Assembly: GCA_017882445.1 (NCBI GenBank)
Contig: JADGPK010000015.1
Location: forward strand, 1-50,389
Length of the DNA: 50,389 nucleotides
Direction: 5' to 3'
Origin: Solirubrobacteraceae bacterium
GTDB taxonomy: Bacteria; Actinomycetota; Thermoleophilia; Solirubrobacterales; Solirubrobacteraceae
The position numbers were made by a program, and so were the translations under genes. Every line of letters begins with the position of its first letter. Position 1 is the first letter of the stretch. Positions 1 to 50,389 of the stretch are shown piece after piece. The notes under the pieces were generated by a model that ran no database searches, was not told where the DNA came from, and saw nothing but the letters and a program-made list of their open reading frames with translations.

Positions 1-50
1 CACCCCGACACACCGCAACCCGCCGCCAGCACCACCACCAGCGAGCGATC

Positions 51-320
51 TCACCCAAAAACGAGCGACAACTCACCTTCCTGACGAATCGAGGCTAGGT
101 CGGACATCCAGCCGTGGTTGCATCCCTTGCAGACGATCTTGGCGCGCTGGCTGGCTGCCCGGTTCGTCATGTAGGAGCGGTTCTCTTGCACCTCGCCCGA
201 CTCAAACCGGAACCGCTCGGCTTCGATCCCCTCCACGACGATCAGGCGGTCGATCCAGTCGGGGAAGATGTGCTCGTAGGAGTCGGCCTTGGCGCCGCAG
301 AAGATGCAGGTTCTCGCCAC
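51..320 (-). CDS. HNH-type endonuclease-like protein, short/truncated
   Basis: The 89-residue product starts on GTG at 320, chosen because a strong Shine-Dalgarno (GGGAGG) lies five bases upstream; a longer in-frame reading to 392 has no such site. It opens with CIFCG, followed by an EH..PDW segment and then CKGCNHGWM. That is the CxxC, EH, CxxCN pattern of small HNH nucleases with a structural zinc site. Members of this kind usually run well past the second cysteine pair, but here the frame closes about 20 residues after it, so the gene is probably 3'-truncated. It sits in the eroded region left of tRNA-Pro, which fits a mobile-element remnant. Nuclease activity is inferred from motifs only; the protein may be non-functional. 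Confidence 0.5.
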   Translation of the reverse strand: MARTCIFCGAKADSYEHIFPDWIDRLIVVEGIEAERFRFESGEVQENRSYMTNRAASQRAKIVCKGCNHGWMSDLASIRQEGELSLVFG

Positions 321-336
321 GCTACCCTCCCCACAG

Positions 337-704
337 ATGGCTGACGCCCACAAGCCTACGCTCGCTGCCCTAAATGAAGCCAAGCGGCTCATGAAGGCCG
401 CCGAAGGCCACGAACGCCGCGTGGCGCTCCGTGAGGAATCCGTGACGTTCTTGGACGGGCGCGGAGAGACCGCCCAGACCGATGTTGAGCGCCGCGAAGC
501 CGACCGGGAGCGGGAGGCCGCTCGGGACGCTTGGGATCGTGCGATGGCATTGCAGGGGCCTACGCAGATGACCGAGCCGAAGCATGGCGAGCCGTTGGAG
601 ATCCCGATCCCGAGTCGTGAGGACTTTGTGCAAATCTCGAGAAGGTCGCGCCCAAACCGCCGGCGGGCCAGCTCGACGCGCAGGACTCTCGCCCTACGCC
701 GTAG
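337..704 (+). pseudogene. Hypothetical helical protein with probable -1 frameshift
   Basis: From ATG 337 the frame encodes a charged, Ala/Arg/Glu-rich helical protein (MADAHKPTLAALNEAK onward). Around base 632, just after EDFVQ, the reading changes to an Arg/Ser-rich tail that runs to 729 and looks like an out-of-frame translation. Supplying one base there continues sensibly as NLEKVAPKPPAGQ and stops at TAG 702-704. The start is 16 bases from the divergent HNH-like gene and has no Shine-Dalgarno, so it may be leaderless. I do not recognise the family. The frameshift is inferred from the change of composition and could be a sequencing error. Confidence 0.35.
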
Positions 705-757
705 AATACGAAGCCGACGGCCGCGCTAACGGCCGTCGACTCCGGTCGTAGTGCCCC

Positions 758-832
758 TTACTTCTTCTTCCGCTTCCCAGGGTTAGTGAGTGCGTAGAAG
801 ATGAGCAGCAAGAGGGTGCCTTCTGGCACCAT
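758..832 (-). CDS. 24-residue putative single-span membrane peptide
   Basis: ATG at 832 is preceded by GAGAGG with a six-base spacer. The frame encodes MVPEG, a hydrophobic core (TLLLLIFYAL), then TNPGKRKKK and TAA. A short apolar helix followed by a lysine-rich tail is typical of a tiny inner-membrane peptide with a cytoplasmic C-terminus. Nothing else in the 705-1155 interval is convincingly coding. No family is recognised. It could be a small toxin-like or holin-like peptide, or the leftover C-terminus of a larger gene; the good ribosome site favours a real start. Confidence 0.35.
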   Translation of the reverse strand: MVPEGTLLLLIFYALTNPGKRKKK

Positions 833-1155
833 GATGTTCCTCTCGTGCGCGGTTGGTCCGCGTCCCTCCGAGCGCCAATCGCCCGGAACCCGTAGAACGG
901 GCGGGCTGTCGGAGGTGAGGTCGCATCATGCACTACGGGTAAGTGTACCCCGAGGTGTGACAGCGGCTGAAAGTGTTACCACTAAGGGAGTTTGCGAGGT
1001 GTTACCACTGCCGAGCGCCGGACGAGTTCAACGAACATCGCCCGCCCGTTGTCACGGTGGTTGTAGCGCCATGCGTACTCGTTGACGTAGGACTGCAGCC
1101 ACGGCAGCCTACTAACGAGCAGCCAGAACATCGCCCGAGAGGCGATTCGGGACGG
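833..1155. other. Gap without a convincing gene
   Basis: No frame on either strand here has a believable start, composition and stop. The only structure seen is the cluster of short repeats at 941-1009, described separately. Confidence 0.5.
941..1009 (+). repeat. Cluster of four A(A/G)GTGT(T)AC motifs
   Basis: Related motifs start at 941 (AAGTGTACC), 953 (AGGTGTGAC), 971 (AAGTGTTACCACT) and 997 (AGGTGTTACCACT). The last two share an 11-base identity. All point the same way within 70 bases of non-coding DNA. This could be a protein-binding array or the terminal binding sites of a lost insertion sequence. No transposase is visible beside it. Confidence 0.4.
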
Positions 1156-1944
1156 CTACCACGGAGGGTCCGGCAGAGCGTTGATCGTGTCCGCTTCCCA
1201 GGTGACCAATTGATCGACGGGCACCGCGAGCGCCTCGATCGGGTCGTCGCCGAGAAGCGCGTGGATCGCATCGCTGCTCCCGCCGACGTAGGTGGACATC
1301 TGGTCGATGTCCGTGGCGACGCACCAAGCGCGGTCCTCGGGCCACCAAATGCTCGGAGGGTCGCGCCGGTCCTCGTAGAACCAGGCAACGGCATCGAGAG
1401 GCCCCTCCATCAGATGCAGCTTCCGATGCGGGAGCACGAACTTTGGAGAGCGATCTACGAGGCCCCGCCAAGCGGCGACCTCAGCATCCGCCGCGTCACG
1501 CGCGCGGCGGCGCTCGTCCTCTGGTGTTCCCTCGGCGAAGAAGAACATGAAGCTCGGGATGCCCCACCCCTCCCACACTCCGAAGAAGCAGCGGTCGGAG
1601 CGCTCCGCATAGGGCGTGAGAGTCTCGGCCAGATGCCTCGCAACCCGCTGGGGCAGTTGGCCGCAACACGGTGGCCGGTCCCACAGATCATGCTGACCGT
1701 CGATCTGCCAAGAGCCGGTCAGCGATCCCCACCCTGCCGCAGGATGCATCGTGCGCTGCTTGGCGCTCGCCACATCCGCCCAACGAACGTCCGTCCCGTC
1801 CTCGCGCGATGCCGGGTGGAACACGCGGGCGTAGTGCTCGAAGACGGCTGGCACCAACGCTCCGACCGTGTAGTCGAAATCACGCACGCCTTGTACGACC
1901 CAATCGGAGGCATGGACATCGACGGCGGCGCGAACTACGGACAT
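1156..1944 (-). CDS. Conserved-looking hypothetical protein, 262 aa
   Basis: A long, well-formed soluble protein without signal peptide or membrane span. It is rich in tryptophan and aromatic clusters (WGWGIPSFMFFF region near residue 125, then PPSIWWPEDRAWCVATDID and STYVGGS near residues 195-220) and ends in a WEADTIN motif. I recall similar architecture in uncharacterised actinobacterial proteins but cannot name a family or function. The start at 1944 has no Shine-Dalgarno, but a GATAAT hexamer ends six bases before it, fitting a leaderless transcript. It is the only intact-looking non-secreted gene in the element-like region, so it may be cargo. No catalytic motif is recognised. Confidence 0.65.
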   Translation of the reverse strand: MSVVRAAVDVHASDWVVQGVRDFDYTVGALVPAVFEHYARVFHPASREDGTDVRWADVASAKQRTMHPAAGWGSLTGSWQIDGQHDLWDRPPCCGQLPQRVARHLAETLTPYAERSDRCFFGVWEGWGIPSFMFFFAEGTPEDERRRARDAADAEVAAWRGLVDRSPKFVLPHRKLHLMEGPLDAVAWFYEDRRDPPSIWWPEDRAWCVATDIDQMSTYVGGSSDAIHALLGDDPIEALAVPVDQLVTWEADTINALPDPPW

Positions 1945-1950
1945 GGATGC

Positions 1951-1956
1951 ATTATC
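1951..1956 (-). promoter_or_regulatory. Putative -10 element of the 262-aa gene
   Basis: The minus strand reads GATAAT here, six bases upstream of the ATG at 1944, so transcription would begin at or next to the start codon. No convincing -35 is seen. Confidence 0.3.
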
Positions 1957-2070
1957 TGCGCGCTCGGCGCGCGTAGACTCCGCAACCGTGCGCTACGCGC
2001 GACGGATCGCCGGATGGATCGCAGCGGTTGCCCTGGTCCCAGATTGCCGTCAGACCCCTCGGTAGCACAG

Positions 2071-2646
2071 TCACTGCTGATTAGGTTCCATGCTCACAAT
2101 CAAAGGCGGCACCCGAACTCCGAACCGGACTCCGTAGAAGGTGCGGCAGCTTAGTTTCCCAAAGACACGGTTGCAGAGGCGTTCCTCCACAACATGCGTG
2201 GGTGTAGCAATCAGCCATCTGCCGTGAATCCTCTGGAGGCGAAGCTTGACCGTCTTGCGAATGTCCGGCCACGGCCATGTGGAAGTTAGGTGTGCGATGA
2301 TGCCACGCCAGCGAACGTGGCTGATCCTCAGGCCGTTTGGTCGTTCGCTCGGTGCGTAGATTTCCTCTTGACCCGGATGGGGAGCGAAAGCAGGTGTCAG
2401 GTCTGCTTCGCAGGTGCTCTCGACCCTGACGAGGTGCGCGGCGACTTCGGGCGTGAAGTCGGCGCAGAACGCGCTGAGGTCGCGCCGGATGTAATCCGCG
2501 AGTGTCTGGCGCACCGCATGCGCGATTGCCGGGCCTTCCCGGCGACCAGCCGATGAGGTTGCTGATGCGCGTGCGCCGCATCCGCCGAGGCAAAGCACCA
2601 TCGCCACCGCTGCCAGGCCACCTCGTATCGCCTGCATCATGTTCAA
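2071..2646 (-). CDS. Secreted lipoprotein, NTF2-like candidate
   Basis: The N-terminus has a short charged start, a hydrophobic segment and the lipobox LGGC (Cys at about residue 23), so the protein is probably exported and lipid-anchored. The mature part of about 165 residues begins with a helix (AHAVRQTLADYIRRDL), has paired cysteines (AFCADF, STCEADL) and a strand-rich C-terminal half ending FGVRVPPLIVSM. This order resembles secreted NTF2-like folds, which is a weak inference. It is followed by a second lipoprotein gene on the same strand. Several Met codons near the start (residues 1, 3, 4) leave the exact initiation open. A ligand-binding or scaffold role is possible, but no function is assigned. 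Confidence 0.6.
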   Translation of the reverse strand: MNMMQAIRGGLAAVAMVLCLGGCGARASATSSAGRREGPAIAHAVRQTLADYIRRDLSAFCADFTPEVAAHLVRVESTCEADLTPAFAPHPGQEEIYAPSERPNGLRISHVRWRGIIAHLTSTWPWPDIRKTVKLRLQRIHGRWLIATPTHVVEERLCNRVFGKLSCRTFYGVRFGVRVPPLIVSMEPNQQ

Positions 2647-2664
2647 CCCGCTCCGCTGCTGACT

Positions 2665-3456
2665 CTACAGCTTGTGCGCCTCGGCGCGGCTGTAGAGCAG
2701 CGAGAGGAGGCGACGCTCGGCCTGCAGCGGGAATTGCCCCGAGTCGCTTGCCGCGTACAGGTCTACGGCTGCACCCTTGCCAGGCAAGTCCAGCACGGCA
2801 ACATCCTCATAGAAGTCGATAGGCACTCGACGAACGCGCAACCGTCCAGGCAGCGTGCGGGTGCTGTGGCGGCTCGAACCCGGACCTACTTCGACCGCGC
2901 CGGTCACTTCTCGGGTCTCGACGAGAGTGCCAACAACATGGAGCCGGAATGCCACGCTCCCGTCCATGCCGGAAAGGGGGTTTGCGAGCCACATGACCGA
3001 GACAGCGGCTCGGCGGGCTGGATACAGTTCGCGCGCATAGCGGACCTGACAGGCTCGACCACGCTCGCTGCCGATAGCGGCGATGTTGCGGGCCGCTTTC
3101 GCGGTGAGGTCCCGCGTCGAAGGGAGCCTGCCGAGTGGAGCCGCGACCCGCGAGGAAACGCCCTCGGCGCCGCTCCGCAGGAGTGGCGAGGAGATACCAA
3201 CCCGCTGGGCAGGGACGGGAACGCCCATGCACCGAGCGAGGCGCGCTTCCGATGCCGCATCGTGAAGCTCCCGTTCAGGCAACGCCGCACGCAGTCCTGG
3301 CAAATCGCCCACGCGGAGGTTGACTGCATGAGCGTAGGCGAGAGCCCGCGCCTTTGTGATGAAGCCGCCCTCCGTGCTGCCGCACCCTCCGAGTAGCACG
3401 CCGGTAACAGAGAGCACCAGCCCGGTGTGTGTGGCCCGCAGCATCGGCTGGATCAT
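2665..3456 (-). CDS. Secreted lipoprotein, unknown function
   Basis: Starting from ATG 3456 (MIQPMLRATH), a hydrophobic stretch leads to the lipobox LLGGC, after which the mature region starts GSTEGGFITKARALAYAHAVNL. A longer in-frame reading to 3639 only adds unlikely Arg-rich sequence before the signal peptide, so it was rejected; the ATG at 3444 is an alternative. The mature domain (about 240 residues) has a helical start, conserved-looking cysteines (LARCMGV, ACQVRYA) and a beta-rich end. Its arrangement parallels the neighbouring lipoprotein downstream (2071-2646), suggesting related exported proteins. No enzymatic motif is visible. Confidence 0.55.
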   Translation of the reverse strand: MIQPMLRATHTGLVLSVTGVLLGGCGSTEGGFITKARALAYAHAVNLRVGDLPGLRAALPERELHDAASEARLARCMGVPVPAQRVGISSPLLRSGAEGVSSRVAAPLGRLPSTRDLTAKAARNIAAIGSERGRACQVRYARELYPARRAAVSVMWLANPLSGMDGSVAFRLHVVGTLVETREVTGAVEVGPGSSRHSTRTLPGRLRVRRVPIDFYEDVAVLDLPGKGAAVDLYAASDSGQFPLQAERRLLSLLYSRAEAHKL

Positions 3457-3530
3457 GCCACGGCACCATCGACGACATTCTCGGCGCGCGCTGCGGTGAT
3501 CGCGTCCGGTCGCGGCTTCATCTTGGAGGT

Positions 3531-3957
3531 ATGCCGCAGCCTTACAACCGAACCGAGCTACGAACACTCCGAGCGACGCTCGACGCGAGGTGGCCGAAGC
3601 TACCTCCCGAGGAAGCTGATCGGTGGCTACGCCGCGCAAAGGATGGCCGCTCGCCCTACTCCCGTGTAAGAGTTCACGCCATTCGGTGCCAGCTTGACGC
3701 CATCCTCGCCCTCGCTTTGCATCTCGGGTTGCGACGCGCGGAGATTTTCCGCCTCGACATCAGGTGCGTCCACCACGACAACCACGGCGTCGTGGTGGCC
3801 GATCCGTCTGGATCGCTCGACGGCAAGGCTCGCGAAGTCCCGCTCACCGATGCGGCGCGACATGCGGTCTACGAATGGATCGTGTGGTTGTCGAGACACC
3901 CCAGGCAGTTTCGTCATGAGCGGCAAGACAGGCCGATCTGCAGGCCCTTGCCTCCAA
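3531..3957 (+). pseudogene. Tyrosine recombinase (integrase) fragment
   Basis: From about residue 1 (MPQPYNRTELRTLRATLDAR) the frame carries an integrase-like stretch: a helical lead-in, then ALALHLGLRRAEIFRL, which is the first catalytic box with its Arg, then a beta region with LDG.AREVPLTDAARHAVYEWI. The N-terminal core-binding domain and the later HxxR, His and nucleophilic Tyr boxes are all missing. After about 3905 the sequence no longer resembles an integrase, and the frame runs on through the tRNA on the opposite strand (to 4046). It is therefore a remnant truncated at both ends. Its position against the 3' end of tRNA-Pro marks a probable past integration junction. Confidence 0.6.
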
Positions 3958-4031
3958 TCGGGGCGGCCGGATTTGAACCGGCGACCCCCTGCTCCCAAAG
4001 CAGGTGCGCTACCAAGCTGCGCCACGCCCCG
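3958..4031 (-). tRNA. tRNA-Pro(TGG)
   Basis: The minus strand folds as a full 74-base tRNA. It has a seven-pair acceptor (CGGGGCG with CGCCCCG) and discriminator A, a D arm with AGCTTGGTAGC, anticodon stem CCTGC/GCAGG with loop TTTGGGA giving anticodon TGG, and a T arm with GGTTCAAATCC. CCA is not encoded. Its 3' end abuts the integrase fragment, the usual placement for an element that used this tRNA as attachment site. Confidence 0.95.
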
Positions 4032-4100
4032 TGCACCAAAGGGTAGAGGTCGAGCCCGCACTCGCGCGTCTGGGTCGCGCTGCTAGCCTCCGCCTCCGCC

Positions 4101-5350
<1,250 letters not shown>

Positions 5351-5357
<7 letters not shown>

Positions 5358-5377
5358 CTCACCCTGTGGGTATCATC
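5351..5377 (+). promoter_or_regulatory. Putative promoter for the OsmC-like gene
   Basis: TTGACT (5351-5356) and TATCAT (5372-5377) are separated by 15 bases, shorter than ideal. The -35 overlaps the stop region of the DUF1015 gene. The ATG of the OsmC-like gene is at 5415, preceded by AAGGGA. Confidence 0.4.
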
Positions 5378-5414
5378 GACAGAGAAGCAACACGACGCGA
5401 TTGAAGGGATCTAC

Positions 5415-5849
5415 ATGACTGGGACCCAAGGGCTCACAAGGATGAAAGCCACCGCGCAACGTGACGGCGGGACGTTCAAGCACACGGTGCAGGTTCGCGA
5501 CCACCAGCTGACGGTGGACGAGCCGCTGACCGAGGGTGGCGACGACGCCGGACCGGACCCGCGGGAGCTCTTGGCGGTGAGTCTCGCCTCGTGCACCGCC
5601 ATCACCATGGAGATGTACGCGGCCCGCAAGGGCTGGGACATCGGACATCTCGAGGTCGACGTCGAGTACAGCCCGGCGGAGCGCGGATGCCCGACCAAGT
5701 TCCAGCTCGTGATGCGCATGGGAGACGACCTCCCGGCGGAGCAGGTCGAGCGCCTGCGCGTGATCGCAGCTAAGTGCCCAGTGCACCGCGTGCTCGACGG
5801 CGAGGTCATGTTCCAGGAGCGCATTGAGCGCGTTCACCTGGCCGCCTGA
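5415..5849 (+). CDS. OsmC/Ohr family peroxidase-like protein
   Basis: OsmC-family proteins reduce organic hydroperoxides through two cysteines. Here they are Cys60 in LASCTAITMEMYA and Cys121 in AKCPVHRVL, the expected spacing and helix context for the family, in a 144-residue protein of typical length. The preceding PRELLAVSLASC helix start is also characteristic. The start ATG has AAGGGA six bases upstream. The last 26 bases overlap the following Nudix gene. Peroxide detoxification in the cytosol is likely; the exact substrate cannot be told. The 1-Cys peroxiredoxin gene converging on the Nudix gene gives a small redox-defence neighbourhood. Confidence 0.85.
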   Translation: MTGTQGLTRMKATAQRDGGTFKHTVQVRDHQLTVDEPLTEGGDDAGPDPRELLAVSLASCTAITMEMYAARKGWDIGHLEVDVEYSPAERGCPTKFQLVMRMGDDLPAEQVERLRVIAAKCPVHRVLDGEVMFQERIERVHLAA

Positions 5850-6393
5850 GTCCGCCATCGCCGGCATCGATCGGCCCGCAGGGGCCGAGCAGGTCGCCGC
5901 AGCCGTGCTGGTGCCCCTGTTCCTCGCCGGCGACGCGGACGGGCCACATGTCGTTCTGACCAGGCGCAGAGCCGATCTGCGTAGACACGCGGGCGAGATC
6001 TCGTTTCCCGGCGGCCGCAGGGACACTGCGGACGCCGACCTGACGGACACGGCTTTGCGCGAGGCCGAGGAGGAGATCGGGCTCGAGCGAGCGGACGTGC
6101 GCCTCCTGGGGACGCTCCCCCCCACGTCCACGTTCGCGACCAACTACGTCATCCATCCCTTCCTCGGCATGATCCCCGCGGGCATCGCCTGGCGGCCGTC
6201 GGTGAAGGAGGTGGACGCCGTGCTCGAGCTCCCCCTGAGCGCGATACACGCGGGCAGGACGAGAACGCGCCTGGAACGCCGCGGCATCACCTTCGAGACG
6301 GACGCCTTCGTGGTCGACGAGCACGTGATCTGGGGAGCGACGGCGCGAATCCTCGAGAACCTACTCGAGCGGATGAGCGCCTCAGGACACTAG
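5824..6393 (+). CDS. Nudix hydrolase, CoA pyrophosphatase-like
   Basis: The start is TTG at 5824, inside the end of the OsmC-like gene. It is supported by an AGGAG five bases upstream, and no later start keeps the domain intact. The protein has the CoA-pyrophosphatase (NudL/YeaB) signature LTRRRADLRRHAGEISFPGG around residues 45-64, running into the Nudix box with REAEEEIGL at 79-87. The box departs slightly from consensus, having Asp where the first Glu is expected. Such enzymes hydrolyse CoA and related dinucleotides to 4'-phosphopantetheine and adenosine 3',5'-bisphosphate. At 189 residues it is of usual length. Its stop codon overlaps that of the convergent peroxiredoxin gene. Confidence 0.8.
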   Translation: MSAFTWPPESAIAGIDRPAGAEQVAAAVLVPLFLAGDADGPHVVLTRRRADLRRHAGEISFPGGRRDTADADLTDTALREAEEEIGLERADVRLLGTLPPTSTFATNYVIHPFLGMIPAGIAWRPSVKEVDAVLELPLSAIHAGRTRTRLERRGITFETDAFVVDEHVIWGATARILENLLERMSASGH

Positions 6394-7049
6394 CTCGGCT
6401 GCGGCACGATCCGGATGTAGGGGCGTGGCTCCTCCCATCCGTCCGGGTAGGCCTCTTTGGCCTGATCGTTTGAAACCGAGCCCGCGATGATCACCTTCTC
6501 GCCCGGACGCCAGTTGACCGGTGTTGCGACCTTGTGGTTGGCGGTGAGCTGGAGTGAGTCGATCACGCGCAGCACCTCGTCGAAGTTGCGCCCGGTGGTC
6601 ATGGGGTACACGAGGATCAGCTTGACCTTCTTGTCGGGCCCGATGACGAACACGTTGCGGACCGTCTGGTTGTCGGCCGGCGTACGCACGAGCGGGTCGC
6701 CCGACGTGCTCGACGGCAACATGCCGTAGAGCTTTGAGACGTTGAAGTCGCTGTCGCTGATGATCGGGTAGTTGGGGGCGGCGCCCTGCGTCTCCTCGAT
6801 GTCCTTGGCCCACTCCTCGTGGTTGTCGAGGGCGTCGACCGATAGGCCGATGATCTTCACGTCGCGCGCGTCGAACTCCGGCTTCGCTTTCGCCATGTAT
6901 CCGAGCTCGGTGGTGCAGACGGGCGTGAAGTCCTTCGGGTGCGAGAACAGCACCGCCCAGGAGTCGCCGATCCAGTCATGGAACTTGATGCGGCCCTCGG
7001 TCGTGTCGGCCTCGAAGTCGGGGGCTAGGTCGCCAAGTTGCAGCGTCAT
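6390..7049 (-). CDS. 1-Cys peroxiredoxin (Prx6 class)
   Basis: The 219-residue length, the active-site motif HPKDFTPVCTTE with peroxidatic Cys45, and the C-terminal extension with PVNWRPGEKVII mark the Prx6-type peroxiredoxins. These reduce peroxides with a single conserved catalytic cysteine. ATG at 7049 follows GAAAGGAACATCA, a good ribosome site. The protein is cytosolic. It lies convergent to the Nudix gene with overlapping stop codons. About 140 bases of AT-richer DNA upstream (7050-7190) probably hold its promoter, though no consensus operator was identified. Thioredoxin reductase (13922-14941) is nearby but not adjacent. Confidence 0.9.
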   Translation of the reverse strand: MTLQLGDLAPDFEADTTEGRIKFHDWIGDSWAVLFSHPKDFTPVCTTELGYMAKAKPEFDARDVKIIGLSVDALDNHEEWAKDIEETQGAAPNYPIISDSDFNVSKLYGMLPSSTSGDPLVRTPADNQTVRNVFVIGPDKKVKLILVYPMTTGRNFDEVLRVIDSLQLTANHKVATPVNWRPGEKVIIAGSVSNDQAKEAYPDGWEEPRPYIRIVPQPS

Positions 7050-7196
7050 TGATGTTCCTTTCTCGACAGACAGCCGTCGCGGACTTTTCCGACGAGACTA
7101 AATCCTGATCGGCTTTACGGAGTATTACCGATGATGATAGCGCCGGCGAGCGTGTCGACCCATCGCTGCAGCCGACACCACGAACGTCGCGGGCGC

Positions 7197-7799
7197 TCAG
7201 CTGCCGGGCGTCCAGCCGGACAGGCCCGACCAGGCGCCACGCACGTGGGCCTCAGAGACGGCCGGCGAGAACACCGCGCGTGGCCACAGGCCACCGAGAA
7301 CCATCGTCAGCGAGCCGAGCAGCGCGAGCCATGCCCCCTCGAGCAGCGACAGCGACAGCAACCCGCCCGCCGGGGTCGGCGGATCGACCATCCGATACAG
7401 AACGCACGCCGTCGCAATTGTCCCGAGAACGACCACCGAACCCCCCGCGCCGGCGGGCATCACAGCGTCTGAGCGCGCCAGCGGGAGCAGAGCATCCAGC
7501 AGCGCCAGTCCCGCGAGAACGAGCAGGACGATGTTCAGCTCGTGCAGCGTCTGGTGTGCGCTGAGCGCGGTGAACTGCTGCCCCGCAAGGGTGGCGAGAT
7601 CGGGGTGCAGGCCGTTCATGTAGGACTGCAGCGTCGCGTTGCCGTACTGGGAGGCCACCTGATCGCCGATCTGCGCCACGAACGAGATTCCGGTGGAGGT
7701 GAAGCTCACCCCGTACCACGGCAGGAACACCGACACGGCCAGCACGACTGCGCCGACGGCTGATACCGCAAGACCGTATCGGGAGCGATCGCCAGCCAT
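7197..7799 (-). CDS. Four-span membrane protein, unknown
   Basis: The 200-residue protein has a hydrophobic N-terminal helix (about 9-27, ending FLPWYGV), an extracytoplasmic-looking loop of about 55 residues (GDQVASQYGNATLQSYM...), then three more hydrophobic segments near 88-107, 118-136 and 150-172. FLPWY after the first helix is common in small actinobacterial membrane proteins of unknown role. No transport or enzymatic motif is seen. The start ATG at 7799 is followed by MAGDRSRYG, a positive cytosolic end. It lies just downstream of the Rossmann-type gene on the same strand, about 50 bases away, so the two may be cotranscribed. Confidence 0.65.
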   Translation of the reverse strand: MAGDRSRYGLAVSAVGAVVLAVSVFLPWYGVSFTSTGISFVAQIGDQVASQYGNATLQSYMNGLHPDLATLAGQQFTALSAHQTLHELNIVLLVLAGLALLDALLPLARSDAVMPAGAGGSVVVLGTIATACVLYRMVDPPTPAGGLLSLSLLEGAWLALLGSLTMVLGGLWPRAVFSPAVSEAHVRGAWSGLSGWTPGS

Positions 7800-7849
7800 G
7801 GTGTGGCCTCATCGGTCCGATGGCCTCGGGGCTTGACCGCGGCGTGCGT

Positions 7850-8347
7850 TTATGCGCGCGTGAGCAGCGACTCCACGGCGGCGCGCGCGCCGCTCAGCCA
7901 GCCGGCGACGTCGTTCGGGTCGTCAGTGAGAAACGCCGCGGGGATCGCATTGCGCTCGGTGAGCGCGCGCACGATGCTCTCACCCGCGAGCAGGACCTCC
8001 GCCGGCGTGGTGGTTCCGCGGGCTTCGTAGATGAAGCCGCGCACGGTGGTGTCGATCGCCTGCGTGAGGAAGAACTCCAGGCGTTCGCTGTAGAGCGCGC
8101 GCAGCTCCTGCGGCGAGCCGACGGCGGAGCCCAGCATCCAGCAGACGATCGTGACGCTGTCGAGGGCACCCCTCAGCGTGGCCAGCCGGTCGGGCGTCCC
8201 GACCCAGCACTCCGCGCCCGCCCCCTCGATCGCCGCGCGCCCGCCCTCGGTGCGGGTGGTGATGCGCACCGCGTGCCCGTCGGCGACGATCGCGGCGGCG
8301 AGCCGCCGACCCCTGCAGCCACCTCCGACGACCATTATGCGCGCCAC
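7850..8347 (-). CDS. NAD(P)-binding Rossmann-fold protein
   Basis: Starting from GTG 8347 the product begins VARIMVVGGGCRGRRLA, a dinucleotide-binding strand-loop-helix, and continues with a second strand (AVRITTRTE), then TIVCWMLGSAVG at the cofactor cleft. This looks like the N-terminal domain of a short-chain or dTDP-sugar-epimerase-like protein, but at 165 residues it lacks the YxxxK catalytic motif, so it is probably a non-catalytic or atypical member. Reading back to 8443 adds unconvincing sequence and would overlap the glycyl-tRNA synthetase start. The gene is divergent from glyQS. Confidence 0.6.
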   Translation of the reverse strand: MARIMVVGGGCRGRRLAAAIVADGHAVRITTRTEGGRAAIEGAGAECWVGTPDRLATLRGALDSVTIVCWMLGSAVGSPQELRALYSERLEFFLTQAIDTTVRGFIYEARGTTTPAEVLLAGESIVRALTERNAIPAAFLTDDPNDVAGWLSGARAAVESLLTRA

Positions 8348-8436
8348 GGCGCCCCATCCTACGCCCGTGCGCACCGCCGGCCGCGAACGCGTCTGATCCG
8401 GGAGCTGCGGACCTCGACTACCATCCGCAGCCGGCG

Positions 8437-9816
8437 ATGACACAGCGACCCCCAGTCACGATGGACAAGATCGTCGCGCTGTGCAAGCGACGCGGCTTCG
8501 TGTTTCCGTCCTCGGAGATCTACGGCGGGGTCGGCTCGACATACGACTTCGGCCACTACGGGGTGCTGCTGAAGAGCAACGTCAAGAACGAGTGGTGGCA
8601 CTCGATGCTGCAGGAGCGCGACGACATCGTGGCGATCGACTCGGCCATCCTGCAGCACCCCCGCGTGTGGGAGGCATCGGGCCATCTCGCCGGGTTCACC
8701 GACCCGCTCGTCGACTGCCGCGCCTGCGGCCAGCGCTTCCGCGCCGACCATCTCGCCGATCTGCCGTGCGGGCGCAAACCCTCCAAGCACCCGGGCGAGA
8801 CCGACGAGTGCTCGCTGACGGAGTCGCGCGACTTCAATCTCATGTTCGAGACGACCATCGGCCCGGTGAAGGAGTCGGGTGCCACCGCCTACCTGCGCCC
8901 GGAGACCGCCCAGGGCATCTTCATCAACTTCAAGAACGTGCTGCAGTTCTCGCGCAAGAAGCCCCCGTTCGGGATCGCGCAGGTCGGCAAGTCGTTCCGC
9001 AACGAGATCACCCCCGGCAACTTCATCTTCAGGACGCGCGAGTTCGAGCAGATGGAGATGGAGTTCTTCGTGCCGCCCGCCGAAGCCGAGCGCTGGTTCG
9101 AGCACTGGCTCTCAGAGCGCGAGCGCTGGTACCTGGAGCTGGGCATCCGGCCCGACCATCTGCGCATGCGCCCGCACGATCCCGATGAGCTGTCGCATTA
9201 CGCCTCGGCGACCAGCGACGTCGAGTATCTGTTTCCCATCGGCTGGTCCGAGCTCGAGGGGATCGCCAACCGCGGCGACTTCGACCTCTCCAGGCACGCC
9301 GAGTTCTCGGGTGAGAAGCTCGAGTACTTCGACCAGGCCACCGGCGAGCGCTACGTGCCCCACGTGATCGAGCCGGCCGCGGGCGCGGACCGTGCGACGC
9401 TCGCCTTCCTCGTGGACGCCTACGACGAGGAATTCGTCGAACGCGAGGGAGCAGGCGAGGGCGAGAGGCGCACGGTGCTGCGCCTGCACCCGCGTCTTGC
9501 TCCTGTCAAGGCCGCCGTCCTGCCGCTCGTCAACAAGGACGGCCAGCCGGAGCTCGCGCACCAGGTCCACCGTGCGGTCGGCGCGTTGGTGCAGGCGGAG
9601 TACGACGACGGCGGGGCGATCGGCAGGCGCTATCGCCGCCAGGACGAGATCGGCACCCCGTTCTGCCTTACGATCGACCACCAGAGCATCCAGGACGGCA
9701 CCCTCACGGTTCGCGATCGCGACTCGCTGTCGCAGGAGCGACTGCCGATCGAGGGCGTCGCCGAGGAGATCGCAAGGCGCATCAAGGCGCCGTGGAAGAC
9801 ACCCAAACAGCTGTGA
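8437..9816 (+). CDS. glyQS: Glycyl-tRNA synthetase, single-chain dimeric type
   Basis: This class II enzyme charges tRNA-Gly. The 459-residue single chain has the N-terminal FPSSEIYGG, a zinc-binding insertion (Cys94, Cys97, Cys111, Cys125), the active-site YLRPETAQGIF at 152-162 and motif 2 with GKSFRNEI and REFEQMEMEFF at about 184-211. A C-terminal anticodon-binding domain (APVKAAVLPLVNK, then DEIGTPFCLTIDHQ) completes it. This is the alpha2 form, not the alpha2-beta2 form of many Gram-negatives. The ATG at 8461 is an alternative start; neither has a strong Shine-Dalgarno. Length and motifs are complete, so it should be functional. The acyl-CoA dehydrogenase gene follows after 10 bases. 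Confidence 0.95.
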   Translation: MTQRPPVTMDKIVALCKRRGFVFPSSEIYGGVGSTYDFGHYGVLLKSNVKNEWWHSMLQERDDIVAIDSAILQHPRVWEASGHLAGFTDPLVDCRACGQRFRADHLADLPCGRKPSKHPGETDECSLTESRDFNLMFETTIGPVKESGATAYLRPETAQGIFINFKNVLQFSRKKPPFGIAQVGKSFRNEITPGNFIFRTREFEQMEMEFFVPPAEAERWFEHWLSERERWYLELGIRPDHLRMRPHDPDELSHYASATSDVEYLFPIGWSELEGIANRGDFDLSRHAEFSGEKLEYFDQATGERYVPHVIEPAAGADRATLAFLVDAYDEEFVEREGAGEGERRTVLRLHPRLAPVKAAVLPLVNKDGQPELAHQVHRAVGALVQAEYDDGGAIGRRYRRQDEIGTPFCLTIDHQSIQDGTLTVRDRDSLSQERLPIEGVAEEIARRIKAPWKTPKQL

Positions 9817-9826
9817 GAGGAGAGGT

Positions 9827-10987
9827 ATGGACTTCGATCTGACCGACGAGCAGCGCCTGATCAAGGAGACCGCGCGGGAGTTCACCGACAAGGAGATCGT
9901 GCTCCAGTCGCGCGAAAACGCGCGCAACCACCACTTCGACATTGAGATGATCAAGAAGGTCGCCGACCAGGGCTATCTCGGCGCAATCGTCCCACAGGAG
10001 TACGGCGGCGCGGGCCTCGACTACTTCAGCTACGGGCTGGTCGTGGAGGAGATAGGGCGGGGGGACTCGGCGATCCGCACGGTCATCTCGGTTCAGACCT
10101 CGCTGGTCTGCTCGGGCATCGTCAAGTTCGGCACCGAGGAGCAGAAGCAGAAGTATCTGCCCAAGCTCTGCTCGGGCGAGTGGCTGGGCTGCTTCGGGCT
10201 GACCGAGCCCGACACAGGCTCGGACGCCGCCAACCAGAAGACGCGCGCGAAGAAGACGGACTCCGGCTGGGTGCTCAACGGCGCGAAGATGTGGATCTCG
10301 ATGGCCAACTACGCGAAGGTCGCGCTGATCTTCGCCCAGACCGATCCGGCGCTCGGACACAAGGGGATCGCGTGCTTTCTGGTGGACACCGATCAGCCCG
10401 GCTACACGGCGCAGACGATCGAGCACAAGATGGGACTGCAGGCCTCCGACACCGGATCGATCTCGCTCGAAGACGTGGAGGTCTCAGACGACGAGATGCT
10501 CGGAGATGTAGGCGACGGCTTCAAAATCGCGATGTCAAACCTCGACTCCGGCCGCTACTCGGTGGCGGCCGGATGCGTGGGGATCTGCCAGGGATGCGTG
10601 GAGGAGTCGGTCAGGTATTCCAAGGAGCGTGAACAGTTCGGGCGCCCCATCGCCAGCTTCCAGCTCGTGCAGGCGATGATCGCCGACATGGTCCTGAAGA
10701 CCGACGCCTCACGGATGCTCGTGTGGCGGGCGGGATGGCTGAAGGACCAGGGCCGCCCGAACACCCTCGAGACGTCGATCGCCAAGCTCCACGCGACGGA
10801 AGCCTCGCTCGAGTGCGCGAACCTCGCGATCCAGGTGCACGGCGGGGCGGGCTACGTCGATGACCACCCGGTCGAGCGCTACTTCCGCGACGCGCGGGTG
10901 ACGACGCTGTATGAGGGAACCTCCCAGATCCAGAAACTGATCATCGGGCGCGCGATGACCGGGATCAACGCGCTCGTGCCCGCCTGA
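9827..10987 (+). CDS. Acyl-CoA dehydrogenase
   Basis: This FAD enzyme oxidises acyl-CoA to trans-2-enoyl-CoA. It is 386 residues, the standard family length. It has the FAD-binding CFGLTEPDTGSDAA segment, the WISMANYA strand, and the catalytic base Glu363 in YEGTSQIQKLIIGRAM. The start ATG 9827 follows AGGAGAGGT, a good ribosome site directly behind the glyQS stop. It is followed by a 3-hydroxyacyl-CoA dehydrogenase gene, so the two can serve successive oxidation steps of fatty or aromatic acid degradation. Glu position and sequence resemble short-chain/butyryl-type members, but chain-length specificity cannot be fixed from sequence. Confidence 0.9.
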   Translation: MDFDLTDEQRLIKETAREFTDKEIVLQSRENARNHHFDIEMIKKVADQGYLGAIVPQEYGGAGLDYFSYGLVVEEIGRGDSAIRTVISVQTSLVCSGIVKFGTEEQKQKYLPKLCSGEWLGCFGLTEPDTGSDAANQKTRAKKTDSGWVLNGAKMWISMANYAKVALIFAQTDPALGHKGIACFLVDTDQPGYTAQTIEHKMGLQASDTGSISLEDVEVSDDEMLGDVGDGFKIAMSNLDSGRYSVAAGCVGICQGCVEESVRYSKEREQFGRPIASFQLVQAMIADMVLKTDASRMLVWRAGWLKDQGRPNTLETSIAKLHATEASLECANLAIQVHGGAGYVDDHPVERYFRDARVTTLYEGTSQIQKLIIGRAMTGINALVPA

Positions 10988-11011
10988 GGAGTGCGGCTCC
11001 AAAGACTTCCG

Positions 11012-12736
11012 ATGTCCGAACCCGAGCGCGTGAAGGAGGATGAGAAGGCCGGCACAGCCGGCCGTGAGGCCAGCGCGGCGAGGGTCATCGGCGTGCTCGG
11101 AGCCGGCACGATGGGCGCCGGCATCGCGCAGCTCGCGTGTCGCTCCGGAGCACGCACGCTGCTGTACGACCCGATCCCGGAGGCGCTCGAGCGTGGCCTG
11201 CAGCGGGCGCGGCAGGGCCTTCAGAGGGAAGTCGAGCGCGGCCGGCTGAGCGCCGAGGAGGCACAGGCAGGCGCTGCGCGCCTTCAGGCGGTGGACGATC
11301 TGGCCGCGTTTGCGCCTTGCGAGCTCGTCATCGAGGCTGTGCCCGAGCGCCTGGAGCTCAAGCACGCGCTCTATGAACAGCTCTCAGAAATAGTGTCCGA
11401 GTCGTGCGTGCTTGCGACGAACACCTCCTCGCTGCTTGTGACCGCGATCGCCGCCGGCGCGAGCAGGCCGGGACGGGTGGTGGGGATGCACTTCTTCAAC
11501 CCGGCGCCGGTCATGCGCCTGCTGGAGGTGGTCGCCGGCGAGCAGTCTGAACAGGACGCGTTGGCGATCGCCCACGCGACCGGCGAGGCGATGGGCAAGA
11601 CCGTCATCCGTGCCGGCGACGGGCCGGGCTTCCTGGTCAACCGCTGCAACCGGCCGTTCGGCCTGGAGGCTCTGCGCCTACTGCAGGAGAGGATCGCGGA
11701 TATCGAGACGATCGACCGCGTCTGCCGGATGGAGGGTGGCTTTCGCATGGGCCCCTTCGAGCTGATGGACCTCGTCGGCGTGGACACCGGCTTTGAGATC
11801 GCGAAGAGCTTCTTCGCGCAGAGCTTCGGCGAGCCGCGCTGGCGCCCCTCGCCGATAACGGCCCGCTACGTGGCCGCGGGCCTGCACGGTCGCAAGAGCG
11901 GACGCGGCTACTACACCTACGCCCCCGCGGGCGAGGGCGGCGCGGCAGGCCACCGCGCCGAGGACCCCGAGCCGGCCGGAGCCGCCGAGCCGGGCCTCGG
12001 CGAGGGCGTGGTGGTGATCGCCGGCGGCGGACGGCTGGCCGATGAGCTGCGCGACGCGGCCGGTGCGGCCGGCTATGAGGTGCGCTCGCCGCACGACCCG
12101 ACCGGCGGCGTGTTCCCCGCGCTGATCATCGACTGCGATCGCCAGCCGCCCACTGCGGGCAGCGCGGCGGGCTCGGCGGCACAGCGCGCGGACCGCCGCG
12201 CGCAGGGGCCGGCGCTGCCCCAGGGAGGGGCGCACCTCGTGCTGTGCGCGGCCGGATCGCTTCAGAGCCTCGACCCGGGCGGCAGCGCCGTCGGCTTTCA
12301 CGCCCTGACGCCCCTGTCCCAGGGGAGCCTGGTCGAGCTGACCCGCAGCGAGACCTCCTCGCCCGTGGCCGCCGGTCGCGCCGAGCGCTTCTTCAAGGCG
12401 CTCGGCAAGCACGTCGCGTGGGTCGGAGATGCGCCCGGGCTGGTTCTCGGGCGGATCGTCTGTCAGCTCATCAACGAGTCCGCCTTCGCGCTCGGCGAAG
12501 GCGTGGGCGGCGCGCGCGACATCGACCTGGGGATGGTGCTCGGGCTGAGCCATCCGCATGGCCCTTTCGCGTGGGCGGACACGATCGGTCTCGACCACGT
12601 GCTCGCGGTGCTGGAGGCGCTCTGCGAGGAGTACCGCGAGGAGCGCTACCGTCCCGCTCCGGTGCTTCGGCGCCTCGTGCAGGCGGGGCGCCTGGGAGTG
12701 GAGACGGGGGCGGGCTTCTTCGACTACGAGGACTGA
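11012..12736 (+). CDS. 3-hydroxyacyl-CoA dehydrogenase, PaaH-like two-module
   Basis: It oxidises 3-hydroxyacyl-CoA to 3-ketoacyl-CoA with NAD. The Rossmann motif VLGAGTMGAGIAQLA lies near residue 30, followed by MHFFNPAPVMRLLEVV, then the C-terminal domain GDGPGFLVNRCNRP. Then comes a degenerate second Rossmann-like region (VVVIAGGGRLADELRDAA) and a second C-terminal domain (GDAPGLVLGRIVCQLINE ... GAGFFDY). This N-C-(N)-C build is known for PaaH/PaaC-type enzymes. The start is uncertain: GTG 10991 abuts a purine run, and ATG 11012 was preferred; neither spacing is ideal. The middle part, with long Ala/Gly/Glu linkers, is poorly conserved. It lies 24 bases after the acyl-CoA dehydrogenase gene. 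Confidence 0.85.
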   Translation: MSEPERVKEDEKAGTAGREASAARVIGVLGAGTMGAGIAQLACRSGARTLLYDPIPEALERGLQRARQGLQREVERGRLSAEEAQAGAARLQAVDDLAAFAPCELVIEAVPERLELKHALYEQLSEIVSESCVLATNTSSLLVTAIAAGASRPGRVVGMHFFNPAPVMRLLEVVAGEQSEQDALAIAHATGEAMGKTVIRAGDGPGFLVNRCNRPFGLEALRLLQERIADIETIDRVCRMEGGFRMGPFELMDLVGVDTGFEIAKSFFAQSFGEPRWRPSPITARYVAAGLHGRKSGRGYYTYAPAGEGGAAGHRAEDPEPAGAAEPGLGEGVVVIAGGGRLADELRDAAGAAGYEVRSPHDPTGGVFPALIIDCDRQPPTAGSAAGSAAQRADRRAQGPALPQGGAHLVLCAAGSLQSLDPGGSAVGFHALTPLSQGSLVELTRSETSSPVAAGRAERFFKALGKHVAWVGDAPGLVLGRIVCQLINESAFALGEGVGGARDIDLGMVLGLSHPHGPFAWADTIGLDHVLAVLEALCEEYREERYRPAPVLRRLVQAGRLGVETGAGFFDYED

Positions 12737-12775
12737 GTCGATCTCACGTTTCAGAGCCTGCCCCGTTTAACGACC

Positions 12776-13255
12776 GTGAGCGACGCGCTGCCACCCTTCC
12801 AACGCTTTCTCGACGCGCAGCGCGACGCCGTGTGGCGGTTCCTGGTGCGCTCGGTCGGCGCCGCCGAGGCGGAGGACTGCTTTCAGGAGACGTTCATCGC
12901 GGCGCTGCGCGCCTACCCGCGCCTGCGCGCCGACTCCAACCTGCGCGCATGGGTGCTGACGATCGCCCACCGCAAGGCGCTCGACGCGCACCGCGCGCGG
13001 GCCAGACGGGCGGTGCCGGTCGCCGACATCGACGCCGCCGACGCTCGCGCCGAGTCGAACCCGGCAGCGCGCGACGAGGCGCTGTGGGATGCGGTCTCAG
13101 AGCTGCCTGCGCGCCAGCGCTCGGCGGTCACGCTGCGCTACATCGCCGACCTGCCCCACCGCGACATCGCAGCCGCGATCGGCTGCTCGGAGGAGGCTGC
13201 CCGCCGTTCGCTTTCCGAGGGACTGGCCAAGTTGAGAAAGGTGGTGCCGGCATGA
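12776..13255 (+). CDS. ECF-type sigma-70 factor
   Basis: The 159-residue protein has only regions 2 and 4. Region 2 is DAVWRFLVRSVG then AEDCFQETFIAALRAY and NLRAWVLTIAHRKALD. Region 4 is LPARQRSAVTLRYIADLPH with the helix-turn-helix DIAAAIGCSEEAARRSL. This is the layout of extracytoplasmic-function sigma factors. The GTG start has no Shine-Dalgarno. Its stop overlaps the start of an alkyl-guanine methyltransferase gene (ATGA), so the two proteins should be made together. No separate anti-sigma gene is beside it. A role in controlling a DNA alkylation response is an inference from this coupling. Confidence 0.85.
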   Translation: MSDALPPFQRFLDAQRDAVWRFLVRSVGAAEAEDCFQETFIAALRAYPRLRADSNLRAWVLTIAHRKALDAHRARARRAVPVADIDAADARAESNPAARDEALWDAVSELPARQRSAVTLRYIADLPHRDIAAAIGCSEEAARRSLSEGLAKLRKVVPA

Positions 13256-13908
13256 CCGATAACTCCCCCACGGACAGCTCGGCGATCGTCGAGGTGCTCC
13301 GGCTCGGCCCTGCCTGCGCCCACGACGGCGCCGGTGCGAGCGCCGCCGCCCAGGCCGCCCGTCGCCTGGTTGACCGGGTGGCGGCCGAAGGTCTCGCCGA
13401 CGTCAGCTACGCGACCGTGGAGTCGCCGTTCGGGAGCCTCTTCGCCGCCACCACCAAGCGGGGCCTCGTGCGGCTGGCGTTCCCCGAGGAGAGCACAGAC
13501 TCGGTGCTCGAACGCATCGCACGGCGGCTGTCGCCGCGGATCGTCGAGGCGGCCGCGCCGTTGGACCCCGTGCGGCGCGAGCTGGAGGACTATTTCACCG
13601 GACGTCGGCGCACGTTCGATCTCTCGCTCGACTGGTCGCTGATCGGTCCGTTCGGGCGTCGCGTGCTGGGAGTGACCTCGGAGATCCCCTACGGCGGCGT
13701 GCTCAGCTACGCCGAGGTGGCTGCCGAGGCGGGCAGTCCCCGCGGATCGCGAGCCGCGGGCAACGCGCTCGGCTCAAACCCGATCCCGATCGTGATCCCC
13801 TGCCATCGCGTGCTGCGCAGCGGCGGCGCGCTCGGCGGCTACGGCGGCGGGCTGGAGCGCAAGCGCTGGTTGCTGGAGCTCGAGGGCGCGCCCACCCCGC
13901 GTCGCTGA
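13252..13908 (+). CDS. ogt: Methylated-DNA-protein cysteine methyltransferase, N-extended
   Basis: It repairs O6-alkylguanine by suicidal transfer to a cysteine. The active-site PCHRV (Cys184) follows NPIPIVI, with the helix-turn-helix region IPYGGVLSYAEVAAEAG upstream and GGYGGGLERKRWLLELE after, all as in Ogt/AdaB proteins. The first 50 residues, before YATVESPFGSLFAATT, are an extension not needed for repair (LRLGPACAHDG, then an Ala-rich helix). They could be a regulatory piece for the coupled sigma factor. The ATG overlaps the sigma stop by four bases. At 218 residues it is about 45 longer than a minimal Ogt. It ends 13 bases before the convergent thioredoxin reductase gene. Confidence 0.85.
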   Translation: MTDNSPTDSSAIVEVLRLGPACAHDGAGASAAAQAARRLVDRVAAEGLADVSYATVESPFGSLFAATTKRGLVRLAFPEESTDSVLERIARRLSPRIVEAAAPLDPVRRELEDYFTGRRRTFDLSLDWSLIGPFGRRVLGVTSEIPYGGVLSYAEVAAEAGSPRGSRAAGNALGSNPIPIVIPCHRVLRSGGALGGYGGGLERKRWLLELEGAPTPRR

Positions 13909-13921
13909 GCGACGGCTGGAG

Positions 13922-14941
13922 CTAGGGCTCCACAGCGGCCACGGGCGCCCATTGCGCCGTGGCCGGGTCTCCGGCCGCCATCTCCGCCGGCGCCTGCACG
14001 CCGGGCGTGTCGCGCAGGTACCACTCGGCGTCGAGCGCCGCCTGGCAGCCCGAGCCCGCGGCGGTGATCGCCTGGCGGTAGGTGTGGTCGACGAGGTCGC
14101 CCGCGGCGAACACGCCGGGCCGGTTGGTGCGCGTGGAGCGCCCGGCGGTGATCACGTAGCCGTTCTCGTCGACGTCGACCTGGCCGCGCACGAGCTCGGA
14201 CTGCGGCTCGTGCCCGACCGCAATGAAGGTGCCCAAGACGGGGATCTCGAGCTCTGCGCCGGTCTCGGTGTTGACCAGCGAGGCGTACCCGAGTGCACCG
14301 CTGTCGCCGGCGACGAACGCCTCGACGCGGTACGGCGTGAGCAGCTCGATGTTCGCCTGTGCCCGCGCCCGCTCGAGCATGATCTTCGACGCGCGGAACT
14401 CGCCACGGCGGTGCACCACGGTCACCTTGGAGGCAAACTTGGACAGGAAGATCGCCTCCTCCATCGCCGAGTCCCCGCCGCCCACGATGATCGTCGGAGC
14501 TCCCTTGAAGAAGGCGGCGTCGCAGGTGGCGCAGTAGCTGATCCCGCGACCTGCTAGCTCCTCCTCGCCGGGGATCCCGAGCTTCTTGTGCTCGGCGCCC
14601 ATCGCCAGCACGACGGTGCGCGCGCGGTACTCGGTGTCTGACACCCACACGCTGTGGATGCCGCCGGGCTCGCTCGCCAGCTCCACGCGATCGGCCTGCT
14701 CGGTGAGCAGGCGCGCTCCGAAGCGCTCGGCCTGGTCGCGGAACATCCGCATCATCTCCGGACCCATCACGCCCTCGGGGAAGCCGGGGTAGTTCTCCAC
14801 GTCGGTCGTCTGCTGGAGCAGGCCGCCCCAGGCGAAGCCCTCGATCAGCAGCGGACGCAGGTTTGCGCGCGCCGTGTAGAGGCCGGCCGTGTAGCCGGCC
14901 GGGCCACTGCCGATGATGATCACGTTCTCGACGTCGCTCAT
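13922..14941 (-). CDS. trxB: Thioredoxin reductase
   Basis: This flavoenzyme transfers electrons from NADPH to thioredoxin. It has the FAD motif GSGPAG (11-16), the redox-active CATC at 137-140 in SYCATCDAAFF, the NADPH motif GGGDSA at 154-159 and the C-terminal FAD site VFAAGDLVDHTYRQA. At 339 residues it has an ordinary length plus a 20-residue Ala/Pro tail. ATG 14941 is preceded by GGAGGTGAG, a strong ribosome site. The usual GGQL after the first FAD region reads GGLLQQTTDVENYPG. A 6-3-6 palindrome lies 50 bases upstream and may be an operator. No thioredoxin gene is in the window. Confidence 0.92.
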   Translation of the reverse strand: MSDVENVIIIGSGPAGYTAGLYTARANLRPLLIEGFAWGGLLQQTTDVENYPGFPEGVMGPEMMRMFRDQAERFGARLLTEQADRVELASEPGGIHSVWVSDTEYRARTVVLAMGAEHKKLGIPGEEELAGRGISYCATCDAAFFKGAPTIIVGGGDSAMEEAIFLSKFASKVTVVHRRGEFRASKIMLERARAQANIELLTPYRVEAFVAGDSGALGYASLVNTETGAELEIPVLGTFIAVGHEPQSELVRGQVDVDENGYVITAGRSTRTNRPGVFAAGDLVDHTYRQAITAAGSGCQAALDAEWYLRDTPGVQAPAEMAAGDPATAQWAPVAAVEP

Positions 14942-14990
14942 CTCACCTCCAATTCTCGCCTTTCCCGGCGATGTGCGGCTCTCAAGGTCG

Positions 14991-15005
14991 CTTTACTTTG
15001 TAAAG
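14991..15005. promoter_or_regulatory. Perfect 6-3-6 palindrome upstream of trxB
   Basis: CTTTAC-TTT-GTAAAG is a perfect inverted repeat of 6-bp arms in an AT-rich island of otherwise GC-rich DNA. It lies 50 bases before the trxB ATG, where a promoter would be expected. It is a candidate repressor or activator site; the factor is unknown. Confidence 0.4.
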
Positions 15006-15036
15006 TTTAGCACTGGGCCTGGCTTTGCGCGCTCAC

Positions 15037-16227
15037 TCAGGAGCCCTGCAGGGCGCCCGCCGGCGCGGAGGAGCCTGCGCGAGCGACACCCGGCGGCAGC
15101 GCCTGCTGCTCGTCTCGCCACCGCGCCACCGTCCGGCGCAGCTGGAAGTAGGCCACCGTGCCGGGGAGCGTCGGCAGCCAGAAGGAGATCCCGCGATAGG
15201 ACAGCACCGCGAGCACCGACAGGTTGAAATCGACGTTGAACGCTGCGAACGCGCCGATCATGCCCCCCTCGACGCCACCGAGGCCACCGGGGAGCGGCAG
15301 CAGGTTGCCGAGCATGCCCACGAAGTAGGCCATCCATATGACCGTGAACGGCGGCGGGGACCCGAACGCGTGGAACATCGCCCACAGGACCGAGATGTCA
15401 AAGCCCCACCAGGCGAGCGCGCCGAGCAGCCCGGGCTCGCGGGCGCGGATCAGATCGATCGCGGTGCGCACGCCGCTGGCCGCCAGCGCGGGGACGGTCA
15501 CGGCGCGGGCCACGAGATGCGCCACCCGACCCGACCGGCACGCCCATCCCTCCAAGCGCCGCTCGAGATCGCCGGGCAGCAGGTACGTCGCGCCGGCCGC
15601 AGCGAACAGCAGCGCGGCCACGATCGCCGGGACGATCGTGATCGCGAACGCCCCACCCCCCGGGAACAGGCCGGATCCCAGCCCGATGCCGTCGATCAAC
15701 AGCGACCCCGCATAGACCACGTACAGCAGCACCATGAAGGCGACCATGCGACAGGCGACCAGTCGCGGCGCCATTCCCGAGCGCCGCAGCGCCCAGGCGG
15801 TCAGCGCCACCCCACCCGCGCCGGCGGCGGCGAACAGCCGCGTGGCCGCCAGGCCGGCCATCGTGATCTCATAGCTCTCGCGCCAGTTGACCCTACCCTC
15901 GCCGTGCGGGAACACGGCGCGGAACAGGACCACGTAGCCCGCGAACGACAGCAGCTCCAGAACCACGCCGACGGCGATCCACCACGGATCGCCACGCTCG
16001 ATCCTGTGCACGGTCGTCCCGACCCCCGCGAGCTTCGGCAGCACGAAGTAGAGGAAGGCCACCCCGGAGACGATGAACAGCGCAAAGGCGAAGATCTGCC
16101 GGCGCGTGAGCAGCACGCGCGGCATCTCCTCCTCGGCCGCGTGCGCCCGGCGCCCCGACACGGGCGTCCCCTGCTCCTCGACCTTCTCCCCGGCTGCTTG
16201 CCGCCACGCCATCTTCTTCGCGTTCAC
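15037..16227 (-). CDS. Lysylphosphatidylglycerol synthase TM-domain (UPF0104) family membrane protein
   Basis: A polytopic membrane protein of 396 residues with about seven or eight spans, beginning at RQIFAFALFIVSGVAFLYFVLP near residue 45. Family-like signs include GYVVLFRAVF, the ATRLFAAAGAGGVALTAWAL stretch, and the C-terminal LLPLPGGLGGVEGGMIGAF loop, which is typical of UPF0104/YbhN and the flippase domain of MprF. Substrate is unknown; a lipid transport role is inferred. The GTG start at 16227 lies eight bases after the upstream PAP2 gene stop, so the two are probably cotranscribed. The long reading back to 16320 was rejected because it overlaps that gene. A hydrophilic 40-residue N-terminus precedes the first span. 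Confidence 0.75.
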   Translation of the reverse strand: MNAKKMAWRQAAGEKVEEQGTPVSGRRAHAAEEEMPRVLLTRRQIFAFALFIVSGVAFLYFVLPKLAGVGTTVHRIERGDPWWIAVGVVLELLSFAGYVVLFRAVFPHGEGRVNWRESYEITMAGLAATRLFAAAGAGGVALTAWALRRSGMAPRLVACRMVAFMVLLYVVYAGSLLIDGIGLGSGLFPGGGAFAITIVPAIVAALLFAAAGATYLLPGDLERRLEGWACRSGRVAHLVARAVTVPALAASGVRTAIDLIRAREPGLLGALAWWGFDISVLWAMFHAFGSPPPFTVIWMAYFVGMLGNLLPLPGGLGGVEGGMIGAFAAFNVDFNLSVLAVLSYRGISFWLPTLPGTVAYFQLRRTVARWRDEQQALPPGVARAGSSAPAGALQGS

Positions 16228-16235
16228 CCCCTGTT

Positions 16236-17186
16236 CTAGACCGCCTCGTGGGCCAGCTCCTCGAGCGCCGCCACAGCCCGCCCGAAGCCGGCGAGCGCCG
16301 GCCCGGCCCGCGGCCCCCACCGTCGGACCCCGGCCGTCAGCGCCGCACCCGCCAGCAGGTCCACGAGGTAGTGCTCACCGAGGTAAACGAGCGCGAATCC
16401 GAGCGTCGCGGTGTAGGTGAATCCGAGCACGCCCGCCACCGGACTCACCTCGCTGAGCAGGAGGGCAGCCATCACGGATGTGGCGAAGTGCAGAGAGGGC
16501 ATCGCGGCGAGTGGGTTGCCTCCGAACACACTGTAGAGCGGGCCCCAGCCGTCCCTCCAGAACAGCTCCCCATACTCGACCATCATCCGCCGGACCGCCG
16601 GTGGATGCGCGGCGCCCTCAACAGCCACCGAGGCCGCATACCAGGGCGGCGCGGTGGGCGCCAGCCAGTAGACGCTCGCGCCGATGTTGAAGACGGCGTA
16701 GGTCATCACGGCGGCGCGCGGAAAGCGGTCCGGATGACGCAACAGGATGTACGCCGCCGAGCCGTGCGGGACGATGAACCAGCTCCAGTGCGCCCACACC
16801 AGCACGCGGTCCAGAGCACGCCATTCCGGTCCATGCGCCCCGTTTTGAGCGAGGGCGCGCTGCAGGCGCACGCTGGGCAGCTCGCCGAGGCCGAGCACGC
16901 GGTCGACGTCGATCGGGTATCTGACATGCACCCGCGCCCCCTGCGCATCGGGATCGTCGTGTGGGGCCTTGTAGGCGGCGAGGTACGCCCACATCTGCAG
17001 GGCGCAGGTGGCGACGTCGCGCGCGCGAGAGCGGCGCACCGCCACGCACAGCCCCAGCGGCGCGGCGAAGGCGATCGTCTGCAGCACGAGCGGCGGAGCG
17101 CTGACGCGCTTGCGCACCAGTGGAGCGGCGGCCCCCGCCGCGACCATCCCCCAGGCGGTTACTCTGATCGCCCTCGAGAGCCGCAC
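16236..17186 (-). CDS. PAP2-superfamily membrane phosphatase/phosphotransferase
   Basis: A 316-residue membrane protein carrying two phosphatase signatures of the inositolphosphotransferase-like (Aur1/Ipt1) PAP2 branch: AMPSLHFATSV (SxxH, about residue 235) and YLGEHYLVDLLAG (HxxxD, about 270). The first KxxxxxxRP motif of classic PAP2 is not evident, as usual in that branch. Hydrophobic spans flank both motifs. It likely acts on a phospholipid or lipid-linked phosphate at the membrane. The start is uncertain: GTG 17186 gives a basic N-terminus and one hydrophobic helix, but no clear Shine-Dalgarno precedes it. It is followed by a UPF0104 gene after eight bases; together they suggest lipid modification or transport. 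Confidence 0.75.
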   Translation of the reverse strand: MRLSRAIRVTAWGMVAAGAAAPLVRKRVSAPPLVLQTIAFAAPLGLCVAVRRSRARDVATCALQMWAYLAAYKAPHDDPDAQGARVHVRYPIDVDRVLGLGELPSVRLQRALAQNGAHGPEWRALDRVLVWAHWSWFIVPHGSAAYILLRHPDRFPRAAVMTYAVFNIGASVYWLAPTAPPWYAASVAVEGAAHPPAVRRMMVEYGELFWRDGWGPLYSVFGGNPLAAMPSLHFATSVMAALLLSEVSPVAGVLGFTYTATLGFALVYLGEHYLVDLLAGAALTAGVRRWGPRAGPALAGFGRAVAALEELAHEAV

Positions 17187-17210
17187 AGGGCGGGGAGTAT
17201 ATGGGCCGGC

Positions 17211-17281
17211 GGTGCGGGCCTCCGCCGCCCCGCGGCGACGGCGCGGGCCCAGGTGCGGGCGGTGCGGGCCCGGGTGCGGGC
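17211..17281. repeat. GGTGCGGGC repeat cluster between genes
   Basis: The nonamer GGTGCGGGC occurs at 17211, 17252, 17261 and 17273, with GGGCCC blocks between. It fills the gap between the glutamine amidotransferase stop and the PAP2 start on the minus strand and could fold into GC hairpins. It may be a transcription-attenuating or slippage-prone tract. Confidence 0.4.
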
Positions 17282-17282
17282 C

Positions 17283-18035
17283 CTATTCGCGAGCGAGCGC
17301 AGCGGCCGCCCGCCCGGCCACCTGCGCGGCCGCCTGCACGAACGCTCCGACAACCGAGCTGCCCTCGTCCGCCTCAGGGTGCCACTGCACGCCGAGCACG
17401 AATCGCCTGCCGGGCAGCTCGATCGCCTCGGGCAGATCGTCCATCGTCGAGATGCCGCTCACCACGAGTCCGTCTCCCAGCCGCTCGACGCCCTGATGGT
17501 GATGGGACTTGGTCACGTGCACGACCTCCCCGGCTGCCGCGGCGGCCAGCGAGCCCTCGGTCAGGATCACGTCGTGCTCGGCGCCGGCGAAGGAACCGAC
17601 GACGCGCCGGTGCTCCTGATGGCCGAAGAGGTCGGGCACGTGCTGCACGAGCGTGCCGCCGCGGGCGACGTTGATCAGCTGCATGCCGCGGCAGATGCCC
17701 AGCACCGGCAGGTCGCGCTCGATCGCCGCCCGCGTGAGGGCGATCTCGAAGGCGTCGCGCTCGGGCACCGTGTCCACCGTCTCCGGATGAGCCTCCTGGC
17801 CATAGGAGGCGGGGTCGATGTCCGCGCCCCCGGCGAGCATCAGCCCGTCGATGAGCTCGAGGAGGCGCTCGGGATCCTCGACGAGCCGCTCGTCTGGAGG
17901 GAGCATCAGCGCCACCCCCGAAGCTCGCTGCACGGCGGTCACGTAGTTGAGCGCAAGCAGCGCGGCCGGCTGGTCCCATACGCTCCACCTGGCGCGCTCG
18001 AGCGCTGCGCATATGCCGATCACCGGCCGTCCCAT
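17283..18035 (-). CDS. Peptidase C26 / gamma-glutamyl-GABA hydrolase-like amidotransferase
   Basis: A class I glutamine-amidotransferase fold used to hydrolyse gamma-glutamyl compounds, such as the PuuD step of putrescine use. The nucleophile is Cys115 in VLGICRGMQLINV, and the His-Glu pair is in VQWHPE (219, 221). The AGGADIDPASYG segment near 68-78 is characteristic of the C26 family. At 250 residues it is of usual length. It may act on gamma-glutamylated polyamines or other amides, but neighbours do not specify the substrate. It is divergent from the crotonase gene (18118), with 82 bases between. Confidence 0.82.
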   Translation of the reverse strand: MGRPVIGICAALERARWSVWDQPAALLALNYVTAVQRASGVALMLPPDERLVEDPERLLELIDGLMLAGGADIDPASYGQEAHPETVDTVPERDAFEIALTRAAIERDLPVLGICRGMQLINVARGGTLVQHVPDLFGHQEHRRVVGSFAGAEHDVILTEGSLAAAAAGEVVHVTKSHHHQGVERLGDGLVVSGISTMDDLPEAIELPGRRFVLGVQWHPEADEGSSVVGAFVQAAAQVAGRAAAALARE

Positions 18036-18117
18036 CCCTCACACCATAGGATCAACGCGTTCCGGGCGCCGGCGGACCGCCGAGGACGCCCCGAGCCCGC
18101 GCGATGAGAGGAAACCC

Positions 18118-18930
18118 ATGAGCGAGCCGTACATCCAGCTTGAGACGGTCGACGTGCGCCTACTGGACGGCGCCGCGACCATCGAGCTGAACCGTCCGGA
18201 CACCCTCAACGCCTGGAACGCTCAACTCGGCGCGGACCTGCTCGCGGCGCTGCGCCGTGCCGCGGAGGACGCCGCCGTGCGCGCGATCGTCGTGACCGGC
18301 GCCGGTCGCGCGTTCTCCTCGGGCGCGGACCTGAAGGACTTCAGCGGCGGGGACACGACGCCCGACGGGCGTCCCGACATCTACAGGACGCTCACAGAGC
18401 GCTACCACCCGATCATGCAGGCGATCCGCGAGGTGCCCAAGCCGGTGCTCGCCGCGGTAAACGGGCCCGCCGTCGGCATCGGCTGCTCACTGGCGCTCTG
18501 CTGCGATCTGATCGTCGCGACCGAGAGCGCCTACTTCCTGCTCGCCTTCGTCAACGTCGGGCTCGTGCCCGACGGAGGCTCGTCGTTGTTCCTGCCCACA
18601 CGGGTGGGGATGGCGCGCGCGAGCGAGCTGTCGATGCTCGGGGAGCGGCTGCCGGCGCGGAAGGCCCTCGAATGGGGGCTGATAAACCGCGTAGTCGCCG
18701 ACGGGAGCCTGCTCGAGGAGACCGCCACGCTCGCCGCGCGTCTCGCCGCCGGCCCCACGCGCTCCTACGCGGGAACCAAGCGCCAGCTGAACAACTGGCT
18801 CTACTCGCGCATGGGCGAGCAGCTCGACCTCGAGGCCCAGATCCAGCGAGAGATGGCCGAAAGCGACGACTTTCTGGAGGGTGCGCTGGCCTTCGTCGAG
18901 CGGCGCCCGGCGCGCTTCTCGGGGAGTTAG
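18118..18930 (+). CDS. Enoyl-CoA hydratase/isomerase (crotonase), PaaG-like
   Basis: The crotonase fold binds acyl-CoA and stabilises an enolate. The oxyanion-hole strand GRAFSSGADLKDF is near residue 60-75, then NGPAVGIGCSLALCCD (about 115-130) and LVPDGGSSLFLP. Where classic hydratases have a catalytic Glu in the last motif, this has Asp (GLVPDGG), as in PaaG-type isomerases and related enzymes. So double-bond isomerisation or ring-epoxide isomerisation is at least as likely as simple hydration. The start ATG follows AGAGGAAACCC. Length 270. It is not in an obvious operon with the beta-oxidation pair at 9827-12736. Confidence 0.82.
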   Translation: MSEPYIQLETVDVRLLDGAATIELNRPDTLNAWNAQLGADLLAALRRAAEDAAVRAIVVTGAGRAFSSGADLKDFSGGDTTPDGRPDIYRTLTERYHPIMQAIREVPKPVLAAVNGPAVGIGCSLALCCDLIVATESAYFLLAFVNVGLVPDGGSSLFLPTRVGMARASELSMLGERLPARKALEWGLINRVVADGSLLEETATLAARLAAGPTRSYAGTKRQLNNWLYSRMGEQLDLEAQIQREMAESDDFLEGALAFVERRPARFSGS

Positions 18931-18993
18931 CGGGCTCGTGGCAAACGTCATCAAAGCGCGTCCCGCCCAGGGCTGAATAGAATCCCCGCCGCC

Positions 18994-19833
18994 TTGGGCC
19001 ATCTGACCAACTCAACGCTCGCCTTCTTCTCCCCGCTGTCGGGCGGCTCGCCGAACGCCAACCAGATCGGCAACCTCTACAAGATCACGCTGTACATCGC
19101 GCTCGTGATCTTCATCGCGGTCGAGGGCGCCCTGCTGTACGCGCTGATCAAGTTCCGCGCGCGCAAGGGCGCCGTGGCAGCGCAGATCCGCGGCAACACG
19201 CGCCTGGAGGTCGGCTGGACGGTCGGGGCGGGGGTGATCCTCGTGGCTCTCGCGGTGCTCACGTTCGCCAAGCTCGGCTCGATCCAGGATCCGTCCAACT
19301 CGAACGCCAACGGCGATGCGCTGGCCAGTCAGAGCGGCCTGCTGTACGCGAGCACCGAGCGCAAGCTCCCCCCCAACGGCAAGTCGCTGAACATCTCGGT
19401 GATCGGCCGCCAGTTCCTCTGGCAGTTCGTCTACCCCGGTCAGACCGAATCGGACGGCCTCGGCGCGCCGTACTCCTACGAGCAGATGGTCGTGCCGACC
19501 AACACGACGGTCACGCTGGACATCGTGTCCGCGGATGTTGTGCACTCCTGGTGGATCCCCGAACTGGGCGGCAAGTTCCAGGCGGTGCCCGGTTACCACA
19601 GCTACACCTGGTTCAAGGTCAGCAAGCCGGGCCTCTACCGCGGACAGTGCGCCCTCCTGTGCGGCCGCGGCCACGCGCGCATGATCGCGGCCGTCAAGGC
19701 CGTCCCGCCGGCCCAGTTCGACGCCTGGCTGGCGAACCAGAAGCTGATGATCGCCGAAGCCAACGCCGCGGCGCAGGCTGCGCGCGCCAAATTGAACACG
19801 CAGACCGGCGCCGGCCAGGTCGAAAATCCCTAG
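18994..19833 (+). CDS. ctaC: Cytochrome c oxidase subunit II (first set)
   Basis: Subunit II receives electrons from cytochrome c through the binuclear CuA centre. Two N-terminal membrane helices (about 29-50 and 73-92) precede an external domain with CuA ligands: the His of VVHSWW, then the CALLCGRGHARM motif (C-x3-C-x3-H-x2-M). At 279 residues it lacks any fused cytochrome c. The TTG start at 18994 is favoured because only CTG is possible earlier after an in-frame stop. A TAGAAT hexamer lies ten bases before it. No signal peptide is obvious; the first helix may serve. It begins the ctaC-ctaD-ctaB run. Confidence 0.9.
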   Translation: MGHLTNSTLAFFSPLSGGSPNANQIGNLYKITLYIALVIFIAVEGALLYALIKFRARKGAVAAQIRGNTRLEVGWTVGAGVILVALAVLTFAKLGSIQDPSNSNANGDALASQSGLLYASTERKLPPNGKSLNISVIGRQFLWQFVYPGQTESDGLGAPYSYEQMVVPTNTTVTLDIVSADVVHSWWIPELGGKFQAVPGYHSYTWFKVSKPGLYRGQCALLCGRGHARMIAAVKAVPPAQFDAWLANQKLMIAEANAAAQAARAKLNTQTGAGQVENP

Positions 19834-19857
19834 GACATCGAGGAGACCAGCGCACCA

Positions 19858-21561
19858 ATGGCCACCTACGTAGCCCCGATCCCCCAGGTGAGCGCCAGCC
19901 GCGCCGAGCGCGAGGCGCGCGGCTGGACGAGCTGGATCACCACCACCGACCACAAGCGGATCGGGATCATGTACATGGTCACGACGTTCGTGTTCTTCTG
20001 CCTGGGCGGCGTCGAGGCCCTGATGATCCGCCTGCAGCTGGGCGCGCCGAACAACACGCTCGTCACTCCCCAGACCTACAACCAGCTGTTCACGATGCAT
20101 GGGACGACGATGATCTTCCTGTTCGTCGTGCCGATGATGGCGGGGTTGGCCAACTACTTCGTCCCGCTGATGGTGGGTGCGCGGGACATGGCCTATCCGC
20201 GGCTGAACGCATTGTCGTTCTGGCTCCTGTTGGCCGGAGGCATCGTGTTCTACGCCTCGGTCTTCTGGAACCCGCCGGAAGCCGGCTGGACGAGCTACGT
20301 GCCGTTGTCGAGCTCCACGTACTCCCCGAGCGGCGGACAGGACGCCTGGATCTACCTCATCCACCTCACCGGCCTCTCCTCGATCCTCGGGGCGGTCAAC
20401 TTCTACGCGACGATCGCCAACATGCGCGCGCGCGGCATGAGCTGGGGCCGGCTGCCCCTGTTCGTATGGGCGATCCTCACCTACTCGGTGTTGATCATAT
20501 TCGCGATGCCGGTGATCGCGGCGGCGGTGACGATGCTGCTCACCGACCGTCACTTCGGCACCCACTTCTTCGATCAGGCGAACGGCGGCTCGCCGCTCTT
20601 GTGGCAGAACCTGTTCTGGTTCTTTGGGCACCCCGAGGTCTACATCATGGTCCTCCCGGGCTTCGGCCTGGTGTCCGAGATCCTGCCGGTGTTCGCGCGC
20701 AAGCCGATCTTCGGCTACAAGGCCATCGCGGCTTCGACGGTGGCGATCGCCTTCCTCGGCTTGCTCACGTGGGCGCACCACATGTTCACGGCGCCGATAC
20801 CCGAGGTGATCCTGGTGTTCGTGATGTTCAGCTCGTTCCTGATCGCGGTGCCCACGGGCGTCAAGATGCTCAACTGGATCGCGACCCTGTGGCGCGGGAC
20901 GATCGAGTTCAAGACGCCGCTGCTGTTCTGCGCCGGCTTCATCGCGCTGTTCCTGATCGGGGGCATCTCCGGTGTCTTCCTCGCCATCTTCCCCGTCGAC
21001 TGGCAGCTCAACGAAACGTACTTCGTGGTGGCCCATATCCACTTCGTGCTGATGGGCGGCTCGGTGTTCACGATCTTCGCGGCGATCTACTACTGGTTCC
21101 CGAAGATGACCGGGCGCATGCTCAGCGAGGGCCTCGGTAAGCTCAGCTTCTACCTCATGTTCGTCGGCTTCCTGACGACCTTTCTGATCCAGCACGTGAT
21201 GGGCCTCGACGGCATGCCGCGACGCATCTACGAGTACGACAACGTCGGCAACCTGGCTCTCTACAACGCGATCTCGACAATCGGCTCCTTCATCCTCGCC
21301 AGCGGCGTGATCGTCACGATCGTGAACGTCGCGCGCAGTCTCAAGGTGGGCGTGATCGCCGGGCCGGATCCATGGATGGCGAACACGCTCGAGTGGTTCA
21401 CGACGTCGCCGCCGCCGGAGAACAACTTCGACGTCGTTCCGCTCGTACGGTCGGCCGAGCCAATGAAGGACATTCGCCGCGAGGTCGAGCGGCGCAGCGC
21501 CGGCGGGCGGGCGACGGGTGGGGTGACCGTTCCGAGTGGAGCCACCCAGGTGGGTGTGTAG
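19858..21561 (+). CDS. ctaD: Cytochrome c oxidase subunit I (first set, A1-type)
   Basis: The catalytic subunit carries low-spin heme a and the heme a3-CuB centre that reduces oxygen. Visible ligands include His81 (TMHGTTMIF), the FGHPEVYIM block with His258, Glu260 and Tyr262 (cross-linked His-Tyr and D-channel glutamate), His307-His308 (WAHHMF), and the C-terminal HIHFVLMGG. The D-channel entrance ARDMAYPRLN has Asp110, and PTGVKMLNW gives the K-channel Lys. HPEV marks an A1-type enzyme. At 567 residues it has a normal length. It follows ctaC by 24 bases. Its own subunit III is not in this cluster, so it may share ctaE at 27256. Confidence 0.93.
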   Translation: MATYVAPIPQVSASRAEREARGWTSWITTTDHKRIGIMYMVTTFVFFCLGGVEALMIRLQLGAPNNTLVTPQTYNQLFTMHGTTMIFLFVVPMMAGLANYFVPLMVGARDMAYPRLNALSFWLLLAGGIVFYASVFWNPPEAGWTSYVPLSSSTYSPSGGQDAWIYLIHLTGLSSILGAVNFYATIANMRARGMSWGRLPLFVWAILTYSVLIIFAMPVIAAAVTMLLTDRHFGTHFFDQANGGSPLLWQNLFWFFGHPEVYIMVLPGFGLVSEILPVFARKPIFGYKAIAASTVAIAFLGLLTWAHHMFTAPIPEVILVFVMFSSFLIAVPTGVKMLNWIATLWRGTIEFKTPLLFCAGFIALFLIGGISGVFLAIFPVDWQLNETYFVVAHIHFVLMGGSVFTIFAAIYYWFPKMTGRMLSEGLGKLSFYLMFVGFLTTFLIQHVMGLDGMPRRIYEYDNVGNLALYNAISTIGSFILASGVIVTIVNVARSLKVGVIAGPDPWMANTLEWFTTSPPPENNFDVVPLVRSAEPMKDIRREVERRSAGGRATGGVTVPSGATQVGV

Positions 21562-21564
21562 TAG

Positions 21565-22488
21565 ATGAGCCTCACGCAGCGCACAGGCGTCGCTGAAGCC
21601 ATCCAGGCGCCGGGCCTCGGGCTGGCGCCCCGCACCCGTCAACTGCTTGGCGACTACCTCGAGCTGACCAAGCCGAAGGTCCAGTCGCTGCTGCTGCTGA
21701 CGACGATCGCGACGATGTACGTGGCCGGCGACCCCTCACCGCTGCTGGTCGCGCTGACGTGCCTCGGCGGCTATCTGTCGGCCGGCGGCGCGGGGGCCGT
21801 GAACCATTGGTTCGACCGGGACATCGACGCCCGCATGGCGCGCACCGCCAACCGCCCGGTCCCCGCCGGGCGCGTCTCTCCGCGGGCAGCGCTGACCTTC
21901 GGCTGCACACTCGCCCTCCTGTCATTGGTGGAGCTCTCGCTGACGGTCAACCCGCTCGCCGCGGGACTGTCCTTTGCGGGCTTCCTCGGCTATGTGTTCG
22001 TCTACACCATCTGGCTGAAGCGGCGCACGCCGCAGAACATCGTGATCGGCGGCGCGGCCGGCGCTGTGCCCCCGCTGGTCGGCTGGGCGGCGGTCACGGG
22101 CTCGGTGAGCGGCACGGCGGTGATGCTGTTCTTCATCGTGTTCTTCTGGACCCCACCCCACTTCTGGGCGCTGTCGCTGCTGATGAAGGAGGAGTACGGC
22201 AAGGTGGGCGTGCCGATGCTCCCTGTGGTGCGGGGCGAGAAGGAGACCCGCAGGCAGATCCTGCTCTACTCGACACTCCTCTACGCGGTCACCCAGCTGC
22301 CCTTCTGCGCGGGCGGCTTCGGCGCCATCTATCTCGTGGCCTCGCTCGTGCTCGGGCTCGGCTTCATCGCGGGCGCCGTGCTTCTCTACCGCCGCGCGGA
22401 CCGCCGCTCGGCGCTGAGGCTCTACCTCTTCTCGCTCGCCTATCTCGCGCTGCTGTTCTGCGCGATGGTCGCGGACACCCATCTATAG
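21565..22488 (+). CDS. ctaB: Heme O synthase (protoheme IX farnesyltransferase)
   Basis: It attaches a farnesyl group to heme b to make heme O, the precursor of heme A for the oxidases. It is a UbiA-family membrane protein with about nine spans. The prenyl-diphosphate-binding motif is in VNHWFDRDIDARMARTANRP (N-x3-D-x3-D) near residues 80-99, and the second aspartate-rich loop is replaced by KEEYGKVGVPMLPVV, as in CtaB proteins. At 307 residues it is complete. ATG 21565 starts one codon after the ctaD stop, which argues for one transcript. Heme A synthase (ctaA) is not in the window. Confidence 0.92.
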   Translation: MSLTQRTGVAEAIQAPGLGLAPRTRQLLGDYLELTKPKVQSLLLLTTIATMYVAGDPSPLLVALTCLGGYLSAGGAGAVNHWFDRDIDARMARTANRPVPAGRVSPRAALTFGCTLALLSLVELSLTVNPLAAGLSFAGFLGYVFVYTIWLKRRTPQNIVIGGAAGAVPPLVGWAAVTGSVSGTAVMLFFIVFFWTPPHFWALSLLMKEEYGKVGVPMLPVVRGEKETRRQILLYSTLLYAVTQLPFCAGGFGAIYLVASLVLGLGFIAGAVLLYRRADRRSALRLYLFSLAYLALLFCAMVADTHL

Positions 22489-22503
22489 AATGCGGGCCTC
22501 AAG

Positions 22504-22617
22504 ATGACGACTCGACGCCTCGCACGCAAGAACATCCGCACCGGGATGATCGTGTGCGCGATCTGCATGTTCATGTTCGGCATCACGTTCGTGGTGGCCG
22601 CCGTGTACGTCTCATGA
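22504..22617 (+). CDS. 37-residue single-span membrane peptide in oxidase cluster
   Basis: The frame ATG 22504 to TGA 22617 encodes a basic N-terminus (MTTRRLARKNIRTG) followed by one hydrophobic helix (MIVCAICMFMFGITFVVAAV) and YVS. This is an inside-positive single-span peptide. Its stop overlaps the next start (ATGA), so it is translationally coupled within the oxidase operon. Bacterial oxidases are known to have tiny single-helix subunits; this may be one, or an assembly factor. No Shine-Dalgarno is obvious, and the ctaB stop lies 15 bases upstream. I know no named family for it. Confidence 0.6.
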   Translation: MTTRRLARKNIRTGMIVCAICMFMFGITFVVAAVYVS

Positions 22618-22850
22618 GCCCGCTCGAGCCCGAGGTTCCGCCCGCCGGCGAGGAGATCCACCTCTCCGGGCCGAGTATCCTCCCGCTGCTGACAGCGCTG
22701 GGGATCACACTCGCGCTGGTGGGTATGACGACGTTCATCGAGTTCACGGTCGTCGGCGCGCTCCTGACGATCGGCTGCGTCGTGCGCTGGATCAAAGACA
22801 CGCGGCGCGAAGTCGACGAGCTCCCGCTCGAAGCCCACCAAGAGCGCTAG
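22614..22850 (+). CDS. Small two-span membrane protein, oxidase subunit IV-like
   Basis: A 78-residue protein with a soluble acidic N-terminus (MSPLEPEVPPAGEEIHLSG), two hydrophobic segments (about 22-39 and 42-58) and a charged tail (RWIKDTRREVDELPLE). Position directly after ctaB and the 37-residue peptide, with ATGA overlap, points to a small cytochrome oxidase subunit like the actinobacterial subunit IV. Sequence conservation of that subunit is low, so the identification rests on size, topology and context. A perfect 12-bp hairpin follows 37 bases after its stop, ending the operon. Confidence 0.6.
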   Translation: MSPLEPEVPPAGEEIHLSGPSILPLLTALGITLALVGMTTFIEFTVVGALLTIGCVVRWIKDTRREVDELPLEAHQER

Positions 22851-22887
22851 CGCCGCTCAGCGCCGGGCACGGCGCCACCGGCCCCCC

Positions 22888-22916
22888 GGGGATCGCGGCT
22901 AGAGGCCGCGATCCCC
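22888..22916 (+). terminator. GC-rich hairpin after the first oxidase operon
   Basis: GGGGATCGCGGC and GCCGCGATCCCC form a perfect 12-bp stem around the loop TAGAG. No T-tract follows, so it may work as a structure-only or factor-assisted end, or protect the 3' end. Confidence 0.55.
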
Positions 22917-22972
22917 CCCGCCGCGGCGCGGCGGGCGCGGTCCCCGACCGCACCCGCTCGCCGCGGTGAAAT

Positions 22973-23001
22973 GGCACGCCTGCTCCCCCCGCAGGCGTGC
23001 C
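22973..23001 (-). terminator. Hairpin after the CBS-domain gene
   Basis: On the minus strand GGCACGCCTGC and GCAGGCGTGCC form a perfect 11-bp stem with a seven-base G-rich loop, followed by ATTTCA. It starts seven bases past the CBS gene stop and so probably ends that transcript. Confidence 0.6.
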
Positions 23002-23007
23002 ACCCCC

Positions 23008-23421
23008 TCACCCCACGGCCGCACTGGCTGGTATCGGGCACGTCGCCCCATCATCGGTCCAGCAGCGAACGACGTCGCGAACCGAGAGGATGCCGACCGT
23101 CTCTCCCCTGTCGAGAACGATCAGGTGGCGAAAGCCCCCATGCACCATTGCCGCCGCAGCCTCCTCGAGCGACCAGTCGGGCGCGGCGAACACGACGTCG
23201 CTCGTCAGATGGTCGGCCACAGACTCACGATCGGGGTCCTGACCGGCTCCCACCGAGATGAGGATGTCCCGCTCGGTGATGATCCCCGGGCCGGGCGCGT
23301 CGGGATCCATCACGACAGCGGCGCCCACCTGCCGTTGGGACATCAGCCGCGCAACGGCTCGCAGCGTGTGATCGGGCCCCACCGTGAGGACCATCCGAGT
23401 CATGCCTTCGTGAACGTGCAT
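23008..23421 (-). CDS. CBS-domain pair protein
   Basis: A 137-residue protein made almost wholly of two CBS domains: TRMVLTVGPDHTLRAVARLM to GIITERDILISV, and TSDVVFAAPDWSLEEAAAAM to GILSVRDVVRCW. Such tandem pairs bind adenosine nucleotides and act as energy or redox sensors. No output domain is attached. It sits between the two oxidase gene sets on the opposite strand, divergent from the second set, so a regulatory link to respiration is possible but unproven. The ATG is MHVHEG. The promoter must lie in the 186-bp region shared with the second set. Confidence 0.85.
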   Translation of the reverse strand: MHVHEGMTRMVLTVGPDHTLRAVARLMSQRQVGAAVVMDPDAPGPGIITERDILISVGAGQDPDRESVADHLTSDVVFAAPDWSLEEAAAAMVHGGFRHLIVLDRGETVGILSVRDVVRCWTDDGATCPIPASAAVG

Positions 23422-23607
23422 ACCTTGCCCTTTGGCTCTCGCTCAAATCCCTTTCCCGCTTCGGCAGCGCTGCCCGCCCTCAGCATTCAGCCACGCGGGA
23501 AACCGCTCTTCAACGGGTTAGCAACTATTGCCTCAATCTAGTGGTTGAAGGCGCCAACGTCAAGGTCCCGGCGATCCGGGGACGGAGGCATTAGGATCAC
23601 GCTCCGC

Positions 23608-23667
23608 ATGAACAGGATCGCCGCAGAGAACTTCCCCGCACGCGCCGGAGCCGCCGCCCGTGACTAG
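23608..23667 (+). CDS. Possible 19-codon leader ORF before second ctaC
   Basis: ATG 23608 opens MNRIAAENFPARAG and stops at TAG 23665-23667, overlapping the GTG start of the second ctaC by eight bases in another frame. A TAGGAT hexamer ends ten bases upstream, so it could be the first thing translated on the transcript and couple translation into ctaC. It is a weak case: short and without homology. Confidence 0.22.
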   Translation: MNRIAAENFPARAGAAARD

Positions 23668-24436
23668 TCGGCGCTCACTCGCCTTGGCGTCTGTGGCGGC
23701 CGTCGTCGCCGTGGCGATCGCCGTCGCGATCAGCTTCTGGATCCACTGGTTCCCGGCGCAGGCCACCACCCAGGCGCAGAACACCGACCGCCTCTACCAC
23801 GTTCTCGTACTGGCCTCGATCCCGATCTTCGTGCTCGTGGTCACGGTGATCCTCTACTCGGTCTGGCAGTTCCGCATGAAGCCGGGCGAGGAGCTCAAGG
23901 ATGGTCCCCCGATCCACGGGAACACGCGTCTGGAGGTCTTCTGGACGGCCATCCCCACGGTCCTCCTGCTGGGGATCGTTGGCTACTCGTTCGTCGTGCT
24001 GCGCAACAACGAGAAGAAGCCGGCCCGGGAGATCCAGATCGGGGTCACCGCCCAGCAGTTCGCCTGGACCTACCAGTACCCGCCGTCGGTGACCGGCGGT
24101 GCGCCGCTCAACAGCACCCAGCTGTACGTCCCGAAGGGCGAATCGGTCGAGTTCAGCCTGCGCAGCAAGGACGTCATCCACGCCTTCTGGATCCCAGCCT
24201 TTCGCGTGCAGGAGGACGTCGTGCCCGGCATCACCACGCACTGGCGCGCTACGCCCATCCGGCTCGGCTCCTATCCCGTGGTCTGCAACCTGCTGTGTGG
24301 ACTGGGCCACTCGCTGATGCGATCGACGGTCCACGTCGTGACGCCCGCTCAGTTCCACGCCTGGATCACAAGCCAGCAGAGCGCCGCCGCGAGCGGCGCC
24401 GGCGGCCTCTCCACAACCGGCGCTGCTACGGGATAG
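23660..24436 (+). CDS. ctaC: Cytochrome c oxidase subunit II (second set)
   Basis: It has two membrane helices (about 8-28 and 48-67) and the external CuA domain with the His of DVIHAFWIP and the full ligand run CNLLCGLGHSLM (C-x3-C-x3-H-x2-M). At 258 residues it has no fused heme domain. The first helix could be a cleaved signal. The sequence is clearly different from the subunit II at 18994, so the set is a second oxidase and not a recent duplicate. The GTG start overlaps a possible leader ORF; no strong Shine-Dalgarno is present. It is followed after 39 bases by a long subunit I. Confidence 0.9.
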   Translation: MTSRRSLALASVAAVVAVAIAVAISFWIHWFPAQATTQAQNTDRLYHVLVLASIPIFVLVVTVILYSVWQFRMKPGEELKDGPPIHGNTRLEVFWTAIPTVLLLGIVGYSFVVLRNNEKKPAREIQIGVTAQQFAWTYQYPPSVTGGAPLNSTQLYVPKGESVEFSLRSKDVIHAFWIPAFRVQEDVVPGITTHWRATPIRLGSYPVVCNLLCGLGHSLMRSTVHVVTPAQFHAWITSQQSAAASGAGGLSTTGAATG

Positions 24437-24475
24437 TGTGCCCCAGGCGATGACCGGTCCAGAGGAGACATTCTG

Positions 24476-26386
24476 ATGGCCGCCAAGCTGCGTGCCCCCG
24501 GCTTCTATCGCGCCGGCATCATGATGCTCGGCGGGGTCGCACTGGCCACCGGCCTGACGTGGCTGGTGCGCATGACGACCGGGCACGCGACCTACAGCCA
24601 CTACCTCTCGGGCGACGCGATCCTGAGCGTGTCGCTGCTCGCGGTGCCGCTCGCGTTCCTCATCGGCATCGGCGGCTTCGACTACTGGTTCTACTGGGCC
24701 GCGGGGCGCCCCACCCGCCCGGAGGATCACTCCGGCCATGGCGCCTACAGCTGGAAGGACTACTTCCGCGTCAACACCGACCACAAGGTGATCGGCGTCC
24801 AGTACACCGTCAGCTCCTTCTTCTTCCTGCTCGTCGGTGGCCTGATCGCGATGCTGATGCGCGCGCAGCTGGCCCAGCCAGGCTCGCACTTCGTGGACGC
24901 GAACACGTTCAACGGGCTCTTCTCCGTCCACGCGTCGCTGCTGATCTTCCTGTTCATCATCCCGGTCTTCGCCGGCCTGGCCAACTTCGTGCTGCCGCTG
25001 ATGATCGGCGCGCCCGACATGGCCTTCCCGCGCCTGAACGCGCTCTCCTTCTGGCTGCTGCCGGTGGCCGGGGCGCTGATGCTCGGCAGCTTCTTCGCCC
25101 CGGGCGGCGCGTTCGCGGACGGCTGGACGGCCTACGCGCCCCTGTCGGACAACGCGCCGATCGGCCAGACCTTCTTCTCGGTCGCGGTGCAGTTCGCGGG
25201 CGCCTCCTCGATCATGACAGCGCTCAACTTCCTCGTGACGATCATCACCATGCGGGCGCCGGGCATGAGCTTCTTCCGCATGCCCCTGCTCGTGTGGGCC
25301 AACTTCGCGACCTCGCTGCTGGTCGTGATCGCGACCCCGTTCATCGCCGCATCGCAGTTCTTCGTGCTGCTCGATCGCGCGCTGGGCTTCAACTTCTTCA
25401 ACGCAGCGCATGGCGGGGACGTGCTGATGTACCAGCACGTCTTCTGGTTCTACTCCCACCCCGCGGTCTACATCATGATGCTGCCGGGCTTCGGGATCAT
25501 CAGCGAAATCATCGCCGTGAAGGCGCGCAAGCCGATCTTCGGCTACCGCATGATGGCCTTCTCGCTGCTGGCCATCGTGGCGCTCGGCTTCACCGTGTGG
25601 GCACACCACATGTTCACCTCCGGGATGGCCGCATGGATCCGCATCCCGATGGCGATCACCACGGCGATCATCGCCGTGCCGACCGGCATCAAGATCTTCT
25701 CGTGGCTGGCGACGCTGTGGCGAGGGGTGCTGCACCTGGACACGCCGATGCTGTTCGCGCTCGGCTTCCTGACGACGTTCACGCTCGGCGGGATCAGCGG
25801 GGTGATGCTGGCGATGGTGCCGTTCGACATCCACGTCAGCGCCACCTACTTCATCGTCGCGCACATCCACTACGTGCTGTTCGGCGGGTCGCTGATGACG
25901 ATCTTCGCGGGGGTCTACTACTGGTTCCCGAAGATGACCGGGCGCATGTACGACGAGCGGCTGGGCAAATGGCACTTCTGGGCGACGTTCATCTTCGTCA
26001 ACCTGACGTTCGGGCCGATGCATATCCTCGGCCTGCAGGGCATGCCACGGCGCGTGTCGACCTACGCGGCCAAGTTCACCGACCTCAACCTCTTCATCTC
26101 GCTGGCGAGCTTCGGGCTCGGGCTCAGCACGCTCGTGTTCTTCTACAACATCGTCACCAGCTGGCGCGGAGGACCGCGAGCCATACCCAACCCCTGGCGC
26201 GGCATGACGCTCGAGTGGCAGGTGTCCTCGCCGCCGCCGATCTTCAACTTCGACCGCGTGCCGACGGTCGTCGGCGGTCCCTACGAGTACGGCGTACCGG
26301 GTGCGGTCCACGGCATCTTCGCGCCGGCGCCGGCGCCGGCGGCGGCGGGAGCCGCGGCGAGCGTCGTGAGGGCACCCAGCCAATGA
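24476..26386 (+). CDS. ctaD: Cytochrome c oxidase subunit I (second set, A2-type, N-extended)
   Basis: A 636-residue heme-copper oxidase subunit I. It has the heme a ligand region VHASLLIFLF, D-channel-like APDMAFPRLN, YSHPAVYIMM with His328 and Tyr332 but Ala330 where A1 enzymes have Glu, WAHHMF, PTGIKIFSW with the K-channel Lys, and HIHYVLFGG. The Tyr-Ser just before the His (YSHP) is the alternative proton-path signature of A2-type oxidases. An N-terminal extension of about 90 residues adds two extra helices before the core (NTDHKVIGVQY), and the C-terminus ends in a Pro/Ala-rich tail. AGGAG lies seven bases before the ATG. Confidence 0.93.
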   Translation: MAAKLRAPGFYRAGIMMLGGVALATGLTWLVRMTTGHATYSHYLSGDAILSVSLLAVPLAFLIGIGGFDYWFYWAAGRPTRPEDHSGHGAYSWKDYFRVNTDHKVIGVQYTVSSFFFLLVGGLIAMLMRAQLAQPGSHFVDANTFNGLFSVHASLLIFLFIIPVFAGLANFVLPLMIGAPDMAFPRLNALSFWLLPVAGALMLGSFFAPGGAFADGWTAYAPLSDNAPIGQTFFSVAVQFAGASSIMTALNFLVTIITMRAPGMSFFRMPLLVWANFATSLLVVIATPFIAASQFFVLLDRALGFNFFNAAHGGDVLMYQHVFWFYSHPAVYIMMLPGFGIISEIIAVKARKPIFGYRMMAFSLLAIVALGFTVWAHHMFTSGMAAWIRIPMAITTAIIAVPTGIKIFSWLATLWRGVLHLDTPMLFALGFLTTFTLGGISGVMLAMVPFDIHVSATYFIVAHIHYVLFGGSLMTIFAGVYYWFPKMTGRMYDERLGKWHFWATFIFVNLTFGPMHILGLQGMPRRVSTYAAKFTDLNLFISLASFGLGLSTLVFFYNIVTSWRGGPRAIPNPWRGMTLEWQVSSPPPIFNFDRVPTVVGGPYEYGVPGAVHGIFAPAPAPAAAGAAASVVRAPSQ

Positions 26387-26402
26387 TGAGGAGGCACAAG
26401 CG

Positions 26403-27245
26403 TTGAAGGAAGTTCTCGTGGTCGCCAGCCGTACGCTCGGCGGCGCCAAGCTGATCGAGGAGGTACGCGCCCGGGCTGCATCCGGTGATGTCCGCTTCCG
26501 CCTGGTGGTGCCCCAGAGCAAGCCCTCCGCCGGCCTCGTGATCTACGACGAGGCGGTGCGGGAAGCGGCGCAGGTCAGGGTCGACCTGGCCCTGTCGGCG
26601 GTCTCGGCCGAGGGTATCGAGGCCACCGGCGAAGTCGGTGACGCCGACCCGTTCCTTGCGACCATGGACGCGGTCGGCACGCGCCGGCCTGACGAGATCA
26701 TCATCTCCACCCATCCCGCGCTGCACTCCGGCTGGCTGCGGCGGGATCTGATCGAGCGCATCCAGGACGCCTCCGGGCTGCCCGTGACACACGTCGTCGT
26801 GGACCTCGAGCACGAAAGCCCGCCATTCAACGTCACGCTGGTGCTCGCGAGCAAGACCTCGAGCGGCGACGAGCTGCTCAGCCACCTCCAGGCGCAGGCC
26901 GCGCACGGCGGCGCGCACCTGTTCATCGCGGTCGTCCCCCAGGCCGACGGGAGCGGCCGCGCGCCTGCCGAGGCACGGGCGCGTTTGGCGCGGATGCTCG
27001 ACCGACTGAACTCCGCCGGGCTGCTCGGCTCAGGGATGATCGGCGACCCGGACCCCTACACGGCCGCCGTCTACGCGCTTGAGCTGTTCCGGGTCAACGA
27101 CGTGGTCATCTCGACGCTTCCAGGCGAGCGCTCCGGCTGGCTGCGCTCGAACCTGATCGAGCGAGTCCGCAGCGCCACCTCCGCGCACGTCGAGCACGTG
27201 GTCGTCGACGAGCATGCCACCCCCACCCCGACTCCGGCCACCTAG
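26403..27245 (+). CDS. Two-domain universal-stress-like protein in oxidase operon
   Basis: The product is 280 residues from TTG 26403, chosen for GGAGG eight bases upstream. It consists of two copies of one domain. Each begins with a beta strand (EVLVVASRTLGG; VTLVLASKTSSG) and ends with a shared block: GD-DP-A, then a D-IIST-P strand, SGWLR-LIER and HVVVD (79-134 and 214-269). This resembles universal stress protein folds, but the SGWLR/LIER signature is distinctive. No membrane span is seen. It lies between ctaD and ctaE of the second oxidase, 16 bases after the former, so it is surely cotranscribed. A regulatory or assembly role is inferred; nucleotide binding is not shown. Confidence 0.7.
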   Translation: MKEVLVVASRTLGGAKLIEEVRARAASGDVRFRLVVPQSKPSAGLVIYDEAVREAAQVRVDLALSAVSAEGIEATGEVGDADPFLATMDAVGTRRPDEIIISTHPALHSGWLRRDLIERIQDASGLPVTHVVVDLEHESPPFNVTLVLASKTSSGDELLSHLQAQAAHGGAHLFIAVVPQADGSGRAPAEARARLARMLDRLNSAGLLGSGMIGDPDPYTAAVYALELFRVNDVVISTLPGERSGWLRSNLIERVRSATSAHVEHVVVDEHATPTPTPAT

Positions 27246-27255
27246 CGAGGAGCAG

Positions 27256-27876
27256 ATGGAGGCAGCCAGCATCAGCCACGCAGCGGTGCACGACGGCCAC
27301 GACCATCACGGTCCCCCGGCCGCCAACCGCAGTTCTCGGGTCGAGCCCGAGCTGCTGGGGATGCTGCTCTTCATCATCTCCGAGATCATGGTCTTCGGAG
27401 CGTTCTTCACCGCCTACTTCTTCATCCGCATCGCCCAGGGCAACCCCTGGCCCGCACCGGGCACAAGCCTGCCCGTGCAGGTCGCGGGCGTCAACACCGC
27501 GATCCTGATCTCCTCGTCATTCACGATCCACTGGGCCCAGACCTCGATCAAGAACGGAAACCGCTTCGGGCTGAAGGCGGGGATGCTGACCACCTTCCTA
27601 CTCGGGTGCAGCTTTCTGTTCATCCAGATCAACGAGTACGCGAACATCGGCTTCGCCCCGCAGGACGCCGCCCAGCAGACGATCTTCTACTCGCTGACCG
27701 GTCTGCACGGCGCTCACGTCTTCATCGGGCTGCTGCTGCTCCTGTTCGTGACGATCCGAGCCTTCCGCGGCCATTACACGCCCGAGGAGCATCGTGGCGT
27801 CGAGGTGCCGGGCATCTACTGGCACTTCGTGGACATCATGTGGATCATCGTCTACACGACGGTCTACGTCCTCTAG
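27256..27876 (+). CDS. ctaE: Cytochrome c oxidase subunit III
   Basis: This 206-residue membrane protein has the subunit III pattern of the five-helix type: ELLGMLLFIISEIMVFGAFF first helix, then NTAILISSSFTIHWA, GLHGAHVFIGLLLLL with the conserved His, and the terminal YWHFVDIMWIIVY. A His-rich N-terminus (HAAVHDGHDHHG) may bind metal. ATG 27256 follows GAGGAG closely and is preferred to a longer reading from 27214 that overlaps the previous gene. It is the only subunit III gene in the window and could serve either oxidase, but the operon ties it to the A2-type set. Confidence 0.92.
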   Translation: MEAASISHAAVHDGHDHHGPPAANRSSRVEPELLGMLLFIISEIMVFGAFFTAYFFIRIAQGNPWPAPGTSLPVQVAGVNTAILISSSFTIHWAQTSIKNGNRFGLKAGMLTTFLLGCSFLFIQINEYANIGFAPQDAAQQTIFYSLTGLHGAHVFIGLLLLLFVTIRAFRGHYTPEEHRGVEVPGIYWHFVDIMWIIVYTTVYVL

Positions 27877-27929
27877 CCGGTCCGCCGAGCGCGCGTGTCG
27901 CCTGAGCCTGAGACGATAGGAGCGCCGTC

Positions 27930-28040
27930 CTGCTGAACCCGCTGCGCTCCGAGGACGAGGCCTTCCGCTTCCTGCTCTACGCGATCGCCGTGATCGGCAC
28001 GATCGTCGTGCTGATCGTCATCCTGCGCGCGCTGCTGTGA
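27930..28040 (+). CDS. 36-residue single-span membrane peptide after ctaE
   Basis: The frame ending TGA 28038-28040 encodes LNPLRSEDEAFRF followed by a hydrophobic helix LLYAIAVIGTIVVLIVILRALL. AGGAG (27918-27922) is seven bases before CTG 27930. There is no ATG, GTG or TTG between the upstream in-frame stop and the peptide, so initiation on CTG (27930 or 27933) is implied. Its place directly after ctaE and its topology suggest an oxidase micro-subunit, matching the 37-residue peptide in the first set. Confidence 0.55.
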   Translation: MLNPLRSEDEAFRFLLYAIAVIGTIVVLIVILRALL

Positions 28041-28103
28041 GCGCTCGCAGGTCCGGCTCGCGGCGGCACGCGCTACCGTGGCGCTGCGGGCGGAGCGCCC
28101 CGC

Positions 28104-28895
28104 TCAGGGCTTGACGGTCAGCGTGCCGTACATCCCCGCGGCGCGGTGGCCGGGGGCCTGACAGAAGAAGGTGTAGGTGCCGGGCGTCAGCTTGACCGTC
28201 ACCGAGGCTGTGCCCTTGGTCGTGAACTGGCTCGCGCCGAGAACGGCGCCGCCGGCGGTGGCTCCGTGTGCGCCCGATTCGATCGCGATGTTGTGCGGCA
28301 CGCCGGACACGTTCGGCATTTCGACGATGACAGATCCGGGGGTGGCCGTCGCCTGGTTGGTCACGTAGGCGAGCTGCCCGGTGGGACTCGCCGCGATCGC
28401 CAGCTTGCCGGCGGTCTCCACTGCGGGCTTTCCCGCTCCGGGCGCTTCGACGGCGCTGGCCAGCAGGCCGGCGTCCTTGCCGGGGACGTCGACGACCTGC
28501 GCGACGTAGGCGGCGATGTCTTTGAGCTTCGCGCCGGTGACGAGATCTTTGGGCATCGCGCCTTCCGGGTTTGGAAGGCGTATCTGACCTTCCACCACGC
28601 CGCGGACCGTGGAGCGCTCCAGCCCTTCGGCGAGGCTCGCGTGGAATGCTGCGTCCAGGTTCGGCCCGACCGTGCCTTTGGTGTCAGCCCGCGCGAGCGC
28701 GTGGCAGGAACCGCACTTGGCCACGAACGTCTGCTTGCCGAGTATCAGGTTGGCATTGTCCGCGCCCTTGACCGAGCAGCCGGCTGTGCCGATCGCGAGC
28801 GCGAGCAGCACCGCGCCGGCTCCCGCGCGCGGGGCGAGCGAGCGCGCCCGACCGAGCGGGCGGCGAGATGGAGGGTCGGCGGGCACGAAGCTCAT
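28104..28895 (-). CDS. Lipoprotein: cytochrome c fused to cupredoxin
   Basis: From ATG 28895 the product has a basic signal sequence and lipobox IGTAGC (Cys40). A class I cytochrome c domain follows, with CGSCH (61-65) and a likely Met ligand in GAMPKDL. A linker leads to a C-terminal cupredoxin with His in GVPHNIAI and the copper loop CQAPGHRAAGM (Cys245, His250, Met255). The protein would be membrane-anchored on the outer face and carry both a heme and a type 1 copper, a plausible electron carrier to the CuA of the neighbouring oxidases. The gene converges on the second oxidase operon. GTG 28910 is an alternative start. Confidence 0.85.
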   Translation of the reverse strand: MSFVPADPPSRRPLGRARSLAPRAGAGAVLLALAIGTAGCSVKGADNANLILGKQTFVAKCGSCHALARADTKGTVGPNLDAAFHASLAEGLERSTVRGVVEGQIRLPNPEGAMPKDLVTGAKLKDIAAYVAQVVDVPGKDAGLLASAVEAPGAGKPAVETAGKLAIAASPTGQLAYVTNQATATPGSVIVEMPNVSGVPHNIAIESGAHGATAGGAVLGASQFTTKGTASVTVKLTPGTYTFFCQAPGHRAAGMYGTLTVKP

Positions 28896-28965
28896 CGGCG
28901 GGCGGAACACTATCCGAAGGGGCGGCTCCCTCGGCGGCAGCTCGAACGGCCGCAGGCGCAGGCTC

Positions 28966-30567
28966 TCACGGCTTCTGCAGGCCGTCCAATTCGCCCCCCG
29001 CCGCCGCGATCACGCCGCGCGCGACCCGCTCCCAGGACCAGCGCTCGCGCACGGTCGAGACGAGCCCGGCGCGCGTCCGCGCGCGCAGCTCCGGGGCGGC
29101 ACCCAGCCAGCTCACAAGGCACTGCGCCAGCGCTCGCACCGCATCGTCGTCCACCGGGAAGGACAGGCAGGCCGCCGCCTGGTCCGGCACGGCGAGAGCG
29201 AGCGCCTCACTCACCTCCAGGAGCCCCGAGTGAGCGGCGCTGACCGGCAGGGCGCCGCACGCGGCGGCCTCCGCGGCAACCATGCCGAACGCCTCCGGAA
29301 ACGTGCTCGGCACGACCAGCGCCTCACACGCCGGAAGCAGCTCGGCGAGCTCCTCGTGGTCCAGCCGGCCGGTGAACAGCGCGCGCTCTCGCAGCCCGCG
29401 AGCAGCGGCGATGTAGCGGTCGCGCTCTTCCCCCTGCAGTCCCTCCAGGAAGGCGAGCAGATGCTTCAGAGGGCGCTGTGGTGGGCAGGACGTCTCCTCC
29501 AGCGCCCTGCCCGCGCGGGCGACGACCCTCGCCTCGTCGAGGTCGCCCGCCTGCAGCGCGGCTCGGAGCCGCTCGAGCCCCTCCCGGTAGGCGCCGAAGC
29601 CGACCACCACGAGTCGCGCTCTGGGCACACGCTCGAGCACGAGCGGCCAGGCGGCCACGAGCAGGTCCACGCCCTTGCCGACGATCAGCTTGCCGACGTA
29701 GGCGACCAGCCGGTCGCGATCCGGGTCGAGCCGCTCGAGCGCCGCCGCCGCGGCGGACTCGTCGCGGGCGAAAGCACCGGCGTCCGGCTCCTCTACGGGT
29801 CCCCCGCCAGAGGAGCGCAGCCGCGCGGCCAACGAGCGCACCCCGGCCGCGGCCGCGGTGGGCTCGCGCGGTGCGAAGCGCTTCACGTCCACGCCCGGGG
29901 GGCCCAGCCGCGTGCGCGCCGGCAGATCGGCCTCCCCGAGAGCCTCCCACAGGCTGGCGGCGGTGTGATGGGAGCCGACGAGGACGGCGCGAGCGCCCGC
30001 CAGGCCCTCGCGGGCAGGTTCCAGGAACCGCTCAGGCTCGGGCTTGACCGTGTACTCGAGCGCGCTGCCGTGGATCTTCACCGCGTAGGGAACCGCCCCT
30101 CCCAGCCCGCGGGCGAGGATCACCGGACCCATCACGAGGTGGTTGGCGAGCGCGGCCTGCGGGCGAACCAGCTCGCGCAGCTCTCCCACCGCGGCGACGT
30201 TGGCGTCGATGTAGCGGCCGAGCTCCTGTTCGCTGCACTGCGCGAACGTGCGCGCCTCGATCCCCTCGTAGCGGTCGGCCACGTAGACCGGCAGAAGCCC
30301 GCCGATGTTCGGCCGGTAGACCACGCAGCGTCCCGCCCGTCCGGCGGCAACACCCGCGGGCGCCTCACGGTGGCGCTCGCGAACGCGCAGCTCGCCCGCG
30401 TCCCAATCGCCCACCGCGTCGACGAACGCGTGGCCGTCCGGATGCCGATCCTGGCTGAGCAGGTGCACTTCGTGGCCGAGCGCGACGAGCGCTTCGGCCA
30501 GTCGGGCGTTGTAGACGTTTGACCCCGTGCCGCCGAGCAGGTAGCCATGGAAGATCAGAACGCGCAC
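28966..30567 (-). CDS. Glycosyltransferase, GT4-like
   Basis: A 533-residue GT-B enzyme. The N-terminal donor-independent half starts MRVLIFHGYLLGGTGSNVYNARLAEAL, typical of GT4 family members binding the acceptor. The C-terminal half has GPPGVDVKRFAPRE, LVAYVGKLIVGKGVDLLVAA, and the EAFGMVAAEAAACGALPV block with the conserved Glu residues that hold the nucleotide sugar. The central region has Ala/Arg-rich insertions. It would use an NDP-sugar, but which acceptor is unknown. The gene stands alone on its strand. It is cytosolic or peripheral, with no signal or span. Confidence 0.85.
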   Translation of the reverse strand: MRVLIFHGYLLGGTGSNVYNARLAEALVALGHEVHLLSQDRHPDGHAFVDAVGDWDAGELRVRERHREAPAGVAAGRAGRCVVYRPNIGGLLPVYVADRYEGIEARTFAQCSEQELGRYIDANVAAVGELRELVRPQAALANHLVMGPVILARGLGGAVPYAVKIHGSALEYTVKPEPERFLEPAREGLAGARAVLVGSHHTAASLWEALGEADLPARTRLGPPGVDVKRFAPREPTAAAAGVRSLAARLRSSGGGPVEEPDAGAFARDESAAAAALERLDPDRDRLVAYVGKLIVGKGVDLLVAAWPLVLERVPRARLVVVGFGAYREGLERLRAALQAGDLDEARVVARAGRALEETSCPPQRPLKHLLAFLEGLQGEERDRYIAAARGLRERALFTGRLDHEELAELLPACEALVVPSTFPEAFGMVAAEAAACGALPVSAAHSGLLEVSEALALAVPDQAAACLSFPVDDDAVRALAQCLVSWLGAAPELRARTRAGLVSTVRERWSWERVARGVIAAAGGELDGLQKP

Positions 30568-30701
30568 GCTCCGCCACCCTATCCCCGGTCGGCGCCCGCC
30601 GCGCGCACGGCCGCGACCGCCACCGCACCGCCGCCGCCGTGAGCGTGCTCGCAGACCGCGCAGCCGATCGATCCCCCACCGCCTCAGCTAAAGTGCCGTG
30701 C

Positions 30702-30986
30702 GTGAGCTCGAGACAGCGTTACCGCCTGCGCAACCCCGCCACCGGCCGGGAGGTCGTGATCGAGGCCGAGCCCGGAAAGATCTACCTGGACCGCGAATCC
30801 GAGGGACCGCTCGAGGTGGTCGGCAAGCTGCTGCCGCTCGCGCCGTCGGAGTCGCGACTTCCCTGGTCTGTCGAGAATCTGCGCTTCTGCCCCTGGTGCG
30901 ACCAGCTCGCGCAGAAGGACCTCAACGACTGTCCCACCTGCGCACGGCGCATGGGTCCATTGACGTCACCCGCCGGCACCGGCTGA
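30702..30986 (+). CDS. Small zinc-ribbon protein
   Basis: A 94-residue protein. An N-terminal beta-rich half (RYRLRNPATGREVVIEAEPG) leads to a C-terminal pair CPWCDQ ... CPTC, a rubredoxin-like zinc knuckle. The GTG at 30702 is seven bases after a TAAAGT hexamer, consistent with a leaderless message; GTG 30693 is another possible start. No enzyme motif is seen. It may be a nucleic-acid or protein-binding module. It is divergent from the glycosyltransferase gene and followed by a lipoprotein gene after 29 bases. Confidence 0.55.
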   Translation: MSSRQRYRLRNPATGREVVIEAEPGKIYLDRESEGPLEVVGKLLPLAPSESRLPWSVENLRFCPWCDQLAQKDLNDCPTCARRMGPLTSPAGTG

Positions 30987-31015
30987 GGCCGGGCGGGCGC
31001 AAGGACATCGAGCGC

Positions 31016-31468
31016 ATGAGCCACACAGATCCGCCACTCCGCCGCCACGGGCTCTCCTCGGGCGCCGGCCGAACACCGACGAGCCGCGTCGCGCTCACCG
31101 CCTGCGCGGTCGCCGTCGCGCTGACGATCGGCGCATGCGGCGGCAGCAGCGTCTCGGACGCGGTGCCCAAGAGCACCCCCAACATCACGCCGCCCACCGA
31201 CACGAGCGCCGAAAAGGCCGCCTTGCAGACCACCTCCACCTCGACGGCGTCGGCCAAGACGACGAGCAGCGCCACCGGTGAAGGCTCCTCCGGAGGCGAA
31301 AGCGCGAAAGAAGGCGGCGGAGAAGCCTCGAGCGAACACTCAAGCGAAGCGAGCCCCTCCGGCGGCGCCTCCGCGGAAGCAAAAGAAAAAGCCCCCTCCG
31401 GCAGCGCGAAGACGGGCAGCGAACCGTCCGCTGCCTCAAGCCCCACCGGCGGCTCCAGCGCTCCGTAA
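31016..31468 (+). CDS. Low-complexity secreted lipoprotein
   Basis: The 150-residue product has a twin-arginine-free basic start, a hydrophobic segment (VALTACAVAVALTIGACG) with lipobox Cys near residue 41, then a mature region almost entirely of Ser, Ala, Gly, Glu, Thr and Lys (repeats of SSGGESAKEGGGEASSE type). It has no folded domain that I can see. Such tails act as flexible spacers or wall-spanning linkers. AAGGA lies about ten bases before the ATG. Its function is unknown. Confidence 0.6.
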   Translation: MSHTDPPLRRHGLSSGAGRTPTSRVALTACAVAVALTIGACGGSSVSDAVPKSTPNITPPTDTSAEKAALQTTSTSTASAKTTSSATGEGSSGGESAKEGGGEASSEHSSEASPSGGASAEAKEKAPSGSAKTGSEPSAASSPTGGSSAP

Positions 31469-31549
31469 CGCGAGCGGCGACACGCGCGGCGCAGCGCCCG
31501 CGGCGCGAGCGAACGCAGCGGCAGGCGTCCGCCGTTCAGGCTCGGGCGT

Positions 31550-32224
31550 TCAGGGAGTGGAGATCAGCGTCGCGCTGTAGGTCAGGCGTGCGGTCTGGTA
31601 GAGGCAGAAGTACTGGACCGGAGCGCCGATCACGGTATCGCTGGTCTGGGCGCTCGTGCTCGTGCACTGCTTCTTCGGGCGGCTCGCTCGCCATGAGGTG
31701 TCGTTGCCGAAGCCGAGCGACAGCGCGGGGGCCCATGAGGGCACGGTCAGTGCGACGACGTCGCCCTTCTTCACGGGGATCGTGGTTTCGAGCGGGAACT
31801 GGGCCGTCTTGCCGAAATAGGGCTGAAGTTTGACGAGCGGGCTCTGCGCGATCAGCTTGTAGGTCAGGTGCGGCGTGGGTTGCGCGCGCAGGATCGCGAT
31901 TCCGGCTTCCGCCACGCCACCCTCGTTGGCGTTGAAGAACTTGATCTGGGTCGCGTTCGGCTTGCCGAGCGTGATCGTCCACGCCACGATCGTGCCGCTG
32001 CGCGGCGCGCTCAGCGGATTGCTGTTCGTGGCCACCTTGACCTGAAAGCCGGTGGTGCGACTCACGGCGAGGCACGGGCTCGCCGGACAGCTGGGCACGG
32101 TCGCAGGGGTGGTTGCGCCGATCACGCCGACTTCGCTGAGCGTCGCGGGCGCGGCCGCGGGAAGAATGAGGGCGAGCGCGAAGCTCGCCAGGACAGCCGT
32201 ATGTTTGCGTCTCATGTGTGCCAT
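31550..32224 (-). CDS. Secreted beta-rich protein, unknown
   Basis: It starts at ATG 32224 (or 32215) with MRRKHTAVLASFALALILPAAAPATL, a classical signal peptide with likely cleavage after AAAPA. The mature part (about 195 residues) has paired cysteines (PSCPASPCLAV; KKQCTS ... YFCLYQ) and alternating strand patterns ending LTYSATLISTP. No catalytic residues stand out. Similar exported proteins are, as far as I recall, frequent in Solirubrobacterales, but I have no family name. It stands alone, next to the HIT gene, and is probably extracellular. Confidence 0.6.
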   Translation of the reverse strand: MAHMRRKHTAVLASFALALILPAAAPATLSEVGVIGATTPATVPSCPASPCLAVSRTTGFQVKVATNSNPLSAPRSGTIVAWTITLGKPNATQIKFFNANEGGVAEAGIAILRAQPTPHLTYKLIAQSPLVKLQPYFGKTAQFPLETTIPVKKGDVVALTVPSWAPALSLGFGNDTSWRASRPKKQCTSTSAQTSDTVIGAPVQYFCLYQTARLTYSATLISTP

Positions 32225-32266
32225 TCAACACGACTGCGCGCTCAATGTAGCGGTTGGATCATTTCG

Positions 32267-32680
32267 CTACTTCCCCCCGAGTTCCTGCGCGGCGGCGGCG
32301 ATCTCCCGCGGATCGCCCTCTGCGGGCACCCACGGCAGCCTCAGCGGATCACCATCGTAGCGGGGAATCACGTGGACATGGAAGTGGAAGACCGTCTGCC
32401 AGGCGGCGGCCCCGCACGAGCTCAGGAGGTTGACCCCGTCCGCGCCTAGACGGTCCTTCATGCGTGCGGCGAGCCGGGCGGCGGCAGCCGCCACCGCGTG
32501 CAGATCCTCGACCTCGACGCTCAGGAGGTCGGTGGAGTGGGCGCGAGGGATCACGAGCGCGTGCCCGCGCGTGGCCGGCGCGATGTCCATGAACGCGATC
32601 GTACGCTCGTCTTCGTCGACGATCCTCGCGGGGATCCCGCCGGCGAGGATCTTGCAGAAGATGCAATCAGGGTCTGCCAT
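32267..32680 (-). CDS. HIT family nucleotide hydrolase
   Basis: A histidine-triad protein of the Hint/Hit group, likely hydrolysing adenosine phosphoramidate or dinucleoside-type substrates. The HFHVHVIPR triad is near residue 100-108, and the N-terminal CIFCKILAG (Cys6, Cys9) is a partial zinc site common in this group. The family's ATRGHALVIPRAH stretch is present. At 137 residues it is complete. It starts 12 bases after the stop of the CCA-adding enzyme gene, so it is the last gene of a long minus-strand run. Confidence 0.88.
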   Translation of the reverse strand: MADPDCIFCKILAGGIPARIVDEDERTIAFMDIAPATRGHALVIPRAHSTDLLSVEVEDLHAVAAAAARLAARMKDRLGADGVNLLSSCGAAAWQTVFHFHVHVIPRYDGDPLRLPWVPAEGDPREIAAAAQELGGK

Positions 32681-32692
32681 CCGCAGCGGATC

Positions 32693-34153
32693 CTATGTCA
32701 AGCTGCTCGCCTCGATCAGCTTGCGTGCATAGCCGAGCGCGTGCGCGCGTGTGACGATCTCGCCCGCATACTGAGCCTCGGCGAGCTGCTCGAGCACCGC
32801 GCCGAGGCGGGGGCCGGCGGCGATGCCCAGCTCACGCGCAAGCTCATCGCCGCGCACGAGCGGCGGCGGAGGGCCATCGGCGCGCCAGCGCAGCGCGTCG
32901 GTGAGCAGCCCGCGGGCGACGCGCAGATGGGACTCGATCGCCTCCTGGGCACGGTCACCGCGCGTGGCGAGCCGGTCGGCGACCGACAGGAGCGTCACGT
33001 CCACCTCGACCGGCGAGCATGCTCGCAGGTAGGCGAACACGCTCCGCCGGGCAAGCGGCTGGGGCTCGTGGACGAGGAAGCCCAGACGTAGGTGATGGCG
33101 CACGAGAGCGGCCACGTGGGCGCACAGGCGCTCGCTGGTGCGCAGGCGCACGAGCACCGCGCGGGCAAGCTCCGCACCGCGAACGTCGTGGCCGATGAAC
33201 GTCACGCGCCCGTCGGAGGGGCTGATCTCGCGGGTCAGCGGCTTGGCGGCGTCGTGCAGCAGCGCCCCCCAGCGCAGGGCGTCTCCGCGGCTCATCTCGT
33301 CGGCGAGCGGCTCCGCCAGGAGCGCCCTCACCTCCGCCTGGTGCCCACCGAGGGCGGCCTGCATGTCGGGGCTGTAAGGCTCGGCGCCAGTCAGCTCGAT
33401 GGTCCGCTCGAGGACCTCGAGCGTGTGGCCGTGGACATCGCGGTGGTGGAAGCGGCTCTGCTCGACGCCGCGCAGCGCCTCGAGCTCGGGAAGCACCACG
33501 GCGGTGACGCGAAGCTCGCCCATCATCTCCAGGGCGCGCCGCGCCTGCGGGGTGGCCACGATCCGCCTCAGCTCGATGAACACCCGCTCGGGCGAGACGC
33601 CGCGCAACGCCTCCACCTCCGCGCCTGCGCCGCTCAGCGTGTCCGCGTCGGGCTCGAGGTCCAGCTCGATCGCCACCCGCACGAGGCGGAGCACCCGCAG
33701 GGGATCGTCCGCGAATGCCCCCGGCCCCGCCATCCGCAGGCGCCCGGCCTCCAGGTCCGCCAGGCCCCCGAGCGGATCGATGAGCGACCCTCCGGCGATC
33801 GGTTCGGCGATCGCGTTGACGGTGAAGTCGCGCAGAGTCAGGTCCTCTTCGAGCGTCGCTCCCCGCCGCGGCTCCACGTCGACCTGCCACGAGCGGTCGC
33901 GCGCGACCACCCTCCAGGAGCCAAACTCCTCTGACAGGGCGAAGCAGGCCGCGCTCCCCGCCGCGCTGGCCACCGCCCGGGCGGCCTCGGCGGGGTCACC
34001 GTCGACGACCACGTCCACGTCGGTGACCCGGCGGTCCGAGCGACGATCTCGAACCGCACCGCCGACCAGCCACGCGCTGCGGCCGGCCAGCGCCGCGCGG
34101 GCCACCTGCAGCCCGGCGCTCTCCTCACGGTCGTCCACCGTCCCGCCGCTCAC
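32693..34153 (-). CDS. CCA tRNA nucleotidyltransferase / poly(A) polymerase family, with HD domain
   Basis: A class II nucleotidyltransferase that adds or repairs the tRNA 3' CCA, or a poly(A) polymerase. The active-site motif LVGGAVRDRR with DVDVVVDGD (two catalytic Asp) is at about residues 29-53, with the ERDFTVNA-like RDFTVNAIA and DDPLRVLRLVRVA (motif E) following. The C-terminal half has an HD phosphohydrolase motif, ALLHDAAKP, as in HD-containing CCA enzymes. At 486 residues the length fits. The GTG start overlaps the alr stop by four bases (GTGA), so it is translationally coupled. CCA versus poly(A) activity cannot be decided here. Confidence 0.85.
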   Translation of the reverse strand: MSGGTVDDREESAGLQVARAALAGRSAWLVGGAVRDRRSDRRVTDVDVVVDGDPAEAARAVASAAGSAACFALSEEFGSWRVVARDRSWQVDVEPRRGATLEEDLTLRDFTVNAIAEPIAGGSLIDPLGGLADLEAGRLRMAGPGAFADDPLRVLRLVRVAIELDLEPDADTLSGAGAEVEALRGVSPERVFIELRRIVATPQARRALEMMGELRVTAVVLPELEALRGVEQSRFHHRDVHGHTLEVLERTIELTGAEPYSPDMQAALGGHQAEVRALLAEPLADEMSRGDALRWGALLHDAAKPLTREISPSDGRVTFIGHDVRGAELARAVLVRLRTSERLCAHVAALVRHHLRLGFLVHEPQPLARRSVFAYLRACSPVEVDVTLLSVADRLATRGDRAQEAIESHLRVARGLLTDALRWRADGPPPPLVRGDELARELGIAAGPRLGAVLEQLAEAQYAGEIVTRAHALGYARKLIEASSLT

Positions 34154-35337
34154 GGCCCCACGAGCTGTGCGAGGAGAACGCCGTCGCGATGGTAGGTCCG
34201 CGGCACCCGCGCGGTAAGCCCACAGGTGATCTCGTAGTTGATCGTGTCCAGACGGCGCGCCACCTCCTCGGCGGTGATCCGCTCGCCCCCCTGAAAGCCG
34301 ATCAGGATCGCGCGCTCGCAGCGCACGCGCTCGTGGGCCTCGTCACCGATGTCCACGGTGATGTTGTCCATGCTCACTGTCCCCACGAGCGGGTAGCGGC
34401 GTCCGCCGATCAGCACGTCTGCGTTGTTGGACAGGCCACGTCGCCAGCCGTCGCCGTAGCCGATCGGGAGCACTCCAAGCCACGTGTCGCGCTCAGCCAC
34501 GAACTGGCGCCCGTAGCCGGCGCTCTCCCCCACCTCGCATCGCTTGACCTCGGCCACGTAGGAGCTCAGCTCGAGGGCGGGCTCCAGCGCCCGGGCGCCG
34601 GGGTTCTTGCCGAAGGGATCCATGCCGTAGATGGCGACCCCGCAGCGCACCATGTCGAACTGCGCCTCGGCCTCGCGCAGCATCGCGGCGCTGTTGGCCG
34701 CGTGGATGAGCAGTCCGGGCTGCTGTTCCTTGACGCCGCGCGCCCAGCTCGTGAAGGCGGCGAGCTGATGGGCGAAGAAACCGTCGTCCTCGAGGTCGTC
34801 AGCGGTAGCAAAATGGGTCATCACCCCCGCCAGCTCGACGCCCGGAGCGGCCATCGCCGCGGCAGCCACCCTGGAGGCCTCGGCGGGATCGCGGGTCCCG
34901 AGCCGTCCCATCCCGGAATCGAGCTTGACGTGGACGCGACCGCCGCCCGCCGCCGCCAGCTGTTCCACATCGCGCTCGCTCCAGACCACCACGTCGGCGT
35001 CCGCTGCGCGCGCCTCCTCGAGCTCAGCCATGCTCAGGGCGCCCATCACGAGGACGGGAACGTCACGAAGGCCCGCCTCGCGAAGCTCGCTCACCTCCCT
35101 GGCGCTCGCCACCGCCAGCCAGCTCGCACCGCCGTCGATGGCCGCGCGGGCGCTCTGCACGGCGCCGTGTCCGTAGCCGTCGGCCTTCACCACGGCGCAC
35201 AGCGCCGCACCGCCGCGCAGCTCGGTGCGCAGGCGCGTGCAGTTGCGCTCGATCGCCGCGACGTTCACCCTGGCTGTGACCCTGCGCACTGGTGCGCAGG
35301 CGGCTCGCACGGGCTCGGAGCCTTCCCGCTCAGCCAT
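34150..35337 (-). CDS. alr: Alanine racemase
   Basis: It makes D-alanine for peptidoglycan. The PLP Lys is Lys51 in AVVKADGYGHG, the catalytic Tyr is in SAGYGRQFV, and the C-terminal domain has TVSMDNITVDIGD. Length is 395 residues, standard. The ATG at 35337 is chosen because GGGAGG lies nine bases upstream; reading back to 35361 adds eight residues without support. The start overlaps the nnr stop by eight bases, so translation is coupled. With glmM and glmS upstream, this is a wall-precursor run. Confidence 0.93.
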   Translation of the reverse strand: MAEREGSEPVRAACAPVRRVTARVNVAAIERNCTRLRTELRGGAALCAVVKADGYGHGAVQSARAAIDGGASWLAVASAREVSELREAGLRDVPVLVMGALSMAELEEARAADADVVVWSERDVEQLAAAGGGRVHVKLDSGMGRLGTRDPAEASRVAAAAMAAPGVELAGVMTHFATADDLEDDGFFAHQLAAFTSWARGVKEQQPGLLIHAANSAAMLREAEAQFDMVRCGVAIYGMDPFGKNPGARALEPALELSSYVAEVKRCEVGESAGYGRQFVAERDTWLGVLPIGYGDGWRRGLSNNADVLIGGRRYPLVGTVSMDNITVDIGDEAHERVRCERAILIGFQGGERITAEEVARRLDTINYEITCGLTARVPRTYHRDGVLLAQLVGP

Positions 35338-36952
35338 CGAGCATGTCCTCCCGAGCGCCATCGCCGTGTGGCGCCCGTGAGCGAGCGCCAGGGAGCGCGG
35401 CGATCACGTCTGACGCCACCACGCACTCGGCAGAGCCAAGCGTGCGGGCCGCCCGCCTGCCCGCCTCCGCGTGCAACCACACCCCGGCACTGGCCGCCGT
35501 GAACCCGTCCAACCCCTGAGCCAGCAATGCTGCGATCACACCGGTGAGCACGTCCCCTGTCCCAGCGGTGGCGAGCGCGGGACTTCCGCCCCTGCTGACG
35601 GCCACGGTACCGCCGGGCTCGGCGATGAGGGTGTCGTCGCCCTTCAGCACGACCACCGCCGCGGCCTGCTCGGCGGCGGCGCGGACGTGCAACAGCCGGT
35701 TGCGCTCGATCTCCGCGCTGTCCAGCTCGAGCAGCCGCGCAAGCTCGCCCGCGTGCGGCGTCAGCACGGTCGCGGCCTGCCTTGCGGCCAGCCTGCCGAG
35801 CCGCCCGGCGTACGCGTTCAGGCCGTCGGCGTCGAGCACCACCGCGACCGTCGCCTCCCGCGCGACACGGCGCGCGAATTCGAAGGCGCCCTCGCTGCGG
35901 CCGAGCCCGGGTCCGAGCGCGAGCGCCCCGCCGCGCTCACCGGCCCGCAGGACGCCGGCGACGGCATCGAGGGTGAGCGCGCCATCCTCCTCAGGCAGAC
36001 CCATGGTCATCATCTCGGGCGTGGGGCCGCTCGCCAGGATCGCCTGCAGGGAGGCTGGCACGCATGCCGTGACGTAGCCCGCTCCCGTACGCATGCTCGC
36101 GCGCGCGGCCATCGCCGGCGCGCCGGTCAGCCCGCGCGAGCCGCCCACGACCAGCACATGCCCGGAGGTGAACTTGGTCGCGGACGCGCGCCGGCGCGGG
36201 AGCAGATCGAGGACCGACGGCTCGATCAGACCCATCAGGGCGCCCGCCGGAGCGCCGCGCGGAATGCCGATGTCGATCGTCTCGACCTCGCCCGCGTGCG
36301 CCTTGCCCGGACGAATCCACAGGCCGGGCTTGGCCGCGTGGAAGGTCACCGTGACCGACGCGCTGACAGCGGCGCCCGCGACGACCCCCGTCGAGGCGTC
36401 CACGCCGCTGGGCACATCCACGCTGACGACCGGGACGCCGGCCGCGTTGATCGCGTCTATGGCCACGGCCACCTCCCCCCGTGGCTCTCCCTGAAATCCC
36501 GTTCCCAGCAGCGCGTCGACGAGGACAGCGCACGCGCTGAGCGCACCGCTGGCCCCGCCGCCCTCACCGTCGGCGCCCGCGCTCTGCGCGCGCGCCCAGT
36601 CCAAGCCATCCAGGCGCACGGGTCCCTGCCCGGACAGCCGTTCGAGGTTCGCGCGCGCGTCACCGGTGAGATCCTCGGGCGGCGCGACGCACACGACGCT
36701 CACGCTCCTGCCCGCGTCGCGGAGCAGGCGCGCCACGACCAGCCCGTCGCCGCCGTTGTTGCCCTTGCCGCAGAGGACCGCCACCGGGCCGTCGGGCGTA
36801 AGGCGCTCGACCGCTCGTGCCACACCGGCCCCCGCCCGCTCCATCAGATCGAGCCCGTCGACCCCTCTCTCCTCGATCGCCCAGCGATCGAGGCGGCGCA
36901 CGGTGTCGGCGTCGAGCAGCGGTGTGAGCCAGTCAGGCAACGTCACGATCAA
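35330..36952 (-). CDS. nnr: Bifunctional NAD(P)H-hydrate epimerase/dehydratase
   Basis: It repairs hydrated NAD(P)H. The N-terminal epimerase domain (about 10-215) has CGKGNNGGDGLVVARLL (61-77). The C-terminal ADP/ATP-dependent dehydratase domain has VVGGSRGLTGAPAMAARAS, TPHAGELARLL and GTGDVLTGVIAALLAQG. At 540 residues both are present. The start is TTG 36952 (LIVTLPDW) or GTG 36946. It lies between glmS and alr, with a coupled alr start. The nnr-alr adjacency is common in actinobacteria and other bacteria. Confidence 0.92.
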   Translation of the reverse strand: MIVTLPDWLTPLLDADTVRRLDRWAIEERGVDGLDLMERAGAGVARAVERLTPDGPVAVLCGKGNNGGDGLVVARLLRDAGRSVSVVCVAPPEDLTGDARANLERLSGQGPVRLDGLDWARAQSAGADGEGGGASGALSACAVLVDALLGTGFQGEPRGEVAVAIDAINAAGVPVVSVDVPSGVDASTGVVAGAAVSASVTVTFHAAKPGLWIRPGKAHAGEVETIDIGIPRGAPAGALMGLIEPSVLDLLPRRRASATKFTSGHVLVVGGSRGLTGAPAMAARASMRTGAGYVTACVPASLQAILASGPTPEMMTMGLPEEDGALTLDAVAGVLRAGERGGALALGPGLGRSEGAFEFARRVAREATVAVVLDADGLNAYAGRLGRLAARQAATVLTPHAGELARLLELDSAEIERNRLLHVRAAAEQAAAVVVLKGDDTLIAEPGGTVAVSRGGSPALATAGTGDVLTGVIAALLAQGLDGFTAASAGVWLHAEAGRRAARTLGSAECVVASDVIAALPGARSRAPHGDGAREDMLDG

Positions 36953-37025
36953 GCGATGCTAGATGGTCGCTGCCCCGGCGGTGAGCCACACAGACCCGAT
37001 CGCAGCGCCCCAACCCGAGCGCGCG

Positions 37026-38894
37026 CTACTCGACCGTGACGGTCTTCGCCAGGTTGCGCGGCTGGTCGACGTTCAGTCCCCGTCGCCGCGCGATCTTGTA
37101 GGCGAGCACCTGCAGCGGGATCACCGCGAGCATCGGCTGGAGCATCCAGTCGATCGCCGGCAGCGTGATCACCGCCTCGGCGCTGTGGGTGATGCGCTCG
37201 TTGCCCTCGGTCGCGATCGCGATCACGTGCGCACCGCGGGCGCGCACCTCCTGCATGTTCGAGGTCATCTTCTCCAGCACCGGCGAATCGGTCGCCACGC
37301 ACACCACGGGCGTGGACTCGTCCAGCAGGGCGATGGGACCGTGCTTCATCTCGCCCGCCGCATAGGCGTCGGTGGCGACATAGGAGATCTCCTTGAGCTT
37401 GAGAGCCCCCTCGAGGGCGACCGGCAGGCCAACGTGGCGGCCGATGTAAAGGAAGAAATCGGCCTGCCAGTAGGTCTCCGCTACGCGCTCCACCTGCTCG
37501 TCCACATCGGCGAGCACCTCGTCGATGCAATGCGGCAGGCGCTTGACCTCGCGCACGAGCTCCGCCAGGCGCCCCGGGGCGATCTCGCCCCGCAGCTCGG
37601 CCAGGCGGAGGCCGAGCAGGTACATCACCGCCACCTGGCAGAGGAACGTCTTGGTGGCCGCCACGCCGATCTCGAGCCCCGCGCGCGTGAACAGCACGCC
37701 GTCGGAGTCGCGCGTGGCCTGCGAGCCCATCACGTTGGTGATCGCCAGCACGCGCGCGCCCCGCTCGCGCGCCAGTCGCATCGCCGCGAGCGTGTCGGCG
37801 GTCTCGCCGGACTGCGTGATCCCGAGCACGAGATCGCCGGGCCCAACGACCGGGTTCCGATAGCGGTACTCAGAGGCGATGTCCATCTCCACGGGCACGC
37901 GTGCCCACTCTTCGATCGCGTAGCGCCCGATCAAGCCGGCGTGGTAGGAGGTGCCGCAGGCCACGATCACGATCCGCCGGACGTCTGTGAGGATCGACTC
38001 GTCCAGCGCTCCCTCCTCGTTCAGGTCCACCCCGTCGCCGCGGGCTGTGCGGTCGGAGACCGCGTCGGCCACGGCGTCGGCCTGTTCGTGGATCTCCTTC
38101 AACATGAAGGTCTCAAAGCCGCCCTTCTCGGCGGTCTCTTCATCCCAGTCGACCGTCTGCTCGGCACGCTCCACGGCGGCGCCATCGGCCGTCATGATCG
38201 TGACGCCCTCCGGTCTGAGGACGACCAGCTCGCCGTTGTCCAGGAACTGCACCCGCCTGGTGTGCGCCAGGAACGCGGGGACCGCCGAAGCGACGAACTG
38301 CTCGCCCTCGCCGCGGCCAATGATCAGCGGGCACTCCTTGCGGGCGCCCACCAGCACGTGCGGCTCGTCCAGGCTCATGGCCACGAACGCGTAGTGGCCC
38401 TCGAGCTGCGCGTAGGCCACACGCACGGCGTCTGTGAGATCGCCCGCATAGAGCTCGGCGATCAGGTGGGCGATCACCTCGGCGTCCGTCTCGGAGGTGA
38501 ACACGTTGCCCTGGGCCGTCAGGCGCTCCTTGAGCGCCATGTAGTTCTCGACGATGCCGTTGACCACCACGTGCACGCGGTCTGCCCCGTCGTTGTGAGG
38601 ATGGGCGTTCGCCTCGCTCACGCGTCCGTGGGTCGCCCAGCGCGTGTGGCCGATGCCGGTCGTCGCCGGACGCTCGATGAGCGCCACGGCCGCTGCGCCC
38701 GCGGCGGGCGCGTCGCGATCGAGCTTGGCCCGCAGGGCGCTCACGTTGCCGACCGCCCGCACGGTCTCGATCCGGTCCTCGGCGATGACCGAGATGCCGG
38801 CCGAGTCATAGCCGCGGTACTCGAGCTTGGCCAGGCCCGCGAGCAGCAGCTCCTGGACGGGACGCCCACCAACGTAGCCAATGATGCCGCACAC
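37026..38894 (-). CDS. glmS: Glucosamine-6-phosphate synthase
   Basis: It makes glucosamine-6-phosphate from fructose-6-phosphate and glutamine, the first step to UDP-GlcNAc. The N-terminal nucleophile is Cys2 (MCGIIGYVGG), with the glutamine-binding EYRGYDSAG and the two SIS sugar domains (GTSYHAGLIGRY; GRHVGLPVALEGALKLKE) and the C-terminal PRNLAKTVTVE. At 622 residues it is complete. The start is GTG 38894, seven bases after a TATCTT hexamer and without Shine-Dalgarno, so the gene may also be transcribed leaderless on its own. It is 56 bases downstream of glmM. Confidence 0.95.
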   Translation of the reverse strand: MCGIIGYVGGRPVQELLLAGLAKLEYRGYDSAGISVIAEDRIETVRAVGNVSALRAKLDRDAPAAGAAAVALIERPATTGIGHTRWATHGRVSEANAHPHNDGADRVHVVVNGIVENYMALKERLTAQGNVFTSETDAEVIAHLIAELYAGDLTDAVRVAYAQLEGHYAFVAMSLDEPHVLVGARKECPLIIGRGEGEQFVASAVPAFLAHTRRVQFLDNGELVVLRPEGVTIMTADGAAVERAEQTVDWDEETAEKGGFETFMLKEIHEQADAVADAVSDRTARGDGVDLNEEGALDESILTDVRRIVIVACGTSYHAGLIGRYAIEEWARVPVEMDIASEYRYRNPVVGPGDLVLGITQSGETADTLAAMRLARERGARVLAITNVMGSQATRDSDGVLFTRAGLEIGVAATKTFLCQVAVMYLLGLRLAELRGEIAPGRLAELVREVKRLPHCIDEVLADVDEQVERVAETYWQADFFLYIGRHVGLPVALEGALKLKEISYVATDAYAAGEMKHGPIALLDESTPVVCVATDSPVLEKMTSNMQEVRARGAHVIAIATEGNERITHSAEAVITLPAIDWMLQPMLAVIPLQVLAYKIARRRGLNVDQPRNLAKTVTVE

Positions 38895-38901
38895 GCGATC
38901 G

Positions 38902-38907
38902 AAGATA
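38902..38907 (-). promoter_or_regulatory. Putative -10 element of glmS
   Basis: The minus strand reads TATCTT seven bases upstream of the GTG start, placing a transcription start at the first codon. A clear -35 is not seen. Confidence 0.3.
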
Positions 38908-38950
38908 CCAGCGCCACCCGTGGCGCTTTAGGAAGCCTCGACCCGACCGG

Positions 38951-40315
38951 TCATCCGAGCTGACGCTCCACCAGGGCGACCAGGCGCCCGCACACGTCCT
39001 GCGCCTCCTCCTCGGTGGGAGCCTCGACCATCACCCGCACCAGCGGCTCGGTGCCGCTCGGGCGCACGAGCACGCGCCCGCGCCCGGCCAGGTCGCGCTC
39101 GGCGGCACGCACCGCTGCATCGACCTCCTCGGAGCTCTCCAGCGCGCGACGATCGCGCACGGGGACGTTGACCAGGCGCTGCGGGAGCCTGCTCATGGCG
39201 TCACGCTCGGCCAGATCCCGTCCGGCGAGCGCCTCGAGGGTCAGCAGGGCGCTGGCGATGCCGTCGCCGGTGCGGTTGAAGCCCATGTCGATGATGTGCC
39301 CCGACTGCTCCCCGCCGAGCGTCCATCCGCGCGCGCGCAGCTCCTCCAGCACGTGGCGATCACCGACCTGGGTGGTGGCCACCGCCACGCCCTCGCGCTC
39401 CATGGCCGCGTGAAATCCGTAGTTGGTCATCACCGTCACGGCGACCCCGTTGCCGCTCAGACGCCCGCTGGCCCGCAGATGCAGGGTCGCCAGGGCCATG
39501 AGCTCATCGCCGTCGACCACCTCTCCGAGACGATCCACCGCCAGCACCCGATCGCCGTCGCCGTCGAATGCGAAGCCGATCGCATGCCCGCCCGCCACGA
39601 CGCGCTCGGCGAGTCCCTCGGTGTGCGTAGAGCCGCAGCCGGCGTTGATGTTGCGCCCGTCGGGCGCGTCGCCGATCACGGACACCTCGGCCCCCAGCCG
39701 CCGGAAGATCTCCGGTGCCACGTGGTAGGTGGCGCCGTTGGCGCAGTCCAGCAGCACTCGCAGGCCGCTCAGGTCGAGGCCCGCGAAGCGCGTGTGGAGC
39801 TCGCGCAGGTAGTCCTCCGCGGCGCCTCTGAGCTCGCGGATCCGCCCGTTCGACGGCGCCGCCTCGGGGCGTGCGAGGCTCATCACATCCGAGCCTCCGC
39901 CGGTCGGTGAGGATGCCGCCCGTTCGAGCTCCCGCTCGATCGCCCGCTCGGCGTCGTCGGACAGCTTGTAGCCGTCGCCCGCGAAGAACTTGATCCCGTT
40001 GTCCTCGTAGGGATTGTGCGACGCCGACAGCACCGCCGCCAGGTCGAAGCCGTAGCGCGCTATCAAGAGCGGCGCGGCCGGCGTCGGCAGCACCCCGCCC
40101 AGCAGCGCGTCCCCTCCGGCGGCGCTGACGCCGGCGGCCAGCGCTGCCTGGAGCATGTCACCCGACTGGCGGGTGTCGCGGATGATGAGCACCTGCGGGC
40201 GCTCTGATCCAGTCTGGCGGGTTGCCGCCCGGCCGAGCGCGAGCGCCAGCTCCGCGGTCAGGAACTCGCCGGCGACCCCGCGAACGCCGTCGGTCCCGAA
40301 CAGCTTGCGGGCCAT
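38951..40315 (-). CDS. glmM: Phosphoglucosamine mutase
   Basis: It converts glucosamine-6-phosphate to glucosamine-1-phosphate. The phosphoserine is in LSASHNPYEDNGIKFF (Ser at about 100), metal site FDGDGDRVLAVD, sugar-binding GEQSGHIID and phosphate-binding RPSGTEPLVRVM. The N-terminus MARKLFGTDGVRGVAGEFLT is diagnostic for GlmM as opposed to other phosphohexomutases. 454 residues. GGGGGAGAGT directly precedes the ATG. It is 23 bases after rpsI and belongs to the same run, linking ribosomal protein and wall-precursor genes, as often seen in actinobacteria. Confidence 0.95.
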   Translation of the reverse strand: MARKLFGTDGVRGVAGEFLTAELALALGRAATRQTGSERPQVLIIRDTRQSGDMLQAALAAGVSAAGGDALLGGVLPTPAAPLLIARYGFDLAAVLSASHNPYEDNGIKFFAGDGYKLSDDAERAIERELERAASSPTGGGSDVMSLARPEAAPSNGRIRELRGAAEDYLRELHTRFAGLDLSGLRVLLDCANGATYHVAPEIFRRLGAEVSVIGDAPDGRNINAGCGSTHTEGLAERVVAGGHAIGFAFDGDGDRVLAVDRLGEVVDGDELMALATLHLRASGRLSGNGVAVTVMTNYGFHAAMEREGVAVATTQVGDRHVLEELRARGWTLGGEQSGHIIDMGFNRTGDGIASALLTLEALAGRDLAERDAMSRLPQRLVNVPVRDRRALESSEEVDAAVRAAERDLAGRGRVLVRPSGTEPLVRVMVEAPTEEEAQDVCGRLVALVERQLG

Positions 40316-40338
40316 ACTCTCCCCCGGGACGACGCGGC

Positions 40339-41265
40339 CTAGCGCTTTGAGAACTGCGGACGCTTGCGCGCCTTCTTCAGGCCGGCCTTCTTGCGCTCCT
40401 TGGCACGCGAGTCGCGTGTGAGGAAACCCCTGCGCTTGAGCTCACCACGAAGGTTCGGGTCGGCCTCCAGCAGAGCGCGCGACACGCCGTGGCGCAGCGC
40501 TCCGGCCTGGGCGGAGATTCCGCCGCCATGCAGGCGTGCGACCACGTCCATGCGCTCCTGGAAGCCCACCGTCTCGAGCGGCTGGCGGATGTTGCGCTGA
40601 AGGGTCAGGCGCGGGAAGTGCTCCTCGAGAGTGCGTCCGTTGACGAGATAGGTGCCCGTCCCGGGGCGCAGCGTCACACGGGCGATCGCCGTCTTGCGCT
40701 TTCCCGTCGCGCGATAGCGAGCACCCGAGGCCAGGTCGATCGCGGCGGTGGCGATCGGCTCGGTGAGAACCTCCTCGGGCTCATCCTCGCCGGAGGTCTC
40801 GGTCTCCCCGCCCTCGCCCTCGAGCGCGTAGGGGTCCTCGTACGCCGTGCTTCGACCCAGGGGGTCGACGCCCTCGGGGACGATGTCGACCTCGAGGTGC
40901 GCTCCGGGGACCGAGGGCTTCACGCGGGGCGCAGGCTCCTCCTCGTCCTCCTCGTCCACGGCCTCCTGCGCGGCCTCGAGCGCCGCATCCTCGGTCGATC
41001 CCGCAATCTCCATGGCCTCGGCTGTGGGCACGGCGTGACCCTCGCCGGCCGGTTCGCCCACAACCTGCTCCGGCGCGTGCTGGTCGGCTCCCGACTCCTG
41101 GGCCTCCTGCGCTGCCTCGAGCGCTGCGTCCTCTGCCGATCCCGCGATCTTCGCGGCCTCATCCGTCGGCACAGCGTGACCAGGGCCTTCGGCGGCTGGG
41201 ACCGCGTTCTCCGCCGGGCCGTTCTCGGGTTGGTCGGGGCTCTCCCGTATCTCCTCGTCGGCCAT
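40339..41265 (-). CDS. rpsI: 30S ribosomal protein S9 with long acidic N-terminal extension
   Basis: The last 125 residues are a normal S9: [39 protein letters not shown] and the basic tail [12 protein letters not shown]. The first 183 residues are an acidic, Ala/Glu-rich extension containing two copies of one 27-residue unit (29-55 and 76-102; each starts GHAVPT and has [11 protein letters not shown]). The ATG at 41265 overlaps the rplM stop by one base (TGATG), so this start is well fixed and no better internal start with a ribosome site was found. S9 proteins are normally about 130-170 residues. The extension may be solvent-exposed on the 30S subunit; function unknown. Confidence 0.9.
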
Positions 41266-41711
41266 CAGGCCTCGATCTCCAAAGGTTGCGGTTTCTGGGC
41301 GACGTGCGGATGCTCGGGCCCGGCGTAGATCTTGAGCTTCGTTATCTGCTTTCGCGCAAGCCGGTTGCGCGGCATCATCCCTTTGACCGCCAGCCGGATG
41401 ATCTCCTCCGGCCTCCTTGCGAGCATCTCCTCGAACGTGCGCGAGCGCAGTCCACCCGGGTAGCCCGAGTGGCGGTAGTAGCGCTTGTCCTGGCGCTTGT
41501 TGCCGCTGACGTGGATCTTCTCGGCGTTGACGACCACAACGAAGTCGCCCGTGTCGATGTGCGGGGTGTACTCGGGCTTGCGCTTGCCGCGCAGGACGTC
41601 CGCCACCTGGGTCGCCAGGCGGCCGAGCGTCTTGCCATTGGCGTCCACGAGCAGCCAATTGCGCTCGCGGTCTGTCGGCTTGGCTACGTAGGTCTTTGTC
41701 GAGGGAGCCAT
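41265..41711 (-). CDS. rplM: 50S ribosomal protein L13
   Basis: A core ribosomal protein at the base of the large subunit. It begins [12 protein letters not shown], then [40 protein letters not shown], and [22 protein letters not shown], all typical of L13. 148 residues. Reading further back to 41927 lacks coding character, so ATG 41711 is the start. The stop overlaps the rpsI start by one base. A candidate -10 lies 42 bases upstream. Confidence 0.95.
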
Positions 41712-41753
41712 GGCGTGAAAAAGGCCACGCGTAATCCGCGCGGCGGAGCGAAC

Positions 41754-41759
41754 ATCATA
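41754..41759 (-). promoter_or_regulatory. Putative -10 of the rplM-rpsI transcript
   Basis: TATGAT on the minus strand in the gap between guaA and rplM. A start near 41747 would give a leader of about 35 bases. No consensus -35 was seen. The rest of the gap (41712-41973) holds nothing else recognised. Confidence 0.35.
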
Positions 41760-41973
41760 GGCGATGTCGGCCGCCTTCGCGGCGACGGGGCTGTGGTGAC
41801 CGGCGCCGGCAGCGATGTTCGGGGGACAGGCGAACGTGTCTCCCGAAAAAATTGGTAACTGCACGCCGCTCAGGCGGATGGATCGTCGTTTCCAGCAAGG
41901 ACGCAGGGAGCGAAGTGTGCTCTGCACACGAGCGACCGAGGACGCCGCTGGGGACGACGAGGCGCCGCCTGAG

Positions 41974-43656
41974 CTACTCCCACTCGATGGTGCCGGGAGG
42001 CTTCGAGGTGATGTCCAGGACCACCCGGTTGACCTCGCGGAGCTCGTTGATCATCCGCGAGGCGATCGTCTCGAGCAGGTCGTAGGGCAGCCTGGCCCAA
42101 TCTGCGGTCATGGCGTCGTCGCTGGTGACCGCGCGGACGACCACGACGTATCCGTATGTGCGCTCGTCGCCCTGCACCCCGACCGTGCGGATGTCGGGAA
42201 GCACGCAGAACGACTGCCACAGCTCGCGATACAACCCCGCCTTGCGGATCTCCTCCTGCAGAATGTGGTCGGCCTCGCGCAGCACGCCGAGGCGCTCCTT
42301 GGTCGCTTCGCCACCCACGATCCGGATCGCCAATCCGGGTCCCGGGAAGGGCTGGCGCCAGACCAGCCGCTCGGGCAGCCCGAGCTCGGCGCCCACCGCG
42401 CGCACCTCGTCCTTGAACAGCGCCCGCAGCGGCTCGACCAGGTCGAACTGCAGGTCGTCGGGCAGTCCGCCCACGTTGTGATGAGACTTGATCGTCGCCG
42501 CGCCCGTCCCTCCCCCGGACTCGATCACATCCGAGTAGAGCGTCCCCTGGACCAGGAAGCGGGCGCTGGCCCCTCCGTGCTCGACCGCGAGCTTGGCTGC
42601 CTCCTCCTCGAAGACCCTGATGAACTCGGCCCCGATCGCCTTGCGCTTGGCCTCCGGGTCGCTCACGCCCTTGAGCTTCTCCAGGAACCGCGTCTCGGCG
42701 TCGACGGCCACCAGAGGGACCTTGAAGGTGTCGCGGAAGGTGTTTATGACCTGCTCGCCCTCTTCCTTGCGCATCAGCCCGTGATCGACGAACACGCACG
42801 TCAGCTGCTCGCCGATCGCACGATGCACGAGCAGCGCGGCGACCGATGAGTCCACGCCTCCGGAGAGCCCGCAGATGACATTGCCGTCGCCGACCTGCTC
42901 GCGGATGCGCCGGATCTGTTCCTCGACGATCGACGCGGCCGACCAGGTCGGTTCACATCCACACACCTCGATCAGGAACCTCGTGAGGATCTCCTGACCG
43001 TAGGGGGTGTGCACGACCTCGGGATGGAACTGGATGCCGTAGATTCCGCGCTCGGGATCCTCGACGGCGGCCACCGGCGAGCTGCTCGAGGAAGCGAGCG
43101 CCTTGAACCCTTGCGGCGGCTCGTAGACGGTGTCCCGGTGGGACATCCAGCACGTCTGCTCCTTCGGCATCCCCTTCAGCAGCACTCCCGCATCGGAAAC
43201 GATGAGGTCCGAGCGGCCGAACTCCCCCACCTCCGCCTGCTCCACGCGGCCACCGAGCGTGTGCACGAGCAGCTGCATCCCGTAGCAGATGCCCAGCACC
43301 GGCACGCCCAGCTCCAACAGGCCTTGATCGAGCAGCGGGGCGCCGTCGGCGTACACCGAAGCCGGACCGCCCGACAGGATGATCCCCCGCGGTTTCCGCC
43401 GGGCGACCTCCTCCAGCGGCACGTGATGGGGCAGCAGCTCGCTGAAGACGCCGCAGTCGCGCACCCGGCGTGCGATCAGCTGCGAGTACTGCCCGCCGTA
43501 GTCGAGCACCACGATCTCCTCCGTCGGCGCGCAGGGCTGCGCGGCGGCGGGCTCCCGCTCTGTGCCCGAGCGCTCCGACGGGGGTGCGTCGAGCACCCCG
43601 GCACCCGTGACGTCGCGCCCCGCGAGCGCTGCCGCCGAGTCGGAGCCGTCAATCAT
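41974..43656 (-). CDS. guaA: GMP synthase (glutamine-hydrolysing)
   Basis: It converts XMP to GMP. The N-terminal class I amidotransferase domain starts [21 protein letters not shown] and has the nucleophile in [13 protein letters not shown]. The ATP-pyrophosphatase loop [14 protein letters not shown] and the C-terminal dimerisation domain ([11 protein letters not shown] end) follow. The ATG at 43656 overlaps the guaB3 stop by eight bases. An N-terminal extension of about 45 residues, rich in Ala/Ser/Pro, precedes the catalytic domain, giving 560 residues versus about 520 usually. Confidence 0.95.
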
Positions 43657-44842
43657 TGACGAGTGTGGCCACCTTCCCGTTGGTCGCACCCATGCCCACG
43701 CCCTGGTCACGCTGCAACGCCTTGCCCTCCGTCTGGAGCGACGGAGCGACCACGACCTCCGCTCGATTGAACTCAGCGAGGTCCTTGTGTCCGCACGTCG
43801 CCATCGACGTGCGCAGGCCGCCGAACAGGTTGAACGTGCCGTCGTTCTCGCGCGCCGGGCCGACGAGGATCTCCTCGAGCGTCCCGTTCTGGGTCGTCGC
43901 CACGCGTGCGCCCCGTGGGAGCGTCGGGTGGAAGGTCGCCATGCCCCAGTGAAAGCCGCGTCCCGGTGCCTCGTAGGCCCGTGCGAGCGGCGAGCCGATC
44001 ATCACGGCGTCCGCGCCCAGCGCGATCGCCTTGGAGATGTCTCCGCCGTTGCGCATCCCGCCGTCGGCGATCACCTGGCTGTATTCACCTGTCTCGAGCA
44101 TGTGCGTCGAGCGGGCGTGGGCCACGTCCGCTATCGCCGTGGCCTGCGGTACGCCGATGCCCAGCACCCCGCGCGTCGTGCACGCTGCTCCGGGACCAAC
44201 GCCGACGAGCACGCCCGCCGCGCCCGTGCGCATCAGGTGCAGCCCCGTGTGGTAGGAGGCGCATCCGCCCACCACGACAGGCACGTCGAGCATCGGGATG
44301 AACTCCTTCAGGTTCAGCGGCTCCGAGACGGTCGAGACGTGCTCTCCGGAGACGACCGTGCCCTGGATCACGAGCACGTCCAGACCGGCCTCCAGGGCGA
44401 TCTCGTGATACTGGAGCACCCGCTGGGGCGTCAGCGAGGCGGCCACGACCACCTTCTGTTCCTTGATCTCGCGAATTCGCTGCGCGATCAGCTCCGGTTT
44501 GACCGGCGCACGGTAGATCTCCTGCATCTCACGCGTCGCCAGCTCCTTTGGCAGCGCGGCGATCCGCTCGAGCTGCTCGTCGGCGTCCTCGTAGCGGGTG
44601 AAGATCCCCTCGAGGTTGAGCACCGCCAACCCGCCGAGCCGACCGATGATTCCGGCTGTCTCCGGCGAAACGACGCCGTCCATCGCGGACGCGAGCATCG
44701 GCAGCTCGAACTGGTAGGGGCCAAGCTTCCACGAGATGTCGATGTCGTCGGGATCGCGCGTGCGCCTGGACGGCACGATCGCGATGTCGTCAAATCCATA
44801 TGCGCGACGGCCCTTCTTGCCGCGTCCGATCTCTATCTCCAT
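43649..44842 (-). CDS. guaB3: GuaB3-family IMP dehydrogenase-related protein
   Basis: A 397-residue (beta/alpha)8 enzyme of the IMP dehydrogenase/GMP reductase fold without the CBS pair of true IMPDH. It starts [25 protein letters not shown]; the active-site loop is [13 protein letters not shown] (Cys nucleophile) and the phosphate site [13 protein letters not shown]. The GuaB3 group occurs beside guaA in actinobacteria; its activity is debated, and GMP reductase-like action has been proposed for some members. True guaB is not in the window. GAGG precedes the ATG by eight bases. It is coupled to guaA by an eight-base overlap. Confidence 0.88.
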
Positions 44843-44876
44843 TGCTGCATCCTCGCATTCGCCGCGGACAAGGAAA

Positions 44877-44893
44877 CCCCGCGCTCGGCGGGG
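44877..44893 (-). terminator. Attenuator-like hairpin in the guaB3 leader
   Basis: On the minus strand CCCCGC and GCGGGG form a six-pair stem with loop CGAGC, followed by TTTCCTT. It sits 35 bases upstream of the guaB3 ATG and downstream of the promoter candidate at 44956-44983. It could limit readthrough into guaB3. No purine riboswitch core was recognised. Confidence 0.3.
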
Positions 44894-44955
44894 CCATGAG
44901 GGGGACGGCGGAGCGCCGCGGAAGCCTTGTTGAAAACGGCAGCCAAGTGAAGCTG

Positions 44956-44983
44956 AGCATAGCAATGGTCACACCCGGCCCAA
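44956..44983 (-). promoter_or_regulatory. Putative promoter of guaB3-guaA
   Basis: The minus strand has TTGGGC (44978-44983) and TATGCT (44956-44961) separated by 16 bases. A start near 44949 would leave a leader of about 107 bases before the ATG, holding the hairpin at 44877-44893. Confidence 0.4.
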
Positions 44984-44993
44984 TGCCCTTGGA

Positions 44994-44999
44994 TATGCT
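44994..44999 (+). promoter_or_regulatory. Putative -10 of the LeuRS-like gene
   Basis: TATGCT lies eight bases before the ATG at 45008, with no Shine-Dalgarno between, consistent with a leaderless transcript. A consensus -35 is not obvious. Confidence 0.3.
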
Positions 45000-45007
45000 C
45001 GATTGGC

Positions 45008-47305
45008 ATGAGCGATGGGATCCACAGCCGATATGAGCCGCAAGCGATCGAGGCCCGTCGCCAGGCGGCCTGGCGCGAGCGCAACGCGTTCAGGACGCCG
45101 CCGCTGATCGACGATCAGCCGCACCTGTACATCAAGCCCTCCGCGCCGTTCACCTCGGGAAACATCCACATCGGCCACGTGCGCAGCTACTCGATCGGAG
45201 ACGCCTACGCCCGTTTCCGCCGAGCGCGCGGGGAGGCGGTGCTGTTCGCATTCGGCTTCGACGCCTTCGGGCTGCCCGCCGAGCTCGGCGCGATCGCCGG
45301 CGGAGAGCCTCCGAGCGACTGGGTCGAGCGCTGCGCCACCCACATGACCGGGCAGCTCGAGCGCCTCGGCTTCTCCTTCGACTGGGAGCGCTCCTTTCTC
45401 AGCTCCGACGCCGTCATGTACCGCTGGTCGCAGTGGCTGTTCCTCATCCTCCTCGACGCCGGGCTGATCTACCGAGGCACCGGGAACGTCGACTGGTGCG
45501 AGCACTGCGAAACGACGCTAGCTTCGATACAGGTCGAGCCGGGCGGCACCTGCTGGCGTTGCCACGGCCCCGTGAGGCTGATCGAGCTCCCGCAGTGGTA
45601 CCTGCGCATCAGCGCCTATCTCGAGGAGAACGACCGGCGCCTGGAGGAGCTCGCAGCGGGCGGCGTCTGGGACGAGGTCGCCCTCGGCTCCCAGCAGATC
45701 GTTCTCGGCCGCCTCGACGGCGTCGAGCTCGAGCTGGGCGCCCCCGACGGGAGCGCGCTGACCGTCTTCACCCCCTACCCCGAGGCACTCGGCGAGGCAC
45801 GCTTCGTGCTCATGTCCGCTCGCCACCCCGACGCCGACGAGTGGGCCTCGGACGCAGCGGTCAGCGAGCAGCTCGATCAGCTGCGCACGGGCGGCTGGGA
45901 GCGTAGCTCGCGCGAGGCCGAGACGATCCCCGTGATCGACACCGGGCGCGTCGTCCTCGGTCCCGACGGCGCCACGCTTCCCGTGCTCCTCTCTCCCCTC
46001 GTCGACTCGCGCTTCGGCCCCACCGTCGTATTCGGGATACCCACGAGCGATCGCACCGACGAGGTGATCGCGCGCAGGCTGGGCCTGGATGTGCCCGAGG
46101 TCGCGGATAGCGCCGCTGATGCCCATGCGTACGAGCAGGACGACGACGCGCCCGCTGACCGCCGTGCGCCCGTGCCCGGGAGCCGCCCGGCCGTTCGCTA
46201 CCGGGCGTTCGACTTCACGATCTCCCGCCAGCGCTCGTGGGGCACGCCGATCCCGGTCGTGTATTGCGAGAGCTGCGGCACTGTGCCCGTTCCACGCGAG
46301 CAGCTGCCGGTGCTGCTGCCGCTCGACATCCGCCCCACCGGCACCGGCAATCCGTTGGCCGAGCTGGAGGAGTTCGTCCAGACCACATGTCCGAGCTGCG
46401 GCGGGCCGGCGCGGCGAGAGACCGACACGCTGGACTGCCACTTCGACGCCCTCTGGCTATGGGTGCCCGCCTGCGTCCCCCCCGAGGCGCGTGAGGACTC
46501 ACTCGAGGAGATCCTCGCGCTGCCCGACCTGCGTCACTGGCTTCCCTCCGAGCGCCTGGTCGCGGGCTCAGACAGCGGGAACTTCGTGTTCGACCAGCGG
46601 ATCGTCACCAAGGCGCTGCGCGACATCGGCCCGCTCGCGTTCCTCGCCGACGGCGAGCCGTTCGCCGGCTGCCTGTTTCACGAGATGGTCGTGAGCGACG
46701 GGCGCAAGATGAGCAAGCACCTCGGCAACGTGGTCGACCCGGACGAGCTGATCGACCAGTACGGCGCGGACACCGTGCGGCTGGCGGTCCTCTACGCCGC
46801 GCGCCCGCAGAGGTCGCTGAACTGGAGCGACTCGGCGGTGCTGCGCTGCCACAGGTTTCTCGCCCAGGTGTGGGAGTACTCGCACAGGAAGATCGCCGAG
46901 GCGGGCGCCGATCCCGCGCGCGCCGTCGAGGCGGTTGGATCGACGGGCGGGACCGAGCAGACGAGAGATACCAGCGAGCACCTCAGGCTGAAACTGTCGC
47001 AGTGGTGCGCTGCCGCCGTGGAGAAGACCACCGAGGACATGGAGAACCTCGAGATGCACACCGCCGTTCGCAACGTCATGCGCCTGTTCGACCGGATCAA
47101 GGACTTCGAGAAACGTGTGATCGCGCGCGACGGTGAGCTCAGCCGCGCCAACCGCGACGCGCTCCTGGAGGCGCTCACGCTGCTCGCGCAGATGCTCGGT
47201 CCGCTGGCTCCGCACCTGGCCGAGGAGCTGTGGCTGGCGTTCGGCAATGACGAGCACGGCGCACAGATGCCGTGGCCCGTCGTATCGTTGCGGGTACCCG
47301 CATGA
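45008..47305 (+). CDS. Divergent leucyl-tRNA-synthetase-like protein (class I)
   Basis: The 765-residue protein keeps the class I fold: HIGH box GNIHIGH (51-57), FGFDAFGLPAE (83-92), a zinc site CEHC/CWRC (164-185), ISRQRSWGTPIP (405-415) and the KMSK box RKMSKHLGN (566-574). It aligns along a LeuRS but departs at specific places. The leucine-pocket YPSG reads APFTSG; the EHA..HLLY stretch reads GSDSGNFVFDQ; and the threonine-rich editing strand TTRPDT is TPYPEA (255-260), while the Asp pair after GIPTSD is kept. So it may activate a different amino acid or lack editing. It has no apparent promoter other than a possible -10, and the next gene overlaps its stop. Confidence 0.8.
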   Translation: MSDGIHSRYEPQAIEARRQAAWRERNAFRTPPLIDDQPHLYIKPSAPFTSGNIHIGHVRSYSIGDAYARFRRARGEAVLFAFGFDAFGLPAELGAIAGGEPPSDWVERCATHMTGQLERLGFSFDWERSFLSSDAVMYRWSQWLFLILLDAGLIYRGTGNVDWCEHCETTLASIQVEPGGTCWRCHGPVRLIELPQWYLRISAYLEENDRRLEELAAGGVWDEVALGSQQIVLGRLDGVELELGAPDGSALTVFTPYPEALGEARFVLMSARHPDADEWASDAAVSEQLDQLRTGGWERSSREAETIPVIDTGRVVLGPDGATLPVLLSPLVDSRFGPTVVFGIPTSDRTDEVIARRLGLDVPEVADSAADAHAYEQDDDAPADRRAPVPGSRPAVRYRAFDFTISRQRSWGTPIPVVYCESCGTVPVPREQLPVLLPLDIRPTGTGNPLAELEEFVQTTCPSCGGPARRETDTLDCHFDALWLWVPACVPPEAREDSLEEILALPDLRHWLPSERLVAGSDSGNFVFDQRIVTKALRDIGPLAFLADGEPFAGCLFHEMVVSDGRKMSKHLGNVVDPDELIDQYGADTVRLAVLYAARPQRSLNWSDSAVLRCHRFLAQVWEYSHRKIAEAGADPARAVEAVGSTGGTEQTRDTSEHLRLKLSQWCAAAVEKTTEDMENLEMHTAVRNVMRLFDRIKDFEKRVIARDGELSRANRDALLEALTLLAQMLGPLAPHLAEELWLAFGNDEHGAQMPWPVVSLRVPA

Positions 47306-48636
47306 GCACACAGACCGCACACAGCCCCCTGGGGTCCGGTCAGCGGACGCGTTCATGCGCGACCGGACTGGCCTGTCATCGCTGCGACAAGAGCTACGCG
47401 CTCACGGACACAGTGTTCGCGTGCCCGGACTGCGGCAAGGGGCTTGACATCGTCTACGACTACGAGTTGGCCGCCCGCCACTTCAGGGACGTACCCAGCT
47501 CGGAGCGCCCCGAGAACATCTGGCACTTCGAGGAGCTCCTGCCGATCGTCGACGCGTCGGCGCAGGCGCGCGTCGGACGCCACTCCGCCTACACGCCGCT
47601 GATCCGCGCGGACCGGCTCGGCGCGGAGCTCGGCCTCAGCAACCTGTACCTCAAGGACGACTCCACGTCGCGGCCGAGCCTCTCCTACAAGGACCGGGTG
47701 GTGTCGATGTCGGTCGCCCGTCTGCTCGAGCTCGGCAAGACCGAGATCGGCTGCGTCTCCACCGGCAACGTCGGCACCGCCATCGCCTCCTTCGCCGCCA
47801 AGGCCGGAGTGGACGCCTACGTCTTCTACCCCAACCGCCTCGAGGACATGAAGGCCCGCGCCTGCATGGCGCTCGGCGCCAAGGTCTGTCAGGTCGAGGG
47901 CAACTACGACGAGGCCAACCGCCGCTGCCGCGAAGTGGCCCTCGCGACGGGCATGGAGTTCGCCAACATCACCCTGCGACCCTTCTACGCCGAGGGCGCC
48001 AAGACCGCCGCATTCGAGATCGTCGAGCAGCTGGACTGGAACGCGCCCGAGCACATCATCACGGCCGCAGCCGGCGGCACGCTCTCCTCGCGCCTGCACA
48101 AGGGGCTTGGCGAGCTGCAGCTTCTCGGGCTCTCCGAGACCGACGCCACACGCATCCACATCGCCCAGCCGAGCGGCTGCAACCCGATCGCGAGCGCGAT
48201 CCTCGCCGAGGAGGCCGAGGTGCACGCGGTCATCCCCGAGACCGCCGCCCACTCGCTGGCGATCGGCGCGCCCGGCGACGGGTACCTGGTGATCGACGCG
48301 GTGCTCAAACGCGGAGGCACCGCGGGGTTCGCCAGCGACCCCGAGATCTTCGCCGGCATCGACCTGCTCGCTGCCACGGAGGGCCTGCTCACGGAGCCTG
48401 CAGGTGGCACAACAGTCGCGGTACTCGAGAAACTCGCGGCCGCCGGGCACTTCGGAGCCGACGAAACGGTCGTCGCGATCATCACCGGCAACGGCCTGAA
48501 GACGCTCGACGAGCACCCACAGAAGCCGTGGCCGGACAAGGTCGAATGCGAGCTCGACGCGATGCTGGCGGCGCTCAGCGATCTCAAGAGCGGCGCAACG
48601 CTCATGCAGAGCGCCCGCGAGCAGCTGCACCCGTAA
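47302..48636 (+). CDS. Threonine synthase-like PLP enzyme
   Basis: A fold-type II PLP enzyme of 444 residues, related to threonine synthase (which converts O-phosphohomoserine to threonine). The Schiff-base Lys130 is in SLSYKDRVVS, the phosphate-loop-type GNVGTAIASFAA follows, and the glycine-rich AAAGGTLSSRL is near 265. An N-terminal zinc ribbon, CHRC/CPDCG (25-44), precedes it. Where classic ThrC has NPTGSFKD, this has RPSLSYKD, a variant. ATG 47302 lies in the last codons of the LeuRS-like gene (ATGA overlap), so translation is coupled. Its substrate may differ from threonine synthase. Confidence 0.82.
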   Translation: MSTQTAHSPLGSGQRTRSCATGLACHRCDKSYALTDTVFACPDCGKGLDIVYDYELAARHFRDVPSSERPENIWHFEELLPIVDASAQARVGRHSAYTPLIRADRLGAELGLSNLYLKDDSTSRPSLSYKDRVVSMSVARLLELGKTEIGCVSTGNVGTAIASFAAKAGVDAYVFYPNRLEDMKARACMALGAKVCQVEGNYDEANRRCREVALATGMEFANITLRPFYAEGAKTAAFEIVEQLDWNAPEHIITAAAGGTLSSRLHKGLGELQLLGLSETDATRIHIAQPSGCNPIASAILAEEAEVHAVIPETAAHSLAIGAPGDGYLVIDAVLKRGGTAGFASDPEIFAGIDLLAATEGLLTEPAGGTTVAVLEKLAAAGHFGADETVVAIITGNGLKTLDEHPQKPWPDKVECELDAMLAALSDLKSGATLMQSAREQLHP

Positions 48637-48728
48637 GCGCGCAGCCTGGGCCGAGGACGCTGCCCGTCCGAGCGCCCTCGGCGTCCAGTCCGGACACGGG
48701 TCCGCCTGATCGGCGGTAGGCTTGCCTC

Positions 48729-48962
48729 ATGGATGACCCCGAGGTCGATCTGGAGACGCGCCGTCACGAGGAGCGCCGAGCCGTCGAGGAGGCGGGAGGA
48801 GGCGAGTCCGAGGGCTTCGAGCTCGCCGAGCAGGAACTGATCGACCACGCCTCCCACGGCGACGGTCACACCCCCGCGCGCATCATGCGCGACGCCGCCT
48901 CAGACGCCGAGTCGGTCAGCCTCGTCTACGGCGAGGCTGACGAGGAGCACAAGGCCGACTGA
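48729..48962 (+). CDS. Small acidic protein
   Basis: A 77-residue, strongly acidic protein (MDDPEVDLETRRHEERRAVEEAGGGES onward) with no hydrophobic segment. It has a central helix (EGFELAEQELIDHASHGDG) and ends EADEEHKAD. The ATG is six bases after a TAGGCT hexamer and lacks a Shine-Dalgarno, so it is possibly leaderless. It is followed by the RNase P terminator 11 bases after the stop, oriented for the other strand but able to end this transcript too. I do not recognise the family. Confidence 0.6.
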   Translation: MDDPEVDLETRRHEERRAVEEAGGGESEGFELAEQELIDHASHGDGHTPARIMRDAASDAESVSLVYGEADEEHKAD

Positions 48963-48972
48963 CCGTTACATA

Positions 48973-49000
48973 GAAAGGCCCCGCCGAAGCGGGGCCTTTC
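48973..49000 (-). terminator. rnpB terminator hairpin (C-UUCG-G)
   Basis: On the minus strand GAAAGGCCCCGC and GCGGGGCCTTTC form a perfect 12-bp stem around TTCG, giving the very stable C(UUCG)G tetraloop, followed by TATGT. It lies just past the 3' end of rnpB. On the plus strand it also follows the small acidic gene, so it could serve both. Confidence 0.75.
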
Positions 49001-49004
49001 CTTA

Positions 49005-49328
49005 GCAGGTCGATAAGCCGGATTCTGTCGTTGAGCTGCCATCCATCTAAGCGGCCTACCTGGACCTTGGCGGGCTACCTGCAAACGGTCCGTTTTGGCC
49101 TTGCATCGGGTGGGGTTTGCCCAGCCGCCGCGTCACCGCGACGCTGGTGCGCTCTTACCGCACCATTTCACCCTTGCCGGTCCGCCGTTCACGTGGGACG
49201 GCGGACTTGGGCGGTTTGTTTCTGTGGCACTTTCCCGCGGGTTTCCCCGGGTCGATATCTCGACCACCCTGCCCTGTGATGTCCGGACTTTCCTCGAAGG
49301 CTCTCGCCTCCGCGGCCGCCTGACCTGC
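49005..49328 (-). ncRNA. rnpB: RNase P RNA
   Basis: The minus strand carries the conserved segments of bacterial RNase P RNA in order: GAGGAAAGTCCGGAC near the 5' end, ACAGGGCAGGGTGG, AAGTGCCACAGAAA, GGCAAGGGTGAAATGG, GGTAAGAGCGCACC, GGCAAACCCCACC, and ACAGAATCCGGCTTAT near the 3' end. The ends pair as helix P1 (GCAGGTC with GACCTGC). It is the catalytic RNA that removes 5' leaders from tRNA precursors. A promoter (TTCACA-17-TAAGTT) puts the start at about 49328, matching the P1 end. Total about 324 bases. Confidence 0.93.
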
Positions 49329-49334
49329 ACGATC

Positions 49335-49363
49335 AACTTAGCGCCTGGCAGGCCGCCTGTGAA
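49335..49363 (-). promoter_or_regulatory. Promoter of rnpB
   Basis: TTCACA (49358-49363) and TAAGTT (49335-49340) have a 17-base spacer on the minus strand. The start expected seven bases downstream falls at 49328, exactly the 5' base of helix P1. Confidence 0.6.
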
Positions 49364-49409
49364 GGGCTGGGCGCAGCGACAGGACTGCCGGGCGCCTGCC
49401 GCACGCCGG

Positions 49410-50033
49410 TCAGACCCGTCTGAGCAGGCCCACCACGCGACCGAGAACCTTGACCTCCTTGCTGCGAATCGGCTCCATCGTCTCGTTCTCGGGCTGGAGC
49501 CTGACGTGATCGGGTTCGCGGAAGAAGCGCTTGACCGTCGCCTCCTCGCCCAGGAGCGCCACCACGACCTCGCCGTTGCTCGCCGTGTCCTGGGGATGCA
49601 CGACCACGTAGTCCCCTTCCAGGATGCCCGCGTTCTTCATCGAGTCGCCGCGTATCCGCAGCAGGTACTCGCCTTCCCCGCCGCCCGCGATCTCGGGGAC
49701 CGACACGTACTCCTCGATGTTCTCCTCCGCAAGTATCGGCTGACCCGCCGCCACCGAGCCCAGAAGCGGAATGCCTTCGGCGCGAACGATGCCGCGTACG
49801 CTCTCCACCGCGCTGCCCACAGCCCTGTCGAGCAGCTCGATCGCACGCGGCTTGGAGGGGTCGCGGCGCAGCATGCCGATCTTCTCGAGATTGGCCAGGT
49901 GAGCGTGCACAGTCGAGGAGGAGGCCAGGCCGACCGCCTTGCCGATGTCGCGCACCGTGGGCGGATAGCCGTACCTGGCCGAGTACTTGCGGATGAAGTC
50001 GAAGATCTCCTGCTGGCGCTTCGTCAGATCCAT
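49410..50033 (-). CDS. lexA: LexA repressor
   Basis: The SOS repressor cleaves itself when activated by RecA. The N-terminal winged helix has PTVRDIGKAVGLASSSTVHAH at about 25-45. The cleavage site Ala96-Gly97 is in SVAAGQP; catalytic Ser131 is in RGDSMKNAGI and Lys168 in EEATVKRFF. 207 residues, normal. The ATG at 50033 is supported by GGAGG nine bases upstream; the long reading to 50372 is a different, unsupported extension running over tRNA-Leu. It is autoregulated through the SOS box at 50074-50087. It lies just upstream of rnpB on the same strand. Confidence 0.95.
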   Translation of the reverse strand: MDLTKRQQEIFDFIRKYSARYGYPPTVRDIGKAVGLASSSTVHAHLANLEKIGMLRRDPSKPRAIELLDRAVGSAVESVRGIVRAEGIPLLGSVAAGQPILAEENIEEYVSVPEIAGGGEGEYLLRIRGDSMKNAGILEGDYVVVHPQDTASNGEVVVALLGEEATVKRFFREPDHVRLQPENETMEPIRSKEVKVLGRVVGLLRRV

Positions 50034-50073
50034 GCCTGGATGCCTCCGCGGTCGGGTGGACGGTGTGCTGCAA

Positions 50074-50087
50074 CGAACATGTGTTCG
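50074..50087. promoter_or_regulatory. SOS box (LexA operator) of lexA
   Basis: CGAACATGTGTTCG is a perfect palindrome of the GAAC-N4-GTTC type used by Gram-positive and actinobacterial LexA. It covers the predicted transcription start of lexA, just downstream of its -10. Confidence 0.85.
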
Positions 50088-50088
50088 C

Positions 50089-50117
50089 AATGTAGCGTCG
50101 GCGGTGGACGGATGCAA
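50089..50117 (-). promoter_or_regulatory. Putative lexA promoter
   Basis: TTGCAT (50112-50117) and TACATT (50089-50094) are separated by 17 bases on the minus strand, with the SOS box immediately after. Start near 50082. Confidence 0.5.
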
Positions 50118-50165
50118 GCCCAGGGCTCGATCGAGGCGTGCGCTGGGGCCGCGCCAGCCCAGGGC

Positions 50166-50171
50166 TATACT
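50166..50171 (+). promoter_or_regulatory. Putative -10 of tRNA-Leu
   Basis: TATACT lies ten bases before the tRNA 5' end. The -35 region is not a good match. Confidence 0.35.
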
Positions 50172-50180
50172 CGCCCCCCT

Positions 50181-50267
<87 letters not shown>

Positions 50268-50275
50268 TGCAAAAT

Positions 50276-50298
50276 GCCCTGCTAAGCGGGGCTTTTTT
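50276..50298 (+). terminator. Terminator after tRNA-Leu
   Basis: GCCCTGC and GCGGGGC pair (one G-T) around TAA, followed by six T. It starts nine bases after the tRNA and is a standard intrinsic terminator. The last 91 bases of the window beyond it hold nothing recognised. Confidence 0.75.
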
Positions 50299-50389
50299 GA
50301 TTTCCACGCCTTGAAGGGTGCCAAAACTCTGATCTGGCGTGAGCGCGAGCCTTGTGCGGGCTCTGGGAGCATCGCGGGATGCTCGGTGG

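Follow-up and report, generated by a model that had tools for sequence, protein, structure and literature searches.

A leucyl-tRNA synthetase paralogue with a rebuilt amino-acid pocket, coupled to a threonine synthase-like gene in Solirubrobacterales

Genes and features at the locus

The window analysed here, a stretch of 50,389 nucleotides from a Solirubrobacteraceae genome, carries a gene for a protein resembling leucyl-tRNA synthetase (LeuRS) and, overlapping its stop codon, a gene for a PLP-dependent enzyme resembling threonine synthase (ThrC). The LeuRS-like gene is flanked by a guaB3-like gene and a lexA-like gene, both on the opposite strand and named from profile and Pfam searches; the ThrC-like gene comes next on its own strand. 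The best profile match of the LeuRS-like protein is bacterial LeuRS (TIGR00396), which it reaches with 441.3 bits, under the curated cut-off of 548.4; its Pfam domains are those of LeuRS editing (PF13603) and anticodon binding (PF08264). The closest named relative among the best 80 matches, from a Solirubrobacteraceae metagenome-assembled genome (MAG; locus L047), is 72% identical. The features of the pair are as follows.

45008..47305, + strand: LeuRS-like gene, class I synthetase paralogue, 765 amino acids, ATG start (open reading frame; profile search, TIGR00396 441 bits, cut-off 548; Pfam; alignment)
45140..45160, + strand: S45-A-P-F-T-S-G51 replacing M-(L/F)-PYPSG; the segment begins the amino-acid pocket, with M40S, L41A and Y43F by E. 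coli numbering (alignment)
45167..45178, + strand: HIGH box, H54-I-G-H57 (alignment)
45638..46183, + strand: CP1 editing domain region, residues about 211-392 (PF13603 match at residues 234-377; outer limits estimated from alignment)
45770..45787, + strand: TPYPEA replacing TTRPDT (T248P, R249Y, D251E, T252A; alignment)
46049..46060, + strand: D348..D351, equivalent to E. coli D342 and D345, both kept (alignment)
46433..46462, + strand: DCHFDALWLW replacing DTF(C/D)SSWY, pocket wall (S496A, Y499L; alignment)
46556..46585, + strand: LVAGSDSGNF replacing YIGG-EHA-LH, pocket (Y527L, G529A, H533S, deletion near H537; alignment)
46706..46720, + strand: KMSKH, with KMSK at K567-K570, a KMSKS box whose last S is H (alignment)
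47009..47281, + strand: anticodon-binding helical domain, after which the protein stops, the LeuRS C-terminal domain being absent (PF08264, residues 668-758)
47302..48636, + strand: ThrC-like PLP-dependent (PALP) enzyme, the coupled partner (mechanical open reading frame start, GTG 47272; profile search, Pfam, comparison with relatives)
47302..47305, + strand: ATGA overlap of the ThrC-like ATG with the LeuRS-like TGA stop (sequence)

Paralogy, distribution and selection

By sequence comparison, the LeuRS-like gene is a paralogue of LeuRS. A first-pass annotation of this DNA had proposed to look for a second, canonical leuS in the genome, and the host does have a separate normal LeuRS (G000:C216), 33% identical to the window protein. 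A further LeuRS-type gene was present in all 13 paralogue-bearing genomes checked, and canonical motifs were confirmed for seven of these genes. The same annotation had proposed a phylogeny. A quickly built tree covered 54 rows: 14 paralogues, 27 canonical LeuRS out of the 90 described below, six further canonical ones belonging to the MAG and Roseibium genomes, five plasmid LeuRS and two outgroups. In this tree the paralogues formed a clade of their own, apart from the host LeuRS, with SH-aLRT values of 99 for all 14 and 100 for the 13 from Solirubrobacterales without the Roseibium relative. The position of this clade inside LeuRS is unsure because its stem is long, and the joining of the Roseibium relative, itself a long branch, may be an artefact of long-branch attraction. 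The pair of observations that the annotation had set against its own reading, no other leuS in the genome and a tree placing the protein within normal LeuRS, did not come about.

Within the host's family, the paralogue is carried by seven of 61 genomes (genera g1 and g22), and within the class by 34 of 399 at E<=1e-150, namely 16 of 17 listed genomes from the host's genus (the host itself included), five from g22, twelve from family f2 and one from f76. Among the best 80 loci of a scan of genome contigs, six are paralogues (L047-L051 from Solirubrobacterales MAGs and L099 from Roseibium marinum) and 74 are closer to the host's canonical LeuRS; more distant members may exist outside the class. 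In the order to which Roseibium belongs, 198 other genomes gave no match at E<=1e-118. Three matches from the phylum with 38-40% identity (G259, G120 and G414) were considered as family members and set aside as canonical, all having PYPSG, TTRPDT and KMSKS.

To judge from pN/pS, the LeuRS-like gene is under purifying selection, with the same order of constraint as canonical LeuRS but weaker throughout. For the whole genes of the window and L047 the ratio was 0.37; the two catalytic halves gave 0.20 and 0.26, CP1 gave 0.53 and the helical domain 0.59. Canonical LeuRS compared between these two genomes gave 0.26 overall, 0.16 and 0.17 in the halves, 0.33 in CP1 and 0.36 in the helical domain. 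Across three paralogue pairs, the catalytic halves gave 0.12-0.30. Faster evolution of the CP1 and helical domains than in canonical LeuRS may reflect relaxed editing or relaxed tRNA binding, and would also fit a catalytically dead, regulatory or decaying copy. Such a copy is nonetheless highly unlikely in view of the ratios in the catalytic halves, the invariance among paralogues of the catalytic residues (H54, G56, H57 and K567-K570), the retention of the gene in three families and the absence of internal stops from all of the listed class-wide paralogue matches.

The amino-acid pocket and catalytic residues

Conservation was compared between 90 canonical LeuRS and the 13 paralogues first aligned, all from Solirubrobacterales, with E. 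coli LeuRS as the ruler. The canonical set comprised 67 of the 74 canonical loci, seven having been excluded because of their length or because they showed no KMSK or PYPSG string, and 23 of the 24 LeuRS of another alignment, one having been dropped for length. There were 223 columns at least 95% invariant in the canonical set, 93 of which were kept in all 13 paralogues and 71 in none. The paralogues keep D80, the HIGH and KMSK residues and the cysteines C164, C182 and C185; the first-pass claim that the class I catalytic boxes are intact thus holds for HIGH and for KMSK, which in the window protein is followed by H, not S. All eight invariant leucine-pocket columns tested (M40, Y43, S496, Y499, Y527, G529, H533 and H537) fall among the 71 kept in no paralogue (hypergeometric 8e-5), the Y43/P44 columns being partly circular because canonical loci without the PYPSG string were dropped. 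M40, Y43, S496, Y499, Y527, H533 and H537 are each kept in 90 of 90 canonical LeuRS and in none of the 13 paralogues. The eight columns were chosen from LeuRS structures and from the positions altered in engineered LeuRS (PMC6610526).

The segments described in the first-pass annotation as leucine-specific are indeed replaced, YPSG by FTSG and QYIGG-EHA-LH by LVAGSDSGNF; the latter includes the deletion of one residue near H537, the exact column of which varies between alignments. Taken together, M40S, L41A, Y499L, Y527L/V, H533S and the lost residue suggest a more open pocket, for a side chain larger or more polar than that of leucine. According to PMC6610526, positions 40, 41, 252, 499, 527 and 537 are among those of E. 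coli LeuRS that were altered to accept unnatural amino acids, the changes including Y499L and T252A. Structure prediction, also among the checks proposed at first pass, gave a confident LeuRS fold for the LeuRS-like protein (AlphaFold2 with a 27-row alignment, mean pLDDT 86), and all 50 PDB matches listed in a structure search with this model are LeuRS.

As a second LeuRS-type gene, the window gene might alternatively serve as a resistance copy or backup of leucyl-tRNA synthetase, comparable to AgnB2 from pAgK84, which has the same P44T change (PYTSG). This is very improbable: AgnB2 keeps M40, Y43, S496, Y499, Y527, H533 and H537, none of which is present in the window protein; it keeps T247, T248, R249, D251 and T252 of the editing motif, whereas the window protein keeps only T247; and the window protein ends after the helical domain. 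With the leucine pocket gone, the AgnB2-like resistance copy was dropped as a candidate.

Editing domain and C-terminal end

The CP1 editing domain of the LeuRS-like protein is retained but remodelled, its aspartate being invariant and its threonine-rich motif replaced; as recorded at first pass, TTRPDT reads TPYPEA in the window protein. In the 13 paralogues, T248, R249 and T252 are changed throughout, T247 is kept in 12 and D251 in 10, and both D342 and D345 are kept in all. Across the 31 Solirubrobacterales loci, the residue at T252 is A in 23, S in four, G in two and H in two, and the equivalent of D345 is kept in 31 of 31. According to PMC4510536, the editing domain of LeuRS-T252A cleaves Leu-tRNA as well, and the remodelled site might therefore reject leucine. 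At most, this suggests that the site in the window protein could clear mischarged leucine, which is only a possibility because T248 and R249 are also lost. For the first-pass reading of a non-editing enzyme, the retained domain with its aspartate and the replaced threonine-rich motif point in opposite directions.

The LeuRS C-terminal domain, which binds the tRNA elbow, is absent. All 13 paralogues have 0-15 residues past the position where the window protein ends, against a median of 64 in the 90 canonical LeuRS, and of 20 later rows 19 have 0-13 and one, L265, has 37 (its gene call is doubtful). The roles ascribed here to the pocket residues, D345, T248, R249 and the C-terminal domain are taken from general background on LeuRS. 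That CP1 with its aspartate and the anticodon-binding domain have both been retained speaks for tRNA as the acceptor; the lost C-terminal domain speaks against conventional use of tRNA-Leu.

The ThrC-like partner

The ThrC-like protein has a PALP domain and scores over the thrC cut-off (TIGR00260, 197.1 against 167.1 bits); it is nearest the PRK08197 type, though under that cut-off (248 against 303). The host genome has two other thrC-family genes over the cut-off, the closer of which is 44% identical to the ThrC-like protein. Among the 61 family genomes, an orthologue above 590 bits occurs in only four, all of genus g1 and each with the gene adjoining a LeuRS-like gene; at this threshold it is absent from the three g22 genomes.

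Pocket types and gene context

Gene context was surveyed in 31 distinct Solirubrobacterales loci: the window, seven from one search, the five of the contig scan and 18 of 20 from a later search, of which two (L273 and L279) were left out as presumed repeats of L047 and L048, their contigs being equally long, with eight of the 34 carrier genomes (G793, G809, G814, G920, G941, G942, G945 and G966) lying outside the survey; genes in the compared loci were called by a simple GC-position rule, which can err. Pocket type follows gene context, with the SbnA/B, HypE/F and LysA contexts resting on one, two and one loci, respectively. The class-I pocket type (S40, A/S41, F43, A496, L499, A529 and S533 in E. 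coli numbering) occurs at 22 loci, including the window. Residues 40, 43, 496, 499, 529 and 533 are identical in all 22, while pairwise differences among 20 of the proteins amount to 10-49%. A ThrC-like gene lies beside the LeuRS-like gene on the same strand at 21 of the 22, the exception being L281, where none was seen within 16 kb. At seven of the 22 loci (L048-L051, L278, L282 and L283) the two genes are separated by a helix-turn-helix gene on the opposite strand, and the same seven have a GtrA-type membrane gene upstream (found by Pfam for L048 and by tblastn for the others). Distances among the LeuRS-like and the ThrC-like proteins correlate over 20 class-I pairs (r 0.83, a value reached by none of 2000 permutations), L271 having been left out because the gene caller missed its ThrC-like gene, which tblastn finds. 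The correlation shows that the pair is inherited jointly, not that it functions jointly.

A flippase-like gene (PF03706) follows at three class-I loci (L041 and L042 by Pfam, L277 by tblastn). Hopanoid-type genes stand beside L041 (Pfam) and L042 (tblastn), with the flippase-like gene (TIGR00374/PF03706) in line, a hint at lipid aminoacylation. Neither hopanoid-type nor flippase-like genes were seen beside the window gene, and lipid aminoacylation is for that reason no more than a lead.

The class-II pocket type, with A, C, F, G, Q, W and G at positions 40, 41, 43, 496, 499, 529 and 533, is found at five g22 loci. All five have a divergent alcohol-dehydrogenase-like gene; a ThrC-like gene is absent from the stretch seen at each, the contig of L268 ending just behind its LeuRS-like gene, and the LeuRS-like genes stand alone, no amino-acid gene having been found beside them. 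L046, a second copy in its genome (G054), has a pocket of its own and is divergent from genes for SbnA (406 bits, cut-off 350) and SbnB (358, cut-off 327), enzymes of 2,3-diaminopropionate synthesis; SbnB is over its cut-off in one of 13 genomes, only the one bearing L046. L265 and L266, likewise second copies, have a fourth pocket and are divergent from an isochorismatase-HypE-HypF row, in which HypF is over its cut-off at both loci and HypE over its cut-off at L265 and recognized by AIRS domains at L266. L267 has a fifth pocket, and at a distance of about 1.6 kb lies a LysA gene in divergent orientation. Both HypE/F and LysA are known from ordinary functions in other settings. A sixth pocket is that of the Roseibium relative, which sits in a row with PqqD, SPASM radical SAM, HprK-like and B12 radical SAM genes.

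These contexts bear on a rival account, that the enzyme charges threonine or another standard proteinogenic amino acid which the partner supplies. The thrC-level score of the partner fits this account. It is nonetheless improbable, as the genome already has two other thrC-family genes over the cut-off, and the other pocket classes lie near SbnA/SbnB or lack a ThrC-like gene; with linked genes that differ or are missing, no one standard amino acid would account for all of its members. Of the readings offered at first pass, that of a new amino acid is the one favoured, as pocket types track the linked amino-acid genes.

Search for a tRNA acceptor

The host genome, 95% complete, gave 48 tRNA-model matches, 45 of them over the cut-off, and ARAGORN was run on all of these stretches. 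One match, a 96-nt tRNA on contig C104, has the anticodon UUC by Rfam alignment. It represents an odd tRNA of the window's genus (96-97 nt, anticodon UUC, A73) with a body unlike that of the host's tRNA-Glu(CUC): with the D-loop insert excluded, identity is 57% to that tRNA and at most 74% to any other tRNA of the genome. The D-loop hairpin shows four pairs with double-sided compensatory changes among four sequences. Distribution was followed in 11 genomes of the host's family, none from family f2. The tRNA is full-length in all five tested genomes with a ThrC-linked pair (G000, G014, G035, G050 and G449, the last being the genome of L047 and resembling G872 of genus g1) and in none of the six others tested (G022, G040, G054, G008, G012 and G013), three of which carry only the stand-alone or the SbnA/B type of LeuRS-like gene; the partial matches in G012 and G013 are tRNA-Lys. 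A natural charging system of the orthogonal type, made up of the LeuRS-derived enzyme, its own amino-acid biosynthetic partner and this tRNA as dedicated acceptor, would fit such a distribution but is a long shot. The tRNA may equally be the ordinary tRNA-Glu(UUC) of this genus, no other UUC tRNA having been found in the 95% complete host genome.

An extra conserved tRNA-Leu was also considered as acceptor and rejected. The host's second tRNA-Leu(UAG) is a weak match (35 bits), and ARAGORN-typed tRNA-Leu(UAG) has one match above 100 bits in each of G014, G050 and G449 and none in G035; the single matches in the first three indicate that the weak copy is probably decaying. The two weakest matches, equal to each other (L170 and L171), were discarded as tRNAs, as they end at two contig ends in what appears to be the 3' end of tmRNA.

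That the second tRNA-Leu(UAG) has no evident counterpart in G014, G050 and G449 also speaks for a ligase independent of tRNA, which would hand the aminoacyl-adenylate to an amine, a carrier protein or a peptide, like MshC in mycothiol synthesis. The absence of the C-terminal domain in 13 of 13 paralogues and the company kept by the Roseibium relative point in the same direction. We regard such a ligase as unlikely, if a serious contender, since the anticodon-binding domain is kept and a CP1 domain with its D345 equivalent preserved at all 31 loci would be sensible mainly for a tRNA-linked product.

Proposed function and significance

The reading that we favour, and consider somewhat more likely than not, is that of a family of LeuRS-derived enzymes activating non-leucine, probably non-proteinogenic amino acids supplied by partner enzymes, most likely for a special use linked to tRNA. 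An apparently active class I adenylating site, a rebuilt, more open pocket and an adjoining PLP enzyme that makes amino acids together suggest that the amino acid activated is not leucine. From the computed paralogy, conservation, pocket rebuilding, C-terminal domain loss, retained but remodelled editing domain and gene linkage, we infer an active LeuRS-like enzyme whose substrate is the ThrC-like product and whose acceptor is a tRNA. The window enzyme would adenylate an amino acid, probably a non-proteinogenic one, supplied by the ThrC-like PLP enzyme of the same operon; the activated amino acid would then be passed on, most likely to a tRNA 3' end, for some specialised purpose, for example in making a small metabolite or modifying an envelope lipid. 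The five stand-alone class-II loci, L281 and the thrC-level score of the partner count against this reading, and without its C-terminal domain the enzyme may no longer use tRNA.

It is already known that synthetase paralogues can take on other tasks. Among LeuRS-type synthetases, natural shifts in amino-acid specificity have, to our knowledge, rarely been documented. A family derived from LeuRS in which several pocket types go with different amino-acid genes is, as far as we know, new. No description of such LeuRS paralogues was found in the titles and abstracts of open PMC papers, which is weak evidence, as most subscription papers lie outside that collection; a passage of PMC6544083 mentions just an indel in LeuRS as a marker. 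If the favoured reading is true, the family would provide a natural series showing how the LeuRS pocket is re-tuned in step with linked amino-acid genes, new enzymes with which to load unusual amino acids, and a handle on a tRNA-linked or adenylate-linked product in little-studied actinobacteria.

Comparison with known systems

The window protein shares with bacterial LeuRS (TIGR00396) the fold, HIGH, KMSK, C164/C182/C185, the CP1 insertion and the anticodon-binding domain, at 33% identity to the host LeuRS, but falls below the family cut-off, has the leucine pocket and editing motif replaced and lacks the C-terminal domain. AgnB2, the agrocin-84-resistant LeuRS of pAgK84 (PDB 5AH5), is likewise a second LeuRS-type enzyme with P44T; however, it is longer (814 amino acids) and retains the leucine pocket and editing motif. 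Relative to the E. coli LeuRS engineered for genetic-code expansion (PMC6610526), the window protein is altered at the same positions 40, 41, 252, 499, 527 and 537, with Y499L and T252A identical, but it is a natural enzyme, without the C-terminal domain and coupled to a PLP enzyme. The partner has the PALP domain and thrC score of a threonine synthase, whereas its PLP-site segments differ from those of both host relatives, RPSLSYKDR standing for their NPTxSFKDR and TAAAGGT for their VPV-loop. MshC, the mycothiol ligase, is a class I synthetase relative derived from CysRS and turned to another acceptor; the window protein, in contrast, derives from LeuRS and has kept the CP1 and anticodon-binding domains, though it has lost the C-terminal one.

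Genes Neighboring the LeuRS-Like Loci

In L041, L042, and L277, the LeuRS-like gene and its PLP-enzyme partner, the ThrC-like gene, are followed in line by a PF03706-type gene (MprF-like membrane region), which hopanoid-type genes adjoin in L041 and L042. Second LeuRS-like copies, carried by L265 and L266, have one pocket type that is their own; in both loci a row of isochorismatase-like, HypE-type, and HypF genes is divergent from the LeuRS-like copy, and in L265 a non-discriminating AspRS-type gene (score above the cut-off) lies downstream on the same strand as the LeuRS-like gene. At L268, the class II LeuRS-like gene is situated a few kb from a fusion gene:

L268:5639-8950, LysRS fused to LPG_synthase_C, LysRS portion first

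tRNA Genes and tRNA-Like Matches

Several tRNA features were recorded in the window and elsewhere in its genome (G000):

Window 50180-50268, tRNA-Leu(GAG), past the lexA-like gene
L188 (G000:C40) 3229-3312 and 4583-4667, two tRNA-Leu(UAG) genes, ~1.3 kb apart
L173:70-148 (G000:C52), weak tRNA-like match, 32.9 bits, CCC at the anticodon position
G000:C104:101841-101936 (= L158; L262:2342-2437), 96-97-nt tRNA, anticodon UUC; also in L258, L259, L260, and L261

The tRNA-Leu(GAG) gene is likewise close to a lexA-like gene in L040, and nothing connects it with the LeuRS-like gene. One tRNA-Leu(UAG) copy scores 35 bits, with mismatches in the acceptor and anticodon stems, and is probably a decaying gene. 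The L173 match has a lengthened D-arm, and ARAGORN called no tRNA there.

Among 11 genomes tested, the full-length 96-97-nt UUC tRNA, a possible acceptor of the LeuRS-like enzyme or equally the ordinary tRNA-Glu(UUC), was confined to the window's genus. Its D-loop hairpin is maintained through compensatory changes, and its body is dissimilar to that of the G000 tRNA-Glu(CUC). In the nearest named relative's genome, 47 bases duplicating the 3' half of this tRNA at 94% (L258, G449:C171, 1735-1781) lie 3.3 kb from the full gene, an arrangement such as would be expected of the attachment site of an integrated element.
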